From assembly GCA_025057155.1 (NCBI GenBank), contig JANWYD010000011.1, forward strand, positions 1 to 64,000: a DNA stretch of 64,000 nt. The letters run 5' to 3'. The notes under the pieces are model-generated. The model saw only the letters and a list, made by a program, of their open reading frames with translations, made no database searches and had not been told where the DNA came from. A program made the translations under genes and the position numbers. The DNA comes from Chloroflexaceae bacterium. GTDB lineage: Bacteria > Chloroflexota > Chloroflexia > Chloroflexales > Chloroflexaceae. How positions within the stretch are numbered: position 1 is the first letter of the stretch; every line of letters starts with the position of its first letter. Positions 1 through 64,000 of this stretch are shown here, one piece after another.

Positions 1-103
1 TGGCCCCCCGCGTGGGGGGGGGCTGGTGGGGGGGGTGGGGGCTGCGGCGGCTCGGGGGGGGGGGGGGGGGGGGGCCCCCCCCCCCCCCCCCCCACCCCTG
101 TTT
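1..103. other. G/C homopolymer tract at contig end (probable artefact)
   Basis: The first 100 bases are long runs of G followed by long runs of C with almost no other sequence. Normal sequence begins around position 104. This composition at the very edge of the window is more typical of sequencing or assembly error than of a genomic element, and no gene is called here. Confidence 0.75.
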
Positions 104-120
104 TCCAGACGACAACGGTG

Positions 121-2922
121 TCACCCGGCGTCCAGAAACCGGGCTGCCAGGGCGGGCAGTTGCTTCAGTGGGCCGGTGCGGACGCGCGTGTGGGGGAGCG
201 AGGCGAGGAACTGCCGGCCATAGCGTTTGGTGAGCAGGCGTCGGTCGAGGCAGACGACGATGCCGCGGTCCTCGGCGCTGCGGATCAGGCGCCCGAAGCC
301 CTGTTTGAAACGCAGAATGCTCTGCGGCACGGCGTACTCGCTGAAGGGATCGGCGAAACGCTCGCTCCGTGCGGCGAAGATCGGGTCGGTGGGCACGCTG
401 AAGGGCAGTTTGGCGATCACCAGCACCGAGAGCGCCTCGCCGACTACATCCACCCCTTCCCAGAAACTGCTGGTTCCCAGCAACACGGTGCGGGGCGAGT
501 CGCGGAAGCGTTCGAGCAAGGCGCGGCGGCTCCCATCAATCCCCTGGCCAAGCACGGCGATCTCGTGCTCCTCCAAGGGTTCCTGGATGGCGGCATAGGT
601 CTGCTTGAGGGCGCCATTGGCGGTGAAGAGGGCCAGGGTTCGCCCGCCGGCGGCGATGCATAACTCGATCAGCGCCTGCTCCACGGCCTGCTGGTAGCCG
701 CGCTGGTTTGGCTCAGGAATGTCGTCGGGAATGTATACCAGAGCCTGGCGCTGGTAATCGAAGGGCGACTCGAGCGCCAGTTCGTCGGCCTCGAGCAGCC
801 CGATCCGGCTGCGCACGAAGGCGAAGGCGCCTTCGATAGTCAGGGTCGCCGAGGCCAGTACGACGGTCTGCTTCTGGGCGAACAGGTGAGCCTGGAGGAT
901 CGCCGCGACGCTGAGGGGCGCTGCGGTGAGGGTCAGGCTGTCGCGCAGGCGCTCGTGGGTGAGCCAGGCGATGCTCTCTTCATCGCCAAAGATAATGTGG
1001 CCGGTGCGCACCCTGGCATCGGTGGCGAAGCGGCGCAGGTGCTCCGCCCGCAGGAGCAGTTCGTCATAGCCGGGCAGGTCCTCAGGCTCGATCTCGCGCA
1101 GCAGGCTCTCGATCCTGCCGAGAGCGTCGCCGATGACGGTAAGCATGTCGGTAAGATTGGACCAGGCCGCTTCGATCTCCTGCCAGACAGGGCGCCGGCG
1201 CACCTGGGGCGTGATGCGCAGGCGCGGGTCGTACTGCGTCTCAGCGCCTTCGTTGACCATGAAGGAGGTCAGGCGATTGAAGCAGTCGTAGACGGCGGCG
1301 CGGGCGCGTTCGAGGGTCGGGCGCAGGTGCAGGGCGATCTGTTCGACCTGGTGCTGAACACGCTCATCGGCAAAGCCCTCGCGCAGGCGGGCGGGCAGGT
1401 CGGCCAGCAGGCCGCTGACCAGTTGCGCTCCGCCTTCCAGAAAGATCGCGTCGAGAAAATTGAGCAGTGCCGCCTGGTCAATGCTAAAGCTGAGTTGATC
1501 GGTGGCGACATCCTCCAGGTTGTGGGCCTCGTCAATGATCAGGTGATCGTAGGGCGGCAATACATTCGTCTGGGCAGCCAGATCGGCGATCAGCAGGGCG
1601 TGGTTGATCACGACGATATGCGCAGCCTCGGCCAGGCGGCGAGCCTTGAAGAAGAAACACTCGCGGAAATGGGCGCAGCGGGGGCCGGTGCAGGTCTCGG
1701 GGGTGACGTTAATGCGGCCCCAGGCGGCGTTTTCGCGTTCCATCAGCAGCAACTCGGCCCGGTCGCCGGTGCCGGTCGTGGGCAGCCAGAGTTGCACCTT
1801 GAGCAGGGCGCGCACCTCGTCGGGGGTGAGGTTCTCGTGACGGCGCAGTTCGTGGTAGCGTTTGAGGCACAGATAGTTGCCCCGGCCCTTGAGCAGCGCA
1901 GCGGTGAAGGGCGGGTCGCCAGCGGCGCCGGCCATGATGCGCTGCAAGGCGGGGATGTCCTTGAAGAAGAGTTGATCCTGGAGATTGATCGTATTGGTCG
2001 AGATTACCACCCGTTCGCCGCGGGCGGCGGCGAAGAACGCCGCGGGGGCCAGGTAGGCCAGGCTCTTGCCGGTGCCGGTGCCGGCCTCCACCATCAGGGC
2101 CGTGCCCTGATTAAAGGCTCGCGCCACGGCCCGGGCCATCTCAACCTGAGATGGGCGCGGTTCATAACCCGGCAAGTGCTGGCCCAGGGGTCCATCGGGG
2201 GCAAAGAAGGCGGCGATCTGGTCGAGGTCCAGCGGGCGAGCGCTGCCGGTGGGCCTGAGGGGCGCAGGCTCATCGGCGGCCTGGCGTTCCTTGCGGGCGG
2301 CGCGGGGCGCGTCGCTGAAGGCGCGCTTCATCCGCCCGCGCAGCGCTTCCACAAAGAGATCGCGCATGGGGAAGGCGACCTGCTGAGTCAGGCGCACGAT
2401 CTCACCGAGGTCATCGAGGTCGAGAGCATTAATGCGCCGCAACAGATAGGTGAAGACCCGCGCCGCGACCAGAGCGTCGTTGAGGGCGCGATGATCCTCG
2501 GGATGGGGGATGCCCAGGTGTTCGGCCAGGGCGCCCAGGCGGTAGATCGGCGCCTGCGGCACTAGCAGCGTCGCCAGTTCAAAGGTGTCGTAGATCGGCT
2601 GGGCGAAGTTCATTCCCTGGGCGCGGAGCATGCCCAGGTCGAAGTGCACCGAGTGCCCAACAATTGGATGGCTGCCGATAAAACGGGCCAGGTCCGCGCC
2701 GATGGCATTGAAGCGCGGGGCGCGGGCCACATGCTCCGGCGTGATGCCGGTCAGGCGGGTGATCTTGAGAGGCAGCGACTGGCGGGGGCGCACGAACTGG
2801 CTGTAGGTCTCCAGCACCTCATCGCCCCGAAAACGGACGGCGGCCACCTCGATAATCTCGTCCACCCCGGCGATCAGGCCAGTGGTTTCGACATCGAGGG
2901 CAACGTAGATGCGATCATTCAT
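121..2922 (-). CDS. dinG: DinG-family ATP-dependent helicase with N-terminal DEDDh exonuclease
   Basis: A 933-residue fusion acting on DNA in the cytoplasm. Residues 1-165 are a DnaQ-like 3'-5' exonuclease with the full DEDDh set: D10 and E12 in ALDVETTGL, D95 in HFD, H144 and D149. Residues 250-933 are an XPD/DinG superfamily 2 helicase: Walker A GTGTGKS at 281-287, DEAH at 464-467 and a motif VI region QGFGRLIRS near the C-terminus. Cysteines 352, 411, 416 and 422 sit where DinG/XPD proteins bind a 4Fe-4S cluster. The start was set at the ATG just before the exonuclease fold; an upstream ATG would add 42 residues of non-domain sequence. The exonuclease-DinG fusion is known from Firmicutes and other bacteria. 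A likely role is resolving R-loops or damaged DNA (inference). It is transcribed divergently from the liv cluster. Confidence 0.9.
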   Translation of the reverse strand: MNDRIYVALDVETTGLIAGVDEIIEVAAVRFRGDEVLETYSQFVRPRQSLPLKITRLTGITPEHVARAPRFNAIGADLARFIGSHPIVGHSVHFDLGMLRAQGMNFAQPIYDTFELATLLVPQAPIYRLGALAEHLGIPHPEDHRALNDALVAARVFTYLLRRINALDLDDLGEIVRLTQQVAFPMRDLFVEALRGRMKRAFSDAPRAARKERQAADEPAPLRPTGSARPLDLDQIAAFFAPDGPLGQHLPGYEPRPSQVEMARAVARAFNQGTALMVEAGTGTGKSLAYLAPAAFFAAARGERVVISTNTINLQDQLFFKDIPALQRIMAGAAGDPPFTAALLKGRGNYLCLKRYHELRRHENLTPDEVRALLKVQLWLPTTGTGDRAELLLMERENAAWGRINVTPETCTGPRCAHFRECFFFKARRLAEAAHIVVINHALLIADLAAQTNVLPPYDHLIIDEAHNLEDVATDQLSFSIDQAALLNFLDAIFLEGGAQLVSGLLADLPARLREGFADERVQHQVEQIALHLRPTLERARAAVYDCFNRLTSFMVNEGAETQYDPRLRITPQVRRRPVWQEIEAAWSNLTDMLTVIGDALGRIESLLREIEPEDLPGYDELLLRAEHLRRFATDARVRTGHIIFGDEESIAWLTHERLRDSLTLTAAPLSVAAILQAHLFAQKQTVVLASATLTIEGAFAFVRSRIGLLEADELALESPFDYQRQALVYIPDDIPEPNQRGYQQAVEQALIELCIAAGGRTLALFTANGALKQTYAAIQEPLEEHEIAVLGQGIDGSRRALLERFRDSPRTVLLGTSSFWEGVDVVGEALSVLVIAKLPFSVPTDPIFAARSERFADPFSEYAVPQSILRFKQGFGRLIRSAEDRGIVVCLDRRLLTKRYGRQFLASLPHTRVRTGPLKQLPALAARFLDAG

Positions 2923-3056
2923 TGCGTTTCGTGCGGCGAAGACGGCGCCAGAAGCGAACGGCAAGAGAAGGGCCGCTCTATGGCCTTTCTCATTGGACAG
3001 GGGCATGGGGCAATGGGTTGCCCCGCCCTCCGCCAACCGAAAGGTCAATAGCGTGC

Positions 3057-3062
3057 ATTATA
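3057..3062 (-). promoter_or_regulatory. Candidate -10 box of the dinG-like gene
   Basis: The minus strand reads TATAAT here, about 135 nt upstream of the helicase start. No convincing -35 box lies 16-18 nt further upstream, so the call rests on the -10 alone. Confidence 0.35.
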
Positions 3063-3102
3063 CCCGATGGCGGCGGATCCGACGGGCCATCATCGCCGCT
3101 GA

Positions 3103-3131
3103 TTGCAAGAAACAGCCTCCCCCGGTATAAT
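3103..3131 (+). promoter_or_regulatory. Sigma-70-type promoter of the liv/ligase cluster
   Basis: TTGCAA at 3103-3108 and a perfect TATAAT at 3126-3131 are separated by 17 nt. Transcription would start near 3138, leaving a leader of about 54 nt before livG. Confidence 0.7.
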
Positions 3132-3191
3132 ACAGGAAACCCCCACGACATCCAGACCAGGCTCGCCCGGCGTCAGGGCGGCGGGAGCACC

Positions 3192-3995
3192 ATGATGGCA
3201 GGCAGCAACGGCGCCACCTTGCCGGATCCGCAGATGGAGATTGACGGCGTGAGCCTGAGCTTCGGCGGGGTTCGCGCCCTGACCGATGTCAGCTTTAACA
3301 TCTATCCCGGCACCATCCAGGCAATTATCGGCCCGAACGGGGCCGGCAAGACCAGTCTTCTGAACTGCATCAGCGGCCTCTACAAACCGCAGCAGGGTCA
3401 GATCCGCTTCGAGGGCCGGAATCTTATCGGCCTCGCCCCCCACCAGATCGCTCGCCTGGGCATTGCCCGCTCGTTCCAGAATATCGAGCTGTTCCGCCAT
3501 ATGACCGTGGTGGACAACCTGATGCTCGGCCGCCACGTGCACATGCGGGGCGGCGTGCTGAGCGGCGGCCTGTACTGGGGCCGCGCCCAGCGCGAGGAGA
3601 TCGCCCACCGCGAGGTGGTCGAGCAGGTGATTGATCTGCTGGAGATCCAGGCCATCCGCAAAAAGGTCGTCGGCGCGCTGCCCTATGGCCTCCAGAAGCG
3701 GGTCGAGCTGGGACGGGCGCTGGCGATGTCGCCACGCCTGCTGCTGCTCGACGAGCCAATGGCCGGCATGAACAGCGAGGAAAAAGAGGACATGGCCCGC
3801 TTTATCCTCGACATCAGCGAGGAGCAGCGCACGACCATCGTGCTCATCGAGCACGACATGGGGGTGGTGATGGACATCAGCGACAACGTGGCCGTGCTGG
3901 AGTTCGGCCGCTTGATCGCCTATGGCACACCCGCCAGGGTCAAGGCCGACCCGAAGGTGATTGACGCCTACCTGGGGCGCGAGCATGCGGCGTGA
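3192..3995 (+). CDS. livG: LivG-type ABC transporter ATP-binding protein
   Basis: A 267-residue ATPase that would power a branched-chain-amino-acid-type importer at the inner face of the membrane. It has Walker A GPNGAGKTS near residue 45, the atypical LivG signature region LPYGLQKRVELGRAL in place of LSGGQ, Walker B LLLLDEP and a downstream switch histidine (IEHDMGVV). Length matches LivG (about 255). The start is the first of two adjacent ATGs, with GGGAG 5 nt upstream; further upstream in-frame sequence has no domain. It opens a same-strand cluster with a CoA ligase, two permeases, a binding protein, LivF and a second ligase, so the cargo is probably an organic or aromatic acid rather than Leu/Ile/Val (inference). 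Confidence 0.93.
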   Translation: MMAGSNGATLPDPQMEIDGVSLSFGGVRALTDVSFNIYPGTIQAIIGPNGAGKTSLLNCISGLYKPQQGQIRFEGRNLIGLAPHQIARLGIARSFQNIELFRHMTVVDNLMLGRHVHMRGGVLSGGLYWGRAQREEIAHREVVEQVIDLLEIQAIRKKVVGALPYGLQKRVELGRALAMSPRLLLLDEPMAGMNSEEKEDMARFILDISEEQRTTIVLIEHDMGVVMDISDNVAVLEFGRLIAYGTPARVKADPKVIDAYLGREHAA

Positions 3996-4190
3996 GCGCG
4001 ATGCTTGCGTGGACGGGCGTCTTGCTGCGTGAGGCGTTCTCCCCTGAGAAGTTTCGCAGGGCGCTGGCAGCGGGTTCGGGAGGACCTGGCTCTTCCGAAC
4101 CCTGACGACCCGCTATGGTGATGAGCCGCCGGCGCCCCCTCGATCTAGACGATAGTTGCATACTCATACTACCGTAAAGGCGCGGATGTT

Positions 4191-6134
4191 ATGACTGAGT
4201 GGACCCTTCCCCGTCTGTTGCTGCACAAGGCCGAAACGCAGGGCGACAGAGTCGCCCTGCGCGAGAAGGATTTCGGCATCTGGCAGACCGTGACCTGGCG
4301 CCAGTTCGCCGACCATGTGCGGGCGTTCGCGATGGGCCTGCGCGCCCTCGGTCTGCAACGGGGCGACAAGGTGGCGATCATCGGCGATAATCGCCCGGAA
4401 TGGCTCTATGCCGAACTGGCCGCCCAGGCTGTCGGCGGGGCCTCGGTGGGAGTGTATCAGGACTCGGTGGCCAATGAGGTGAAGTACGTGCTGCAGGCCG
4501 CCGAGGCGCGAGTGATTGTGGTCGAGGATCAGGAGCAGGTAGATAAGATCATCGAGATCTGGCCCGAACTGTCGAATGTGCTCAAGGTGATCTACTACGA
4601 GCCGAAGGGCATGCGGGGCTACCGGGAACCCTACCTGGCCCATTTCCCCGACATCGAGGAGCTTGGACGGGCCTACGACCGCGCCCATCCGGGGCTGTTC
4701 GAAGCCGAGGTCGCCCGGGGCCAGCCCGACGATGTGGCCATCCTTTCCACCACTTCGGGCACCACCGGCACCCCCAAACTGGCCATGCTGACCCATCGCA
4801 ACCTCATCAGCCAGGGGGCCGGGTTGCTGGCGGTTGATCCGCTCGAACCCGACGATGAGTTTGTGAGCTTTCTGCCCCTGGCCTGGGTCGGCGAGCAGAT
4901 GATCACCGTCGCCGCCGGTCTCCAGTGCGGCTTCACGATCAACTTCCCCGAATCGTCCGGCACGGTGCAGGAAAACATCCGCGAAATCGGCCCGCGGGTG
5001 ATGTTCTCGCCCCCGCGCATCTGGGAGAACATGCTCTCACAGGTGCAGGTGAAGATCCAGGATACCACGCCACTCAAACGGGCCGTGTACGAGTGGGCCA
5101 TGCGCCAGGGCTACGCCATGGCCGACGCCCGCTTCAGCGGCAAGACGCCTGACCCGCTGCTGCGCCTGCGGTACGCTCTGGCGCGCCTGTGCGTCTTTGA
5201 GCCGCTCAAGGATCAGTTGGGGCTGCGCTTCCTCAAGCGGGCCTATACCGGCGGCGCGGCCCTCGGCCCCGATGTATTCCGCTTCTACCACGCCCTCGGC
5301 GTCAACTTGAAGCAGGTCTACGGCCAGACTGAGAGCGCCGGTCTGAGCGTGATCCACCGCGACGGGCAGATCAAGTTTCAGACTGTGGGCACGCCGCTGC
5401 CCAACACCGAGATCCGCATCGCCGACAGCGGCGAGATCCTGGTCAGGAGCCCCTCGGTCTTCATCGGCTACTACAAGAATCCTGAGGCGACCGCCGAGGC
5501 CCTGGTTGATGGCTGGCTCCACAGCGGCGACGCGGGCTATTTCGACGAAGACGGGCACCTGATCGTCATTGATCGGGCCAAGGACGTGATGACCCTCCAC
5601 GATGGCACAAAGTTCTCGCCCCAGTTCATCGAGAACAAGCTGAAGTTCAGCCCCTACATTAAGGAGGCGGTGGTCTTTGGCGGCGACTGGCCCTTTGTCA
5701 CGGCGATGATCAACATAGACTTCGGCAATGTGGGCAAGTGGGCCGAAAGCCGGCAGATCTCCTACACCACCTACACCGACCTGGCCCAGAAGCCGCAGGT
5801 CTACGCGCTCATCCGCCGCGACGTTGAGCGCACCAACGCCGACCTGCCCCCGGCGGCGCGGATCAGGCGCTTCCTGTTGCTGCACAAAGAGCTTGACGCC
5901 GATGACGGCGAACTGACCCGCACGCGCAAGGTGCGCCGGCGCCTGGTGGCCCGGCGTTACGAAGAGATCGTGGATGCCCTCTACAGCGACCAGAGCGAAC
6001 TGGAGCTGGAGACGACCATCACCTACCAGGACGGGCGCACGGCGCTGATCAAGACGCGGCTGCGCATCGAGGAGATGGAGGCGCCTCCCGCCTCCGCTGG
6101 CGAGCGCCAGCCGGCAAGGATGGCCGTGCGTTGA
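4191..6134 (+). CDS. AMP-dependent acyl-CoA synthetase (long-chain fatty acid:CoA ligase-like)
   Basis: A 647-residue ANL-superfamily enzyme that would activate a carboxylic acid to its CoA thioester via an acyl-adenylate. The phosphate-binding loop STTSGTTGTPK lies near residues 185-195, the adenine-binding YGQTE motif near 380, and the hinge region HSGDAGYFDEDG with IDRAKDV near 445-465. The long C-terminal part resembles eukaryotic-type LACS and bacterial FadD15-like enzymes. The substrate cannot be read from sequence. It sits between livG and livH, 195 nt after livG and 170 nt before livH, which suggests that imported acid is trapped as a CoA ester. The Shine-Dalgarno sequence is weak. 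Confidence 0.9.
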   Translation: MTEWTLPRLLLHKAETQGDRVALREKDFGIWQTVTWRQFADHVRAFAMGLRALGLQRGDKVAIIGDNRPEWLYAELAAQAVGGASVGVYQDSVANEVKYVLQAAEARVIVVEDQEQVDKIIEIWPELSNVLKVIYYEPKGMRGYREPYLAHFPDIEELGRAYDRAHPGLFEAEVARGQPDDVAILSTTSGTTGTPKLAMLTHRNLISQGAGLLAVDPLEPDDEFVSFLPLAWVGEQMITVAAGLQCGFTINFPESSGTVQENIREIGPRVMFSPPRIWENMLSQVQVKIQDTTPLKRAVYEWAMRQGYAMADARFSGKTPDPLLRLRYALARLCVFEPLKDQLGLRFLKRAYTGGAALGPDVFRFYHALGVNLKQVYGQTESAGLSVIHRDGQIKFQTVGTPLPNTEIRIADSGEILVRSPSVFIGYYKNPEATAEALVDGWLHSGDAGYFDEDGHLIVIDRAKDVMTLHDGTKFSPQFIENKLKFSPYIKEAVVFGGDWPFVTAMINIDFGNVGKWAESRQISYTTYTDLAQKPQVYALIRRDVERTNADLPPAARIRRFLLLHKELDADDGELTRTRKVRRRLVARRYEEIVDALYSDQSELELETTITYQDGRTALIKTRLRIEEMEAPPASAGERQPARMAVR

Positions 6135-6208
6135 GGCCGGTTTTGACAGTGCTCCTGCGCGGTCATGCCCTGGCTTCGCCCCTTTACTGACCGTGAATTG
6201 GAGGAGGA

Positions 6209-6237
6209 GGGCGGGGAAACCAGGTTTCCCCACGCCC
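6209..6237. repeat. GGGGAAACC/GGTTTCCCC palindromic repeat
   Basis: A near-perfect palindrome, GCGGGGAAACCAGG then TTTCCCCACGC, in the spacer between the CoA ligase and livH. About 20 nt downstream is a second small palindrome, GGAGGGCTTCGCCCT. The module recurs throughout the window. Confidence 0.8.
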
Positions 6238-6304
6238 CCGCCTGATCGGAGGGTTGGGGAGGGCTTCGCCCTGCCACAACGCCACAGCTTCTTCCGAGGA
6301 GCCT

Positions 6305-7186
6305 ATGGAGAAACTCGTCCAACTCACGATGAGCGGGATCGCCAACGGGGCGATCTTCGCCCTGGTGGCCCTGGGCTTTGTGTTGATCTACAAGAGCAGC
6401 GACGTGATCAACTTCGCCCAGGGTGAACTGCTGCTGATCGGCGCTTACCTGACCTACATGACCGTCGAGCAGATCGGCATCTGGTGGCCCGCGGGCGTGG
6501 TGGTGGCGGTGCTGCTGGCGGCAGTCGTCGGCGTGCTCATCGAAACCCTGGTGCTGCGCCCGCTGATCGGCGAGCCGACCATTTCGGTGATCATGGTGAC
6601 CATCGGCCTCTCATCGTTGCTCCGGGCGATCGTCGGGGCGATCTGGGGGGTGACGCCGCGCCCGGCGCCGCAGTTTCTGCCGCGCGATACGGTAACGATC
6701 TTCGGCGCCAGCGTGGGGGTGGATAAGGTCTGGGCCATCTTTCTGGCGCTGCTGCTCTTCGCCCTGCTGACGCTCTTCTTCCGCTTCAGTCGCGAGGGGA
6801 TCGCCATGCGCGCCGTGGCCGACGACCAGCAGGCCGCGCTGAGCATGGGCATCAGCGTGAAGCGGGTCTGGGCGGTGGCCTGGGCCATCGCGGCGGTGAC
6901 GGCGGCAGTAGGCGGCATTTTGCTGATGAGCATCTTCGGCGGCGTGTCCGGCTCGATCGCTCGGGTGGGGTTGCTGGTCTTCCCGGTAGTGATCCTGGGC
7001 GGCCTCGACAGCATTCCCGGAGCGATCATCGGCGGGCTGATCATCGGCCTGCTGCAATCCTACGCCGGGGGCTACCTGCCGCCTGAACTAGGCATGGGCG
7101 AAGTAGTTCCGTTCATCATTCTGTTGCTGATCCTGCTTGTGCGCCCCTACGGGCTCTTCGGCCAGCGGATCATCGAGCGAGTGTAG
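6305..7186 (+). CDS. livH: LivH-type branched-chain ABC permease
   Basis: A 293-residue inner-membrane permease made mostly of hydrophobic helices, with the typical LivH N-terminus (SGIANGAIFALVALGF) and the FAQGELLLIGAY stretch. The cytoplasmic loop RFSREGIAMRAVADD is the family's ATPase-coupling region. The start chosen is the ATG preceded by GAGGAG about 5 nt upstream; an earlier in-frame ATG lies in repeat-derived spacer. It pairs with the permease gene 15 nt downstream to form the membrane channel of the importer. Confidence 0.93.
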   Translation: MEKLVQLTMSGIANGAIFALVALGFVLIYKSSDVINFAQGELLLIGAYLTYMTVEQIGIWWPAGVVVAVLLAAVVGVLIETLVLRPLIGEPTISVIMVTIGLSSLLRAIVGAIWGVTPRPAPQFLPRDTVTIFGASVGVDKVWAIFLALLLFALLTLFFRFSREGIAMRAVADDQQAALSMGISVKRVWAVAWAIAAVTAAVGGILLMSIFGGVSGSIARVGLLVFPVVILGGLDSIPGAIIGGLIIGLLQSYAGGYLPPELGMGEVVPFIILLLILLVRPYGLFGQRIIERV

Positions 7187-7201
7187 GAGGGTCGCGGGCC
7201 T

Positions 7202-8260
7202 ATGCAAAGCGGGACGTTTCATACCACCTACGCGGCGGATATGGCCCTGCGGCCCTACTGGCCGCAGCGGCTGCGCATCGCTCTTGTGCTCGTGGCCGTG
7301 CTGGTCTTCCCCTGGTTCGCCGACCGCTACTGGCTCAATCTGGCCAATACTATCGCCATCGCCGCCATCGGAGCGATCGGGTTGAACATCCTGGTCGGCT
7401 ATACCGGCCAGATCAGCATTGGGCAGGGCGGCTTCATGGCGGTGGGGGCCTTCAGCGCCGGGTTGATGGCTGCCCGGCTCGGCATGCCGATGTGGCTCAC
7501 GGTGCCGATCGCCAGCCTGTTCACGGCCTTCGTGGGCGCGTTCTTCGGGCTGCCCTCGCTGCGCCTCAAGGGCCTCTACCTGGCGATTGCCACCCTGGCG
7601 GCCCAGGAGATCATCACCTGGGTGCTGACCCACGGCAAACTGCTGGGCATCGGCGAGTCACTTTCGATCCCCCGCGAAACCAGCAACCTCTTCGGCATCC
7701 CCATGACCGCGATCGGCAACCCCGATTTCGCCTTCTACTGGGTGACGGTGGGTTGCCTTATCGTAACCGTAATCTTCGTCAGCAACCTCTTCCGCAGTCG
7801 CGCGGGGCGGGCCTTCGTCGCCATCCGCGACCAGGACATCGCCGCCCAGGTGATCGGGGTGGACCTGTTTCGCTACAAGTTGCTGGCCTTCGCCACCTCG
7901 TCGTTCTTCGCCGGGCTGGCCGGGGCGCTTACCGCCCATTACCGCGGCATTATCTCCTGGGAGCGCTTCACGATTGACACCAGCATCCTCTACCTGGCGA
8001 TGATCATCATCGGCGGGCTGGGCAGCGTCTCAGGCTCGATCTACGGCGCGGCCTTCATCACCCTGCTGCCGGCGCTGCTCTCGAACCTGGCGCGCCTCCT
8101 GAGCGGAGTCGTGCCGCAGATCAACAGCTACCTGCCGTACATGCAGCAGGGCGCCTTCGGTCTGGCGATCATCCTCTTCCTGATCTTCGAGCCGGAGGGC
8201 ATTGTTAAGATGTGGCGCAATGTCAAGGATTACTTCCGGTTATGGCCGTTCAGTTATTAG
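7202..8260 (+). CDS. livM: LivM-type branched-chain ABC permease
   Basis: A 352-residue polytopic membrane protein, second permease of the importer. It has the LivM signature around NILVGYTGQISIGQGGF (residues 60-80) and the coupling loop RAGRAFVAIRDQDIAAQVIGVD. AGGAGGG lies about 10 nt before the ATG and overlaps the end of livH, so the two genes are probably co-transcribed and translated in similar amounts. The C-terminus ends in a short polar tail after the last helix. Confidence 0.93.
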   Translation: MQSGTFHTTYAADMALRPYWPQRLRIALVLVAVLVFPWFADRYWLNLANTIAIAAIGAIGLNILVGYTGQISIGQGGFMAVGAFSAGLMAARLGMPMWLTVPIASLFTAFVGAFFGLPSLRLKGLYLAIATLAAQEIITWVLTHGKLLGIGESLSIPRETSNLFGIPMTAIGNPDFAFYWVTVGCLIVTVIFVSNLFRSRAGRAFVAIRDQDIAAQVIGVDLFRYKLLAFATSSFFAGLAGALTAHYRGIISWERFTIDTSILYLAMIIIGGLGSVSGSIYGAAFITLLPALLSNLARLLSGVVPQINSYLPYMQQGAFGLAIILFLIFEPEGIVKMWRNVKDYFRLWPFSY

Positions 8261-8275
8261 AGCAAGGAGGACAGT

Positions 8276-9520
8276 ATGGGCAACGAACAACGACGGTTCG
8301 GCATGCTGGCACTGCTGCTGGCGCTGGCCCTGGCGCTGGCGGCGTGCGGCCAGCCGGCGCCCGGCACGGGCGGAGGAACCACGGGCGGCGGAACTACTGG
8401 AACAACCCCGGCCCCGAGCGGCGAGCCGATCAAGATCGGCGCGATCTTCGACCTCACCGGCGCGACGGCGGATGTGGGAACCCCCTATTCCAAGGGACAG
8501 ATTGCCTACATTGATTGGCGCAATGCTAACGGCGGCGTGGCCGGGCGCCCGCTGCAACTGATCAGCCAGGACTACGCCTACGAGGTGCCCCGCGCGGAAG
8601 AACTTTACACCCAGTTCGTCACCCAGGACAAGGTGGTGGTCTTCTCGGGCTGGGGCACGGGCGACACCGAGGCGCTCAAGGGCCGCATCTCCGAGGATCA
8701 GATTCCCTTCATTTCCGCCTCGTACTCGGCGGAACTCGCCGATCCCGCCAAGACGCCGTATAACTTCCTGGTGGCCCCGACCTATTCCGACCAGATGATC
8801 ATCGCTATGAAGTGGGCGCTGGAGGACTGGAAAGCCAAAGGGAATACCGGCGCGCCCAAGTTCGCCTATCTGTTCAACGACAGCCCCTTCGGGCGCTCGC
8901 CGCTGGCTGACGGCACCGCCTTTGCCCAGGCCAACGGCGTCGAGACGCCGCTGGAGGTGCCCTCGCCCCGCGGCGCCACCGACCTGACGCCCCAGTTGAC
9001 CCAGATCCGCGACTTCGGGGCTAACTACGTCTTCTTGCAGAACGTCTCGACCCCGGCGGCCCTGGCGGTTAAGAACGCTAAGAGCCTGGGACTGGACATC
9101 CAGTTCATCTGCCTGAACTGGTGCGCTAACGAACTGCTGATCAAGCTCGCCGGCGCTGATGCCGAGGGTGTGGTCGGGGCTATTCCTTTCGACCCCGCTG
9201 CCGAGGGGGCCAAGGTGGCCCTGGAGTTCGCCAAAGAGAAGGGTATTGACTACGGCGGCGCCGATAGCACCTTCGTCCAGGGCTGGACGGCGATGTCCAT
9301 TCTGGTGTCCGGGATTGAAAAGACCCTGGCCGAGGGTAAGGAACTGACCGGCGAGAACATCAAGAACGCGCTCGAGACGATGGGGGCGATTGATACTGGC
9401 GGGGTGACCCAGCCGGTCGTCTTTAGCGCAACCGACCACGCTGGCGCGAAGTCGCTGCGGATGTTCCGCGTTGAGAATGGCAAGTGGGTGGCAATCACCG
9501 ACTTCATTTCGGCCAGGTAA
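8276..9520 (+). CDS. livK: LivK-type substrate-binding lipoprotein
   Basis: A 414-residue extracytoplasmic receptor of the importer. The N-terminus is a lipoprotein signal ending in LAAC, so Cys about 24 would be lipidated and the protein tethered outside the membrane. A Gly/Thr-rich linker (about 28-47) leads into a type I periplasmic-binding fold (IKIGAIFDLTGATADVG). AAGGAGG precedes the ATG by a good distance, only 15 nt after livM. In this family the ligand can be amino acids, urea, amides or aromatic acids; the two flanking CoA ligases favour an organic acid (inference). Confidence 0.92.
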   Translation: MGNEQRRFGMLALLLALALALAACGQPAPGTGGGTTGGGTTGTTPAPSGEPIKIGAIFDLTGATADVGTPYSKGQIAYIDWRNANGGVAGRPLQLISQDYAYEVPRAEELYTQFVTQDKVVVFSGWGTGDTEALKGRISEDQIPFISASYSAELADPAKTPYNFLVAPTYSDQMIIAMKWALEDWKAKGNTGAPKFAYLFNDSPFGRSPLADGTAFAQANGVETPLEVPSPRGATDLTPQLTQIRDFGANYVFLQNVSTPAALAVKNAKSLGLDIQFICLNWCANELLIKLAGADAEGVVGAIPFDPAAEGAKVALEFAKEKGIDYGGADSTFVQGWTAMSILVSGIEKTLAEGKELTGENIKNALETMGAIDTGGVTQPVVFSATDHAGAKSLRMFRVENGKWVAITDFISAR

Positions 9521-9534
9521 CACGCCTCGGGCTG

Positions 9535-9570
9535 GCCGGGAGAGGCGAAACAGAGTTCGCCTCTCCCGGC
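9535..9570 (+). terminator. Strong hairpin between livK and livF
   Basis: A perfect 15-bp inverted repeat (GCCGGGAGAGGCGAA and its complement) with a 6-nt loop begins 14 nt after the livK stop. No U-tract follows, so it may act as an mRNA-stabilising 3' stem or partial terminator that keeps binding-protein mRNA more abundant than the downstream genes. Confidence 0.5.
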
Positions 9571-9673
9571 GGCTATGGCACTGGCCGGCAGGGGCGCGGG
9601 GAAACCTGGCCCCCCAACTTTAGTCAACGGTGTTGGGGCGCCTGAGATGCCGGCGCGCAGGGGCAAAAAAGCC

Positions 9674-10465
9674 ATGCTTTCCCTCAACAACATCGAGGTC
9701 ATCTACAACGACGTGGTCCTGGTGCTCAAAGGGCTGTCGCTGGAGGTGCCGGAGGGCCGGATCGTCGCTGTGCTTGGCTCCAACGGCGCGGGCAAGAGCA
9801 CAACGCTCAAAGCGATCTCCGGGCTGCTTAAGCCGGAGAATGGCGAAGTGACCGACGGCGAGATCCGCTTTCTCGACCAGCCGATCCATAAGAAGGACGC
9901 GGCGGCGATCGTGCGCATGGGCATCTTCCAGGTGATGGAGGGGCGGCGCGTCTTCGAGCACCTGACGGTGGAAGAAAACCTGCGCGCCGGGGCCTACACC
10001 CGCGGAAGGGGCGGTTTCGCTCAGGATCTGGAACTGGTCTACAGCTACTTTCCGCGCCTGAAGGAGCGCCGCCATCAGACGGCGGGCTTCCTCAGCGGCG
10101 GCGAACAGCAGATGCTTGCCATCGGGCGGGCGTTGATGGCTCGCCCGCGCCTGATCATGCTCGATGAACCCTCGCTCGGGCTGGCTCCGCTGCTGGTGGA
10201 GGAGATCTTTCGTATTATCAAACGTATCAACAAAGAGCAAGGCACAACCATCCTGCTGGTGGAGCAAAACGCGCGCCTGGCCCTTGATGCCGCCGACCAT
10301 GCGTATATCATGGAGAATGGGCGCATCGTCCTTGATGGCTCGCCTGCCGATCTGAAGGACAATGCCGACGTGCGGGAGTTCTACCTGGGCCTCAACGAAG
10401 TTGGCGGGCGCAAGAGCTACCGTGAGGTCAAACACTATAAACGCCGCAAGCGCTGGCTGTCCTGA
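9674..10465 (+). CDS. livF: LivF-type ABC transporter ATP-binding protein
   Basis: The 263-residue second ATPase of the importer. It has Walker A GSNGAGKSTT, the signature region LSGGEQQMLAIGRAL, Walker B LIMLDEPSLGLAP and switch region LLVEQNARLAL. After the usual LivF end (EFYLGL) there is a basic tail of about 25 residues rich in Lys and Arg, as I recall from LivF proteins in clusters with phenylacetate-CoA-ligase-like genes. The chosen ATG follows AGGGG by 10 nt; another in-frame ATG at 9647 would add nine residues. A degenerate copy of the palindromic repeat lies in the spacer before it. Confidence 0.92.
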   Translation: MLSLNNIEVIYNDVVLVLKGLSLEVPEGRIVAVLGSNGAGKSTTLKAISGLLKPENGEVTDGEIRFLDQPIHKKDAAAIVRMGIFQVMEGRRVFEHLTVEENLRAGAYTRGRGGFAQDLELVYSYFPRLKERRHQTAGFLSGGEQQMLAIGRALMARPRLIMLDEPSLGLAPLLVEEIFRIIKRINKEQGTTILLVEQNARLALDAADHAYIMENGRIVLDGSPADLKDNADVREFYLGLNEVGGRKSYREVKHYKRRKRWLS

Positions 10466-10492
10466 GTGTGGGGAAACCAGGTTTCCCCATAC
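10466..10492. repeat. GGGGAAACC/GGTTTCCCC palindromic repeat
   Basis: A clean copy beginning immediately after the livF stop: GTGTGGGGAAACCAGG then TTTCCCCATAC. It could also act as a 3' stem-loop for livF. Confidence 0.8.
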
Positions 10493-10543
10493 CTCGCAAG
10501 CGGCTTTTGGGGAGGCTCGGAGAGGCGAAGCCCCTCCAAGAAT

Positions 10544-10570
10544 GTTGCGGGGGCCGCAGGCCCCCGCAAC
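10544..10570. repeat. GC-rich perfect hairpin in livF-paaK spacer
   Basis: GTTGCGGGGGCC and its exact complement flank the 3-nt loop GCA. It belongs to the mosaic of small palindromes between 10466 and 10700; no T-tract follows. Confidence 0.65.
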
Positions 10571-10680
10571 CCCTGCCGAGGCGAAGCGCTGTTGCAATAC
10601 GAACGGAAAGCATACCAGGCCCCTATCCGGACGCCTCCCTCAGAAGGGTCTGGGAGGGCGTGGCCTTCCCAGAACGGCAT

Positions 10681-10700
10681 CGGATAACCAGGTTATCCGG
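10681..10700. repeat. Variant palindrome (GGATAACCAGGTTATCC)
   Basis: A perfect palindrome with the same ACC-A-GGT centre as the main repeat family but different outer arms. It lies 24 nt before the ligase start. Confidence 0.6.
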
Positions 10701-10724
10701 ATAGGCCTGAAACAATGAGGGGCC

Positions 10725-11945
10725 ATGGATCTCCAGGCTTTCTATGCCAGCTTTGACCAGCGCGTTCGCGAGATCGTCGCCTATGGCTACGATCATTCGC
10801 CGGCCTTTCGCCAGCGGATGGACGCCGCGGGGTTGACGCCTGCCGCCATTCAGAGCGCCGCCGATCTGGCGCGCCTGCCGGTGCTGCGCAAGGAGCGCCT
10901 GGTCGAGATCCAGCGCCAGGGGCCGGGTCTCGGCGGGATGCTGACCGTGCCGCTTTCGAGCCTGCGGCGCGTCTTCCAGTCGCCCGGCCCGATCTACGAT
11001 CCCGAACCGGACGAGCCGGACTCGTGGCGCTGGGCCCCGGCGTTCCGCGCTGCCGGCTTCGGGCCGGGCGACGTTGTGCTGAACTGCTTCGGCTACCACC
11101 TGACGCCTGCGGGGGTAATGTTCGAGGAGGGCGCGCGCGCCGTGGGCTGCGCGGTGATCCCGGCGGGGATCGGCGCGCAGCACCAGCAGATCGAGGCCAT
11201 GCTCGATCTTGGCGTCACCGCTTATGCCGGGCTGCCGAGCTACCTCAAGGCCCTGCTGGAGAAGGCCGTGGAGCTGGGCCACGATCCGCGGGCCTGGCCG
11301 CTCAACAAGGCCTTCGTGGCCGCCGAGCCGCTGCCGCCCTCGCTGCGGGCGCTCTTCGAGGAGCAGTACGGCATTCTGGTCTACGACGGCTATGGCACTG
11401 CCGAGGCGGGTAACCTGGGCTACAACGGCCCTGAACGCCAGGGCTGGCACCTGCCCGATGACGCCCTGGTACAGGTGTGCGATCTGAACACCGGTGAACC
11501 GTTGCCGCCAGGCCAGACAGGCGAGGTGGTGGTGACGTTGTTCCGGCGCGACTACATCCTGGTGCGCTTCGCTGTGGGCGATCTCTCGGCGGTCATGGAA
11601 CCTGGCCCGCCGACGGTCATCCCCACGCCGCGGCTGGTGGGCTGGCTCGGGCGCAGCGGCGACAGCGTCAAGGTGCGCGGGCTGTTCGTGCATCCGCGCC
11701 ACGTTGATGAGGCGCTGCGCGGCATCGCGGGGGTGGCCGCCTACCAGGCGGTGGTGGTGCGTGAGAGCCATCGCGACGACCTGATCTGCCGGGTAGTTCC
11801 GGCGAGCGACGCCGATCCCGCCACCCTGAGCGCGGAGGTCGAGGCGGCACTGCACGAAACGCTCAAGCTGCGCTGCCGCGTCGAACTGGTTTCCGGCCTG
11901 CCTGCCGACGCGAGGCAGTTCGTCGATGAGCGGCGTTGGGACTGA
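10725..11945 (+). CDS. Phenylacetate-CoA ligase-like adenylate-forming enzyme
   Basis: A 406-residue PaaK-type ANL enzyme (the family is about 430). It begins with FDQRVREIVAYGYDHSPAFRQRM, typical of PaaK, and has VYDGYGTAEAG near residue 222 in the adenine-binding position and a C-terminal swivel domain (GDSVKVRGLFVHP). The Ser/Thr/Gly-rich phosphate loop is diverged: the corresponding region reads LRRVFQSPGPIYDP, as in the sub-family linked to liv-type importers. It closes the cluster and probably converts the imported acid, or a product of it, to a CoA ester. The exact substrate is unknown. Confidence 0.85.
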   Translation: MDLQAFYASFDQRVREIVAYGYDHSPAFRQRMDAAGLTPAAIQSAADLARLPVLRKERLVEIQRQGPGLGGMLTVPLSSLRRVFQSPGPIYDPEPDEPDSWRWAPAFRAAGFGPGDVVLNCFGYHLTPAGVMFEEGARAVGCAVIPAGIGAQHQQIEAMLDLGVTAYAGLPSYLKALLEKAVELGHDPRAWPLNKAFVAAEPLPPSLRALFEEQYGILVYDGYGTAEAGNLGYNGPERQGWHLPDDALVQVCDLNTGEPLPPGQTGEVVVTLFRRDYILVRFAVGDLSAVMEPGPPTVIPTPRLVGWLGRSGDSVKVRGLFVHPRHVDEALRGIAGVAAYQAVVVRESHRDDLICRVVPASDADPATLSAEVEAALHETLKLRCRVELVSGLPADARQFVDERRWD

Positions 11946-12053
11946 GGCGCGGGGTGGCGCCGGGCGCCCGGTGGCTCTGCTGTTCAACCTGCATGTTCCT
12001 CGGAGAGCGTAGCCCTCTCGAAACATCCGCTGAGCGGCCCGATGGCGCGCCGA

Positions 12054-12497
12054 TCAGGATTTCTTGCTAAACAGCGCAACGATCAGCAGGGGCGCGCCAT
12101 CGGCCAGATTGGGAGCGTAGCCGATTAGCAGCACCTGCTCGCCAGCCTCGGCTCCGCGCAGCCAGCCCGCGCTGTTGAAGGCGCTGCCTTCCGTGCGCAA
12201 CTCCGGCGCTGCTTTCCAGCCCGCACCCTCCAGCGTCTCCCGGTAGAAGCGTTCCACCTCCGGCCAGGCAGCGGCGGCGGGGAGGCGGTAGCGGCGAATG
12301 TCGCTGGTCAGATCGGCCCCCACGGCGCCCTGCAACGCTCCAGCCAGGCTGTCGGCGCTCGCGCTCGCGCCAGGCGCCAGGGTGATGGCCTCGGGAAAGG
12401 CGGGTATCGCGGTTAACGTCACCGGGCGGTCGCCGCAGCCGGCCAGGAGCGGCAGGAACGCGACAAACACGAGCGTGAGGCGGGCAAGTAGGCGCAT
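12054..12497 (-). CDS. Small lipoprotein of unknown function
   Basis: A 147-residue secreted protein. The first 21 residues form a signal peptide ending in the lipobox LLAGC, so it is probably membrane-anchored by lipid. The mature part holds one compact domain with RYRLPAAAAWPEVERFYRETLEGAGW, which resembles the small alpha/beta units that measure a two-residue change in other Chloroflexi lipoproteins; I do not recognise a named family. It is convergent with the ligase gene and divergent from the lysine leader region. Confidence 0.75.
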   Translation of the reverse strand: MRLLARLTLVFVAFLPLLAGCGDRPVTLTAIPAFPEAITLAPGASASADSLAGALQGAVGADLTSDIRRYRLPAAAAWPEVERFYRETLEGAGWKAAPELRTEGSAFNSAGWLRGAEAGEQVLLIGYAPNLADGAPLLIVALFSKKS

Positions 12498-12588
12498 GGG
12501 TAGAGATCCTCTGGCTGATCACCGATTTTCCCGGAAGCACTTTACTCTGCAAAGCTTCCGCTGCTATCATTGTACCGGACCTGTAATC

Positions 12589-12643
12589 ACCGCAGAGGAC
12601 GCGGAGGGTGCAGAGGGTTTTCAACCGGCGCATCCTCTGCGGT
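12589..12643. repeat. ACCGCAGAGGA inverted repeat
   Basis: An 11-bp inverted repeat (ACCGCAGAGGA / TCCTCTGCGGT) encloses a 33-nt core. A related degenerate copy is at 19859-19926. Repeats of this type are common in many bacterial intergenic regions. Confidence 0.65.
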
Positions 12644-12673
12644 AAACCTCAACACCTGGCGACGACGAGCCGT

Positions 12674-12702
12674 TTGACGTCCGCGCGGAAGTGTGCTATG
12701 CT
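12674..12702 (+). promoter_or_regulatory. Promoter of the lysine biosynthesis cluster
   Basis: TTGACG at 12674-12679 and TATGCT at 12697-12702 are spaced by exactly 17 nt. The predicted start near 12709 places a short leader reading frame at the very 5' end of the transcript. Confidence 0.72.
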
Positions 12703-12726
12703 CCCGCTAGCACAATGAGGGATGAA

Positions 12727-12801
12727 ATGAGGCAAAAGATGCAGCAGCACTGCTCCAAGCAGGTCAAGCGGGCGAAGAAGCCGGCCGGAAGGTCTGGTTA
12801 G
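12727..12801 (+). CDS. Lys-rich leader peptide (putative attenuator)
   Basis: A 24-codon frame starting at an ATG with AGGG 5 nt upstream (an ATG at 12715 would add four residues). It encodes five lysines: codons at 12736, 12757, 12766 and a tandem pair at 12775-12780. Lysine is rare in proteins of this GC-rich genome. The last two sense codons and adjacent bases contain GGTCTGGT (12791-12798), which is complementary to ACCAGACC in the loop of the terminator just downstream. Its position, composition and pairing fit a leader peptide that senses charged tRNA-Lys for the lysine operon (inference). A leader-peptide attenuator for the lysine cluster has, as I recall, been described in Thermus thermophilus. 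Confidence 0.6.
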   Translation: MRQKMQQHCSKQVKRAKKPAGRSG

Positions 12802-12828
12802 CGCCGCTTGCACGCGCGGATCGAGTGT

Positions 12829-12873
12829 AGGCCCGGAGTACCAGACCAGATGGTGCGCCGGGCCTTTCGTTTT
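12829..12873 (+). terminator. Intrinsic terminator (putative lysine attenuator)
   Basis: AGGCCCGG (12829-12836) pairs with CCGGGCCT (12858-12865) and is followed by TTCGTTTT. An inner ACCA/TGGT pair extends the stem. The terminator lies between the promoter and homocitrate synthase, so it would stop transcription before the lysine genes. ACCAGACC in its loop can instead pair with GGTCTGGT at the end of the leader peptide frame. Confidence 0.68.
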
Positions 12874-12887
12874 CCCGGAGGTGCGCG

Positions 12888-13001
12888 ATGAAACTGCACG
12901 CCAGTATTCCGACCACCGTGGCCATTACTCCACGCTACTGCCGCCCGGAGCTGTTTGGCGCTTGCCAGGTGAGAGAAGGATTCTATCCCTATGCCGCTTG
13001 A
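12888..13001 (+). CDS. Possible 37-residue small protein coupled to homocitrate synthase
   Basis: An ATG preceded by a strong GGAGG (spacing 7) opens a 37-codon frame (starts MKLHASIPTT) right after the attenuator. It ends at TGA 12999-13001, overlapping the homocitrate synthase start by 11 nt. No family is recognised. The ribosome site here is far stronger than the one in front of the enzyme gene, so the frame may serve to couple translation into the enzyme, or may be a true small protein. Its coding status needs conservation or expression data. Confidence 0.4.
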   Translation: MKLHASIPTTVAITPRYCRPELFGACQVREGFYPYAA

Positions 13002-14115
13002 GCGCTTCTTTCTCCTCGACACGACTCTGCGCGAGGGCGAGCAGTTCGCCACGGCGCGCTTTACCAGCGCCCAGCGCCTGGCGGTGGCCGAGGCCCTGGA
13101 CGCCGTCGGAGTCGAGTATATTGAACTGACCTCGCCTGCCGCCTCACCCCAGAGCGCCCGCGATCTCGAAACGATCGCCAGCCGCGGGCTGCGCGCCCGC
13201 GTGGTCACTCACGTGCGTTGCCATCCCGATGACGCGCGTATGGCAGTCGAATGCGGGGCCCAGGGCGTGAATCTGCTCTACGCCACCTCCGAACCCCTGC
13301 GCCGCGCCAGTCATGGCCGTGACCTTGACCAGATTATCGCCGAAGCCGAGGTGGTGATCAGCTACCTCCGCCGGCACAACGTTGAGGTCCGCTTCTCGGC
13401 TGAAGACACCTTCCGCACCGATCTGCCCTCCCTCCTCCGCGTGTACCAGGCCGTGGCCGCGATGGGTGTGCACCGCATCGGCCTGGCGGATACGGTGGGC
13501 ATCGCCACGCCGCGGCAGGTGTATGATGTCGTGTCACAGGTGCGCGCGGCGGTAGACTGCGATATCGAGTTCCATGGCCACAATGACTCGGGTTGCGCGA
13601 TCGCCAATGCCTTCTGCGCCCTCGAAGCCGGCGCGACCCACATTGACGTCACGGTGCTGGGCATCGGCGAGCGCAACGGCATTGCCTCCCTCAGCGGCAT
13701 GATCGCCCGCCTGGCGACGCTTGACCCGGCCCTCGTATCGCGTTACAACCTGGAGCGCCTGCCCGAGCTCGACCGCATGGTGGCCGACCTGGTCGGGGTG
13801 CCGGTACCCTTCGACGCACCCATCTCCAGTCCCTTCGCTTTTCATCACAAAGCCGGTCTGCACACCAAAGCCGTGCTACGCGATCCGCGGAGCTACGAGG
13901 CGCTCGACCCGACCCTCTTTGGGCGCAGCCGCACCGTGGCCGTCGCCCATCGCCTGGTGGGCTGGCACGCTGTCGCCGAACGCGCCCGCGAGCTAGGAAT
14001 CTACCTGAGCGAGACGGCTGCTCGCCAGGCTGCTGCGCGCATCAAGGCCCTCGGCGATGAGCGCGAAATCGATAGTACGACCGTGGATGAGATTTTGTAC
14101 GAGTTTGCTGAATAA
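12991..14115 (+). CDS. lysS: Homocitrate synthase (LysW-type lysine pathway)
   Basis: A 374-residue DRE-TIM metallolyase that condenses 2-oxoglutarate with acetyl-CoA to homocitrate, the first step of alpha-aminoadipate lysine synthesis. The N-terminus has LLDTTLREGEQF (D10, R14, E15), and the metal-binding HGHND motif is at 195-199. Conserved family blocks include TSPAASPQS, RFSAEDTFR, GLADTVG and GIGERNG. Length and pattern match the Thermus-type homocitrate synthase rather than 2-isopropylmalate synthase, and the neighbours confirm the pathway. It overlaps the end of a possible small frame and lies downstream of a probable lysine attenuator. Confidence 0.93.
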   Translation: MPLERFFLLDTTLREGEQFATARFTSAQRLAVAEALDAVGVEYIELTSPAASPQSARDLETIASRGLRARVVTHVRCHPDDARMAVECGAQGVNLLYATSEPLRRASHGRDLDQIIAEAEVVISYLRRHNVEVRFSAEDTFRTDLPSLLRVYQAVAAMGVHRIGLADTVGIATPRQVYDVVSQVRAAVDCDIEFHGHNDSGCAIANAFCALEAGATHIDVTVLGIGERNGIASLSGMIARLATLDPALVSRYNLERLPELDRMVADLVGVPVPFDAPISSPFAFHHKAGLHTKAVLRDPRSYEALDPTLFGRSRTVAVAHRLVGWHAVAERARELGIYLSETAARQAAARIKALGDEREIDSTTVDEILYEFAE

Positions 14116-14141
14116 CTGACTCTATAACTGGTTGGAGGGAC

Positions 14142-14164
14142 GTGGGGAAACCGGGTTTCCCCAT
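14142..14164. repeat. GGGGAAACC/GGTTTCCCC palindromic repeat
   Basis: GTGGGGAAACCGGG then TTTCCCCAT, 26 nt after the homocitrate synthase stop, inside the lysine operon. Confidence 0.8.
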
Positions 14165-14216
14165 CCCCCCTGCCCGAGAGGAGGACCGCTCCTCCCTCGA
14201 ACCGGGCAGTGGAGTA

Positions 14217-14238
14217 TGGGAAAAGTGGGTTTCCCCTC
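14217..14238. repeat. Diverged palindromic repeat of the same family
   Basis: GGGAAAAGTGGG then TTTCCCC, the second copy within the homocitrate synthase-homoaconitase spacer. Confidence 0.6.
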
Positions 14239-14343
14239 GCCCCGGCCCGATGGAAGTGGCAGGGAAACGTTTTCACCGCTAAGCAGGCATGGGGCGTGAC
14301 GAGCAAGCGTCGCCCGGCCTATGCCAGGTGCAACGAGGCAAGT

Positions 14344-15594
14344 ATGGCGCAAACCCTTAGTGAGCAGATCCTCTCTCGCGCGGCGGGACGTCCAGTGTCC
14401 GCGGGGGAGGTGGTAACGGTCAATGTGGACCTGGTGATGATGCACGATAGCCTGTCACCGGGGATCATCCGGGTGTTGCACGAAGAACTTGGCGCCGAGC
14501 GGGTCTGGGACCCGGAGCGGGTTGCGGTGGTGATTGACCACGTGGCCCCGGCTGCCAGCGTACAGACGGCGGAGAAGCAGGCAGAGGTGCGGCGCTGGGT
14601 GCGCGCCCAGGGCATCAAGCACCTGTTCGACGTCGGGCGGGGGATTTCCCACCCGGTGCTGGTGGAGGAGGGCCTGGCCCGCCCGGGCATGGTCATCGTG
14701 GGCAGCGATAGCCATTCGACTGCCTACGGCTGTGTGGGGGCCTTCGGTACCGGAATGGGCACCACCGATATCGCCCTGGCCGTTGCCACCGGTCGAACCT
14801 GGTTCCGCGTGCCCGAGACGGTGCTGGTGCGCGCGCGGGGACGCTTTCGTCCCGGCGTCAGCGCCAAGGATCTGGGGCTGAAGGCCGCGCGCCTGCTCCG
14901 CGCCGACGGGGCCACCTACGCTGCCGTCGAGTGGCACGGGGTCGAGTTCCTCAGCGTGATGGAGCGAATGACCCTGGCGACCCTTTCAATCGAGGTTGGC
15001 GCGAAGGCGGGCATCGTGCCTCCCACCGGGCTGTCGCAACCTGTCCCGCACTGGCTGCGCGTGGAGGAGGGCGCCTGCTACAGCCGCGTGGTTGAGATTG
15101 ACCTCGACGACCTGGAGCCGCAGGTCAGCGCGCCGCACACTGTAGACAACGTGACCGACCTGCGCGACCTGGGCCGCGTCGCGGTGGATGTGGTCTACCT
15201 GGGCACCTGCACCAACGGCCATTACGAAGACATGGCCGCCGCAGCGCGCATTCTGCGCGGGCGGCGCGTGGCGCCCGGCGTGCGGATGCTGGTGGTGCCG
15301 GCCAGCGCCCAGGCACTGCAACTGGCTGCCGAGGACGGCACCCTGGCGACCCTGCTGGCCGCCGGGGCGACCATCGGCACCCCGGGCTGCGGCGCGTGCA
15401 TCGGGCGGCATATGGGCGTGCTCGCGCCCGGCGAGGTTTGTCTGTTCACCGGCAACCGCAACTTCCGCGGGCGCATGGGCAGCCCCGAGGCCCGCATTTA
15501 CCTGGCTTCGCCGGAAGTGGCTGCCGCAACCGCGATCACAGGCTACATAACCCACCCGCAGGACGTGATTGACGCGCCCTACGACGAGCCGTGA
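14344..15594 (+). CDS. lysT: Homoaconitase large subunit
   Basis: A 416-residue aconitase-family large subunit that isomerises homocitrate to homoisocitrate with its small-subunit partner. The three 4Fe-4S ligands are visible: C289 in GTCTNG, and C349 and C352 in GCGAC. SDSHSTAYGCVGAFGTGMGTTD (about 131-152) is the substrate-binding region. Length fits archaeal/Thermus-type LeuC/LysT proteins of about 420. The start used is the ATG after GAGG (spacing about 7); upstream in-frame codons fall in repeat sequence. LeuC function cannot be excluded from this gene alone, but neighbours belong to the lysine pathway. Confidence 0.92.
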   Translation: MAQTLSEQILSRAAGRPVSAGEVVTVNVDLVMMHDSLSPGIIRVLHEELGAERVWDPERVAVVIDHVAPAASVQTAEKQAEVRRWVRAQGIKHLFDVGRGISHPVLVEEGLARPGMVIVGSDSHSTAYGCVGAFGTGMGTTDIALAVATGRTWFRVPETVLVRARGRFRPGVSAKDLGLKAARLLRADGATYAAVEWHGVEFLSVMERMTLATLSIEVGAKAGIVPPTGLSQPVPHWLRVEEGACYSRVVEIDLDDLEPQVSAPHTVDNVTDLRDLGRVAVDVVYLGTCTNGHYEDMAAAARILRGRRVAPGVRMLVVPASAQALQLAAEDGTLATLLAAGATIGTPGCGACIGRHMGVLAPGEVCLFTGNRNFRGRMGSPEARIYLASPEVAAATAITGYITHPQDVIDAPYDEP

Positions 15595-15637
15595 GCGTCG
15601 TCGGCCCGTTTACGCCTCAGGAACAGGGAGTGCATCT

Positions 15638-16135
15638 ATGGCTCGCGTCTGGTTATTTGGCGCTGACATTAATACCGATCAGATCGTTCCAGGGCGCTAT
15701 GCCCCGTATATGCTCAAGAATGAGGACGATCTGCGCAAGTACCCGTTCATCGAACATCGGCCCGACTTTGCCGCGAATGTGCGTCCGGGAGACATCATCG
15801 TGGCCGGCAACAACTTCGGCTGCGGCAGTTCTCGCGAGTACGCGCCTCTGGCGCTGCGCATGGTTGGCATTGGCGCGATCATTGCGCCACTGTTCGCCCG
15901 CATCTTCTTCCGCAATGCCCTGAATCTTGGCATCCCGTGCTTTACCGCCGATCTCACCGGCGAACTGCGCGATGGCGAGGAAGTGGAACTGGACCTGGAG
16001 CAGGGGCGCATCTATACCGGTGACGGACGCACCATCCAGTTGCCGCCGCCTCCGGCCTTCCTGCGCGAGGTCTGGGCCGCGGGGGGCATTGTGCCCTTCT
16101 ATCGGAAGTATGGGCGGTTTCCCGGCGAGGGCTGA
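15638..16135 (+). CDS. lysU: Homoaconitase small subunit
   Basis: A 165-residue swivel-domain subunit with DINTDQIVPGRY near the N-terminus and GNNFGCGSSREYAPLAL around residues 53-69, the hallmark of LeuD/LysU proteins. The loop after TDQI is YAPYMLKN, which fits the short homoaconitase/isopropylmalate group. GGGAG precedes the ATG by 7 nt. It directly follows the large subunit. Its stop codon TGA forms the left edge of a 142-bp inverted-repeat element. Confidence 0.92.
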   Translation: MARVWLFGADINTDQIVPGRYAPYMLKNEDDLRKYPFIEHRPDFAANVRPGDIIVAGNNFGCGSSREYAPLALRMVGIGAIIAPLFARIFFRNALNLGIPCFTADLTGELRDGEEVELDLEQGRIYTGDGRTIQLPPPPAFLREVWAAGGIVPFYRKYGRFPGEG

Positions 16136-16276
16136 GTAGTGTGTGAACGAAGTTTTTGGCTAAACGCATCCCCTCCCCAACCCTCCCCCGCAGGGGAGGG
16201 CGCCTGGCGCTTCCCTCAACGGGGGGAGGCTGGGAAAGGGGGCGAAAAGGCGAGGAAACTTGCTTCACAGACTACT
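16135..16276. mobile_element. 142-bp terminal-inverted-repeat element (MITE-like), copy 1
   Basis: The left end AGTAGTGTGTGAACGAAGTT and the right end, read in reverse complement (AGTAGTCTGTGAAGCAAGTT), form imperfect 20-bp terminal inverted repeats. The core has CCCTCCCC-rich stem sequences also present in copy 3 (42031-42170). No reading frame is expected. It starts at the stop codon of the preceding gene inside the lysine operon. Confidence 0.65.
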
Positions 16277-16291
16277 GAGTGGCCGGAGGGT

Positions 16292-16314
16292 TGGGAAAAG
16301 TCGGTTTCCCCAGG
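16292..16314. repeat. Palindromic repeat followed by GCAACCC hairpin
   Basis: TTGGGAAAAGTCGG then TTTCCCCA belongs to the main repeat family. It is followed by a perfect hairpin at 16317-16339 (GGCGCAACCC / GGGTTGCGCC, 3-nt loop) ending 20 nt before the next start codon. Confidence 0.65.
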
Positions 16315-16359
16315 TGGGCGCAACCCGGAGGGTTGCGCCTGTAACCCAGGAATGATGGA

Positions 16360-17361
16360 ATGCACATCTGCGTCATTCCCGGAGACGGGATCGGCCCGGA
16401 AGTGATCGGCGCGGCCACAGAGGTGCTGCGCGCCCTGGCGCCCGATGTGGCGATCACCAGGGCCGAGGCGGGTTGGGGCGCCTTCGAGCGGCACGGCGTG
16501 GCGTTGCCCGCGGTGACGCTGGCGGCAGCGCGGGCCGCCGACGCCATTCTCTTCGGCGCGGTTGCCTCCCCCAGCCACGCCGTGCCCGGCTACCGCAGCC
16601 CCATCGTGCAACTGCGCCGGGACCTCGACCTCTATGCCAACATTCGCCCTGTCAGCGGAACTGCCGCAGGGCAGCCGGTCGACCTGGTCATCGTTCGCGA
16701 GAACACTGAAGATCTCTACGTCGGGCGCGAGCGCCTCGAGGACGACGGGGCCAAGGCCATTGCCGAGCGGGTCATCACCCGGCGGGCCAGCGCGCGCATC
16801 GCTCGCGCCGCCTTCGACCTGGCCCGCCGCCGCGCCGCCGATCTCGGGCGGCCCGCGCGGGTGACAGTGGTCCACAAGGCTAACGTCCTGCGCCTCAGTG
16901 ATGGTCTCTTCCGCGAGACGGTGCTGGAGGCGGCTCGCGACTACCCCGAGGTGGTCGTAGAGGAGATGCTGGTAGACGTGGCGGCGATGCGCCTTGCCCA
17001 GACGCCCGAACGGTTCGATGTGCTGGTCACCACCAACATGTTCGGCGACATCCTCTCCGATGTGGCCTGCATCCACGGCGGCGGGTTGGGCCTGGCCGCC
17101 TCGGTGAACCTGGGCGACGCACAGGCCCTGTTTGAACCGGTGCACGGCTCGGCCCCGGATATTGCCGGCCAGGGAACGGCCAACCCCCTAGCCGCGATTA
17201 CCTGTGTGGCGCTGCTGCTAGAATGGCGCGGTCTGAGCCTGCCCGCGGCGCGCCTGCGGGCCGCCATCGCTACCGTGCTGCGCGATGGCCCCCGCACGCC
17301 TGACCTGGGCGGCGCAGCCGGGACCGCCGATGTTACCGAGGCCGTGCTTGCGCGACTGTGA
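16360..17361 (+). CDS. hicd: Homoisocitrate dehydrogenase
   Basis: A 333-residue beta-decarboxylating dehydrogenase that oxidises homoisocitrate to 2-oxoadipate with NAD. It has ICVIPGDGIGPEV at the N-terminus, RRDLDLYANIRP at about 87-98, the catalytic region VIVRENTEDLY, and GSAPDIAGQGTANP near 265-280. The substrate-helix segment VPGYRSPIVQLRR differs from the LeuB and Icd patterns and resembles Thermus homoisocitrate dehydrogenase, as does the length. It supplies the keto acid that is transaminated to alpha-aminoadipate; no dedicated aminotransferase lies in this cluster. Confidence 0.9.
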   Translation: MHICVIPGDGIGPEVIGAATEVLRALAPDVAITRAEAGWGAFERHGVALPAVTLAAARAADAILFGAVASPSHAVPGYRSPIVQLRRDLDLYANIRPVSGTAAGQPVDLVIVRENTEDLYVGRERLEDDGAKAIAERVITRRASARIARAAFDLARRRAADLGRPARVTVVHKANVLRLSDGLFRETVLEAARDYPEVVVEEMLVDVAAMRLAQTPERFDVLVTTNMFGDILSDVACIHGGGLGLAASVNLGDAQALFEPVHGSAPDIAGQGTANPLAAITCVALLLEWRGLSLPAARLRAAIATVLRDGPRTPDLGGAAGTADVTEAVLARL

Positions 17362-17416
17362 TCCGTGTTGTTTCTGGGAGGGCTTCGTCCGCGCAGACCC
17401 TGCCAGCGAGCAGCGG

Positions 17417-17443
17417 GTGCGGGAAAACCTGGTCTCCCCGCAC
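17417..17443. repeat. GGGGAAACC-type palindromic repeat
   Basis: GTGCGGGAAAACCTGG then TCTCCCCGCAC, between homoisocitrate dehydrogenase and lysW. A GGGAGGGCTTCG half-module precedes it at 17376. Confidence 0.7.
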
Positions 17444-17478
17444 CTCTCCGGAGAACCGAAACGAAAGGAGTTCCCGCT

Positions 17479-17646
17479 ATGATCGCCACCTGTCCCGAAT
17501 GCGGCGCCGAAATCACCCTGCCTGACGATACTATGGAAAGCGAAATCATCGTCTGTCCCGAATGCGGCGCTGAACTGGAAGTTGTGAGCCTGAACCCGCC
17601 CACCCTGGCCCTCGCCCCCGAGGTCGAGGAGGACTGGGGCGAATAG
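17479..17646 (+). CDS. lysW: LysW amino-group carrier protein
   Basis: A 55-residue acidic carrier. Two CPECG knuckles (C5, C8, C26, C29) bind zinc, and the C-terminus is the diagnostic EDWGE, whose last glutamate gamma-carboxyl is linked to alpha-aminoadipate during lysine synthesis. The ATG is preceded by AGGAG at 8 nt; a longer in-frame reading would only add repeat-derived residues. It sits 11 nt before its ligase gene lysX. Recognition is firm because size, zinc motifs and tail all match. Confidence 0.96.
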
Positions 17647-17657
17647 AGGAGCGATGT

Positions 17658-18512
17658 ATGCGTATCGGTGTGCTCTGCTCGCGCATCCGCGCCGAGGAGA
17701 AACTGCTCTTTACCGAACTGGAGCGTCGCGGTCTGGATTACGAGAAGGTTGACGACCGCGAGCAGATCTTTAACCTGCACCAGCGCGAATACCCTTTCGA
17801 CGTGGTGCTGGAGCGCTCGATCCAGCACAGCCGGGCGCTATACATGCTCAAGATCTTGAACGATGCCGGGGTTCCGACGGTCAATAGCTACCACGTGGCG
17901 CTGACCTGCGGCGACAAGCTCCTAACCACCCAGGCCCTGGTGCACGCCGGGGTGCCGACGCCGCGCTGCCTGCTGGCCTTTACCCCCGAAAGTGCGCTGG
18001 AAGCAATGGAGCAACTCGGCTATCCCGTCGTGCTCAAGCCGGTGATTGGCTCCTGGGGACGCATGGTGAGCAAGATCAACGACCGTGACGCCGCTGAGGC
18101 CATCCTCGAACACCGCGATGTACTTGGCAACTACCAGCACTCGATTTTCTACATCCAGGAGTACATTCATAAGCCAGGGCGCGACATTCGCTCGTTTGTT
18201 ATTGGCGATGAGTGCATCGCCGCGATCTATCGCACCAGCGAGCACTGGATCACCAATACCGCCCGTGGCGGCATAGCCAGCCAGTGTCCTGTCACTCCCG
18301 AACTGGCCGACCTGAGCATTCGCGCGGCCCGCGCCGTGGGCGGCGGGGCGGTGGCGATTGACCTGCTCGAGACACGCGACGGGCGCGTGCTGGTGAATGA
18401 GGTCAACTACACGATGGAGTTCCGCAACTCGATCGAGACCACCGGCGTGAACATCCCGGCGCGGATCATTGATTATGTGCTGGAAGTGGGCCACAAGGGG
18501 ATGACGAGGTGA
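17658..18512 (+). CDS. lysX: LysX, alpha-aminoadipate-LysW ligase
   Basis: A 284-residue ATP-grasp enzyme of the RimK/LysX group that joins the LysW C-terminal glutamate to the amino group of alpha-aminoadipate. The N-terminal domain starts [17 protein letters not shown]. The ATP-grasp part has [15 protein letters not shown] (about 115-130), the segment FIQEYIH-like [18 protein letters not shown], and metal-binding [14 protein letters not shown] near 250-263. GAGGAG lies close to the ATG. ArgX is a close relative, so dual use for ornithine synthesis is possible, but the lysine genes beside it favour LysX. Confidence 0.93.
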
Positions 18513-18514
18513 TT

Positions 18515-18656
18515 GGTCTGCGAACGATGTTTTCTGATACTATTTACCGCACAGGGCGCAGAGAACCGCAGCAGCCGTCAGGGGCCGCGCGTCTGTAGCT
18601 GAATGCGCCTGAACGGCAGCGGTTGATAGATGTTAGAAGACTTCGTTCACCGAGTC
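18515..18656. mobile_element. 142-bp terminal-inverted-repeat element, copy 2
   Basis: Left end GGTCTGCGAACGATGTTTTCT and the reverse complement of the right end (GACTCGGTGAACGAAGTCTTCT) match the ends of copies 1, 3 and 4. The core is unlike copies 1 and 3: it carries a piece of the ACCGCA-type repeat. It begins 3 nt after lysX. Confidence 0.55.
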
Positions 18657-18773
18657 AGTGAAGGGCCGGCTGGACGACAAGCTGATCGCCTTTCTACATA
18701 ACGGGTGACGAGGTGACGAGACTGGTTCTTCACACCTCCACGCCTCTACTCTCCACACCTCCACAGGAGGACT

Positions 18774-19811
18774 ATGAGCATCCGCGTTTCTGTCGTGGGC
18801 GCCAGCGGCTACGTCGGGGGCGAGTTGTTGCGGCTCCTGCTATGGCACCCCGCAGTGGAAGTGGCGCAGGCCACCAGTGGGCGCAATGCCGGGCGCTATC
18901 TCTACCAGGTGCATCCCAATCTGCGCGGGCGGACGAGCCTGCAATTCGTGCATCCCGACCGGTTGGAATCCTGCGACGTGTTATTTCTGGCCCTGCCCCA
19001 CGGTGAGGCGGCGCGCAGCTTCGCCCGCTACGAAGGGTTGGCCGAGCGGATCATAGATTGTTCTGCCGACTTCCGGCTGCGCGACCCGGCGGTCTACCGC
19101 CACTGGTATGGAGAAGAGCATCCTGCTCCGGAGTGGCTCGACCGCTTTGTGTACGGCTTGCCCGAGGTCAGCCGTGCAGCCCTGCGCGAAGCGCGCTACG
19201 CCAGCGGCGTGGGCTGCAACGCTACGGCCACCAACCTGGCTCTGCTCCCGCTGGTGCGGGCCGAGCTGGTGGACCCGAACCAGCCGGTGATCGTTGAAGT
19301 CAAGGTCGGCTCGTCCGAAGGCGGGGCCAGCGTTTCGGAGAGCAGCCACCATCCCGAACGGGCCGGCGCGGTGCGCTCCTTTGCTCCGGTGGGCCATCGC
19401 CACACCGCGGAGGTCGAGCAGGTGACCGGCTTGCACAACGTCCACATGTCCATCACCTCGGTGGAACTGGTGCGGGGCGCTCTGGCAACGGCGCACATCT
19501 TCACCAGCCGCCCGGTGACGGAGAAAGATCTGTGGCACGTCTACCGCGCCTTTGCCCGCGATGAGCCGTTCGTGCGCATCGTCAAGGAGCGGCAGGGGAT
19601 CTATCGTTTCCCCGAGCCCAAGATCCTTGCCGGCAGCAACTATGCCGACATTGGCTTCGCCCTCGATGCCTCCACGGGCCGGGTGGTAAGCATCTGCGCG
19701 CTGGACAATCTGATGAAAGGCGCCGCCGGGAGCGCGGTGCAGTGTATGAACCTCATGCTCGGCCTCGATGAAACCGCGGGATTGGAGTTTCCAGGATTGC
19801 ATCCGGTATAG
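18774..19811 (+). CDS. lysY: LysY/ArgC-type LysW-aminoadipyl phosphate reductase
   Basis: A 345-residue NADPH-dependent reductase that would reduce LysW-bound aminoadipyl phosphate to the semialdehyde. The Rossmann motif VGASGYVGGELLR is at the N-terminus, and the catalytic cysteine is C148 in ASGVGCNATATNL. The HxS-type region SESSHHPERAG and the PVGHRHTAEVEQ segment fit LysY/ArgC. AGGAGG precedes the ATG by 6 nt and lies in a CACCTCCAC microrepeat. From sequence alone ArgC and LysY are hard to separate; position after lysX supports LysY. The kinase LysZ, aminotransferase LysJ and hydrolase LysK are not in the window. Confidence 0.88.
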   Translation: MSIRVSVVGASGYVGGELLRLLLWHPAVEVAQATSGRNAGRYLYQVHPNLRGRTSLQFVHPDRLESCDVLFLALPHGEAARSFARYEGLAERIIDCSADFRLRDPAVYRHWYGEEHPAPEWLDRFVYGLPEVSRAALREARYASGVGCNATATNLALLPLVRAELVDPNQPVIVEVKVGSSEGGASVSESSHHPERAGAVRSFAPVGHRHTAEVEQVTGLHNVHMSITSVELVRGALATAHIFTSRPVTEKDLWHVYRAFARDEPFVRIVKERQGIYRFPEPKILAGSNYADIGFALDASTGRVVSICALDNLMKGAAGSAVQCMNLMLGLDETAGLEFPGLHPV

Positions 19812-19858
19812 GGGCATAGGAGGTGAAAAGGATGATGTCCCCGGATCCTGAACGAGTA

Positions 19859-19926
19859 CGCACGACAGAGGGCGCGGAGCGTTTTAAAACGTTGTGCCGT
19901 TGCGCTCCTCTGCGTACTCTGCGGTG
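19859..19926. repeat. Degenerate CGCAGAGG inverted repeat
   Basis: Related to the repeat at 12589-12643: CAGAGGGCGCGGAGCG on the left and CGCTCCTCTGCGTACTCTG on the right enclose an AT-richer centre (TTTTAAAACG). Confidence 0.5.
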
Positions 19927-19965
19927 AATCTGGACGAGCGCGCGGGGAGAGGTGGAGATGTAGAG

Positions 19966-21600
19966 ATGAAGACCGGTCACCCTGGCGCTGCAACGCCCCC
20001 TCGCGCCACCGCCCTGGCCCTCCGCCAGGTTGACATGCTGGTGCTTGGATGGTCGTTGATCGTGCCTCTCGTCCTGTTCGCCATCTTCCACGGCTATGGA
20101 TTCGACGACCCCTACATCACCTATCGGTACGCAACGAACCTGGCGGACGGCCACGGGTTCGTCTACAACCCTGGCGAGCGCGTACTGAGTACGACCGCAC
20201 CGCTCTATGCGCTCCTGCTGGCGCCCTTTGCCGCTCTGGGGCTAGAGGTGCCGCTAATTAGCAACCTGATCGGCTGTGTCAGTCAGGGCGCAGGCGCCCT
20301 GGCACTGTGGCGCCTGGGGCGTCTGGCGGAAATGCCGCTTGCAGGCGGCGCGGCTGCCGTGCTCTACTCGCTAAGCCCGTACATGGCCCTTACCCTGGGC
20401 GCGGAGACAACTTTCTTCACGGCTGTAACCCTGTGGGGCTTCGTTGCCCTGGCGAGGGGGCGCCCGGCTGTGGCGGGGTCGCTCCTGGCAATCGCCACGC
20501 TGACGCGCGCCGATGCGGCCCTGGCTGCCTTCGTCGGCGGATCGGCCTTACTGCTCGGGGACCCGCCAGGTTCCATTTTGCACCGCACCGATGCTGACAC
20601 ACCGACAGGCAACCGCCCCAGCCAGCGGGAAAGGCCCTTATACAGGAACCTTCATCCCTTGCTGCGCTTCGGCGGCGCCTATGCACTCATCGTCTTACCA
20701 TTTCTTGGTGCGGCGTGGATTTACTTTGGCTCGCCATTGCCGGCGACGCTTGGCGCCAAACGCAGCCAGGCGCGCATCCCCGGCAGCCGTAGTTACCTGG
20801 CGGGCCTGGGCCAGCAACTGGCCGGTCTGGTCCAGCGCCCCCTGTTCTGGCCCTTGCTTGGCCTGGCGCCCCTGGGGCTGGTTACCGGGTTGTCGCGCCG
20901 GGTTCCATTGCTCCTGCCGCTGGCCTGGGGCAGCCTGCATGCCCTGGCCTACAGCCTGCTTGGCGTCACTGCCTACTTCTGGTATTACAGTCCGGCTGCT
21001 CTGGCATTGATCATCGCCGCGGCCATGGGGGCTGCGACCCTGGCAGCCTGGTTGCGCCAACGAAGGGCAGCGCGTATCGGCGTCGTCATTGTCGCTGTCC
21101 TGATCGTCATGGTGCTGGCGGCCCAGGTGCGGGCGCTAACCGGGATGCTCACCCAACCCGATCCCCGGCTGTCGCTCTACCGTGCCGCCGGCCAGTGGCT
21201 GGCCGCCAATACCGGCGTTAGCGACCGTGTTGGCGCCCTCGAAGTCGGCATTATCGGCTATTACAGCGGCCGTCCAATGGTCGATTTCGCCGGGCTAATT
21301 CAGCCCGAAGTGGCCAGAGTCATCGCGAAGGGGGGAAGCTACGACGCGGCAGCGCGTCAGGCAATAAGTGTCTACCGGCCCGCGTATCTGGTGAACCAGG
21401 AAACCGCCTTGCCCCTCGTCAGCAGTGACCTGCACCTGGCGAACCGTTGCCTGGCGGTAGCTGCATTTCCTGATCCTCGTTATCCTTCCCCGCTAACTAT
21501 CTATCGCTGCGTGTGGCAGGAGGGTGGGCAAACCACGTTGCCCCCCTCTCCTCCAACTCGTACTGCAGCCGTCAAGGTTCTTCCACAGCAATCATTGTAG
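19966..21600 (+). CDS. GT-C type membrane glycosyltransferase (mannosyltransferase-like)
   Basis: A 544-residue polytopic membrane protein with about 10-12 hydrophobic helices. The first extracytoplasmic loop carries FDDPYITYRYATNLADGHGFVYNPGE, the acidic DD motif and context typical of PMT/GT39-like enzymes that use polyprenyl-phosphate sugars. The acceptor is unknown. The ATG used follows GGAGATG; earlier in-frame codons lie in a repeat. The last 25 residues (after IYRCVWQEGG) are Pro/Thr-rich and overlap a degenerate GGGCAAACC/GGTTTGCCC-like repeat, so the C-terminus may have been extended by repeat insertion. Confidence 0.8.
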   Translation: MKTGHPGAATPPRATALALRQVDMLVLGWSLIVPLVLFAIFHGYGFDDPYITYRYATNLADGHGFVYNPGERVLSTTAPLYALLLAPFAALGLEVPLISNLIGCVSQGAGALALWRLGRLAEMPLAGGAAAVLYSLSPYMALTLGAETTFFTAVTLWGFVALARGRPAVAGSLLAIATLTRADAALAAFVGGSALLLGDPPGSILHRTDADTPTGNRPSQRERPLYRNLHPLLRFGGAYALIVLPFLGAAWIYFGSPLPATLGAKRSQARIPGSRSYLAGLGQQLAGLVQRPLFWPLLGLAPLGLVTGLSRRVPLLLPLAWGSLHALAYSLLGVTAYFWYYSPAALALIIAAAMGAATLAAWLRQRRAARIGVVIVAVLIVMVLAAQVRALTGMLTQPDPRLSLYRAAGQWLAANTGVSDRVGALEVGIIGYYSGRPMVDFAGLIQPEVARVIAKGGSYDAAARQAISVYRPAYLVNQETALPLVSSDLHLANRCLAVAAFPDPRYPSPLTIYRCVWQEGGQTTLPPSPPTRTAAVKVLPQQSL

Positions 21601-21709
21601 GGCGGGCGGGTTTGATCCGACCCCCTCCAACCAACCTGGCGCCCAGGGCATTCCCCCGCCCATCTCAACATCCCTGACCGCCTCCGCGTGCTGATCTTGC
21701 ACGAAGGTG

Positions 21710-21715
21710 TATAAT
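21710..21715 (+). promoter_or_regulatory. Candidate -10 box upstream of the MshEN-like gene
   Basis: A perfect TATAAT lies about 62 nt before the ATG in a locally AT-rich stretch. The -35 region is poor. Confidence 0.4.
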
Positions 21716-21776
21716 ATGAATCCCAATTTTTATGTCCTCTAAGTGAGTTGCTGGTCAACGGCGAGGAAGTATCGCG

Positions 21777-22526
21777 ATGAAACGCTGCCCTCACCCTTGC
21801 CCGGTTGTAAGCGCCGACCGGACCAACCTGGCGGCGCTGCGGGCGCATTTGCTGGAAGGCTACCAGTGCCTCGACGCCTGGCTGGCGCTGAGCGAGATAG
21901 TAACCGATGTACGCCAACGTCGCGACTGTCTGGAACGCGCGGCCGTGCTGGCGCCAGAAAATCAAGATATTCAAATCGCCTACCTGGAAGCAGTGTTGGT
22001 CGTCGAACCCGACAACCGAATGGCAAGGAACCGGCTCAACGAGATTCGCACGGTGCGTCTGCTTTCCGATGTCAAGACCGCCCATTTTCACGAACAGCCC
22101 CGCGCCAGGCTCCTGGGAGACATTCTCGTTTCAATGGGCGCCATTTCGCCGACAGAACTGCGTGAGGCGCTCAAGTTGCAACAGACCGGCACCCCGATTA
22201 CCACCGATAGGCGGCTGGGACAACTCTTGCTGCGCCGTGGATTGATTACGCCGGGGAAGCTTGCCCATGCGCTGATCATTCAGCAGCAAGAACGCAGCCG
22301 GCTGCGGATCGCTCCACAGGTGCTCGGCGAGTATTTGGTAGAACAGAACTACATTACCCCGCAGCAGCTTGAACTGGCTCTGGCTGAACAACTCCGCCTT
22401 GACCAGAAGAACCAGCGCCTCAGCCTGGGTCAGATCCTGGTGCGTCTGAATATGATCAGCGAGAAGCTTATCGAGCGCGTTGCCAGAGAACACGAGCAGG
22501 CTTTCTGGTCAAAGTACGGCTATTAG
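21777..22526 (+). CDS. TPR-like protein with four MshEN-type repeats
   Basis: A 249-residue soluble protein. Residues 15-95 are helical and TPR-like (ENQDIQIAYLEAVLVVEPDN). Residues 109-240 hold four copies of the pattern LGxxLxxxGxIxxxxLxxALxxQ: LGDILVSMGAISPTELREAL, LGQLLLRRGLITPGKLAHAL, LGEYLVEQNYITPQQLELAL and LGQILVRLNMISEKLIERVA. This is the signature of the MshEN (GspE N-terminal) fold, which in MshE binds cyclic di-GMP through two such motifs. Four motifs would make two tandem modules. No ATPase domain follows, unlike type II secretion and type IV pilus ATPases. GAGGAAG precedes the ATG. Nucleotide binding is an inference. Confidence 0.75.
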   Translation: MKRCPHPCPVVSADRTNLAALRAHLLEGYQCLDAWLALSEIVTDVRQRRDCLERAAVLAPENQDIQIAYLEAVLVVEPDNRMARNRLNEIRTVRLLSDVKTAHFHEQPRARLLGDILVSMGAISPTELREALKLQQTGTPITTDRRLGQLLLRRGLITPGKLAHALIIQQQERSRLRIAPQVLGEYLVEQNYITPQQLELALAEQLRLDQKNQRLSLGQILVRLNMISEKLIERVAREHEQAFWSKYGY

Positions 22527-22608
22527 CCTTCCGTGGGCACGGCCACCGTGGTATAATTGACGCGTTTGAGCGTACCTGTTTCTCTCCTGTCATCATCGAG
22601 GTGGCGCC

Positions 22609-22845
22609 ATGCCGATGTACGAGTACCGGTGTCTCGACTGTGAAAGCCACTTTGACCGCCTGCGCCGAATGGATCAGGATGACTCCGATGTAACCTGCCC
22701 TGATTGCCAGAGCGCCCGGATCCAACGACGTCTGTCGCTCTTCGCGACAGGGGCGCGCGATGCTGTGGCGCTGAGCGGGGCTCCGGCGCCCTCATCGGGT
22801 GGCGGCTGCTGCGGTGGGGGGTGCTGTAGCGCGCGAATGGCATAG
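22609..22845 (+). CDS. FmdB-family zinc ribbon protein
   Basis: A 78-residue protein starting MPMYEYRCLDCESHFD, the typical FmdB start. Zinc-binding pairs are CLDC (residues 8-11) and CPDC (29-32 region). The tail is Gly/Cys-rich (GGGCCGGGCCSARMA), which is common in this family. Function in general is unclear; members are called putative regulators. A TATAAT box lies at 22552-22557, about 50 nt upstream, without a clear -35. Confidence 0.85.
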   Translation: MPMYEYRCLDCESHFDRLRRMDQDDSDVTCPDCQSARIQRRLSLFATGARDAVALSGAPAPSSGGGCCGGGCCSARMA

Positions 22846-22929
22846 CTTTAACGCGGCCTGCGCCATCCGCCCGCAGACCATTCCAGGCGCTGGCAACGCA
22901 GCCGGCGAACCCTACAGGCGGAAAGCGCT

Positions 22930-24012
22930 ATGATCGCCTATAATTCCACTGCCGCCGGCAACGGCGCCGTCGGCGCGACCAATGAAGGTCACCTGACAGC
23001 AGGGATGCATCCTCTGGCAAGTGTGCCCGCTTACCGCCCTCAACTGGCCGGAAGCGGCGAGCAATACCTCATACACTATCTCATTGCCACCCTTGGCGAC
23101 TATTTTCCTTCCTCCCTGCTGATCAACTACTATGTCTCGCTGAAGACCAACCCCTTTGTGGTGCTCACAGGCGGTGAAGGCGCCGGCAGAGCCGTCTTCG
23201 CCGCTGCCTTTGCTGCAGCGCTGGTCGGGCACCAGAGCGGGCAGGTGATTACCATCGGCTCGGATCGCTGGGCGCGGCGCTATAGCCAGAGCAGTTACTA
23301 CCGTGGCATCCATGAGCGCTTCGGTGTCAGCCAGTATCTTGAGACGCTCCACGAGGCAGCCGCCCCTGAGAATAGCGGCAAGGTCTATTTGCTGATCCTG
23401 AAGGGTCTGACCGCCGAGGAACTCGATCTCTATCTCAACCGGCTGGTGCGCCCCGGACGCTACGGAGAACGCTACCTGGCGCTGCCCGGCATTCCCGAAG
23501 CGGAACAGCCCCTGGCGCCGGCGAATTGCTTCATTACCGCGACGATGCATCCGCTGCGAAGCGCTCCTCCCGGCGAACTGGAAGTGTTTCGCCATGCCGG
23601 CTACATCGCGTTTGGTCCTGATTGGCAGCTCATACCCGCGATCCCCGTGCTGCCCCTGCCGCCCGTGGGCCTGCAACGGGTGATGCTGCGCGCCGTCTGC
23701 CGCGATCCGCGTCAGGCCCGCGCCAGGCTCGCTGTCATTCTTGGCCCCGCGCGGCTGCGCCGGCTTGGTCCTTCAGCCGAGGTGGTGCGCCTTCTAGTCG
23801 AAGCAGGCGCCAGCATTCCTCGCGATGTCAATGACATCGTGCTTCCCTACGTCGCCAATAGCTTCGATGAAGAGGGGCGCGGGCTGTTTGATCCCTTCGA
23901 TGCCTGGCGCAATGCCTGCCAGGCCTACGACGCCCAGATCGCGCAGCGCTGGCTCTGGCGCATGAACTGGCAGCAGCACGCTCTGCACCTCGCCGATAGC
24001 TTGCACCCCTGA
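22930..24012 (+). CDS. Degenerate McrB-like AAA protein, probably catalytically inactive
   Basis: A 360-residue protein. The segment YYVSLKTNPFVVLTGGEGAGRA (from about residue 67) matches the start of McrB-like AAA domains, where a sensor helix precedes the P-loop. In the Walker A box the lysine and following Thr/Ser are replaced (GGEGAGRA, R87 A88). The expected Walker B acidic pair is also absent: the strand reads VYLLILKGLTAEELDLYLNRLV, with LK where Asp-Glu is expected. The C-terminal 120 residues are helical, ending WRMNWQQHALHLADSLHP. I infer a fold kept without ATP hydrolysis, perhaps as a scaffold. The family link comes from motif pattern only. Confidence 0.55.
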   Translation: MIAYNSTAAGNGAVGATNEGHLTAGMHPLASVPAYRPQLAGSGEQYLIHYLIATLGDYFPSSLLINYYVSLKTNPFVVLTGGEGAGRAVFAAAFAAALVGHQSGQVITIGSDRWARRYSQSSYYRGIHERFGVSQYLETLHEAAAPENSGKVYLLILKGLTAEELDLYLNRLVRPGRYGERYLALPGIPEAEQPLAPANCFITATMHPLRSAPPGELEVFRHAGYIAFGPDWQLIPAIPVLPLPPVGLQRVMLRAVCRDPRQARARLAVILGPARLRRLGPSAEVVRLLVEAGASIPRDVNDIVLPYVANSFDEEGRGLFDPFDAWRNACQAYDAQIAQRWLWRMNWQQHALHLADSLHP

Positions 24013-24017
24013 CAGAT

Positions 24018-24046
24018 TTGCATTCCTGCCCGACGTGTGGTATACT
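24018..24046 (+). promoter_or_regulatory. Promoter of the tRNA-Glu/tRNA-Asp pair
   Basis: TTGCAT (24018-24023) and TATACT (24041-24046) are 17 nt apart; the start would be near 24053, 14 nt before tRNA-Glu. Confidence 0.72.
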
Positions 24047-24066
24047 CACAAAGGCCATGAAATTGC

Positions 24067-24143
24067 GGCCCCATCGTCTAGCGGCCTAGGACGCCACCCT
24101 CTCAAGGTGGAGATCGCGGGTTCGAATCCCGCTGGGGTCACCA
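24067..24143 (+). tRNA. tRNA-Glu (anticodon CTC)
   Basis: A 77-nt cloverleaf. Acceptor GGCCCCA pairs with TGGGGTC (one G-U), the anticodon stem CCACC/GGTGG encloses loop CTCTCAA with anticodon CTC, and the T-arm has GGTTCGAATCC. The 3' CCA is encoded. It reads GAG codons. Confidence 0.95.
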
Positions 24144-24147
24144 GAGA

Positions 24148-24223
24148 GGACCCGTGGTGTAGCGGTTAACATGCAGCCCTGTCAAGGCTGAGATCGCGGG
24201 TTCGAATCCCGTCGGGTCCGCCA
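24148..24223 (+). tRNA. tRNA-Asp (anticodon GTC)
   Basis: A 76-nt cloverleaf, 4 nt after tRNA-Glu. Acceptor GGACCCG pairs with CGGGTCC, anticodon stem CAGCC/GGCTG with loop CTGTCAA gives GTC, and the T-arm is GGTTCGAATCC. G discriminator and encoded CCA are present. Probably co-transcribed with tRNA-Glu. Confidence 0.95.
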
Positions 24224-24226
24224 CAC

Positions 24227-24259
24227 GCAGAAAGCTCACGATATCCGTGAGCTTTCTGC
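24227..24259 (+). terminator. Hairpin terminator after the tRNA pair
   Basis: GCAGAAAGCTCACG pairs with CGTGAGCTTTCTGC around a 5-nt loop, starting 4 nt after tRNA-Asp. The following bases (ATTCTG) are only weakly T-rich. Confidence 0.7.
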
Positions 24260-24321
24260 ATTCTGCCAGACGGGTGACGGGGCAATCTGGTTGTCCCATC
24301 GCCATGTTTGCGCCGGTCGCC

Positions 24322-24678
24322 TTACGATGAGAGCAACACGATCGGCACTACCATCAGCGCACCCAGCAGCAGTATCAGACCAAGCAATTTCAACTGTTCA
24401 ACCGTGCGCCGCGTGGCCAGTTGCTCGCGCGCAGCAGGGGCATAGGGAACGTTCGGCAGTTCGCCGAACAATACCTGCCCGAGCGCGCCCGGCGCGGTGA
24501 ACAGGGTCGTGATCACCGTCGTGATCAACTGGCGAGCGGTGATGAGCGGCGGCGCCCAGTACGCCTCGTCGGGGCTGACTGGCACTCCGGTGAGGGCGCA
24601 GCGCAACTCACCGTTAACGACCGTGGGGCGTGCCTGGCCTTCTGTCAGATCTGGCGGATTGCGTAGTTCTACCGGCAT
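24322..24678 (-). CDS. Small C-terminally membrane-anchored protein
   Basis: A 118-residue protein (starts MPVELRNPPD). Residues 28-36 contain CALTGVPVSPDEAYWAPPL, a single Cys near an acidic patch. The middle (VITTLFTAPGALGQVLF) is hydrophobic, and the C-terminal 22 residues (LLGLILLLGALMVVPIVLL) form one membrane helix with almost no tail. AGGAGG precedes the ATG by 9 nt. It follows the aminotransferase gene by 25 nt, so they are probably one transcript. No family recognised. Confidence 0.72.
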   Translation of the reverse strand: MPVELRNPPDLTEGQARPTVVNGELRCALTGVPVSPDEAYWAPPLITARQLITTVITTLFTAPGALGQVLFGELPNVPYAPAAREQLATRRTVEQLKLLGLILLLGALMVVPIVLLSS

Positions 24679-24703
24679 GTTCCAGTTCCTCCTCTGGTTC
24701 ACC

Positions 24704-25864
24704 TCAGGCAATGCGACGCACGAAGCGTTCAATCCGCTCGAGCGCTGCTTCAATCTTGTCAAGCGCTGTTGCATAGCAGACGCGCGCGTGTCCCGCGCCA
24801 CTGGGGCCGAAGGCGTCGCCGGGGATCACCGCAACGCGCTCTTCGGTCAGGAGGCGTTCGCAGAACTCCTCGCTGCTCATTCCGAGATGCCCGATGTAGG
24901 GGAAGGCGTAAAAGGCCCCCTGCGGCTCAAAGGTCGGCAGGCCGATCTGTCTCAAGCCGCCGACAACCACCCGACGGCGCCGGTCGTACTCCTCACGCAT
25001 GGCCCGGACGCTCTCTTCGCCGAAGCGTAGCGCCGCCAGCCCGGCATACTGGCTCATCGTCGGCGCGGACATGATCGCGTACTGGTGCACTTTACGGGCC
25101 GCGGCGGCGATTTCAGCGGGAGCGGCCAGCCAGCCGAGCCGCCAGCCCGTCATCGCATACGCCTTGGAAAATCCGCCGATGAGGATCGTGCGCTCGCGCA
25201 TCCCTGGGAGAGCGGCGAAACAGGTGTGCTCAACACCGTAAACCAGGCGATCATAGATCTCGTCGGAGATGACCAGCAAATCATGCCGTTCGGCTACGGC
25301 GGCAACTTCGAGCATGCGCTCCCGCGAAAGCACCGCGCCGGTCGGGTTGTTGGGATAACCTATCAGAATGGCTTTCGTGCGCCGGGTGATCGCCGCCTCC
25401 AGGGCCGCGCCGCCGACCTGAAAGCCTTCCTCTACATACGTGGGGACATACACCGGCTTCGCGTCGGCAAATAACACGGCGGCCGGGTACGCGACGAAGC
25501 ACGGCTCCGGTACGAGCACTTCATCGTCGGGATCAAGCACCGCCAGGGCGGCGATCAACATTGCCTCGCTCGCGCCCACGGTCATCAGCAGTTCGTCTTC
25601 GGGATCGTAGTCGGCGCCATAGAGCCGGTTGAGATGGGCGGCCAGCGCAACGCGCAGCTCTAATAGACCTGAGTTTGAGGTGTAGGCGGTGGTCTGGTCA
25701 ATCGAGCGCTGGCCCGCTGCACGAATATCGGCAGGGGTCATCGCATCGGGTTCGCCGACTCCGAGTGAGATCACGTCAGGCATACTTGCGGCAATATCGA
25801 AGAAACGGCGAATACCCGAGGGCGGCACTGCGCGAATACGACGTGCGATACGTTGGGACCCCAT
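24704..25864 (-). CDS. PLP-dependent class I/II aminotransferase
   Basis: A 386-residue fold-type I aminotransferase of the AspC/PatA group. PLP-binding lysine lies in GGFSKAYAMTGWRLGW (about 240); other conserved parts are SLGVGEPD (34-41), TAYTSNSGLLELR and YPNNPTGAVL (about 170). Substrates may be aspartate, glutamate or alanine with 2-oxo acids. Because the lysine pathway also needs a 2-oxoadipate aminotransferase, it is one candidate for that step, but it is 5 kb away on the other strand and nothing in the sequence proves it. The start was set at the ATG after CAGGAG; a longer in-frame reading runs into repeats. Confidence 0.88.
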   Translation of the reverse strand: MGSQRIARRIRAVPPSGIRRFFDIAASMPDVISLGVGEPDAMTPADIRAAGQRSIDQTTAYTSNSGLLELRVALAAHLNRLYGADYDPEDELLMTVGASEAMLIAALAVLDPDDEVLVPEPCFVAYPAAVLFADAKPVYVPTYVEEGFQVGGAALEAAITRRTKAILIGYPNNPTGAVLSRERMLEVAAVAERHDLLVISDEIYDRLVYGVEHTCFAALPGMRERTILIGGFSKAYAMTGWRLGWLAAPAEIAAAARKVHQYAIMSAPTMSQYAGLAALRFGEESVRAMREEYDRRRRVVVGGLRQIGLPTFEPQGAFYAFPYIGHLGMSSEEFCERLLTEERVAVIPGDAFGPSGAGHARVCYATALDKIEAALERIERFVRRIA

Positions 25865-26019
25865 AGCTTGCTCCTGTCGAGCGCGCCGCGATGGCCGGCG
25901 GCGCGCGCTATCATACCACGCCGCCGCAACCAGCGTAATGCCGCGCGACATGGTTTCAACGCCAGCATACCACTCTTGTATACAATGGGCCATGACATTC
26001 GTGGTACCATCGGTCAGGG

Positions 26020-26045
26020 GCGCGGGGAAGCCGGGTTTCCCGCGC
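26020..26045. repeat. GGGGAAGCC-type palindromic repeat
   Basis: GCGCGGGGAAGCCGGG then TTTCCCGCGC. A CACGCAAC/GTTGCGTG hairpin follows at 26045-26067 and a half copy at 26091-26106, just before the next gene. Confidence 0.7.
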
Positions 26046-26121
26046 ACGCAACCCGGAGAGTTGCGTGTTACAGCCTCGGAGGTTACGCAAAAAACGGGTT
26101 TCCCCACTTATCGGGAATGCG

Positions 26122-28179
26122 ATGAAAAAGATCGCCCTCACCGCTGTCGCGCCATCCAACACGGAACGCACTCGCGTTGCCGGGCGGCCCTGGCTGCTAT
26201 GGATCTCCCTGGCCGGCCTGACGCTGGCGGCCCTGCTGCTGCGCGCTGCAACCATTGGCCAGACGCTCCCGTTTGTGGACCATCCCGATGAGCCGGTGCA
26301 TCTCGACCAGGCGCTCACGATGTTGCGAACGGGTGATCCCAACCAGCAACTTTTCTGGAAACCCTCGCTGCACACTTATCTGCTGCTGGCCGTGATACAG
26401 GCTCGCTATCTCTGGGGGCGCGCCGCGGGGATCTACCCCCCGATCCAGGAGATGCTGATTACAACCCATATTGTCACCACCGTGCCGGAGTTCTTTCTGG
26501 CGGCGCGGCTTCTCACCGCCCTGGTCGGGGCGCTGACGGTGCTGGCGGCATATAGCCTGGGCGCGCGGGGCTGGAACGCAGGCGCGGGGCTGGTCGGGGC
26601 GCTGCTGGTCGCGGTATTGCCGTTGCATCTGCGCTTCTCGCAGTGGGCCACCACCGACGCCCTGGCGACTCTGCTCACGACTCTTGCCCTGGGAACGACG
26701 TTGCTGGCCCTTCGGGACGGTACGTGGCGAGCTTATCTAACGGCAGGGGCCTTTGCCGGCCTGGCGGCTTCGACGAAATACAACGCCGGGGTTGTGGCGG
26801 GCGCCATCGTAGCCGCGGCAGCTCTGCGCGCCTGGAATGGTCGCCGGGCCGGATGGTCGGTTGCGCGCCGCGAGGGAGCGCGCTTGCTGGCGGCGGGCCT
26901 GGCGGCTATAGCAACCTTTGTCGCGGGGACGCCCTACGCCGTGCTGCGGTGGGATCAGGTATCGCGAGGAATTGCTGAGCAGTGGGGCAATTACGGAGGC
27001 GGGAATGGCCACTACCGCGGCGCGTGGAATGTAGGGGGATATGTCGAGTTCTTCACGGGTGATGGTCTGGGCCTGCTTGCCTGCCTGATCGTGCTGGCGG
27101 GCCTGCTGATCCTGGCCCGGCGGCGCCCCGCGGTGCTGGGGGTCTGGCTGGGCTTTGCGGCGCCCTCGCTGTTGCTGCACCTCTCACGGCCAACCCATTT
27201 TATGCAGAATATGCTGCCTCTGCTGGCGGCCTGCTCGTTCCCGGCGGGAGTGGCGGTGGTTGAACTGCCGCGCCTGCTGGCCCCGCGCGCCGCGACGATG
27301 CAGTGGTTCGCGCTGGCGGCCCTGGTCCTGGCACTGGTAACATCTCCGGCGCTGCGCTCGTCCGCTGAGATAAGCCGCCAGGCCGCCGGTGACAGCCGTC
27401 GGCAACTGCTGAACTGGATTGACGCCAATGTGCCTCCCGGTGCGCGCCTCGCCGCCGAGTTGCCTCCCGTGCCCAGTCCCACCGAGCCGCGCTGGAGCTA
27501 CGTGCCGTGGCTGGCCGAGCACGACCTGACCTGGTATCGCGCCCAGGGCTTCGCCTACCTGATTGCCACCTCGCACAGTTGGGGCCAGATTGCCGTTCCG
27601 CCGGCTTATGCGCCGTTGCTGCCGGCCACTGTTGCTGAGTTCGGGCCACGGGTGCGGCGCGAAGAGATGCTGGGGCCGCATATTCTGGTCATCGCCACCG
27701 GTCTCAACGCGGACGACGCGCGCCAACCGCTAAGCGACGATGTCCGCATTGGCGAGGCCTGGCTGCGCGGTGTGACGGTCGGCGACCCTTCGGGAGACGG
27801 CGAACCGCCGATGCTCCTCCCTGCCGCTACGTTCACTCCGGGCGGGGTGCTCGGCCTGCGGACGTTCTGGGACGTTGAAGGCTCGTTCGCTGACGATTAT
27901 TACATTTTCGTTCACCTGGTTGACGCTGCGGGCCGTCGTCCAGCTCAGCGCGACGCCCAGCCCTGGCAGGGACGCTATCCGACCAGCATGTGGCGCGCTG
28001 GCAGTCTGGTGGTGGACCACAACGATGTCTATCTGCCGCCGACTATGGCGCCGGGAGTATACCGCGTCATCGTGGGCATGTATGACCCGGCCAGCGGTGC
28101 GCGGGCGCCGGTGACGGTCAACGGTGCGCCGCTGCCCGAAGGCGCCGTCGAGGTGGCGACGATCATCGTCGGGCGGTGA
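26122..28179 (+). CDS. GT-C/GT39-like membrane glycosyltransferase with C-terminal extracytoplasmic domain
   Basis: A 685-residue protein. An N-terminal helix (WLLWISLAGLTLAALLL) leads to an outer loop VDHPDEPVHLDQALTML carrying the acidic D-E motif expected for dolichyl/polyprenyl-phosphate-sugar transferases. About 10 further hydrophobic helices follow to residue 435. The last 250 residues are soluble and contain a beta-sandwich-like domain (VLGLRTFWDVEGSFADDYYIFVHLVD) seen after such enzymes in Chloroflexi. The acceptor is unknown, probably a cell-surface glycan or protein. Start taken at the ATG after GGGAATGCG, a weak ribosome site. Confidence 0.8.
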   Translation: MKKIALTAVAPSNTERTRVAGRPWLLWISLAGLTLAALLLRAATIGQTLPFVDHPDEPVHLDQALTMLRTGDPNQQLFWKPSLHTYLLLAVIQARYLWGRAAGIYPPIQEMLITTHIVTTVPEFFLAARLLTALVGALTVLAAYSLGARGWNAGAGLVGALLVAVLPLHLRFSQWATTDALATLLTTLALGTTLLALRDGTWRAYLTAGAFAGLAASTKYNAGVVAGAIVAAAALRAWNGRRAGWSVARREGARLLAAGLAAIATFVAGTPYAVLRWDQVSRGIAEQWGNYGGGNGHYRGAWNVGGYVEFFTGDGLGLLACLIVLAGLLILARRRPAVLGVWLGFAAPSLLLHLSRPTHFMQNMLPLLAACSFPAGVAVVELPRLLAPRAATMQWFALAALVLALVTSPALRSSAEISRQAAGDSRRQLLNWIDANVPPGARLAAELPPVPSPTEPRWSYVPWLAEHDLTWYRAQGFAYLIATSHSWGQIAVPPAYAPLLPATVAEFGPRVRREEMLGPHILVIATGLNADDARQPLSDDVRIGEAWLRGVTVGDPSGDGEPPMLLPAATFTPGGVLGLRTFWDVEGSFADDYYIFVHLVDAAGRRPAQRDAQPWQGRYPTSMWRAGSLVVDHNDVYLPPTMAPGVYRVIVGMYDPASGARAPVTVNGAPLPEGAVEVATIIVGR

Positions 28180-28253
28180 GGCGCGCCATGTGGTTGCGTT
28201 GTGCATACCAGGGTATGGTTCATACCTAAAATTGCCGTTCACAGGGCCTGCCC

Positions 28254-28429
28254 CCTCTCAGGTGCGGGGTTTTCCGGCCCATCCTCGCGTTGCATGCGCC
28301 ATCCGGGGCGCTGGGACGCCCAACTCCCCCCTCTCCCGCTCAGGGAGAGGGAGGCGGGAGGGTGAGGATCGTAAGCGCATTGGAATGCCAAAAACCCCTT
28401 CTCGCTCGAAAAACCCTCCACCTGAGAGG
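28254..28429. mobile_element. 176-bp terminal-inverted-repeat element, family B copy 1
   Basis: CCTCTCAGGTG at the left end and CACCTGAGAGG at the right end are exact inverted repeats but for one base, with GGGGTTTTC/GAAAAACCC inside them. The core contains a CTCTCCC/GGGAGAG stem. A near-identical copy in the opposite orientation is at 60269-60447. No gene lies between 28180 and 28762; this element, spacer and a tandem repeat fill the gap. Confidence 0.7.
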
Positions 28430-28662
28430 TGAGGGTGAACCGGCGCATCGTAATCCCGTATCTGCGCTCAGGTGTTCTGTCTGCTCCTAAGTTCCAGCGG
28501 GGAGGGTCAGGGAGAGAGCGGGTCGCCACCGACGGTAAGCCGGGCAATTGCCCTTCTGAAACCTTGCCTGACGGGATGAAGCGGGAAGTTCCTGGGAGGG
28601 CGAAGCCCTCCCAGATCTTTACCATCGAGGCGGTGCCCTCCTCAGGGGGGCGCACCTTCCAC

Positions 28663-28750
28663 TGTGCGAACAGGGCGCAGCGGGATCAACAGAAGCTGCG
28701 CGAACGGGGCGCAGCGGGATCAACAGGGGCCGCGCAAACAGGGCGCGAGG
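28663..28750. repeat. 34-bp tandem repeat (2.6 copies)
   Basis: Units at 28663-28696 and 28697-28730 differ at a few positions, and a partial third ends at 28750. The shared core is GGGCGCAGCGGGATCAACAG. It ends 13 nt before the stop codon of the ssb gene on the other strand. Confidence 0.75.
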
Positions 28751-28762
28751 ATGATCTGGCGC

Positions 28763-29185
28763 TTAAAACGGCACATCCTCATCTGCGGGAGCCTCGCCGG
28801 CCTCGGAGGCGGCAACAGCCTCGGCGGGCACGCCGGGGCGAGCGTCGAGGAAGAGCACGTCATCGGCGCGAACGTAGGTGCGCGAACGGGGCTGATTAGT
28901 GGCCTTATCGGTCCACGTGTCGGTCCGCAGAGCGCCGCTGACGCGCACACGGCTGCCCTTGTGCAGGTAGGTGTTGCAGAGTTCGGCCAGACGATCCCAG
29001 ACCTCAACGGTCGTCCAGTCGGTTTCATACTCGCGCCGGCCCTCGGCGTCCTGGCCGCCGAAGCGCCTGGTCGCCACGCGGAAGCGGCAGACTGCGGCTC
29101 CCGTGGAGATGAAGCGCATCTCGGGGTCGGCGCCCAGCCAGCCGAGCAACTCCACGCGGTTGATCGTGCCCTTCACCTGTGTCAT
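28763..29185 (-). CDS. ssb: Single-stranded DNA-binding protein
   Basis: A 140-residue SSB. The OB fold starts VKGTINRVELLGWLGADPEMRF, and the C-terminus is the acidic tip ADEDVPF through which SSB recruits repair and replication proteins. It is shorter than E. coli SSB (178) owing to a short linker. AGGA lies before the ATG. Many Chloroflexi carry more than one ssb; whether this is the main one is not visible. It follows the winged-helix gene on the minus strand by 258 nt, and that spacer has a GCCGGGCG/CGCCCGGC hairpin at 29213-29236. Confidence 0.93.
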   Translation of the reverse strand: MTQVKGTINRVELLGWLGADPEMRFISTGAAVCRFRVATRRFGGQDAEGRREYETDWTTVEVWDRLAELCNTYLHKGSRVRVSGALRTDTWTDKATNQPRSRTYVRADDVLFLDARPGVPAEAVAASEAGEAPADEDVPF

Positions 29186-29443
29186 GGTCCTGGTAGCCTT
29201 TCCTGGTCATAGGCCGGGCGTTGCGCGGCGCCCGGCAGCGCGTATGGCTGATCAGCCCACCAGGTTAACCGGATCAGCAGGCGAAAGGTTGCGCGCCTCT
29301 CCTGTTAGCCGCACCTGACGCAAACTACCGTGCCGTCCGCCGGTTCCGCCCGCAGCGGGCGCGCGCACTCGAAGCCAGGACGAAAGTGCCGTCGCGGGCA
29401 GCCTCGGGGGGCGCGCCGCGCCCTCCGCACCTCCGCGGAACGG

Positions 29444-29728
29444 TTACGTCAATGGCCGCTCCACGAGCAATTCCAACAACTCGCGCACAGCGTGGCCTTG
29501 CTGGGCCGGATGGCGCATCGGAGCTTCCTCGTGGATCTCATAGCGATTCTGGCGCCCGTCACGGGTATGGCTGATGTAGCCGGCATCGTGAAGGTCGCGC
29601 AGAATGCGCTGCACGGCGCGTTCGGTAATGCCCACCTGCGCAGCGATCTCGCGCGCAGTGGCGCTGCGGTTGCGCGCAATACACAGGAGCACCTGCGCGT
29701 GATTGGTGAGAAACGTCCAGTGAGCCAT
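29444..29728 (-). CDS. Winged helix-turn-helix transcriptional regulator
   Basis: A 94-residue protein consisting of one MarR/ArsR-like winged-helix domain. The recognition region is SATAREIAAQVGITERAVQRILRDLHDAGYI (about 25-55), followed by the wing RDGRQNRYEIH. No sensor domain or metal-binding cysteine pair is present. The ATG at 29728 follows AGGTG; a GTG four codons upstream is an alternative start. It is 36 nt after the Rsm22-like gene, probably in one operon. Confidence 0.8.
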   Translation of the reverse strand: MAHWTFLTNHAQVLLCIARNRSATAREIAAQVGITERAVQRILRDLHDAGYISHTRDGRQNRYEIHEEAPMRHPAQQGHAVRELLELLVERPLT

Positions 29729-29764
29729 AGGCTGTTTCACCTGTTGCTCAGGGCGCGCGACGCC

Positions 29765-30766
29765 TCAGTCGCGCGCTGGCGGCTGCGGATCGTTCAGGAA
29801 CTCGGGCGGCAGGGAGTCGCCCCAGCGCAGGTCGCGTGCCATGCGCCAGGTTGCGCCCGTGGAACGAGTGACACCGAGACGGCGTATGCCGTGATGGGTG
29901 CAAAGGGTCAGTTCGATGTACCCGGATCGGACCAGAGGGTGGCGCAGCACGCGGGCGCCGATCGGTTTGCCGGGTTGCCGGGCAACGGCGACGTAGCTGT
30001 ATTTTTCATCTTCGTAGCCCAGTTCGGCGCCCTTGAGCGTTCGATGGAGACGCCCGCGGGGGAGACGGCGCGAGAAATGGCACCAGTCGTCGGGGGGCAG
30101 CGGGCAGGCGTCTTGATGGGGGCAGGGGGCGATAAGCGCGGCGCCGCTGGAGCGCAACTGTTCCCGTGCGGCGCGAATGGTCGCCCAGCCGCGAGGAGTG
30201 CCCGGCTCGATCAGCACCAGGGCGCCACGCGCTCGCTCCCATAGCCGCGCGACCAGGGAGGCGCAGGCCTCCTCAGGCAATTCACCCAGAACGTAGGCTG
30301 CGGTCACAAGATCGTGGGGCGGCGCGTCCCAGGCAGCAGTGAGATCGGCGCGCACCCAGGCGGCGCCGCGAATGGCAGGAGTGGCCGCGGTAGCGGCGAG
30401 GCGCTGGCCCAGGGCTGCCATATCGCGGTCAGCCTCGATCAGGGTGGCCCGTTCCAGAGCGGGCCAGATGCGCGTCGCCGCCCAGAGCGTCGCGCCGCTG
30501 CCGGCCCCGGCGTCAAGCAGGGTCCGGGGCGCGAAGGCGGGCAGACAGGCCGCAAGCTCGCCTAGGGCGGCGGCGCAGGCGGCATAGGTGGCAGGCATGC
30601 GCGTGGCCGCGTATGCCGCGGCAGCCAGCGGGCCGCGGGGGGGCGGGCCCGCCGCCGGGTCGCGGAAGCGTGCCGTGGCCTCGGCGGTCACGCGGGCCAG
30701 GCTGCGGACATCGTAGGCGCGCAGTTCACGTTCGAGACTCAATCTCAGCTCGTTTGGCAGATCCAT
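29765..30766 (-). CDS. Rsm22-like SAM-dependent methyltransferase
   Basis: A 333-residue Rossmann methyltransferase of the mitochondrial Rsm22/METTL17 family, which associates with the ribosome small subunit. The SAM-binding loop is LLDAGAGSGATLW (about 92-104), and AAYVLGELPEE is the post-II region. The diagnostic CPHQDACPL...WCHFSRR segment (about 205-225) provides cysteines matching those that bind a 4Fe-4S cluster in METTL17-type proteins. The C-terminus is an OB-like beta domain. Substrate in bacteria is unproven. It heads a minus-strand group with a small regulator and ssb. Confidence 0.82.
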   Translation of the reverse strand: MDLPNELRLSLERELRAYDVRSLARVTAEATARFRDPAAGPPPRGPLAAAAYAATRMPATYAACAAALGELAACLPAFAPRTLLDAGAGSGATLWAATRIWPALERATLIEADRDMAALGQRLAATAATPAIRGAAWVRADLTAAWDAPPHDLVTAAYVLGELPEEACASLVARLWERARGALVLIEPGTPRGWATIRAAREQLRSSGAALIAPCPHQDACPLPPDDWCHFSRRLPRGRLHRTLKGAELGYEDEKYSYVAVARQPGKPIGARVLRHPLVRSGYIELTLCTHHGIRRLGVTRSTGATWRMARDLRWGDSLPPEFLNDPQPPARD

Positions 30767-30772
30767 GATCGT

Positions 30773-30799
30773 GGATTTTGGATTTTAGATTTTGGATTG
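30773..30799. repeat. AT-rich microrepeat (GGATTTT)
   Basis: GGATTTT, GATTTTAGATTTT and GGATTG occur in tandem just upstream of the methyltransferase gene, in sharp contrast to the GC-rich surroundings. It may be part of the promoter region for the minus-strand genes. Confidence 0.5.
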
Positions 30800-31023
30800 T
30801 AAGACCTTCAACAATGTTGGATTAGCCCTGTCTCCCCGCGATCCTTTGACCACTATCCAGAATGGTATACTTGGAAGTGTCGGTCCTCTCCAGACTCTCT
30901 CCGCCGGCAGGCGGAAGGATCGGGCCGCCTGGCGCTCCGGATTGGGGTAACACGCGCGCTCATCACTATCGAGCCTGGCAAGCCGGCCCGCCGCGGCGAG
31001 GCGGCGGCGCCACAGGAGGGTCT

Positions 31024-32085
31024 ATGGCAGCCTCGGTTCACTCAAGCCGCATCTGGTCGCTTGTCGCCGCGCTGGTCGCCATCGCCGCCGTGCTCGGGTT
31101 TCCGCCGCAGCGCGCTATAGCGATCCCGCCGCCTGGCGCGCTTCCCGCTCCGCTGACCACGCCGGACCCGCAGTTCGGCTTAACCTGGACGGCCTGGCAG
31201 GATCTGGCTGGCACGCTGACCTCCGCGCCGGCAGCCGTGTCCTGGGGTCGGGAGCGGATCACCGTCTTTGCGCGCGGCGGGAACGGCGAAATCATCCAGA
31301 CCTACAAAGAAGGCGGCGGCGCCTGGAGTTTCTGGCGCACCCCGCCTGAACTGCGCGGGGTCCTCCTCCGCTCGGCCCCCTCGTGCGCCTCGTGGACGTC
31401 CGGATCCATCAACTGCGTCGCCCTGCGCGAGGGGTACGGCGGCGTCTTTCAATTCTACTGGAACGGACGCGGCTGGTCCATGAACGATCTGGGCGGTGAC
31501 GCGACCTCGGCCCCGGCGATTGTAGCCTGGGGCGCTGGCCGTCTCAGCGTCTTCGTTCGCAATAGCAATGGTAACCTGATCCATCGCTACTGGCAACATA
31601 ATGTTACTGATTGGACCCCGCCGCGCTGGGAGGCCGTCGGCAGCGGCACGATCACCTCGGCGCCCGCGTGCGCCTCGCGCGAGACAGGAATCATTGACTG
31701 TTTCGCCCTCGGCGCCAACGGCGTGGTAATGCAGCTCTACTACGATGAACGGGCGGGCGCGCGCTGGGTCGGATGGAACCAGCTGACGGGCATGGCAACC
31801 TTCCGCGCGACGGCCCCGATCAGCGCGGTGGGGTGGAACCGCAATCTGCTGGACCTGTTCGCCCGCGGCCCGGATATGCGCCTGTACCAGATCACGTACA
31901 GCGGTACGTGGGCGCAACCCTGGGCAGCCATCGAGGAGCGCCCGCTGATAGGAGCGCCGTCCTGCGCGCGGGTCGAGCCGGGGCGACTGGACTGTTTCGC
32001 GCAGGTGCTCGACCCCCAGGCGCAGAACACGAGCGCCTTCAACGTTGCCCCGGGTCTGGCGTACCGCTATGCGCAGCGCCGGTAA
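31024..32085 (+). CDS. Secreted PLL-like beta-propeller protein
   Basis: A 353-residue exported protein. Residues 1-32 form a signal peptide ending near AIA. The rest consists of about six blades with repeating SAPAxVSWGxxRxxVFxRGxxGxxxxxY and SAPSCASWxxGxINCVALxxxGxxxQFYW patterns, as in Photorhabdus lectin-like and sialidase-like propellers. Alternate blades carry a Cys pair (SCASW...INC, ACASR...IDC, SCARV...LDC), likely disulfides within blades. The start follows AGGAGGG; an earlier in-frame ATG lacks a signal peptide. Ligand binding (glycan) is inferred from the fold. Confidence 0.75.
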   Translation: MAASVHSSRIWSLVAALVAIAAVLGFPPQRAIAIPPPGALPAPLTTPDPQFGLTWTAWQDLAGTLTSAPAAVSWGRERITVFARGGNGEIIQTYKEGGGAWSFWRTPPELRGVLLRSAPSCASWTSGSINCVALREGYGGVFQFYWNGRGWSMNDLGGDATSAPAIVAWGAGRLSVFVRNSNGNLIHRYWQHNVTDWTPPRWEAVGSGTITSAPACASRETGIIDCFALGANGVVMQLYYDERAGARWVGWNQLTGMATFRATAPISAVGWNRNLLDLFARGPDMRLYQITYSGTWAQPWAAIEERPLIGAPSCARVEPGRLDCFAQVLDPQAQNTSAFNVAPGLAYRYAQRR

Positions 32086-32106
32086 CGGGCGGGCGTGCTC
32101 CTGCGC

Positions 32107-33216
32107 TTAGTCGGCCGTACCCTTAACCTTCGCCGCCTCGACGTGGATGCGCGTGGCGAGGCTCTCGGTCTGCTTGCGGGCAATCGCGGGCATTAATTCG
32201 CCCGACTCGCGGGCGCGCCAGCAGGCTGCAAAGTGCCCGTCGCCATAATCAACGAAGGGCGGTTCCTCCTCCCGGCACTGCTGGATGGCGATCGGGCAAC
32301 GGGTGTGGAAGCGGCAGCCTGATGGCGGGTTAAGGGGGCTGGGCACATCGCCCTCGAGGATGATGCGCCGGCGCTGCTTTTCCACTTTGGGATCGGGGAT
32401 CGGCACCGCCGAGAGCAACGCCTGGCTGTAGGGGTGCAGGGGCGCGCGGTACAGCTTCGCGCCTTCGGCCAGTTCCACTACCTTGCCCAGGTACATCACC
32501 GCCACCCGGTCAGAGATGTGTTTCACCACGCTCAGGTCATGGGCGATGAACAGGTAGGTGAGCCCGAGTTTTTCCTGCAATTCTTCCAGCAGATTGACTA
32601 CCTGAGCCTGGATGGAAACATCAAGGGCCGAAACCGGCTCATCGCACACAACAAACTGCGGCTCAACCGCCAGGGCGCGGGCAATGCCGATCCGCTGGCG
32701 CTGGCCGCCTGAAAACTCGTGGGGGTAGCGGTTGGCGAAGGCCGGGTTCAGCCCCACCAGGCTCAGCAGTTCCTCGACCCGCTCGCGCACCGCCTTGCCC
32801 TGGCGCAAGCGGTGCACCTTGATCGGCTCGCCAATAATATCGCCGACAGTCATACGCGGGTTGAGCGAAGCGTAGGGGTCCTGGAAGATCATCTGGATCT
32901 GCCGGCGCATCTTGCGCAGCGCGTCGCCGCGCATTCTGGTCAGATCCTGGCCGTTGAAGAGCACCTCGCCGGAGGTGGGCCGGTAGAGTTGTAGGATGGC
33001 CCGCCCGGTCGTACTCTTTCCGCACCCCGACTCGCCCACGAGGCCCAGGGTTTCGCCCCGCTTGATGCTGAAACTGACCCCGTCCACAGCCTTGATCGTG
33101 CCCACGCGGCGCTGAAAAATGATGCCGCGGGTGACGGGAAAATGCACCTTCAGATCGCGGATCTCGATCAGCGAGGCGGCGTCGGCATCAGTCGCAGTAA
33201 GGGGGGTCATTGACAT
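32107..33216 (-). CDS. Dipeptide/oligopeptide ABC transporter ATPase (DppF/OppF type)
   Basis: A 369-residue ATPase that would energise peptide or nickel-type uptake. Walker A is GESGCGKST (about 66-74), signature [14 protein letters not shown], Walker [14 protein letters not shown]. The C-terminal peptide-transporter extension carries the Cys-containing [19 protein letters not shown], which in this family binds a 4Fe-4S cluster. It lies 149 nt after the DppD-type gene. No permease or binding protein is nearby, so partners must be encoded elsewhere. Confidence 0.92.
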
Positions 33217-33365
33217 AGCTGTCGCACCTGGCGGCCTTACGATGCTTTCTCGCACGTCGCGTCCCGCATTCTGCGGGGAGGGCCAGCCTTCTCCGCGTTC
33301 CTCGCAGGCTGTGATGATCCCTTTCGCGGCGAGGGTGTCGCCCTTTTACATCCCCTGCCGATTCG

Positions 33366-34382
33366 CTACGCTGCGAGTTCCGCAGCGTTCCGTTCAGGCA
33401 CAGGCGTCGCCAGGGAGATATCGAAATGACACGCGGCAGCGTGACCGACCCCGACGGGGCGCAGTTCCGGGCGTGCAGTCAGGCACCGCTCCTGAACGAA
33501 GTCGCAGCGCGGGCTGAAGGGACAGATTGGCGGCAGGTCAATCAGATTTGGGGGCAGACCGCGGATGGGATTCAACTTGCGTCCCCGCGCTTCATCCAGC
33601 CGTGGAATGGAGCGTAGCAGACCGATGGTGTAGGGCATGCGCGGATTCTCAAAGATCTCGGGCGTTGGCCCTTCCTCCACCACTCTGCCGGCATACATCA
33701 CTGTCACACGGTCGGTCATGCCCGCCACGATTCCCAGGTCGTGGGTGATGATGATGACGGCAGTGTGAAGCTCCTCTTTGAGCCGGTTTATCAGTTCAAG
33801 GATCTGGGCCTGGATAGTTACATCCAGGGCGGTTGTCGGCTCGTCGGCGATCAGCAATTCGGGGTTACAGGAGAGCGCCATGGCAATCATCACCCGCTGG
33901 CGCATGCCGCCCGAAAACTGGTGCGGATAGTTATCCAGGCGCTTGCTGGCCGAGGGGATGCCCACCATGTCGAGCAACTCCACGGCGCGACTCCGGGCCT
34001 CGCGCCGCGAGAGCTTCAGATGCAGTTCCAGCGACTCGGTGATCTGTCGCCCGATTGTCAACACCGGATTGAGCGAAGTCATCGGGTCCTGGAAAATCAT
34101 CGCAATCCGGTTCCCGCGGATGTGGCGCATGCGCTCTTCGCTCTGTTGCAGCAGATCCTCGCCGTCGAACAGGATCTGTCCGCCGGCGATCTTGCCTGGC
34201 GGCGAGGGAATGAGACGCATGATCGAGAGCGAGGTGACGCTCTTCCCGCACCCTGATTCGCCAACGATCCCCAGCGTCTCGCCACGATCCACGGAAAACG
34301 AGACGCCGTCAACCGCCTTGACCACCCCATCCTGAGTATGAAAATGGGTTTGCAGATTGCGTACTTCGAGCAGCGGAGGCAT
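33366..34382 (-). CDS. Dipeptide/oligopeptide ABC transporter ATPase (DppD/OppD type)
   Basis: A 338-residue ATPase, partner of the DppF-like gene downstream. Walker A is GESGCGKSV, signature [14 protein letters not shown], Walker [15 protein letters not shown], and the C-terminal extension has [15 protein letters not shown] with clustered cysteines. The start at the first ATG before [11 protein letters not shown] gives the normal length; an upstream in-frame reading adds 48 residues derived from spacer and repeat. No transporter membrane genes are adjacent. Confidence 0.92.
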
Positions 34383-34598
34383 CCGTATCTTCGCTTTCCC
34401 GGCCCCTTTCCTGCGGCAGGATTGTGGGCAGGTCCGGTTTCCCCGTTGTTGCCGAGACGCTCTGCGGCTGAACCGCACAGCACCGGGAAGGCGCAATCCT
34501 GCTTTTGAGAGGGACCGCCCTCCCAAAACCGCACTTAGGAGTTTTTACCATCAGGAACGGAAGTTTGAGCGGCATGGTAGCACGAGCTCCATGACCCG

Positions 34599-35885
34599 TC
34601 AAGGTTGCTGCCGGCTGGCTGCCGCCTCCAGCACCCGTTCCAGCGCCCGAGCCAGTTGAGCGTCGGGGCCTGCGCGCAACGCCGCTGCAGACAGCCTTGC
34701 CGCTTCGGATGGCGAGAGGGGCGCCACCTCGTCGCCGAGCACAACCAGTTCGTCAGGCTCGATGCCCTGGCCGCGTATAGTGCGTTCGTCGGGGGTGAGC
34801 CACTGCTGGGTGCCCAGCAGCAGGCGGCTCCCGTCGCTCAGGCGGTACGGCGTCAACACGGTGCCCGTGCCGAAGGTCGTCTCGCCGATCAACACGGCCC
34901 GTCCTGCCGCCTGCAAGGCCCCTGCCACGATCTCGGCGGAACTGGCCGAGTTCTCGTTAACCAGCACCACCAGCGGCAGATCGAGGGCCGCGCCGCCGCG
35001 GCGCGCCCTGGTGACTTTGCGTTCTCCCTGGCGATTCTCCTCGATCAGCACCGTTGTGCCCTCGGGCAAGAACTGGCTGGCCACCTCGACGGCTTGATCG
35101 AGTAGACCGCCGGGATTGTTGCGCAGATCCAGGATGATAGCCCGCGCGCCCTGCCGCCGCGCGTCCGCAAGCGCCTCGCGCAGTTCTTTGCCCGTGTCGT
35201 CGTCGAAGGAGCTCAGGCGGATCAAGGCGACGTCATCGGGCAGCATGCGCCAGTTGACGCTTGGCACCACCACCTGTGCCCGCACGACGGTCACTTCCAC
35301 CGGAACGGTTTCGCCAGGATGCACCACCCGCAGGGTCACGCTGGTGCCCCCAGGGCCGCGCACCTTCGCGCGCAACTCGTCAACCGACCAGCCGGTGGTC
35401 GGCTCGCCGTTGACTGCCAGAATGACGTCGCCGGCGCGCAGGCCGGCTTGCTCAGCAGGCGAGCCTTCGATCGGCGCGACGATGATCGTCCGCCCGTTTC
35501 GCACGTCAATATAGGCCCCGATGCCCTCGAACGATCCGCGGAGCGTCTCTTCCCACTGCCGGGCTTCTTCGGCGCTGAGAAAGCGTGTGTGGCCGTTGTC
35601 GCCCAGACTGTCGAGCATCCCGTTGACCGCCCCGGAAGTCATCTCGCTCGGATCGATCGCCTCTGGATCCACGAAACGCTTGCTTGCCAGTTCCCAGGCT
35701 TCCCAGAAGACCGAAAATTGTTTGCACACCTCCGGGCTTTCCGGACACGCAGCCGGAGAACGGTTGAGGCGGTAGCCGGCATACATCCCGCCGCCGATGC
35801 CGCCGATCAAGGTCAGACTCAGCAACATGCTAACTGCCCAGAGGGGGATCCGGGCGCGCGTCCAGTTCAGTAGTGCATTCTTCAT
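34599..35885 (-). CDS. S41-family (CtpA-like) peptidase homologue lacking the catalytic lysine
   Basis: A 428-residue exported protein: membrane anchor (about 15-37), helical region with LDSLGDNGHTRF, PDZ domain (about 110-200, GSPAEQAGLRAGDVI), then the S41 core. The serine region NENSASSAEIVAGAL is intact (S315 aligns with the catalytic Ser of Prc). The following loop reads GETTFGTGTV, so T340 stands where CtpA/Prc proteins have the general-base lysine of TFGKG. It may use another base or be a non-proteolytic binder. The start is the ATG at 35885; a TTG eight codons upstream is possible. Orphan gene between the Dpp ATPases and the CCA enzyme. Confidence 0.85.
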   Translation of the reverse strand: MKNALLNWTRARIPLWAVSMLLSLTLIGGIGGGMYAGYRLNRSPAACPESPEVCKQFSVFWEAWELASKRFVDPEAIDPSEMTSGAVNGMLDSLGDNGHTRFLSAEEARQWEETLRGSFEGIGAYIDVRNGRTIIVAPIEGSPAEQAGLRAGDVILAVNGEPTTGWSVDELRAKVRGPGGTSVTLRVVHPGETVPVEVTVVRAQVVVPSVNWRMLPDDVALIRLSSFDDDTGKELREALADARRQGARAIILDLRNNPGGLLDQAVEVASQFLPEGTTVLIEENRQGERKVTRARRGGAALDLPLVVLVNENSASSAEIVAGALQAAGRAVLIGETTFGTGTVLTPYRLSDGSRLLLGTQQWLTPDERTIRGQGIEPDELVVLGDEVAPLSPSEAARLSAAALRAGPDAQLARALERVLEAAASRQQP

Positions 35886-35941
35886 TGTGTCCGTTACATC
35901 TAGTTTCAAGGGGTGTCAGGCGCCCTGGCGCCGGGTGCAAG

Positions 35942-35962
35942 GTGGGGAAACGGGGTTTCCTC
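35942..35962. repeat. GGGGAAAC-type palindromic repeat
   Basis: GTGGGGAAACGGGG then TTTCCTCC, followed near 35998 by GGAACCTGGAAGGTTGCC, a degenerate form of the GCAACC hairpin. It occupies the spacer between the CCA-type gene and the S41 gene. Confidence 0.65.
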
Positions 35963-36027
35963 CGTGCCGCGAGGCAAGGTTGTAGCCGTAGGGGAACCTG
36001 GAAGGTTGCCCTGGATTTACCCCCGTC

Positions 36028-37347
36028 TCACGCGCCGAGCGTTCCTTGCCCACGGCGCCGCACCCAGTCTTCGGCCTCTTCGCGGGTGCTGATCTCGCCA
36101 TCGAGGGCGGCGGCGCGCAGCGCCTCCAGCGTTCGGCCGAGCAGCGGGCCGGGCGTGATGCCCAGGCGCTGTAGATCGTTGCCGTTTAGCGGCGGGCGCA
36201 TCGTCCGCAGCTCGCGGAGATAGCGGGCGGTCATTGCCGCGGCTGCCGGCTCAGCGTAGTGGAGCGCCGTAATCGCGGCGACGCTGAAGGGCCGCAGCAG
36301 GCGGTCAAGGCCGCTGTTCGGCAGATCGGGCGTTAGCAGCGGCGCCGTCGCGCGCAGGACGGGGAGTTGCCGCAGCAGCTCGGCGGCCTCTACCGGCAAG
36401 GGGTAGCGCGCGGCGATGGCCGTCAGCCCTTCGGCGTCGAGATCGTACAGCAGCAGCCCGGCCCAGACGAGCGGCCCGCCCGCCAGCGCGTCACCGGGCG
36501 CATCGGCCAGCCGAGCGCACCGCGCCGACAGCGCCTCGCTCCAGGCCAGGCCGGGGATGACCTGAGGCGTCACCTCCCAGGCGTCGGCCAGGCGCACCGT
36601 CTCGTCAGGGCGCGGCTCTTCCAGGCACAGGCAGAGTTCGGCCAGAATGCGCTCATTGCTCACCAGGCGCAGATACCCTGCTCGCAGGGCCTCCTGGATC
36701 TGCGCCGCAGTGGCCGGGTCCGGGCGCAGGCCCAGCCGGGCGGCCAGACGCACGCCGCGCAGCATGCGCGTTGGATCGTCCCGCAGGCTGTGCTCGTGGA
36801 GCAGCCGCAGGCGGCCTGTAACCAGGTCGGCGCGGCCTCCGCAGGGATCGAGCAAGCGCCCGGCGCGCACCTGCCCGTCTTCGGCGCGCAGCTCGATTGC
36901 CAGCGCATTGACGCTGAAATCGCGCCGGTACAGGTCGTCCTCGATGGGGGCCGGAGCGACCTCTGGCAACGCGCCGGGCGACGGGTAGCGTTCGACGCGA
37001 CTGCTGGCCAGATCGAGGATCAGGGTCGCACCATTAGCCAGCACCTCCACGCTGGCGGTGCCGAAGGCGGCATGCGCGGCGCGCAGCCGCCCGCCAGTCT
37101 GCGCCGCCAGTTCATGCGCCAGCGCCAGCGCGTCTCCCTCTACCGCCAGATCAACGTCGCGGCCCGGTGGCGCCTGGCACAACAGATCGCGCACCACGCC
37201 TCCCACCAGCCAGAGCCGGGCCTGCTGAGCTTCGGCCAGGCTCGCCGCCCGGGCCAGGATGGCTCGGAGATCGAGCGGAAGCCGGGCAAGCAGCGCCTCC
37301 GGCGGAGCGTGCATATTCTTGACAGCCGCTGCCATCAATGGTAGCAT
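36028..37347 (-). CDS. cca: CCA-adding enzyme / poly(A) polymerase family protein
   Basis: A 439-residue class II nucleotidyltransferase that would add or repair CCA at tRNA 3' ends. Motifs in order: LVGGVVRDLL (about 47-56), metal-binding GRDVDLAVEGDA, RRDFSVNALAIEL, DDPTRMLRGVRLAARLGL (about 190-207), and the neck helix ERILAEL. Several tRNAs here already encode CCA, so repair is the likely job; a poly(A) polymerase role cannot be excluded. The ATG at 37347 follows AGGTG at 4 nt; ATGs at codons 5 and 12 are alternatives. Divergent from tRNA-Val, whose -10 box overlaps this start codon. Confidence 0.9.
   Translation of the reverse strand: MLPLMAAAVKNMHAPPEALLARLPLDLRAILARAASLAEAQQARLWLVGGVVRDLLCQAPPGRDVDLAVEGDALALAHELAAQTGGRLRAAHAAFGTASVEVLANGATLILDLASSRVERYPSPGALPEVAPAPIEDDLYRRDFSVNALAIELRAEDGQVRAGRLLDPCGGRADLVTGRLRLLHEHSLRDDPTRMLRGVRLAARLGLRPDPATAAQIQEALRAGYLRLVSNERILAELCLCLEEPRPDETVRLADAWEVTPQVIPGLAWSEALSARCARLADAPGDALAGGPLVWAGLLLYDLDAEGLTAIAARYPLPVEAAELLRQLPVLRATAPLLTPDLPNSGLDRLLRPFSVAAITALHYAEPAAAAMTARYLRELRTMRPPLNGNDLQRLGITPGPLLGRTLEALRAAALDGEISTREEAEDWVRRRGQGTLGA
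37319..37347 (+). promoter_or_regulatory. Promoter of tRNA-Val
   Basis: TTGACA (37319-37324) and TAGCAT (37342-37347) are exactly 17 nt apart. It lies within the first codons of the divergent CCA-enzyme gene. Confidence 0.65.
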
Positions 37348-37358
37348 AACACCTGAGC

Positions 37359-37435
37359 GGGCGATTAGCTCAGTTGGTTAGAGCGCCACGTTGACATCGT
37401 GGAGGTCAGTGGTTCGAATCCACTATCGCCCACCA
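37359..37435 (+). tRNA. tRNA-Val (anticodon GAC)
   Basis: A 77-nt cloverleaf. Acceptor GGGCGAT pairs with ATCGCCC, the D-loop is AGCTCAGTTGGTTAGAGC, anticodon stem CCACG/CGTGG encloses TTGACAT giving anticodon GAC, and the T-arm is GGTTCGAATCC. CCA is encoded. Confidence 0.95.
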
Positions 37436-37455
37436 GCATTGTATCACCTGTTTTG

Positions 37456-38520
37456 GTGCGTCCCCCGTCTTCTTCCGGTCACCCGCCATTATATCCGGAT
37501 ACGCCCTTGTTCTTCCGCAGGCCCGTTACGGTTGTTGCTCTGGCGATTGCCGGGGTCATAGCTGCCGTGTGGTTGGGCAAGACGCCGTTGCGGGCCGCCG
37601 ACCCTGTGCCCGTCGCCTGTCCAAACGGGCAGACGGTCTTTCTCGAAGGACAGGCGCCCCCGTCTGCGGCGTTGCTGGTCATCCTGGGCGAGCGCCCGGT
37701 TGGCGGCGGCGCAGCCGATCGCAACGGGTTCTACCGCATTCCCTTGCGTGCCAACGAGCGCCCCGGCGTGTACTCCGTCGAGGTGCGGCTGCGCGGCTCG
37801 CGCGCCGTTGTCGCCCGCTTTACCTGCTTCGTTGATGTGCCGCTTGAGAGCGCGCCAGAGCCCCCCACCTTGCCCGCCCCCGCTGCAACCTCGATCACCC
37901 GCGTCCCGCTTCCCACCAACACGGTGGCCTCAGGAACCACGCCCATCCCCACTGCGACCCCGATCACTCGCGTCCCGCTTCCCACCGACACGGCGGCCCC
38001 GGCTACTTCGCCACTTCCTGTCATCACCCCCATACCGGAACGGACGGTGGCGCCATCGCCTACCGCTGCCACGACAGGCAGCCCGGTCGCTACATCCATC
38101 GCCGGCCCCACCGCGACGCCCGGCCCTACCGCGACGCCTGGCCCTACCACAACGGTCGTGGCGACGCCCATCCCCAACGCCAACTCCGTCCGGATCATCA
38201 ATGTTGTGCTGCGCACCGCAACCACGCCCAGCCGCGTGGTTGAGTATGTTGAGCTGCGCAATACCACCACCCGGGCAATTAACATGACCGGCTGGCGCCT
38301 GCTCAACGCCAATCGTAGCGATGTTCCGCCCTACGTCTTTCCACAGTTTGTAATTGAACCTGCTGACACCATTAATGTCTACAGCGCCATTGATGAGGAT
38401 GACCCGGAGCTTGGCGAGTTTTACTGGAATCGCACCGATGTCTGGCGGGTTGGCGATCGGGCCGAACTGCGCGACGCTTCGGACCGCCTGATCAGCTTTC
38501 TGATTGTTAGCGCCAGTTGA
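37456..38520 (+). CDS. Membrane-anchored lamin-tail-domain protein with Pro/Thr linker
   Basis: About 354 residues. A hydrophobic segment (TVVALAIAGVIAAVWLG) is an uncleaved anchor or signal. A small beta domain (CPNGQTVFLEGQAPPSAALLVILGE to about 110) is followed by a 120-residue linker of Thr/Pro/Ala with repeats such as ITRVPLPT. The C-terminal 100 residues (EYVELRNTTTRAINMTGWRLLN) form a lamin-tail domain, common in extracellular bacterial proteins. The start is uncertain: the GTG at 37456 avoids the tRNA, whereas an in-frame GTG at 37399 would lie inside it. No ribosome site stands out. Function probably cell-surface attachment or display. Confidence 0.7.
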   Translation: MRPPSSSGHPPLYPDTPLFFRRPVTVVALAIAGVIAAVWLGKTPLRAADPVPVACPNGQTVFLEGQAPPSAALLVILGERPVGGGAADRNGFYRIPLRANERPGVYSVEVRLRGSRAVVARFTCFVDVPLESAPEPPTLPAPAATSITRVPLPTNTVASGTTPIPTATPITRVPLPTDTAAPATSPLPVITPIPERTVAPSPTAATTGSPVATSIAGPTATPGPTATPGPTTTVVATPIPNANSVRIINVVLRTATTPSRVVEYVELRNTTTRAINMTGWRLLNANRSDVPPYVFPQFVIEPADTINVYSAIDEDDPELGEFYWNRTDVWRVGDRAELRDASDRLISFLIVSAS

Positions 38521-38740
38521 TGGCGTAGACCGGCGTCTGTGGTAAGATGCACAGTATATAAGGCATAGTCCAGAATCCCTTGGCGGTCTGGCCTCGCCTT
38601 CGTATTTCCACACCTCCGCACCTCCGCACCTCTACACCTCCACACCTCCACAGACCGGTTATGAGGAGCCGTGGAGCAACTCGTAAGCTGGACCGTCCGG
38701 GTCTGAAACATGCCCGGAACATACATTGCCCGGAGACGCC

Positions 38741-39706
38741 ATGCGCATCTTTATCACCGGAATTACCGGACCGGTTGGCAGTTTCCTTGCCGACTATCTG
38801 CTGACCATCCCCGATCTCGAAATCCATGCCTTTAAGCGCTGGCGCAGCGACCCCCGCCCGATCGCTCACCTGCTGGGGCGCATCGTTATCCACGAAGGCG
38901 ACATCGAGGACCCCTTCTCGCTCACGCGGGCAGTTGCCGCCGCCGCGCCGGAGCGCATCTTCCACCTCGCCGCTCAGAGCTACCCCAGCGCCTCCTGGGA
39001 CGCGCCGATTCATACCCTGCGGGTGAATCTCGAGGGCACCATCAACCTGCTCGAAGCGGCTCGCCGCCATGCCCCCGATGCGCGTATCCACATCGCCGGG
39101 ACCAGCGCCCAGTACGGCATGGTGCGACCCGAGGCGACGCCGATCGCTGAGAGCCACCCGATGCGTCCCGCCAGTCCTTACGGGGTGAGCAAGGTTGCCG
39201 CCGAACTGGCCGGTCTCTACTACCACGACACCTATGGTCTCCACGTCGTGGTCACTCGCTCGTTCAACCACGTTGGCCCGCACCAGGGCGACCGTTGCTC
39301 GATCCAGACCTTCTGCCAGCAGATGGCCGCTGCCGAACTTGGCCTTCAGGAGCCGGTGATCCATGTCGGCAACCTGGCGCCGCTCCGGGATTTTACCCAT
39401 ACCCGCGACGTCGCTCGCGCCCTCTGGCTGCTGCTGGAACGCAGCGTCCCCGGCGAGGTCTACAACCTGTGCTCCGGGCGGGCCACCCGTATCGGCGACA
39501 TCGTGCAACTGGTGGTGCAGCGGGGCCGCGTGCCGGTGGAGGTGCGGGTTGACCCCGCCCGCCTCCGCCCTGCCGATGAGCCGGTGCTGGTGGGCGATAA
39601 CAGCAAACTGCGCGCCGTCACCGGGTGGGCGCCATCCATTGATGTGCCCGCGATGGTGGACGAATTGCTCGACTACTGGCGGGCGCGCCTGCGCGCCGAG
39701 CGGTGA
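38741..39706 (+). CDS. NAD-dependent epimerase/dehydratase (GDP-mannose dehydratase/RMD-like)
   Basis: A 321-residue extended SDR. The NAD motif is TGITGPVGSFL (7-17), the catalytic tyrosine lies in SPYGVSKVAAE (about 150), and NHVGPHQGDR, RDFTHTRDVARAL and LRPADEPVLVGDNSKL are typical of GDP-4-keto-6-deoxymannose reductases and their GDP-mannose dehydratase relatives. It probably makes a deoxy-sugar nucleotide for surface glycans, fitting the many glycosyltransferases around. The chosen ATG follows CGGAGA. It abuts rsmI with a 3-nt gap. Choice between dehydratase and reductase is not settled. Confidence 0.85.
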   Translation: MRIFITGITGPVGSFLADYLLTIPDLEIHAFKRWRSDPRPIAHLLGRIVIHEGDIEDPFSLTRAVAAAAPERIFHLAAQSYPSASWDAPIHTLRVNLEGTINLLEAARRHAPDARIHIAGTSAQYGMVRPEATPIAESHPMRPASPYGVSKVAAELAGLYYHDTYGLHVVVTRSFNHVGPHQGDRCSIQTFCQQMAAAELGLQEPVIHVGNLAPLRDFTHTRDVARALWLLLERSVPGEVYNLCSGRATRIGDIVQLVVQRGRVPVEVRVDPARLRPADEPVLVGDNSKLRAVTGWAPSIDVPAMVDELLDYWRARLRAER

Positions 39707-39709
39707 GCC

Positions 39710-40588
39710 GTGGGTACCCTGTTTCTCGTTGCTACGCCGATTGGTAATCTGGAAGACATCACCCTGCGCGCCCTGCGCGTGCTCCGCGAGGCGCGCCTGA
39801 TCGCCGCCGAGGACACCCGCCATACTCGTCGGCTGCTCGACCACTACGCCATCACTACCCCGTGCATCTCCTACCATGAGCACAACAAACTCGTCCGGCT
39901 CGACGCTATTCTGGAGACCCTGGCCGTAGGCGACGTGGCTCTCGTCTCCGATGCCGGCACACCCGCCATCTCCGATCCTGGCGTCGAGCTGGTGCAGGCC
40001 TGCATCGCGGCGGGTTTCCCTGTGTCACCCGTGCCTGGCCCCTCGGCGCTTCTGGCCGCGCTCGTCGCTTCGGGTCTGCCTACTGACCGTTTCGCCTACG
40101 TGGGCTTTTTACCCCGCCGGAGTGCCGAGCGCCGGCAACTCCTCTCCGAACTGGCCAGCCTGACGCTCACCATCGTCTGCTTCGAGGCGCCTCATCGCCT
40201 GCTCGAGGCGCTGCAAGATATTCTGGCCGTTCTCGGAGACCGGCGCATCGTGGTCGCTAATGATCTGACCAAGCGCTTCGAGGAGTTCCGGCGTGGGGCC
40301 GTCAGCGAGATGGTGGAGCACTTCAGCCTGCAACGCCCCCGTGGCGAGTATACCCTGGTGATCGAGGGGCTGGTTCCCGGCGGCGAGCGCAAACGCGAGC
40401 GCTATCGCCTGCGGGTGCAACCCGCGACTGAAACGCCGCCGAGCGAAGCCGAGATCGCGCAGCGGTTGCGGCAGTTGCGCGACCAGGGTTATGCCGGCAG
40501 CCTGGCGGCCCGTCTCGTAGCCCGCGAACTCGGCCTGCACAAGAGCGCAGTCTACCAGGTGTGGTTGAGACTGGAGCAAGAAAACTAG
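39710..40588 (+). CDS. rsmI: 16S rRNA (cytidine-1402-2'-O)-methyltransferase RsmI
   Basis: A 292-residue SAM-dependent tetrapyrrole-methylase-fold enzyme. It begins GTLFLVATPIGNLEDITLRA at a GTG start and has SDAGTPAISDPG (about 80-91), VPGPSALLAAL and FVGFLP-like FAYVGFLPRRSAERR, all RsmI marks. The C-terminal 50 residues form the helical RsmI domain (QRLRQLRDQGYAGSLAARLVARELG). It methylates the 2'-O of C1402 in the decoding centre. The GTG lies 3 nt after the upstream stop, so translational coupling is likely. Confidence 0.94.
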   Translation: MGTLFLVATPIGNLEDITLRALRVLREARLIAAEDTRHTRRLLDHYAITTPCISYHEHNKLVRLDAILETLAVGDVALVSDAGTPAISDPGVELVQACIAAGFPVSPVPGPSALLAALVASGLPTDRFAYVGFLPRRSAERRQLLSELASLTLTIVCFEAPHRLLEALQDILAVLGDRRIVVANDLTKRFEEFRRGAVSEMVEHFSLQRPRGEYTLVIEGLVPGGERKRERYRLRVQPATETPPSEAEIAQRLRQLRDQGYAGSLAARLVARELGLHKSAVYQVWLRLEQEN

Positions 40589-40666
40589 GAAGGCATGCGT
40601 TTGCTGCGCCAACCTCGACAGGAGCGGCAGGCAGGATCACCCTCGCCCGCTTTGCAGAACCGGCCG

Positions 40667-41560
40667 CTATTCGGCCAACCCCAGCCCCACATACGCCGCG
40701 CGCAGTCGAGCGACTTCTTCGTCGGGCAGAGGGAGCAGCGGCAGCCGCACACAGGTTTCGGGCAGGTCGCTCGTCCATGGCAGGGCTGCTTTCAGCGCGG
40801 GCGGAGTGTTAACCGGATCGATCAGCGCGCGCAGAGTGTCGAGGCGCTTCTGCGCCGCCGCAACATCGCCGCCGCTGTAATGAGCATCGTAGATGGCCCG
40901 CGTCAGGCGCGGAAAGGCGCTGGAGAGGGCGCTGATGGCCCCCGCCGCGCCACCCGACAGGGCCTGGCCGATCAGGCTATCGCTCCCGGTGAAGATCCGC
41001 AGGCGCGGAAAGCGCGTGATGAGCATCTGCGCGTGGTCCCAATCCCCGCTGCTGTCCTTGATCCCGTAAAACCGGTCGGGGTGGCTCTCCAGCAAGCCCT
41101 CGATAATTGACGTCGTGATTGGCACGCCGGTCATCTGCGGAATGTGGTAGAGCATCAGGCGCGCGCCGGGTGGCAACGTATCGGCGAGGGCGCGGAAGTA
41201 GGCCAGAACGCCCCGCTCGTCTGGTCCTTTGATGTAGAATGGCGGCATCACCAGTACGGCATCAGCGCCCTGGCTCAACGCATGATCGCTCAGCGCGATG
41301 GTGTCGGTCAGCGCTGCGCAGCCCGTGCCGGCAATGACTGCAAGCCCCCCGCGATGCGCCAGCACGATCTCGAGGACGCGCTTCCGTTCGGCCACGCTCA
41401 TCGAAGGCCCCTCTCCGGTCGTGCCCAGCGCCAGCACCCCGTGCAGCCCGCTGTCCTCGAGAAAACGCATATACCTCGGCAGCCACTCGTAATCCACCGG
41501 TCCAACATCGCTGGTGAACGGGGTGAGCATAGCGCTGATAATGCCCCCTGGCTCGGCCAT
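40667..41560 (-). CDS. DapA/NAL-superfamily aldolase
   Basis: A 297-residue class I aldolase of the dihydrodipicolinate synthase/N-acetylneuraminate lyase superfamily. GTTGEGPSM (about 45-53) is the pyruvate-carboxylate loop, Y137 lies in LMLYHIPQMTG, and the Schiff-base lysine in FYGIKDSSGD (about 165). The Arg expected in dihydrodipicolinate synthases after YHIP-type motifs is not evident, and the lysine route here does not need DapA, so a sugar-acid aldolase is more likely. RBS is AAGGAG. It may belong with the BtpA and PfkB genes upstream, although an 880-nt repeat-filled gap intervenes. Confidence 0.8.
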   Translation of the reverse strand: MAEPGGIISAMLTPFTSDVGPVDYEWLPRYMRFLEDSGLHGVLALGTTGEGPSMSVAERKRVLEIVLAHRGGLAVIAGTGCAALTDTIALSDHALSQGADAVLVMPPFYIKGPDERGVLAYFRALADTLPPGARLMLYHIPQMTGVPITTSIIEGLLESHPDRFYGIKDSSGDWDHAQMLITRFPRLRIFTGSDSLIGQALSGGAAGAISALSSAFPRLTRAIYDAHYSGGDVAAAQKRLDTLRALIDPVNTPPALKAALPWTSDLPETCVRLPLLPLPDEEVARLRAAYVGLGLAE

Positions 41561-41637
41561 GGTTTGCTCCTTATACGAAAGGCGCGGATTCTCTTGCTAC
41601 TGTACCACGTTTCCTGATACACGGCGCGAAAAGACCA

Positions 41638-41659
41638 ACCCCCGGCCCGCGCCGGGGGT
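41638..41659. terminator. GC hairpin usable in both directions
   Basis: ACCCCCGGC pairs with GCCGGGGGT over a 4-nt loop. A T-run follows on the minus strand (TGGTCTTTT) and another after a short gap on the plus strand (GCTGTTTT). On the minus strand it lies 78 nt before the aldolase start, where it could end upstream transcription or attenuate. Confidence 0.5.
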
Positions 41660-42030
41660 CGGATCGCTGTTTTCCGCGTCGATCAGAGCACGTGCGTAGC
41701 AACGTACTGGTCTATGGGCGTGTAGTGCGGCTGAACCTCTGCTGCGCCGTTGTGCCGGGAAGGTACTGCGATGTGGCGCAACTACAGCGGCTCAGTTGGA
41801 CCGACCGGAGAAACAGTTATGAGCGATGGGTTGTAACGTTGGCTGGAATGCTCGCTCACGCAACTACTATAGCACCAGACAGGCGCCGCGCCAATGAGGC
41901 ATGAGTAGGGCCAGGGGCGCTCCAGAGGTACCAGTGATGTCTCCCACCGTGGTACCAGCCAGGTGTAACATTTTGGATTGCCGTTTATGGCGCCTGCGGA
42001 GACTTCGCGATGGTGCGCATATACGCTTAT

Positions 42031-42170
42031 TACTCTATGAACGAAGTTTTTCGGCAACTCCGCCCCCTTGCCAACCCTCCCCCGCCGGGGGAGGGAGTCC
42101 GGCTCCTCCCCCCGACGGGGGGAGGCTGGGAGGGGGGCGGAAATGCCAGGAAACTTCGTTCGCAGACTAC
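42031..42170. mobile_element. About 140-bp terminal-inverted-repeat element, copy 3
   Basis: Left end TATGAACGAAGTTTTTC and right end AAACTTCGTTCGCAGACTAC form inverted repeats. The core of CCTCCCCC/GGGGGAGG stems resembles copy 1. It is directly followed by copy 4. The surrounding gene-free stretch 41561-42440 has no supported gene; it contains the hairpin at 41638, about 350 nt of unremarkable spacer, these two elements and a further repeat. Confidence 0.65.
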
Positions 42171-42173
42171 CAG

Positions 42174-42315
42174 GTAGTCTGTGCATTAAGTTTTCTGGTA
42201 TTTCGCTCGCCCTGTCATGCTGAGCGAAGCGAAGCATCTTCCGCCTCCTGGTGCGGTAGACCCCTCGCTCCGCTCGAGGTGACAAACACCGGGAAACTTA
42301 CTTTACAGACTACTT
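42174..42315. mobile_element. 142-bp terminal-inverted-repeat element, copy 4
   Basis: GTAGTCTGTGCATTAAGTTTTC at the left and AAACTTACTTTACAGACTAC at the right are inverted repeats. The core carries the widespread GCTGAGCGAAGCGAAGCATC palindromic repeat and a CCTCGCTCCGCTCGAGG hairpin, unlike copies 1 and 3. Confidence 0.62.
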
Positions 42316-42350
42316 ATGAACATTTAGTATGTATTCAGGTAGACCGGTGG

Positions 42351-42405
42351 GACGGCCCCCGAGCCTGTCGAAGGGCGCGTTCCACCGAAAGGCTCAGGGC
42401 GCAGA
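42351..42405. repeat. GAGCCTGTCGAAGGG-type intergenic repeat
   Basis: A version of a common bacterial repeat: GCCCCCGAGCCTGTCGAAGG on the left and AGGCTCAGGGCG on the right form a partial stem. Confidence 0.5.
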
Positions 42406-42440
42406 CGAGGCAAGATGCCGAATCTAAGGCTTAAAAATCA

Positions 42441-43286
42441 TTAGCGCGCGGCGCGAACGAAGCGTCGCACCCGTTCGACGTCAACCGGATTGGCGATCTC
42501 GCCATCAACCTTAATGCTGCTGCCCACGATGACGCCATCGGCGACCTCCATGAAGACGCCGATGTTCCGTTCGTCAGCGCCGCTGCCGAGGAGCAGGGGC
42601 GTATCGCCGGCCAGCCGCCGGGCCTCGCGCACCTTCTCCACATCCGGCGCGTCGCCAGTCATGCGGCCTGAGACGATCAGCGCGTCGGCGCCGAAAAAGC
42701 GTGTCCACTCGATATGCGTGGCCAGGTCAATGCCCGGAAAGCGCACCGAATGCTTCTTGTCCACGTCGGCGAAGATCTTGATATGCTCCGCGTGCAGTTC
42801 CTTGCGACGACGCAGCAGATCCGCGGCGCAGCCCTCATCCCAGTCGCCCGCGTCCCATACCCCCGCGCCGGTGAACATGCAGACGCGGATGAAGCTGGCC
42901 CCGGCAGCGATGGCGATGCCGAGCAGCGCGACCCCGCCGTTATGCACCACGTTGATGCCCAGGGGCAGATCGGGCACGGCTTCGCGCACCGCGTGGGCCA
43001 CGACGGCCTGAGCGGCGATGCTCTCGGGTTGCAGGTGCGGCCCGGCGCGAAAAGGGATGTCCCACATATTCTCGACGATCAGCCCGTGGCAGCCGCCTTC
43101 GGCCAGGGCCGTGGCGTCGCGCACGGCGTGCTCGATGATCGGCGCTATGCCGTAGCCCGTGTAGCCCGGCGCGCCGGGCAACGGCCAGCAGTGGACCATG
43201 CCAATCACCGGTTTGGCGACGCCGAAGATCGATTGCAGATCACGGATGCGCAGCGCATCCAGACGCTCCTTCCATGGCGGGGCCAT
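42441..43286 (-). CDS. BtpA/SgcQ family TIM-barrel protein
   Basis: A 281-residue protein with VIGMVHCWPLPGAPGYTG (about 26-43), GGCHGLIVENMWDIPF and the C-terminal phosphate-binding segment GVIVGSSIKVDG. BtpA affects photosystem I in cyanobacteria, while SgcQ relatives sit in sugar operons. The AGGAG-led start and the adjacent PfkB kinase (115 nt upstream on the same strand) suggest carbohydrate metabolism here. It should not be read as proof of oxygenic photosynthesis. Enzymatic activity of the family is not established to my knowledge. Confidence 0.86.
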   Translation of the reverse strand: MAPPWKERLDALRIRDLQSIFGVAKPVIGMVHCWPLPGAPGYTGYGIAPIIEHAVRDATALAEGGCHGLIVENMWDIPFRAGPHLQPESIAAQAVVAHAVREAVPDLPLGINVVHNGGVALLGIAIAAGASFIRVCMFTGAGVWDAGDWDEGCAADLLRRRKELHAEHIKIFADVDKKHSVRFPGIDLATHIEWTRFFGADALIVSGRMTGDAPDVEKVREARRLAGDTPLLLGSGADERNIGVFMEVADGVIVGSSIKVDGEIANPVDVERVRRFVRAAR

Positions 43287-43401
43287 GTGGTGCTCCTTTC
43301 TCCGCTCTTTTCACCAGATGGGGACATTTTGCTCATCCTCATCATATCGTTTTACAATGAAGAGGCGTTTATATGATCAGGAGCGCCGGGAAACCCTCTG
43401 T

Positions 43402-44367
43402 TCAAGAAGTTGCCAGGAGGTGATGCAGCGAATGATCGAGACGGGCGGCTATCTCGGCCAGGGTCGGGATGGCTTCGGCAGCGCCGTAACGACTGGCGGT
43501 CAGGGCGCCCATCAGGTTGCCGATCGCGGCGCTGCTGGGGAGATCGGCCCCCCGTAGCAGGGCCCACGCAAAACCTGCGGCAAAAGCGTCGCCGCAGCCG
43601 TTAGTGTCAATAACCGTTACAGCCGGAGGCAAGACATTCAGACGGGTGGCGCCTGCTCCCACACTGCAGCCCTGTGCGCCACGCTTGACAGCGACGTGCT
43701 GCGCGCCGGCAAGCAGGAGTTCGTCCATGGCCGGTCGCACCGTTGTGCCAGGAACAAGCGCGCGCAATTCGTCTTCATTCAACGTCAACAACCAGAGCCG
43801 CGGAAGCAGGGCGAACACCAGCCGGCGAGCCGCCCGGATGGTCGGCAAGCAGAGGTCTAGCGCCACAGGAATGCCGCGCGCGTAAGCCAGGTCAATAGCG
43901 CGGACCGCCGTCGCCCGCTGCGGCCCCTCCAGCAAAGCGTGACCGCATACAAAGAGCAGGTCACAACGTTCCAGCATCATCGTCTCAATAGCTGCGGGAT
44001 CGCAGCGTACATTGGCGCCCCGATAACTCACAAACGTGCGCTGCCCGCCGGGACTGACGACCACGCCGCACAAACCGGTCGGCGCATCCTGGTCGCGCTG
44101 GATGTGGCTCACATCGAGGCCAGCCTGGCGCGCCGCCCCCAGGGCGATCTCCGCCGCCGGATCGTTGCCCACGCGCGCAATCAGGCGCGCCGTGGCTCCA
44201 AGGCGCGTAAAGGCGACGGCAACGTTGAGGCCGGCGCCGCCGCTGTGCCAGCGAAGACCGTCGGCGGTCACATCATCGCCTTCCTGGGGATAAAATGGCA
44301 CGGTAAAGGTCAGATCGGCATTGAGATCGCCGATAACCGCAATAGTGAGTACGGATGTGATCGCCAT
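43402..44367 (-). CDS. PfkB-family sugar kinase
   Basis: A 321-residue ribokinase-fold kinase that would phosphorylate a sugar or nucleoside. The first signature is [18 protein letters not shown] (about 41-58), and the second is [19 protein letters not shown] (about 255-273) holding the catalytic Asp and the anion hole, with GCGD in place of the usual GAGD. The substrate is not readable. It is the first gene of a minus-strand set with the BtpA/SgcQ-like protein and perhaps the DapA-like aldolase, together resembling a sugar or sugar-acid breakdown unit. Confidence 0.86.
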
Positions 44368-44388
44368 GCCGGATAATTTGTAGGCCGC

Positions 44389-44418
44389 TTGCCACGTCCA
44401 GGGTACGTAGTGTACAAT
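44389..44418 (+). promoter_or_regulatory. Promoter of the hybrid histidine kinase
   Basis: TTGCCA (44389-44394), 18 nt, then TACAAT (44413-44418); about 120 nt before the ATG. Confidence 0.5.
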
Positions 44419-44541
44419 TTACTGCTACTGTCGGCAACCCCTGGCTCGCATCGCAGGGGCGACTGAGAACATTCGTCGCCGCGCCCCCTTGATGCCGGTT
44501 ATGTTTTGATAACCCGCCGGGCCAGAGGTGCCAGGAACTCT

Positions 44542-46959
44542 ATGGAAGAAATACTCGTTATTGATGATAGTGAGCACATCGCCAGCCTGCTGGCGAACCA
44601 TGTGCTTCCAGAGTTAGGATTTACGGCCATTGTCGCTCACACCGGACGTCAGGGGCTGCAGCGCATCCGAACACGCCTCCCGGATCTGATCCTGCTCGAT
44701 CTGCAACTTCCTGACATCAGCGGTCTTGAGTTGCTGCGCATGATCGCCCAGGAGGGCCATGATGTTCCCGTGATCCTCATGACCGCCCACGGGTCGGAGA
44801 GCATCGCCGTTGAGGCCTTCCGCCTGGGAGCGCGGAACTATCTGATCAAACCCTTCTCTGACATCGAGGCGCGCGCCGTCATTGACCAGGCGCTGCGGGA
44901 GCGCCGGCTGCGCCGTGATAAGGAACGCCTCACCGCTTCGCTTCAGCAGCGGGTGCAGGAACTGACCGTGCTCTACCGGATTGGCAAGTCGGTCACCGGT
45001 CTGATGGATCAGGAGCAGTTGCTCCAGCGCATTGTCGAGGCAGGCGTGTTTATTACCCAGGCCGAAGAGGGGTTCCTCTTGCTCCACGATGAAACCCAGC
45101 AGGAACTCTATCTCCGCGCGGCGAAGAACCTCGGCGAGCAGCGCGCCCAGAGTCTGCGCCTGCCGATTGATGACTCCCTCGCCGGGCAGGTCTTCCGCAC
45201 CGGCAAGCCGGTGCGCCTCGACCAGTCGCGGGCCGGCGCGGCGCTTAAAGTCAAAACTGGCTTTCTGGTGCGCGCCATTCTGCAAGTGCCCCTCATGCTG
45301 GGCACGAAGGTCAAGGGCGTCCTGGCGGTTGACAATCGTGTCGCTGATCGCACCTTCTCCGAGAACGATGAGTATCTCCTGGCGACCCTCGCTGACTACG
45401 CCGCTATTGCGATTGAAAATGCCCGCCTCTATGAGCAGGTGAAGCTTTCCGAACAACGCTACCGTGATTTGTTCGCCAATGCCTACGATTTGATCTTCAT
45501 GCTTAATGAGGCGTTGATCATTACCACAATTAACAAAGTCGGCGAACAACTGACCGGCTACAGCCTGCCCGAACTGCTCGGACGCCCTCTGCGCGCCCTT
45601 TGCACCCCTGAGTCATGGGATAGGGCTGAACCTCTACTGCGCGAATTGCTCGCCGGGCGTAGCGTTGCCCCGTTTGAGCTCGAACTGCTGCGCCGCGATG
45701 GCGAGCCGGTGTATCTTGAGGTCTCGGCGCAGGTAACCCGGAACGGCGTCGGGTCCAGGGGGGTGCACTGCATTGCCCGTAACCTGACCGAGCGCCGGCG
45801 CCTCGAGCAACAACTGCTGCAGTCGGAGAAGCTCTCGGCCATCGGCCAGTTGGTGGCCGGTGTGGCCCACGAATTGAACAATCCTCTCACCAGTGTCAGC
45901 GGGTATGCCCAGCTCTTGCTGCGCGATCAACGCCTCCCCCCCGAGCCGCGCCAGGATCTCGAACAGATATACCAGCAGGCCGAACGGGCCGCGAAGATCG
46001 TCCAGAACCTGCTGATCTTCGCCCGCGAACATAAACCTGAACGGACGGTCGGCTCGGTTAATGATGCCATCCGCCGCGCCCTCGCCCTTCAGCAGTACCA
46101 GTTGCGGGTCGAAAACATCGGCGTCAGGCTGGAGCTTGATCCGGCCTTGCCGCCAACTACTGCCGATTTCCATCAACTCCAACAGGTGTTTTTGAATTTG
46201 ATCAGCAACGCGCGCTACGCCATGGTCCAGAAAGGCGGTCGAGGTACGCTTACCCTCCGCACCAGTCTCGAACAGCCGCCCACCAGCGAACCGCATATCC
46301 GTATTGAGGTGATTGATACCGGTGTGGGGATTCCCGAGCGCGACTTGCAAAAGATTTTTAACCCATTTTTTACTACCAAGCCGGTGGGTCAGGGTACCGG
46401 CCTGGGCCTGTCAATCTGTTTCGGGATCGTCAAGGAGCATGAGGGCCAGATCTGGGCCGAGAGCCAGGTTGGCGTCGGGACGTGCGTGGTGGTCAGGTTG
46501 CCGGTGCGTTCCGGGCCGTCTGAGCAAACTTCGGCGCTCCCTCCTGCTGAGGCCGAGCAACCGACCGCGAGTCTCCAGGTCCTGGTGGTGGATGATGAAG
46601 AGCCAGTCGGAGAGTTGCTTGCACGCATGCTCCGCACCCTTGGCCACCGCCCGACGGTCGTCTGTAGCGGCGAAGCGGCCATGGAGATCATCGAACGCGA
46701 GGTGTTCGATGTAGTACTCTGCGATGTGAAGATGCCCGGTCTGAATGGCTTTGATCTGCTCCGTGCCATTCGAGTGCAAAACCCTGATCTCGCGGAGCGC
46801 CTGATCTTCGTGAGCGGCGACACCCTCAGTCCCGCTACGCGCACTACGCTTGAGCAAAGCGGGAACCTGTTCCTGGCCAAACCCTTTTCTCTGGAGCAGG
46901 TCCGGCAGATCCTCACCCTATTACTCAAACGGCGCTCCATCGGCTCGCAGCCATCCTGA
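44542..46959 (+). CDS. Hybrid histidine kinase (REC-GAF-PAS-HisKA-HATPase-REC)
   Basis: An 805-residue cytoplasmic signalling protein without membrane segments. Order: receiver 1 (1-120, phospho-acceptor Asp in LLDLQLPD), a coiled linker, GAF (about 150-300), PAS (about 305-420), HisKA with the phospho-acceptor His in GVAHELNNPLTS, HATPase (N box NLISNARYAM, G1 DTGVGIPE, G2 GTGLGLSIC) and a second receiver (about 675-800, Asp in LCDVKMPG, Lys in AKPFS). A kinase flanked by two receivers suggests a phosphorelay that takes input from another kinase. The ATG follows AGGA. No DNA-binding output protein is adjacent. Confidence 0.92.
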   Translation: MEEILVIDDSEHIASLLANHVLPELGFTAIVAHTGRQGLQRIRTRLPDLILLDLQLPDISGLELLRMIAQEGHDVPVILMTAHGSESIAVEAFRLGARNYLIKPFSDIEARAVIDQALRERRLRRDKERLTASLQQRVQELTVLYRIGKSVTGLMDQEQLLQRIVEAGVFITQAEEGFLLLHDETQQELYLRAAKNLGEQRAQSLRLPIDDSLAGQVFRTGKPVRLDQSRAGAALKVKTGFLVRAILQVPLMLGTKVKGVLAVDNRVADRTFSENDEYLLATLADYAAIAIENARLYEQVKLSEQRYRDLFANAYDLIFMLNEALIITTINKVGEQLTGYSLPELLGRPLRALCTPESWDRAEPLLRELLAGRSVAPFELELLRRDGEPVYLEVSAQVTRNGVGSRGVHCIARNLTERRRLEQQLLQSEKLSAIGQLVAGVAHELNNPLTSVSGYAQLLLRDQRLPPEPRQDLEQIYQQAERAAKIVQNLLIFAREHKPERTVGSVNDAIRRALALQQYQLRVENIGVRLELDPALPPTTADFHQLQQVFLNLISNARYAMVQKGGRGTLTLRTSLEQPPTSEPHIRIEVIDTGVGIPERDLQKIFNPFFTTKPVGQGTGLGLSICFGIVKEHEGQIWAESQVGVGTCVVVRLPVRSGPSEQTSALPPAEAEQPTASLQVLVVDDEEPVGELLARMLRTLGHRPTVVCSGEAAMEIIEREVFDVVLCDVKMPGLNGFDLLRAIRVQNPDLAERLIFVSGDTLSPATRTTLEQSGNLFLAKPFSLEQVRQILTLLLKRRSIGSQPS

Positions 46960-47590
46960 TTGTCCGAGACGAAGGGCGCTTCGCTCGTAACCGGGGTGCG
47001 ACGAAACGTTGATGCCGCTGGCCCATTGGCGTTACGTTCAGCCTGCAGTGGCACAGGCGCTCAGATACGACAGCGCGGCAAAAACTACGCCTGGCAGGGT
47101 GATTCTGGCATTCGCCGGCAGCATCCATCTTCTCCGCGCTGCCTGCCGCGCGGAAGGCAAAACGCCCGGCGCCGCACCGGTGGCGCTCTTGCTCGTGCCC
47201 TTTTCCTGTTGCTGTTCCTCCAGATCATGCAGGACGACCGGGCGCAACCCGTAATTACTCCTGGTTGCCGTCTGGAGTATGGAGCCGAAGAACCCCTGTG
47301 CCAGTCCCTGCTGCGCCTCCCCGGGCCTGAATTCCATTTGCTGAGCTGATCAACCGATGGGGAGAAACCTGACGCTCCCATCTCCCGCCTTGCCTGGAAC
47401 TAAACAGCGGGGCGAGCCGGAGGGTTGCCCCGCCTCCGAATCATCCTGTGCGAATCTTGCGCACGATGCACCGTCATCCTCTGGCATGCGGTATCATATG
47501 CATATGGAGGAGATCCTGATAGTCTTACTCTCAACCGTCCAGGACGAGCGCCCGTCGTAGTGGCGCGGGCTTCACCAGCACGTATATAGG
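46960..47590. other. 631-nt spacer, no confident gene
   Basis: One frame (46960-47349, TTG start, 129 codons with a hydrophobic stretch ALARALFLLLFLQIM) is open, but it lacks a ribosome site and any family resemblance. The rest holds a weak copy of the palindromic repeat (47361-47385) and a GGGGC...GCCCC hairpin with GGAGGGTTGC at 47409-47431. The last 100 nt are relatively AT-rich and may carry the promoter of the next gene. Confidence 0.5.
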
Positions 47591-48514
47591 ATGGGAAGTG
47601 TGGATAGCTTCACCCAACAGGCGATTGCCGCAATTGCGGAGGATAATCTATCCGGGGCCGTGGAGGTGGCCGAAAAGAGCGCCGAGGTGCTTCAACGTCT
47701 CATTCGCACGGACAATTCGCTCCACAAGGAGGGATTGGTCCAACAGGTTCTCGATGTGGGATGGGCGCTGATCCGCGCGCACCCGACGATGGCCCCGCTG
47801 GTCAACCTGGTAAATGGGGTGCTCTGGCGCCTCGAGGATGCCGCATCCGCCGATGAGGCGCGCCGCAGGGTGGCCGATGCCACCGGCGATTTCAAGCGCT
47901 GGCTGCGGGTTCACGAAGCGGCCATCGCCGAGACGGCCTTGCGCCTGATCCCTGAGGATGGCCAGATCCTCACCAATGGCCGCAGCACCACGGTGCGGGC
48001 GGCCCTGCGCCACGCCCAGCGCGCCGGCCGCCGCTTCCGCGTGGTCTGCGCTGAGGGTCGCCCGGGTTGCGAGGGACGCGTGCTGGCTAGCGAACTGGCC
48101 AGCGCCGGCATCGAGGTCACCCTGGTGATTGATGCCCTGGCGGTGGCCATGGTCCCGCAGATGCAACTGGTGCTGGTCGGCGCCGATTACCTTGACGCCA
48201 ACGGGTTGGTCAACAAAGTAGGCACCTATGCCATCGCCCTGGCCGCGGGCGCCAGCAAGGTGGCGATGTACACGCTGTGTGGCAGCGAGAAGTTTCTTCC
48301 TCCAGGCTACGTGCCGCCCGCCCAGACCCTCTGGCCCCCTGAACAGGTCTGGGACGCCGCTCCGCCAGGGGTGCGGATCACCAACCTCTACTACGACCTG
48401 ACCCCCCTTTCCGCTCTGGCCGGCATCGTCACCGAGCAGGGCGTGCAGCCTGCCGAAGGGATCGAAGCCTGGCTGGCCGTCACCAGGTTGCACCCGGCGC
48501 TCCAACGGACGTAA
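47591..48514 (+). CDS. eIF-2B alpha/beta/delta-like protein
   Basis: A 307-residue member of the eIF-2B/MtnA/ribose-1,5-bisphosphate isomerase superfamily. The Rossmann part has GQILTNGRSTTVRAAL (about 125-140), RVVCAEGRPGCEGR (about 152-165) and VLVGADYLDANGLVNKVGTYAIAL (about 195-218), including the conserved Asp. The catalytic Cys that MtnA and archaeal isomerases carry after ILT is not present (NGRS), so isomerase activity is doubtful. Bacterial members of this non-MtnA branch are poorly characterised. It lies alone between the hybrid kinase and a convergent glycosyltransferase. Confidence 0.82.
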   Translation: MGSVDSFTQQAIAAIAEDNLSGAVEVAEKSAEVLQRLIRTDNSLHKEGLVQQVLDVGWALIRAHPTMAPLVNLVNGVLWRLEDAASADEARRRVADATGDFKRWLRVHEAAIAETALRLIPEDGQILTNGRSTTVRAALRHAQRAGRRFRVVCAEGRPGCEGRVLASELASAGIEVTLVIDALAVAMVPQMQLVLVGADYLDANGLVNKVGTYAIALAAGASKVAMYTLCGSEKFLPPGYVPPAQTLWPPEQVWDAAPPGVRITNLYYDLTPLSALAGIVTEQGVQPAEGIEAWLAVTRLHPALQRT

Positions 48515-48538
48515 TTCTTTCCGCGATCCTCCGCGAAG

Positions 48539-49660
48539 CTATCGCCCCCGCGCGGCGACGCGACGGTAAATCGCCAACGTTTCCCAGGCGGCGCGGCGCC
48601 AGGAGAAGAGCGCCGCCCGTTGGGGCCCGCGCCGGGACAGGTCGGCCCGCGCCGCGTCGTCATCCCACAGATCGGCGATGGCATCGGCCCAGGCTTCCAC
48701 CTCCCGGGGAGGCACGAGGCGAGCCGCGTCACCCACCACTTCCGGCAGGCTGCTGGTGTTGGCGACCAGGCCCGGCGCGCCACAGGCCAGCGCCTCCAGG
48801 GCCGGCAGACCAAAGCCCTCATACAGTGAAGGATTGACGTACAGCCGGCAGGCGCTGTAGAGCCAGGGCAGATCATCGAGGTTAACGGCGCCGAGGAAGT
48901 GCACTGCCTCTCGCAGGCGCAATTCGCCGACCAGAGCGTAGATCGGTTCATCGAGCCAGCCACGGCCACCGGCGACGATCAGGCGATACCCCGCTTCAGG
49001 GCGCCGGTCGAGGCAGAGGCGCAGCGCGCGCAGCAGGGTTGCCAGGTTCTTCCGCGGCTCGACGGTGCTGACGAAAAGGAGAAAGTCGCCCGCCGCCACC
49101 GTACAGCCGTTGATCACCCGCCGCTCGCCCGCGGCGACCGCCACCGGGGCAAAGCGCGGATCGGCCGCCTCATAGACCACGTCTATCCGCTCGGCCGGCA
49201 GGTCGAGAAGAGTTGCGACGTCGGCGCGGGTGGCCTGAGAGACCGTGATCACCGCCTCGGCGTCGTGGACGGCTGCGCGCACCTGACTGTAGTAGCGGCG
49301 GGCGTCGGCGTCGAGGATCTCAGGAAAGTGGAGAAAGGCCAGATCGTGCACGGTGATCACCGCCGGGCAGGGCCGGCGGCGCGGGGCGATGAAGTCGGGG
49401 CAGTGCAGCAGGTCGAGACGCCGTGGCAACAATTCGAGGGGCAGGCTCAACTGTTCGAAGCGATTGTGAGGCGGCGTCAGCATGGCGGCGCGCTCAACGT
49501 TGGCGGCGACCACCAGAGGCCGGTGCTGGCAATAATGCTGCAAGGCGACGAAGGTGTCATCGGGGGCCTCGGCGGCGAGCGCCGTGAGAAGCTGGCGCGT
49601 GTACTGGGCAATTCCGCCCTGACGATAGGCGTTGAGACGAGCGTCAATACCGATGCGCAT
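48539..49660 (-). CDS. GT4-family glycosyltransferase
   Basis: A 373-residue GT-B retaining glycosyltransferase. The N-terminus MRIGIDARLNAYRQGGIAQYTRQLL has the Gly-rich donor-side loop, and the C-terminal nucleotide-sugar region includes VSTVEPRKNLATLLRA and the E-x7-E motif in NPSLYEGFGLPALEALACG. It probably transfers a hexose (GDP- or UDP-activated) to a surface glycan. It follows the MBL hydrolase gene by 51 nt on the minus strand; the shared transcript is likely but the functional link is unclear. Confidence 0.9.
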   Translation of the reverse strand: MRIGIDARLNAYRQGGIAQYTRQLLTALAAEAPDDTFVALQHYCQHRPLVVAANVERAAMLTPPHNRFEQLSLPLELLPRRLDLLHCPDFIAPRRRPCPAVITVHDLAFLHFPEILDADARRYYSQVRAAVHDAEAVITVSQATRADVATLLDLPAERIDVVYEAADPRFAPVAVAAGERRVINGCTVAAGDFLLFVSTVEPRKNLATLLRALRLCLDRRPEAGYRLIVAGGRGWLDEPIYALVGELRLREAVHFLGAVNLDDLPWLYSACRLYVNPSLYEGFGLPALEALACGAPGLVANTSSLPEVVGDAARLVPPREVEAWADAIADLWDDDAARADLSRRGPQRAALFSWRRAAWETLAIYRRVAARGR

Positions 49661-49711
49661 GGTCAGCCCGGGTCTCCAGGCAGCGAGGCTCCACCGCCGC
49701 CGCCGCGCGCC

Positions 49712-50470
49712 TTATGACACGATAGTCACCTCGAGACCGTCGTAGGCGAACTCCACGCCGGGTGGCAACCATCGGCCGTCGGCGTGGTCAATGTTGTGAG
49801 TCATATGGACGAGGTACGCTCGTCGGGGCGCCAGGGCCGCAATGACCTCCAGGGCCTGGGCCAGGGTGAAGTGCGTAGGATGTGGTTCATGGCGCAGGGC
49901 ATTGAGCACCAGCACCTCAAGATCCTGGAGCAGTCTCCACGAGGCCGGGGGGATGGCGCTGGCGTCGGTCACATAGCCTAATCCGCCGACCCGATAGCCA
50001 GTAATCGTCCAGGTGCCGTGGAGAATGTCGAAGGGCCGGATTTCCACGTCGCCGATGACAAACGGCCCCTGCACCGGACGGAGATCGAGCCTGGGGCGCG
50101 TGGAGCCGGCGGAGGTTTCGTCAAAGGCGTAGGCGAAGCGTTCGCGCACCTCGGCCAGGGTTTGCGGGGCGCCGTAGATGGGCATGCAGCCGCGCCCCAG
50201 GCAAAGCGGGCGCAGGTCATCCAGACCGGCAATGTGGTCGAAGTGCGAGTGGGTGAGGAGCACCGCGTCGAGGCGCTGCAAGCCGGCGGTGAGCGCCTGC
50301 GCCCGGAAATCCGGCCCTGCATCAATGAGGATCGTCGTCTCGGGGGTGCGCAGCAGCGCTGAGGTGCGCGTGCGTCGGTTCCGGGGATCGGATGAGGTGC
50401 ATACCTTACATGTGCAACCGATCACGGGAACGCCCATGGAGGTGCCGGTGCCCAGAAAGCGTAGCTGCAT
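49712..50470 (-). CDS. PhnP-like metallo-beta-lactamase-fold hydrolase
   Basis: A 252-residue hydrolase starting MQLRFLGTGTSMGVPVIGC. The metal motif THSHFDHIAGLDDLRPL (about 75-91) gives HxHxDH, further ligands lie in FDILHG-like FDILHGTWT and the C-terminal LVHMTHNIDHAD. The CTCKVC near the N-terminus matches the Cys-rich structural zinc site of PhnP-type phosphodiesterases. The likely substrate is a cyclic phosphodiester such as ribosyl 1,2-cyclic phosphate or an RNA-type linkage (inference). A longer in-frame start would add 43 non-domain residues. Confidence 0.86.
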   Translation of the reverse strand: MQLRFLGTGTSMGVPVIGCTCKVCTSSDPRNRRTRTSALLRTPETTILIDAGPDFRAQALTAGLQRLDAVLLTHSHFDHIAGLDDLRPLCLGRGCMPIYGAPQTLAEVRERFAYAFDETSAGSTRPRLDLRPVQGPFVIGDVEIRPFDILHGTWTITGYRVGGLGYVTDASAIPPASWRLLQDLEVLVLNALRHEPHPTHFTLAQALEVIAALAPRRAYLVHMTHNIDHADGRWLPPGVEFAYDGLEVTIVS

Positions 50471-50820
50471 GAGGGATCTCAGCCAGGGAAGACCGAAGCC
50501 GGTCGCGCTCCTCCTACCCGTCCACAACCGACACACGGGCTGGCGAACAACGTCATGCCTGTACGTGTGAGGCGCCCTGAACGTTCCATAGTATACCATA
50601 TCGGGGCGCCTGGGTCGGTGCGCGCCCCACTGAGGCGTTGTGAGCGCTATCCGGCCGGAAAGCCAACCGGGAAAAAGCTAATGCCGCCTCTCCGAAACGA
50701 TAGCGTGCCGTACCATGCTGCGTTGTAATGCCGATGAACTGCCTGTCGCGTGCGCTGCGCGCCGAACCGCTGTTTCGGCTGACTTTACAAAAGTGTTAGA
50801 GAGTTATAACCTGAGTCCTA
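50471..50820. other. Spacer between MBL hydrolase and sensor kinase
   Basis: No gene supported. A GGCGCCC/GGGCGCC stem (50571-50577 with 50604-50610) flanks an AT-rich loop containing AGTATACC, which reads as TATACT on the minus strand and might be the hydrolase's -10. The rest is unremarkable. Confidence 0.45.
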
Positions 50821-50849
50821 TTGATCGCGGTAAGCCGGAAATTTATACT
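50821..50849 (+). promoter_or_regulatory. Promoter of the sensor kinase / Calx-beta pair
   Basis: TTGATC (50821-50826) and TATACT (50844-50849) with a 17-nt spacer; start near 50856 and the ATG at 50884. A second, weaker pair (TTTACA 50784, TATAAC 50805, 15-nt spacer) lies just upstream. Confidence 0.65.
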
Positions 50850-50883
50850 AATCCTGGGGGCGTCACGCCGAGGATGGACTGCG

Positions 50884-53145
50884 ATGCGGCGATTGTGGAA
50901 AGAGTTTAACTCGCAGCTACGCTACCAGATTATTTTTCCCTTCCTGCTGTTGACGTTGATCGTCGCGGTAGCGGGAGGGATGGTGGTGTTCTATCTGGTA
51001 GGGCAGTCGCTCCAGGAGCGTTTCGACAACCAGCTTGCCGCGGTTACGCGGTCGGCCAACGACGCGCTGGTCAGTCAGGAGCAGGCGAACCTGCAATTTT
51101 TGCGGGAGGTGGCGTTTGCTCTTCCCAATGAGACCAACGGCGCCCCGGCGGTCGCCGATGCACTGGCCCGCAACGATGCGTCGGGGCTGGCCCTGGCGCT
51201 TGACCCGTTTTTCCGCGTGGGCGCCAGTCGCAACGAGGTCTATCTCGACCGCCTGATCGCCTTCGATCGCAATGGGAAGACCCTGGTTGACTTTGAGCGT
51301 TCGAATGGCGCTGTTTCTGATGACTATATTGCCCATCCCCCATTAGATCTGACTGGAGCGTGGTTTACCAGTCGTGTTCTTAGCGGTGAATTTGATAAGT
51401 ATGGTGATAAATATGCTGGTTTAATTCAGTTTGCCGACACCAATCAACTCTATTTTGCCACTATCGCTCCAGTGCGGGCGGGCGATGAGGTGGTGGGCGG
51501 GCTGATTGCCGCAACCCGCGTTGACAATCTTCTTGCGGCGCTTGCCGTCCGTTCCCAGGCGGCGGGCATTACGCTCTACGACAGCGCCGGCCGCGTAGTG
51601 AGCAGCACCTTCAATGCCAGCGGCGCCGGGAACGCGCCGCCAATGCGCCTGGAGTTATTGAGCCAGTTTGCCGGGAGCGACGCGCCGGCTGCCGGGGCGC
51701 TCTTCAGTCGCGAGACGATAGGCGGGCGCGAGTACCAGTTTGCTTATGTTCCCTTGATTGTGCGCGGCAGCAACGTGGGCATCCTGGCGCCGGCCCTCTC
51801 GCGCGACTATGTGATGGATACCTGGAACAGCACCCTCGGTCCAATCGTGACCCTGATTGTGGTGCTGTCCCTGGTGATCATCGTCGCCGGGGTGAGCATC
51901 GCCCGGCTGATCACGCGCCCGCTCGAGGAACTGGCGGCGACCGCCAGGGCGATCAGTCACGGTGACACCAATCGGCGCGCGTACATTGTTTCCGAGAACG
52001 AAATCGGCCAGCTTGCCGCCAGTTTCAATCAGATGACCGAATACCTGGTGCGTCTCTACGGTCAGGTGCAGGCCGAAGCGAGCCAGCGCGCGGCGATTGT
52101 CGAGAGCATTACCGATGGGATTGTCGTGGTTGATGATCTGGGGAACATCAAGTTGATCAACCGCGCCACCCGTCGCTTGATGAACTTGCCCGACGACGCT
52201 CCCTTGCCTGCGAAATTGAGCGATATTCCGCTCAAGCGCCTGGTGGAGGGCGTGCCCGGGTTTGGCGCCCAGCGCGCCAATGATCTCTATACCCTCGGCG
52301 ACTACATCGTGCGCGCCTCCGTGGCGCCCGTCATCGGCAGCGATGGCATGCGATCCGGCTACGTCTGTCTCTTGCAGGATATGACCGCTGAAGTGACTGT
52401 TGATCGCGCCAAGACCAACTTCATCGGCACGATTTCACACGAACTGCGCACGCCGCTGACCGTGATCCGCGGCAACGCCGATCTGCTCCTGCGTGGCCTG
52501 GCTGGCCCGATGGAGGAGGAACAGCGCGTGTTTGTGGAGTCCATCCGCCAGCACGCCAATAACATGACCGGCCTGGTGAACAATGTTATCGTGATCGCCA
52601 ATCTCGACGCCGGCACTCTGAATACAGAACTTGAACCGATGGATCTGGCCCGCCCCATCGGGGAAGCCGCCTTCCCCTTGCAGAACCAGATCAAGGCCAA
52701 GGGCCTCACTCTGACGATTGACATCGCCGCTGATCTGCGGCCCGTGCTGGGCGACTACGATCAGGTGCGCCAGATTGTCTATCAGTTGCTCGATAATGCC
52801 CGCCGCTATACGGTCGAGGGCGGCATTACCATCCGTGCGCGCGATCATGGCGATCATGTGCGCGTTGAGGTGGAAGATACCGGACGGGGTATTCCCCCGG
52901 ATATGCAGGACCAGATCTTTGAGCGGTTTATCCGTGGTGATGGCACGAGCGAGGGAATTAACTCCAGCGAGCGTGGCATTGGTCTTGGCCTGGCGATCTG
53001 TAAACAGTTGGTTGAGCGCCAGGGGGGCATAATCGGGGTGACCAGCGTTCCAGGGCAAGGTAGTACATTCTACTTTACACTCCGCTACGCCGATGATACC
53101 ACAAGCCCTGAAAACTCGTCTCGCTCGCTGGCTGCGGCTGCCTGA
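50884..53145 (+). CDS. Membrane sensor histidine kinase (Cache-like sensor-HAMP-PAS-HisKA-HATPase)
   Basis: A 753-residue kinase. TM1 spans about 14-40. Residues 41-315 form an extracytoplasmic sensor with a double-Cache-like layout (FYLVGQSLQERFDNQLAAVTRSAND). TM2 is about 318-345, then HAMP, and a PAS-like domain (about 405-500). The H-box is TISHELRTPLTVIRGN, with HATPase boxes LLDNARRYT, DTGRGIPPDM and GIGLGLAICKQL. The C-terminal end overlaps the next gene by 53 nt in another frame. No response regulator is nearby, so its partner is elsewhere, perhaps the hybrid kinase 4 kb upstream (inference). Confidence 0.9.
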   Translation: MRRLWKEFNSQLRYQIIFPFLLLTLIVAVAGGMVVFYLVGQSLQERFDNQLAAVTRSANDALVSQEQANLQFLREVAFALPNETNGAPAVADALARNDASGLALALDPFFRVGASRNEVYLDRLIAFDRNGKTLVDFERSNGAVSDDYIAHPPLDLTGAWFTSRVLSGEFDKYGDKYAGLIQFADTNQLYFATIAPVRAGDEVVGGLIAATRVDNLLAALAVRSQAAGITLYDSAGRVVSSTFNASGAGNAPPMRLELLSQFAGSDAPAAGALFSRETIGGREYQFAYVPLIVRGSNVGILAPALSRDYVMDTWNSTLGPIVTLIVVLSLVIIVAGVSIARLITRPLEELAATARAISHGDTNRRAYIVSENEIGQLAASFNQMTEYLVRLYGQVQAEASQRAAIVESITDGIVVVDDLGNIKLINRATRRLMNLPDDAPLPAKLSDIPLKRLVEGVPGFGAQRANDLYTLGDYIVRASVAPVIGSDGMRSGYVCLLQDMTAEVTVDRAKTNFIGTISHELRTPLTVIRGNADLLLRGLAGPMEEEQRVFVESIRQHANNMTGLVNNVIVIANLDAGTLNTELEPMDLARPIGEAAFPLQNQIKAKGLTLTIDIAADLRPVLGDYDQVRQIVYQLLDNARRYTVEGGITIRARDHGDHVRVEVEDTGRGIPPDMQDQIFERFIRGDGTSEGINSSERGIGLGLAICKQLVERQGGIIGVTSVPGQGSTFYFTLRYADDTTSPENSSRSLAAAA

Positions 53146-56100
53146 GCGGCGCATCTTCTCACGGCCGCTGATCTGGCTCATTGTGCTGGCCCTCTTCGCC
53201 GTACTCGCAGGAGTTACGATCATCGCTCGTGTCGCTCTGGATCTCACCTCGCCCAGGGTAACGCGCTACGCTGCCGATCTCTCCGCCCGCAATCAAGCCG
53301 ATTACAGCTTCTGGCCATTCGGTCCGCTCATCCCGCCGGTCAATCCTGAGGTGATTGCAGCCGCCGAGCTTGATCGGTTGGCGCCTGACGCTCCGGGCAA
53401 TCTTCCTGCGCCGACCAGCGTGCCAATTGTATTCATTGGCCCGCCGACGGTCCCTGCCCTGCCTTCAGAAACCCCGACGCCTACGGCCTCGCCCTCGCCA
53501 ACCCCGACCGCGTCGCCAACGACCGTCCCAAGCCCTACGTCGGTAGTGGCGTCGCGCCGCGCGCCGACGTCCGCTGCTGAGCCGGTGCGTCAGGTGATTC
53601 CTACGGCCACGCCGCAGGAGCAACCCTCGGCGACGCCGATTACTAATCCGAATGAGCCGCCGGCCACGCCACCGCCGCCCACCGCTACCGCGCCGTCGCC
53701 GCCGCCCACCGCCACGCCTACGCCTACCGCCACGGCGCCGGTGCAGACGCCAGTGCCTTCGCCATCGCCCACAACGCCGCCAGCGACGCCGACGGCCGTG
53801 CCGCCACAGCCAACCAGTACCCCGTCGCCTACCAGCACGCCTGAACCGCCGCTGGAGGTGAGTTTTGCCGCTGCCACGCTGGTCGTTAGCGAGGCTCAGG
53901 GTCGGGCTGCTATAGAAGTGCGTCTCAGCCGCCTCCCCTCTACGACCGTCACCGTTGCATATGCTACCGGCGGCGGCACTGCCACGCCGGGGGTTGACTA
54001 TCGCCCGGCAAGCGGTACGCTAACCTTTGCTCCTGGCGCCATCGCGCGCTCGTTTACCATCGAGATACTGAGCGATGAACTGAACGAGCCGAATGAAACG
54101 GTTGAGATCCGTCTCTCTAACCCGGTCAACGCCGTAATTGTCGGATCAGGTGTGGCGATACTGACCATTACCGATAGTGATGCGCCTCCCACAGCGCGAT
54201 TCGCCGGTGAGCGGCGCGTTGTTCCTGAAAATGCCGGTTCGGCGGCCGTTACAGTTGAACTTGACCGCCCCGCCGCCATTGATGTGGTCGTTCCTTACGC
54301 CGTAAGCGGCACCGCTGGCCCCGCTGATCATTCTCTGCGCGCTGGCGCGCTGATCATCCCTGCCGGCGCGACTGGCGCCCGCCTGCGGTTCACCATTGTT
54401 GATGACCAGATTGATGAAGACGATGAGTACATCGTCGTTACCCTCGGCACGCCGAGCAACGCCGGCCTGGGTAGTCCCTCCGTGTATCTGTTTACGCTTG
54501 TTGACGATGACGCCGCTGGCGTAACTCTCAGCGAGACCGCCTTTACCCTCGACGAAGGCGCTTCCTCTGCGTATACTGTGGTCCTGGAAAGCGAGCCTGC
54601 CGCCCCGGTGACGATTGAACTGATCCCCGACTCTCAGGTGCAGGTCGTTCCTGACAGGCTCGTCTTTACGCCCGCCAACTGGCGCGTCCCGCAGACGGTG
54701 CGCCTGACGGCGGTTGATGATAACGTGGAGGAAGGTGATAATGCGCGGGAGACCCATCCGGGGCGGGTTACACACCGGGTTATTAGCGGTGATCAGTTCT
54801 ATGCCCGCCTGACCGTCCCAACCGTAACGGTTGCCATTCGCGACAATGATGACGCCGGGGTGCTGGTCAGCCCGCAACTCTTGCGCCTGACCGAGGCGCC
54901 TGGCTCTACCCAGGCTGCCGCCTACACCGTCCGGCTGCGCAGCCAGCCCACTGCACCGGTGATGGTGACTATCACCTTTGACCAGGAGCTGACAATTAAT
55001 GGCGTTGCGACCGATGCGACGGAGCTGACGTTTACGCCTGCGAACTGGAACATCCCGCAGGAGGTGCAGGTCCGGGCGGTGGACGACGCGGTTGATGAGG
55101 ATGGAGATGGCAACCGCAGTGTCCATGCCAGTCTGATCCGCCACGGCGCGTCCAGTTCCGATCCCTTCTACAATCGCGATGCACCGGAGTTGCAACCTGT
55201 GGTCAGGGTGGAGATTGCCGACAATGATGACGCCGGGGTGCTGGTCAGCCCGCAACTCTTGCGCCTGACCGAGGCGCCCGGCTCCACCCAGGCCGCCGTC
55301 TACACTGCCCGGCTGCGGAGCCAGCCCACTGCGCCGGTGACGGTGATCATCACCTTCGACCAGGAGGTGATCGTCAACGGCGTCACGACCGGCACGGTAA
55401 ACCTGAATTTCACCCCGGCGACCTGGAATGTAGCGCAGACGGTGCAGGTCCGTGCTGTAGATGATGCGGTGGACGAGGACGGCGACGGCAACCAGAGCAT
55501 CCATCGCAGCTCGATCCGCCATCGCGCGTCTAGCGCCGACCGCTTCTACGATCGCGATGTGGCGGAGTTGCAGCCGGTCGTTACCGTGGAGATCACCGAT
55601 AATGACACTGCGGCGCTGCTCCTTCCCACTGGCCCGCTAACGGTAACCGAGGGGCAGAGCCTGACATACCCGGTTCGCCTGGCTACGGAACCGGTGCGCC
55701 CGGTCACGATTACGTTGACGGTAAGCGGGCCGGTCACCGTGTCCTCTACGAGCCTGGTCTTTGATCGCGACATCCGTGAGCAAACGGTAACCATAACCGC
55801 CCCTGACAATTATGTGGACGCGCCGGATGCCGCGGCGACCATTACGCACACGATCCAGACCGCGGATCCCGTCTACAGTACTCTGCCGCCAGGTACGCTC
55901 GCGGTGCGTGTGCTGGATGATGATGAGGCCGGCGTGCTGGTCAACCCGCAACTCCTGCGCCTGACCGAGGCGCCTGGCCTCGTTCCGGTCGCCACCTATA
56001 CTGTCCGGCTGCGCAGCCAGCCTACTGCGCCGGTGACGGTGACCATCACCTTCGACCGGGAGGTGACGGTCAATGATGTGACAACCGGTACAGTAAACCT

Positions 56101-57847
56101 GAACTTTACCGCCGCAAACTGGAACACTCCGCAGGCGGTGCAGGTTCGGGCGGTAGACGACGCAGTGGACGAGGACGGCGACGGCAATCAGAGCGTCCAT
56201 CGCAGCCTGATCCGCCACAGCGCCGCCAGCGCCGATCCCTTCTACAATCGCAATGTGCCGGAGTTGCAGCCGGTGGTTAGCGTAGAGATCAGCGACAATG
56301 ACACGGCTGGCCTGGAGGTCTCAACGCCATCGGGGTGGACCACCAGTGAAGATGGCGACAGTGTGACGTTCACGGTCCGCCTCACCAGCCAGCCCCTCGC
56401 TCCGGTGGCAGTGCGGGCGCTGACGAGCGATCCGACCGAGGCGCGGGTAAGTGACCCGGCCATGCCGCCAGTCTTCGATGCTCTAACCTGGAACCGCCCG
56501 ATCACGGTGACGGTGAGCGGGGTTGATGATGATTTGTTTGATGGTCCGATCCCATACGCGGTGTCGGTGATGCTTGATGCCGCTTCGGGCTATGCGCCGC
56601 TGGCCGGGGTCACGGAGATCCGTCTCACCAATCTTGATAATGATCGCGTGCCCGCAAGTTTCGTGCAGGCCGAGAGCGTGGTGCGCGAAGATGCCGGCGA
56701 GGCGCGCCTGGGAGTGCGTCTGGTGCAGACGCTGACCTATACCGTTACTGTGGGTTACGAGACCCTTCCCGGTACGGCCGCTCCCGGTGAGGATTACACC
56801 CCGGTCTCTGGCGTGCTGACGTTTGCTCCGGGCGACCTGGTGCAGACCATAGCCCTCCCGATCCTTGACAATGATGATGCTTCAGAGGATCGCTACGAGA
56901 CGGTGCAGGTGCTCCTCCGTCCTGGCGAGGGTGCAACGCCGGGAACGCCCGGGCTGGCGACGGTGCTGATTGAGGAGGATGACGTTCTCTCGCCGCTGGC
57001 AGTTGCGCCCTTCCTCGTAACCAGCAGGGCGCTAGGAGCGAGCTTCCTGCAGATCGCCCTGCCATGCAGTTGGCCCACAAGCCGCGCGCTTACCATTGAG
57101 CTATGGAGCCCGGCAGTGCATACTGGTCCCGGCGGGAGTGCGGATGTCGTTGATCCAGCAGCAGCCGATGGGCCGAACACCACCCTGTTCGAACTCTACG
57201 ACGCAGGCAGCCGCGTTGATCCCGAGGGAACGACCGTCACCCCCGCGGGGAACGGGTTGCTTGTCGCTGACACCTTCGCTCCGAGCGCCGCGCCCGAAGC
57301 CTGGGAACGGTGGGCAATCATCGCCGACCCTCAGCCGTGTGGTCGCTATCTCTTGCGCGCCCAAACCGGAGGCGACGACGAGAACTACTGGGCCATACGG
57401 GTCGGATATGATCACGACAATTCGCCGCTCACCCGTCTCCTCGACCTGTCGCCGCTCGGTGCGCCGATTCGTGTTGGCACGCTGCTCGGAAGCGTCGAAG
57501 TTCGCCCTTCGGCCGATGTACCGCTGTGTATGACGACGTGGGTATACGTGGCGCCGGGCACTACCGAGTTGCTCCTGAACAATTTCGACCTTGACGAGGA
57601 AGAACCAGGACCTTCGGGCGTTCGTCTGCGGTATTACGCTCCGAGTCAGATCTACAATCCCCTGGGTCTTAGCGGTGGCTTCGAGGGAAGGCAATCCGGC
57701 GATGGCGTCTGGGTCCAGGAGCGTTTCGCCGCGCCTGAAAGCGGCTGGTGGCGCGTGGTGGCGTGTTCCAGCCGGCGTAATCGCTACGAGTTGGAAGCGA
57801 TTGGTGACGGCTTCCCGCTGCCGTTGCTCTACGACGCGCCGTACTGA
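53093..57847 (+). CDS. Giant Calx-beta repeat surface protein
   Basis: A 1584-residue protein. A membrane helix at about 23-45 anchors it with the rest outside. Residues 120-255 are a Pro/Thr/Ser/Ala linker (TPTPTATP-like). About nine beta-sandwich modules follow: Calx-beta domains with EDAGEARLGVRL/ENAGSAAVTVEL starts, DGTATPGVDY-like motifs and terminal ITDSDAPP or DNDDAG calcium-type loops. Three modules (about residues 584-710, 710-836 and 942-1068) are near copies. The last 300 residues are a different, Cys-containing beta region ending in YDAPY. Calx-beta loops usually bind Ca2+. The gene overlaps the sensor kinase end by 53 nt, so translation is probably coupled. Role: adhesion or surface sensing (inference). 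Confidence 0.85.
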   Translation: MIPQALKTRLARWLRLPERRIFSRPLIWLIVLALFAVLAGVTIIARVALDLTSPRVTRYAADLSARNQADYSFWPFGPLIPPVNPEVIAAAELDRLAPDAPGNLPAPTSVPIVFIGPPTVPALPSETPTPTASPSPTPTASPTTVPSPTSVVASRRAPTSAAEPVRQVIPTATPQEQPSATPITNPNEPPATPPPPTATAPSPPPTATPTPTATAPVQTPVPSPSPTTPPATPTAVPPQPTSTPSPTSTPEPPLEVSFAAATLVVSEAQGRAAIEVRLSRLPSTTVTVAYATGGGTATPGVDYRPASGTLTFAPGAIARSFTIEILSDELNEPNETVEIRLSNPVNAVIVGSGVAILTITDSDAPPTARFAGERRVVPENAGSAAVTVELDRPAAIDVVVPYAVSGTAGPADHSLRAGALIIPAGATGARLRFTIVDDQIDEDDEYIVVTLGTPSNAGLGSPSVYLFTLVDDDAAGVTLSETAFTLDEGASSAYTVVLESEPAAPVTIELIPDSQVQVVPDRLVFTPANWRVPQTVRLTAVDDNVEEGDNARETHPGRVTHRVISGDQFYARLTVPTVTVAIRDNDDAGVLVSPQLLRLTEAPGSTQAAAYTVRLRSQPTAPVMVTITFDQELTINGVATDATELTFTPANWNIPQEVQVRAVDDAVDEDGDGNRSVHASLIRHGASSSDPFYNRDAPELQPVVRVEIADNDDAGVLVSPQLLRLTEAPGSTQAAVYTARLRSQPTAPVTVIITFDQEVIVNGVTTGTVNLNFTPATWNVAQTVQVRAVDDAVDEDGDGNQSIHRSSIRHRASSADRFYDRDVAELQPVVTVEITDNDTAALLLPTGPLTVTEGQSLTYPVRLATEPVRPVTITLTVSGPVTVSSTSLVFDRDIREQTVTITAPDNYVDAPDAAATITHTIQTADPVYSTLPPGTLAVRVLDDDEAGVLVNPQLLRLTEAPGLVPVATYTVRLRSQPTAPVTVTITFDREVTVNDVTTGTVNLNFTAANWNTPQAVQVRAVDDAVDEDGDGNQSVHRSLIRHSAASADPFYNRNVPELQPVVSVEISDNDTAGLEVSTPSGWTTSEDGDSVTFTVRLTSQPLAPVAVRALTSDPTEARVSDPAMPPVFDALTWNRPITVTVSGVDDDLFDGPIPYAVSVMLDAASGYAPLAGVTEIRLTNLDNDRVPASFVQAESVVREDAGEARLGVRLVQTLTYTVTVGYETLPGTAAPGEDYTPVSGVLTFAPGDLVQTIALPILDNDDASEDRYETVQVLLRPGEGATPGTPGLATVLIEEDDVLSPLAVAPFLVTSRALGASFLQIALPCSWPTSRALTIELWSPAVHTGPGGSADVVDPAAADGPNTTLFELYDAGSRVDPEGTTVTPAGNGLLVADTFAPSAAPEAWERWAIIADPQPCGRYLLRAQTGGDDENYWAIRVGYDHDNSPLTRLLDLSPLGAPIRVGTLLGSVEVRPSADVPLCMTTWVYVAPGTTELLLNNFDLDEEEPGPSGVRLRYYAPSQIYNPLGLSGGFEGRQSGDGVWVQERFAAPESGWWRVVACSSRRNRYELEAIGDGFPLPLLYDAPY
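54843..56294 (+). repeat. 378-bp internal repeats in the Calx-beta gene
   Basis: Units begin at 54843, 55221 and 55917. The first two are adjacent with a period of 378 bp (126 codons) and share a start of nearly 60 identical bases. The third is separated by a 318-bp unrelated module and is more diverged. The units encode the DNDDAGVLVSPQLLRLTEAPG modules, pointing to recent duplication or conversion. Confidence 0.85.
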
Positions 57848-57884
57848 GGGACGAGGCCTCCTTTCTCACCCCTGCCGGGGCAAG

Positions 57885-57919
57885 GCTGTAGCGCGCAATC
57901 CGGATGATTGCGCTACAGC
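57885..57919. repeat. GCTGTAGCGC-type hairpin before the glycosyltransferase
   Basis: GCTGTAGCGCGCAATC and GATTGCGCTACAGC pair except for a 2-nt bulge. The first ATG of the downstream frame lies inside this hairpin, which argues for a later start. Confidence 0.6.
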
Positions 57920-57948
57920 TTCTGGCATTTCTGCGCTATCATAGGCGC

Positions 57949-60165
57949 GTGAACCCGCGAACCTTCAGCCGCCGCCTGGCGCACAGGGCGCCGCTGCTGT
58001 TGATCTTGATGCTGGCCCTGGCATGGCGTCTGGTCCTCTGGGCGCAGCCGCTGCACGAACCGGCCAACGATGAGGTTGAGTACCTGCGTGTGGCCCGCGA
58101 CCTGCTTGCTGGCCAGGGATGGTCGTTCTACGAGGAGTGGCGCTGGTTGCGCGCGCCGCTCTACCCGCTGTTCCTCGCCGGTTCCCTCTGGCTGGCGGGC
58201 GGCGATCTGCAGCGCGCCGCCCTCCCGAACATCGCCGCCAGCGTCGCGGTGGTCTATCTGGTGTACCGGCTGGCCCGCGAACTGGCCTCCGCCGGTGGCG
58301 AACGAGCGGCGCTGCTGGCGGCGCTCGCCGCGGCGTTGCTCCAGACCGGCGCCACCTTCGCCAGCCTGTACATGAGCGAGACGCTCTTCAGCCTCCTCTT
58401 CGGCGGCGCGCTCCTGTCCTTGGCGGTCTGGCGGCGCGCCGGGGGTGCATGGCGGCTGGCCCTGGCCGGGGCGCTGTTCGGGCTGGCATGCCTGACCCGT
58501 TCAGCGGCGCTGGTGTTTCTGCCCGCGCTGATGCTCTGGGTTGCCATTATCGCCACGCGGCGCGAGGGCAAGCTGTGGCCGCGTGGGGTGCTGGCGGCCT
58601 TGCTGCCGGCGGTCTGCGCTGCACTGGTGATCGCCCCCTGGACGATCCGCAACTGCCGGGCCTATACGGCCTGCGTCCTGATCGAGACGGGCTTCGCCTA
58701 TAACTTGTGGGCCTTCTACGAGCCGCGGGAGGACCTCAATACGATTAACCGCACCCTCGAAGCCATCCCCGATCCGGTGGCGCGAGCCGACGAGGCCGCC
58801 CGGCGCGGCCTGGAGCGACTGCGGGAGGATCCCGCCATCCTGCTGCGGAAGCTCCCGGTAGAGTGGAGCCGCCTCTGGGCGGTGAAGATCATCCAGGACC
58901 GCTTTCTACTGCCCAGTTACTATGCTGACCCGCCGCCCCCGGTGTTTCTGGCGGGGTTGCTCCTCGATGATCTGCTCTACCTGCTGGTGCTGCTCCTGGC
59001 TGGCTACGGTCTGGCGCTCGGGCTGTCGCGGCGCGATGGGTTGACCGTATTGCTGGCTCTGTGGATGGCGCTATTCATCGCTGTGACGCTGGTGACCCAC
59101 GCCGAGGGGCGTTACCGGCACTTTCTCTTCATCGCCATGCTGCCGCTGGCGGGTGTCGCGGCCAATGCGCTGCCGCGTCGGACGCGTCCGCGTCCCCTGG
59201 CCGGTCTGGCGGTGGCGACGCCGCTGGCGCTGGCCCTCCTGCCGCTGTCGCTCTACTACCCATGGTCGTGGGCGCTGGAAGGAACGTCGCGCAGCCTCTA
59301 CCGCTGGGCCGGAGACGCTTTGGCGGCGGCAGGTCGCTTTGATGCCGCGGAGCGCGCCTACCGGGCGGCCCTGGCGGCGCACGAAACCCCCGACGGCTGG
59401 CTGGTCCTCGGCGACCTGCGGCGGCGCCAGGGTGACCTGAACAGGGCCGCCGAAGCCTACGACCGGGCCTTCGCCCTGGCCGGCCCCTACCCCGCCGCCA
59501 GCGCGCGTCGCGGCGACTTGCTGCGCGAGCTGGGCCGCGACGATGAGGCCCGCAGGGCCTTTGAGGGGCGCTACCTCGATCCGGCCCGGCTCACCGATTG
59601 GAGCTATCGCTTCCTGCGCCCGCGCCCCGCCATGCTCATTGATCTCGGAAACGGGCTGGACTTCGGCTACGTGGGCCAGGTTTACCCGGCTGAACTGGCC
59701 CACCAGGCCACCGGGCGCTGGACCGGCGGTGATGGGCGGCTGCGGCTGGGAGGCGAAGGATCGGCGCCAGGCTTGTTGACCCTGCGAGTAACGGCGCCCT
59801 GGCCCGACGGCCAGGGGGCGCGGCTGTGCATCTGCGCTGGCGAAACCTGCACAACCGCGCCGGTGGATCAGCGCTGGCGCGTCGTGCGGGTGCTGCTTCC
59901 CACGACGGGTGACGAGATCGCCCTGCGCAGCCCGACTTTCGTCGCGTCCGACGGTCGCCGTCTCGGCGTGTTCCTCGACTGGGCGGAACTACGGGAATAC
60001 GGCGTCTCCGGCGAAATATGGGACGCCGCCGGCGCCCGGCTCTCGCCAGGGTTTGCAGCTCCCGGCGTTCCCTACAAGCCCCGGACGGCGTCAGGTTCGC
60101 CTGCGCCATCGGGGAGTCCGGGGCCTGGAAAAACGGGGTTCCCCATAAGCTCCAACCGGCGTTAG
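57949..60165 (+). CDS. GT-C type membrane glycosyltransferase with C-terminal TPR-like repeats
   Basis: About 738 residues. Helices start at LLLILMLALAWRLVLW; the outer loop PANDEVEYLRVARDLLAGQGW has the acidic DE motif of PMT/GT39-like enzymes, and about 10 more helices run to residue 445. Residues 455-560 contain TPR-like units (AGRFDAAERAYRAALAAHE, QGDLNRAAEAYDRAFALAG, LGRDDEARRAFEGRYL). The final beta domain is soluble. The start is uncertain: GTG at 57949 is preferred because the ATG at 57904 lies in a repeat hairpin. The last 20 residues (GPGKTGFPISSNRR) are encoded by a palindromic repeat at 60127-60144, so the tail was probably replaced by repeat insertion. Confidence 0.78.
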   Translation: MNPRTFSRRLAHRAPLLLILMLALAWRLVLWAQPLHEPANDEVEYLRVARDLLAGQGWSFYEEWRWLRAPLYPLFLAGSLWLAGGDLQRAALPNIAASVAVVYLVYRLARELASAGGERAALLAALAAALLQTGATFASLYMSETLFSLLFGGALLSLAVWRRAGGAWRLALAGALFGLACLTRSAALVFLPALMLWVAIIATRREGKLWPRGVLAALLPAVCAALVIAPWTIRNCRAYTACVLIETGFAYNLWAFYEPREDLNTINRTLEAIPDPVARADEAARRGLERLREDPAILLRKLPVEWSRLWAVKIIQDRFLLPSYYADPPPPVFLAGLLLDDLLYLLVLLLAGYGLALGLSRRDGLTVLLALWMALFIAVTLVTHAEGRYRHFLFIAMLPLAGVAANALPRRTRPRPLAGLAVATPLALALLPLSLYYPWSWALEGTSRSLYRWAGDALAAAGRFDAAERAYRAALAAHETPDGWLVLGDLRRRQGDLNRAAEAYDRAFALAGPYPAASARRGDLLRELGRDDEARRAFEGRYLDPARLTDWSYRFLRPRPAMLIDLGNGLDFGYVGQVYPAELAHQATGRWTGGDGRLRLGGEGSAPGLLTLRVTAPWPDGQGARLCICAGETCTTAPVDQRWRVVRVLLPTTGDEIALRSPTFVASDGRRLGVFLDWAELREYGVSGEIWDAAGARLSPGFAAPGVPYKPRTASGSPAPSGSPGPGKTGFPISSNRR

Positions 60166-60188
60166 TTCGCGTGTGACCCCGGAAAGGC

Positions 60189-60210
60189 GGGGGAAAACCT
60201 GGCTTCCCCC
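60189..60210. repeat. GGGGAAACC-type palindromic repeat
   Basis: GGGGGAAAACCTGG then CTTCCCCC, followed by a half copy at 60258-60270 that runs into a family B element. Together these fill the 313-nt gap before the glycerate kinase stop. Confidence 0.75.
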
Positions 60211-60268
60211 TCATCTTCAACCGGCATCGGGGCCGCCAGAACCCTGTCGGAGGGCCGGGGTGGGGAAA

Positions 60269-60447
60269 CCTCTCAGGTGCAGGGTTTTTCAAGCGAGAAG
60301 GGGTTTTTGGCATTCCAATGCGCTTACGATTCTCACTCCCCCGCCCCCCTCTCCCGCGCAGCGGGAGAGGGGGGAGTTGGGCGTCCCAATGCCCCGGATG
60401 GCACATGCGACGCGAGGATGGACCGGAACACCCTACGCCTGAGAAGG
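60269..60447. mobile_element. 179-bp terminal-inverted-repeat element, family B copy 2
   Basis: Starts CCTCTCAGGTGCAGGGTTTT and ends CCTACGCCTGAGAAGG. It matches the element at 28254-28429 over its whole length when one is reverse-complemented; the stretch GGGGTTTTTGGCATTCCAAT is identical in both. Confidence 0.75.
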
Positions 60448-60478
60448 TGGGGAGGCCCGGTTTGCCCCTGTCCCGTCA

Positions 60479-61843
60479 TTACCAGGCGAACAAGAATAGC
60501 AGATCGTTCACATTGGTTGTCGTAGGGCCGGGGCGGAGCAGGTCATCAAGGGCCGCAAAGAAGGGATAGGCGTCATTGCGCGCCAGGTGGGCCGCGGGGT
60601 TAAGCCCCAGGACGCGGGCGCGGCCCGCAGTATCGCCGGTAGCAACGGCGCCGGCGGCATCGGTGGGGCCATCGCCGCCATCGGTGGCCAGGGCGACGAG
60701 GGCCACGTCGGGCGTGCCGCTGAGGGCCAGGGCGGCGGCGAGAGCCAGTTCCTGGTTGCGCCCGCCGCGCCCGTCGCCGCGCAGGGTCACCGTGGTTTCG
60801 CCGCCGGCCACCAGGCAGGCCGGACGCGGCAGCGGCCGGTCGCTGGCGGCAAGTTCGCGCAGCACGGCGGCCAGAAAGCGCCCGGCTTCGCGCGCTTCAC
60901 CCTCCAGAAACGTAGTGAGCAAGAGCGTGTGGAACCCGGCGGCCTGCGCAGCCGCGAGGGCGGCATCGGCAGCGATCTGGTTGCTGCCGACCAGGATCGT
61001 GCTGGTCTCAGTCAGCGCCGGGTCGCCGGGCTTAGGAGTCTCGGGAACGGCGCCGGCAATGCCAGCGCGTAGATGGGCGGCAATAGCGGGAGACACGCGC
61101 TCGCTCAGCCCGTAGCGCTCCAGAACGGCCAGGGCATCGGCGAAGGTGCTGCTGTCGGCCACGGTCGGACCGGAGGCGATCACGTCGAGGGGGTTGCCGA
61201 CCACATCGGAGAGCACGAGCGTCACCAGGGCCGCCGGGTGAACCATGCGGGCCAGTCCGCCGCCCTTCACCAGGTCAAGGTGCTTGCGCAGGGTGTTGAT
61301 CTCGCCAATGCTCGCTCCGGAGGCGAGCAGATCGGTGGTGAGAGCCTGGAGATCGGCGAGGGCGACCCCGGGGGCGGGCAGGGTCAGCAGGGCCGAGCCG
61401 CCGCCAGAAATCAGGGCGATGACCAGGTCGCGCGGGGTGAGGTTGCGGAGCATGTCGGCCATGCGGCGCGCGGCGGCGACGCCGCGTTCATCGGGCACGG
61501 GGTGCCCTGCCTCAACGATGGTGATGCGAGGCGGGGGCGCGCCATCAAGGTGGCCGTCCTTGACCACAACCAGGCCCCCGGTCAGGTGGGGGCCGAGAAC
61601 AGCGGCGGCGGCGCGGGCCATCGGCGCGCCGGCCTTTCCCGCGCCGATGACGAAAACCCGGTCAACGGCGCGCAGATCAAAGGCGCGCTCGCCGGCAACA
61701 AGGGTGTCGCCATCGCGACGCAGGCAGCGACGCACGGCAGCGCCAGGCTCGACGGCAGCCAGGGCCGCGGCCATAATGGCCGTGATAGCGTCGCCGCAGG
61801 GCGCAGCGCGCAACGAAGCTGTCCAGAGGCGTTGAGGATCCAT
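60479..61843 (-). CDS. gck: Glycerate 2-kinase (MOFRL/GckA family)
   Basis: A 454-residue kinase that phosphorylates D-glycerate to 2-phosphoglycerate. FVIGAGKAGAPMARAAAAVLG (about 64-84), VVVKDGHLDG, EAGHPVPDERGVAAARRM and LISGGGSALLTLPAPG are typical, and the C-terminal MOFRL region has GGRNQELALAAALAL. D-glycerate is an intermediate of serine, glyoxylate and tartronate routes. An IclR regulator lies just upstream on the same strand, with 167 nt between. The start was set at the ATG before RLWTASLRAA, with upstream in-frame residues not matching the family. Confidence 0.93.
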   Translation of the reverse strand: MDPQRLWTASLRAAPCGDAITAIMAAALAAVEPGAAVRRCLRRDGDTLVAGERAFDLRAVDRVFVIGAGKAGAPMARAAAAVLGPHLTGGLVVVKDGHLDGAPPPRITIVEAGHPVPDERGVAAARRMADMLRNLTPRDLVIALISGGGSALLTLPAPGVALADLQALTTDLLASGASIGEINTLRKHLDLVKGGGLARMVHPAALVTLVLSDVVGNPLDVIASGPTVADSSTFADALAVLERYGLSERVSPAIAAHLRAGIAGAVPETPKPGDPALTETSTILVGSNQIAADAALAAAQAAGFHTLLLTTFLEGEAREAGRFLAAVLRELAASDRPLPRPACLVAGGETTVTLRGDGRGGRNQELALAAALALSGTPDVALVALATDGGDGPTDAAGAVATGDTAGRARVLGLNPAAHLARNDAYPFFAALDDLLRPGPTTTNVNDLLFLFAW

Positions 61844-61991
61844 AGAGCACTGACCGGAATGATTAATCCCCTGAGGACAGCGAGCCGTGTGGCTCGCTGC
61901 ACTCGCACCGCCATTGTTGCAGGTCAATCGTTTCGAGAAACGCTACAGGCGGGTCGGGTTCTAGAAACGAGAACCAGCTTGCGCCTGCTGG

Positions 61992-62010
61992 CGCAACCGG
62001 GAGGGTTGCG
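61992..62010. repeat. GCAACC/GGTTGC hairpin
   Basis: CGCAACC and GGTTGCG pair around a short loop directly after the IclR stop codon on the minus strand; same type as those at 16317 and 26045. Confidence 0.6.
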
Positions 62011-62799
62011 TTACGCCCCCTCAGTCGCTTCAACCGGCGTGGGCGGACAATAGCCCAGACAGGCGCTGCACTCATCGGCGGCCTGGCGCACCAGCGGGCC
62101 GAGCGCCCGCGCCCGTTCGAGCGACAGACGCGCCGCAGGACCGGAGATGCTGATGGCCGCCACACACCGACCGAAGCGATCAAAGATCGGCGCAGCGACG
62201 CAGCATACTCCCAGTTCGCGTTCTTCGTCATCAAGAGCGAAGCCCTGGGAGCGAGCGGCTTCGAGCTCCTCGCGCAGGCGTTCGGGATTGGTGATCGTGC
62301 GGGGAGTAAAGCCCTGCAATGCCGTATGTTCCAGGTAGGCGTCGAGCTGTTCGGGGGAGAAGGTCGCGAGGATCGCCTTACCGCTGCCGGTGCAGTACAG
62401 AGGAGCGCGCTGCCCGACCTCGGTGAACATGCGCACCATCCGCGGGCTGGGGACCTGCTCGCTATAGACCCCCTCGTTATTGTGCAGCATCACCAGATTG
62501 CTGGTCTCTTCGGTTGCCTCGGTGAGGCGCTGGAGCACCGGGCGGGCGATGCGATTGAGATGAAAGCGGCGATTACTGGCCGCACGGGCCGCTACCTGCA
62601 GCAAACGCGGCCCGGGGCCGTAGAGGCGTGTATCGCGATCCTGAGCGGCATAGCCGCGCGCCACCAGACTTCCCAGCAGGCGGTGCACCGTGCCCAGGGG
62701 CAAACCAACGCGCTCGGTCAGTTGCGAGAGACTGATATCGTCATCGGCCTCCGCCAACGCCTCGAGCACATCAAAGGCGCGATCAAGCGATTGGACCAT
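62011..62799 (-). CDS. IclR-family transcriptional regulator
   Basis: A 262-residue regulator. The N-terminal winged helix is SLSQLTERVGLPLGTVHRLLGSLVARGY (about 23-50), and the C-terminal effector domain has APLYCTGSGKAILA (about 127-140) and GVCCVAAPIFDRFGRCVAAISISGP. IclR proteins often control glyoxylate, glycerate or aromatic breakdown; the neighbouring glycerate kinase is the natural candidate target. A good promoter lies upstream with a symmetrical ATAG-CTGCA-CTAT sequence at the -10, which might be an autoregulatory operator (inference). Confidence 0.93.
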   Translation of the reverse strand: MVQSLDRAFDVLEALAEADDDISLSQLTERVGLPLGTVHRLLGSLVARGYAAQDRDTRLYGPGPRLLQVAARAASNRRFHLNRIARPVLQRLTEATEETSNLVMLHNNEGVYSEQVPSPRMVRMFTEVGQRAPLYCTGSGKAILATFSPEQLDAYLEHTALQGFTPRTITNPERLREELEAARSQGFALDDEERELGVCCVAAPIFDRFGRCVAAISISGPAARLSLERARALGPLVRQAADECSACLGYCPPTPVEATEGA

Positions 62800-62839
62800 A
62801 ACCGTTTCGTAGAAGGCGGGGATTAATTATGATAGCTGC

Positions 62840-62869
62840 ACTATAGCCCAGAGATGGCGCAGATGTCAA
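62840..62869 (-). promoter_or_regulatory. Promoter of the iclR-like gene, with possible operator
   Basis: On the minus strand TTGACA (62864-62869) and TATAGT (62840-62845) are 18 nt apart, start near 62833. An ATAG/CTAT inverted repeat (62832-62844) overlaps the -10. Confidence 0.68.
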
Positions 62870-63081
62870 CAAATACTGCAACATGCCAAGGTTGCGCTAC
62901 GCTTGCGCCTCGCGGCAGGTGCGCGGGCAAACCCCGGTGTTCCCATCCGCACCCGTTTCACTCGCTTCCTGATAGGAAGTTAATGCATCACCATCACCGG
63001 TTGCTGGGCTTTCACCATATTACTTTCGCTCTCAAAATATACTCTACCCTGTAACTTGTTCCTGCGATCACAAGCAATGGT

Positions 63082-63810
63082 ATGCGACCCCTGAAGCTGG
63101 TCCTGGCCCCCGAACGGATCCCCCGCCTTGCCCCCCGTCCGCATGGCGCATGGAACTTTATGCACGGCCTGGTGGCACTGGGTCTGGCGCTACTGGCGCT
63201 GGTGCTCTGGTTTGCCGTGGCCCGGCCAGTGAAAGTGCTGCCGCGGATTGCGCCACTACCCCCCTTTGCCCTGGAAGATCAGTACGGTCTGCCTATCAAT
63301 TCAAACGACCTGCTGGGGCGATTGGTGTTCATCAACTTCTCCTACACCCGCTGCGGCGCGGACTGCGCCGCGCAGCGGGAGCAACTGGCGGCTCTGCGCG
63401 AGCATCTGCGCGCCGCGGGACTTCTGGGCAGCGAAGTGCTTCTGTTGACGATCAGTTTTGATCCCCGGCGCGACACGCGCGAGGCGCTCCAGACCTACGC
63501 GGCCCGACTGGGCGCCGACCGGCGCTCCTGGCGTTTTGCCACCGGTGATCCTGCCGAGTTGAAGGCGCTGATCGGGGGCGAACTGGGCTTCTACTATGGC
63601 CAGCCCGATGCCAACGGGGTGATCAAGCACGACCAGCGGGTGATCCTCGTGGATAGCAATGGCATGATCCGGGCCAGGTACGCCGGCGAGCGGCTCAATG
63701 TGCAAACCTTTCTGCGCGACATTGAGCTGGTGCGCCAGGAACTGGGCAGCACTGGTCTGATGCGCCAGGTGTACGAAGCTTCGCACCTCTTTCTGTGCTA
63801 CCCCGATTAG
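63082..63810 (+). CDS. SCO1/SenC family copper-binding protein
   Basis: A 242-residue membrane-anchored thioredoxin-fold protein. A helix at about 28-47 (LVALGLALLALVLWFAVARP) anchors it with the domain outside. Copper ligands are C91 and C95 in YTRCGADC and H183 in GVIKHDQRVILV. SCO proteins deliver copper to the CuA site of cytochrome c oxidase or reduce it, so an aerobic respiratory chain is implied. The ATG has no clear ribosome site. A TATACT box lies at 63038-63043 without a good -35. Confidence 0.9.
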   Translation: MRPLKLVLAPERIPRLAPRPHGAWNFMHGLVALGLALLALVLWFAVARPVKVLPRIAPLPPFALEDQYGLPINSNDLLGRLVFINFSYTRCGADCAAQREQLAALREHLRAAGLLGSEVLLLTISFDPRRDTREALQTYAARLGADRRSWRFATGDPAELKALIGGELGFYYGQPDANGVIKHDQRVILVDSNGMIRARYAGERLNVQTFLRDIELVRQELGSTGLMRQVYEASHLFLCYPD

Positions 63811-63891
63811 GAGCCTGTCTGGACAACCAGGCTGCCCAACTATTTGTTTGTAGAAGGATGTAGCTCTCTCCGACCTCCCGCAGGCAGGGGC

Positions 63892-63914
63892 GTGGGAAAA
63901 CCCGATTTCCTCAC
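63892..63914. repeat. GGGAAAACCC-type palindromic repeat
   Basis: GTGGGAAAACCCGA then TTTCCTCAC, preceded by GCAGGCAGGGGC and followed by a GCAACC/AGTTGC hairpin. The same CAGGCAGGGGCGTGGGAAAA start recurs in the next copy. Confidence 0.7.
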
Positions 63915-63959
63915 CGCAACCTGGAAAGTTGCATGACCATCGCGCTCTGCAGGCAGGGG

Positions 63960-63984
63960 CGTGGGAAAACCCGGTTTCCCCGCA
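63960..63984. repeat. GGGAAAACCC-type palindromic repeat, second tandem copy
   Basis: GTGGGAAAACCCGG then TTTCCCCGC, in tandem with the copy about 69 nt upstream. No gene is seen from 63811 to the window end. Confidence 0.75.
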
Positions 63985-64000
63985 TGGCGCTAAACGACTG

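Follow-up and report, generated by a model that had tools for sequence, protein, structure and literature searches.

The LysW-type lysine biosynthesis genes of this Chloroflexaceae bacterium are very probably preceded by a ribosome-mediated transcription attenuator of the classical type, which senses charged tRNA-Lys (probability about 0.91). Conserved lysine codons in a short leader frame, mutually exclusive RNA hairpins, a fitting ribosome geometry and an arginine-coded twin ahead of argG together argue for lysine-specific attenuation. The lysine genes would very probably be transcribed only when charged tRNA-Lys is short, as judged from sequence comparison and folding models. The leader lies directly 5' of the LysW-type cluster in the window (the whole 64,000-nucleotide stretch analyzed; Table 1). 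An argC/lysY-type gene follows LysX at a distance of about 260 nt and may belong to the same operon.

Homocitrate synthase (HCS) genes were located in genomes of the same order, and the DNA upstream of them was compared. These genomes belong to four families: f1, which contains the genome of the window and includes Chloroploca, Viridilinea and Oscillochloris, and f2, f3 and f4. One genome (G004) has neither a leader match nor an HCS match. It was not accepted as a loss, because its LysX lies 3.7 kb into the contig, less than the distance between LysX and the leader in the window.

Table 1. Features of the lysine leader region, the genes that follow it and the arginine twin of the same genome.
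Feature	Coordinates	Strand	Basis
Sigma-70-type promoter, extended -10: -35 TTGACG (12674-12679), 17-nt spacer, -10 TATGCT (12697-12702) with TG ahead of it	12674..12702	+	sequence; motif kept in relatives
Lys leader peptide MQQHCSKQVKRAKKPAGRSG, then stop	12739..12801	+	Lys-rich frame in 42/42 relatives
Tandem Lys codons AAG AAG, proposed stall site	12775..12780	+	sequence; codon alignment
Region 1 (AGCCGGCC), possible protector strand, partner 12792-12799	12779..12786	+	90% of cells paired, 30 sequences
Region 2 (GGTCTGGT), antiterminator 5' strand, last leader codons	12791..12798	+	sequence
Inner antiterminator stem GCTTGCAC (12806-12813) : GTGTAGGC (12825-12832)	12806..12832	+	alignment, folding
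Intrinsic terminator hairpin AGGCCCGGAGTACCAGACCAGATGGTGCGCCGGGCCT + TTCGTTTT, dG -27.0; arms AGGCCCGG (12829-12836) and CCGGGCCT (12858-12865), then TTCGTTTT	12829..12873	+	folding; covariation
Region 3 (ACCAGACC), partner of region 2; terminator upper stem/loop	12840..12847	+	sequence
sORF2 MKLHASIPTTVAITPRYCRPELFGACQVREGFYPYAA, then stop; 37 codons	12888..13001	+	conservation, pN/pS
Homocitrate synthase (HCS)	12991..14115	+	TIGR02146 above cut-off
Homoaconitase large and small subunits, isopropylmalate/homoisocitrate-type dehydrogenase, LysW, LysX	14335..18512	+	family match
LysW	17479-17646	+	family match
LysX	17658-18512	+	family match
argC/lysY-type N-acetyl-gamma-glutamyl-phosphate reductase	18774..19811	+	family match
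Arg twin of the same genome (L142), leader ending in HRRRFRRQPAPRPG, then stop	G000:C13:56204-56295		R1 match

The leader peptide and its alternative hairpins

The near-ideal promoter described in the first-pass annotation (TTGACG-17-TATGCT) is present, and the pattern TTGAC-15..19-T[AG]NNNT occurs in all 41 testable upstream regions of the order compared with 18 of 820 shuffled sequences. Transcripts would start just 3' of position 12702, and only about 130 nt separate the -10 element from the terminator.

The leader frame closes with AAG AAG CCG GCC GGA AGG TCT GGT TAG, its stop codon being at 12799-12801. It had been annotated as 24 codons with five lysines. The frame is indeed open from the ATG at 12727 and does contain the tandem lysines, but the relatives favor a frame of 20 codons and four lysines that begins at the third ATG, 12739. 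This start is likely because a relative (G002) has no in-frame ATG further 5' and most other leaders begin near there; the in-frame ATGs at 12715 and 12727 are not conserved. Such clustering exceeds chance: lysine accounts for 2.1% of the codons in 11 window genes, and of the 1896 open stretches of 13 codons preceding a stop in the window, only 3 contain three or more lysines including a KK pair.

A Lys-rich frame, predicted to be translated, precedes the terminator in all 42 upstream regions of the order that reach far enough, so that codons for the product of the operon are clustered in a short leader throughout. L025, which is cut by its contig end, lies outside this count, and the frames of four f2 loci (L101-L104, e.g., MSDVSIQLNSKKSASKKSRTIASG followed by a stop) were assigned by eye. 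The leaders share the C-terminus KQxKRxKKPxxxSG-stop or a variant of it and contain on average 3.8 lysines and 1.8 arginines. The pN/pS ratio of the Lys part is lowest in the leader frame (0.40, against 1.12 and 0.77 in the other frames). TCT and GGT at the leader end are nearly invariant among relatives despite their rarity in window genes (3% of serine and 7% of glycine codons, respectively), as a constraint on the RNA would predict.

The intrinsic terminator and T-run, also recognized at the first pass, lie between the leader and the first gene and are kept in all 43 upstream regions of the order; 42 were called automatically and one (L019), with a weak T tail, by eye. Its covariation score and its number of cells changed on both sides were reached by none of 500 shuffles. 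The alignment of related spacers that had been proposed as a check on the attenuator recovered both the lysine codons and a covarying stem. In one genus, five genomes have only a weak T tail 3' of the terminator, which counts against an attenuator.

GGTCTGGT, at the end of the leader, is the exact reverse complement of ACCAGACC. An 8-nt complement is weak by itself in a single sequence (p ~0.04 in the window), and it is conservation, not the lone complement, that decides whether the element is real. The pairing, predicted at the first pass, is kept, with 94% of cells paired, but it is only part of a longer antiterminator: the two strands form the outer helix that closes a hairpin with an inner stem. 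The 3' strand of the inner stem holds the AGGC of the terminator 5' arm and so overlaps the terminator. Taken together, the outer and inner helices show pairing in 87% of cells; sliding the partner lowers this to 20-44%. The covariation score of the antiterminator was reached by 10 of 500 shuffles in an alignment in which MAFFT shifts the inner stem of one lineage by one base. Per-sequence folding was added because this slip, in a Chloroflexus-like genus, spoils a plain column count. In this genus (g9) the inner stem reads CTTGTCT:AGACAAG in place of GCTTGCAC:GTGTAGGC, and in several f3 genomes it consists of GTTTATTG:CAATAAAC stacked on AGTCT:AGGCT.

The strand up to the terminator 3' arm folds into one long hairpin in nearly every genome, with mean z values of -3.7 (f1), -4.2 (f2) and -2.4 (f3). 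Its mean energy in f1, f2 and f3 is -29, -25 and -20 kcal/mol, and falls to -7, -4 and -4 kcal/mol when the footprint of a ribosome at the stop codon is left out. In the folding model the mean terminator probability is 0.57 (f1), 0.23 (f2) and 0.29 (f3) with a stalled ribosome and 0.97, 0.97 and 0.96 with a ribosome at the stop. The antiterminator is thus predicted to exclude the terminator and to be hidden once a ribosome occupies the leader stop codon. The equilibrium terminator probability of the window's own sequence is 0.95 even in the stalled state, which counts against a switch; we infer that switching there would have to depend on the antiterminator folding first.

A protector hairpin formed by the Lys-Lys-Pro codons and the leader end is possible. 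The Lys-Pro codons supply AGCCGG(C/A)C, which complements the leader-end GTCTGGTT in most relatives, and five of the pairs fall within the RNAalifold consensus from which the covariance model R1 (below) was made. No covariation of this helix was found over 30 sequences, despite the pairing listed in Table 1. In five of six f2 genomes GCCGG(A/G)CC is kept in a different reading frame (AGC CGG ACC or GGC CGG ACC), a hint that the RNA itself is under selection.

These features suggest the following course of events. RNA polymerase would be trailed by a ribosome translating the 20-codon leader. With ample Lys-tRNA, the ribosome would run on to the stop codon, where it would mask GGTCTGGT together with the first bases of the inner stem; the terminator (12829-12865) would then fold, and transcription would end before the lysine genes. 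With scarce Lys-tRNA, the ribosome would stall on the lysine codons; with either tandem codon in the A site, region 1 would be covered and region 2 free. GGTCTGGT could then pair with ACCAGACC around the inner stem, which would tie up the 5' arm and loop of the terminator and permit readthrough. If the leader is not translated, region 1 may sequester region 2, making termination the default. The opposed roles given at the first pass to a ribosome stalled on the lysines and one at the stop are supported by the kept lysine codons, the exclusive hairpins, the footprint geometry and the folding calculations.

Attenuation of the enterobacterial trp, his and leu operons is similar in its leader rich in the regulatory amino acid, its antiterminator set against an intrinsic terminator, its stop codon placed to mask region 2 and its possible protector hairpin. 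In the element described here, by contrast, the final codons of the leader contain region 2, the antiterminator is a single extended hairpin that encloses an inner stem, and the residue sensed would be lysine; the phylum also differs.

A second small frame before homocitrate synthase

Between the terminator and HCS lies a second small frame, sORF2, with GGAGG six bases 5' of its ATG. Its 3' end overlaps the HCS start by 11 nt, and the overlap of stop and start is found in the genomes that have sORF2. Because of this overlap sORF2 is likely to be translationally coupled to HCS. Counterparts are present in all but two of the HCS-bearing relatives examined (L027 and L112), as a single copy per genome with a match. 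The motif is TPRxCRPELFGxCQVR; RPEL(F/Y) occurs in 34 counterparts, and the f2 frames are divergent. The core in f1 has a pN/pS of 0.19 in frame, whereas the two remaining frames give 1.43 and 2.83, showing that the peptide is under selection. In G002 (locus L002, G002:C68) the aligned ATG is followed at once by TAA, and the remaining frame is intact. The frame was not found at f4 loci or distant HCS loci, and the peptide matched no family in Pfam or NCBIfam.

Translation of sORF2, or stalling by its nascent peptide, might govern the translation of HCS, as an addition to attenuation and not as a replacement. Selection at the peptide level and the overlapping stop make such control conceivable, but L027 and L112 have HCS without the frame and the f2 versions diverge, and we regard it as unlikely.

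Arginine-coded twins of the leader

R1, a covariance model derived from the Lys leaders of f1, matches in 54 of 61 genomes. The strong matches inspected lie before lysine genes; the gene is HCS or, in f4, homoaconitase, which there follows directly (L137, L139 and L141). One exception is L140 (G039:C23), where a Lys leader attenuator precedes genes for a membrane protein resembling LysE, presumed to be an exporter, and for a PLP enzyme; that genome has no LysX match and no close HCS.

Second matches are weaker; several genomes have them at E 1e-9 to 1e-4. They lie before the argininosuccinate synthase gene argG and, at L147, before a short operon with argJ, both genes being identified from their translated sequences. 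Two further matches, L149 and L150, are chance-like. The twins (L142-L148, L151 and L152-L178), found in the same order, share the covariance-model scaffold, the (S/P)G-stop ending and the terminator of the Lys leader, and differ in having arginine codons where it has lysine codons; the leader at L143, for example, is MTMLRFRRRTQPDDPSG followed by a stop. An Arg leader with terminator is present in 22 of 30 argG upstream regions (30 genomes), and Arg leaders contain on average 4.8 arginines and 0.14 lysines over the last 16 codons. The antiterminator signal of the twin in the window's own genome is weaker (z -1.1). By its codons, the twin is a natural control for amino-acid specificity.

The twins also bear on whether the terminator is unregulated, or regulated in some other way, the Lys-rich frame being due to chance or encoding a purely basic peptide. 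The p value of the lone complement would allow this, but it accords poorly with a leader kept in 42 of 42 regions, the low pN/pS of its Lys part, alternative stems kept by pairing and an arginine counterpart matched to its own pathway; we consider it very improbable. Attenuation by a lysine-coded leader is the reading that accommodates these observations. A broader proposal, that a duplicated attenuator had its sensor codons swapped (Lys for the LysW-type genes, Arg for argG/argJ) and that HCS is under a second, peptide-specific control in which the RPELFG micropeptide is either a regulatory nascent peptide or the enzyme's partner, is put forward tentatively and is rather doubtful.

Related leaders outside the order

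The element had been described as a possible Chloroflexota version of the control known from Thermus. It is indeed found in Chloroflexota, but not as a single case: it extends through the whole order, and related forms are present in Anaerolineae, Acidobacteriota and a Deinococcus. Lys leaders with terminators precede HCS in Anaerolineae metagenome-assembled genomes (MAGs). R1 matches at the expected places in L075, L079, L064, L085 and L078 (E 6e-5 to 0.016). The leader-terminator complements of L075 and L078 span 7-12 bp. Both loci have tandem Lys attenuators before HCS (L075, 2732-2954; L078, ~650-886), as does L064 (1-231), where the contig end truncates the first one. Two Acidobacteriota loci (L060 and L061) have a Lys leader and terminator before HCS with a 9-bp complement. 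A Deinococcus plasmid (L116), the one Deinococcota sequence in the comparison, has the leader MTALATASKKPTAPPG, ending in a stop, and a terminator before HCS; its simple leader-terminator complement is short. R1 gave no significant match to the Acidobacteriota and Deinococcus leaders. Lys-containing frames at L059 and L082 have no leader-terminator complement and were rejected as attenuators.

In other Chloroflexi MAGs HCS is preceded by a T-box (L046, 2709-2970; RF00230, E 2e-17, scoring 78 bits where the gathering score is 93). It precedes the same gene and presumably senses tRNA charging, but by direct tRNA binding and with no leader peptide. Despite this precedent, it is scarcely credible that direct sensing of lysine or tRNA in the window falls to a lysine riboswitch (L box), a T-box or some other described RNA, the leader frame being incidental, given that 12600-13100 has no Rfam match even at E<=5 (neither the RF00230 T-box nor the lysine riboswitch model), that a scan of the whole window returned tRNAs only, that the interval between the -10 element and the terminator is so short, and that lysine codons occur in every relative and arginine codons instead before argG.

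To our knowledge, leader-peptide attenuation of the LysW-type lysine pathway has been reported for Thermus only; in Thermus thermophilus a Lys-coded leader before HCS of the LysW-type cluster reportedly acts in this way (Tsubouchi et al. 2005), as proposed here. A literature search found no lysine or arginine attenuator in Chloroflexota. The lysine attenuator would be an ordinary mechanism in a new place. Its extension to an entire order and beyond opens the age and spread of such control to study. The RPELFG micropeptide is a conserved, unannotated gene product at the first enzyme of the lysine pathway. The Lys and Arg twins would provide a natural example of a single RNA switch redirected through a change of codons, just as the lysine and arginine pathways are themselves related.
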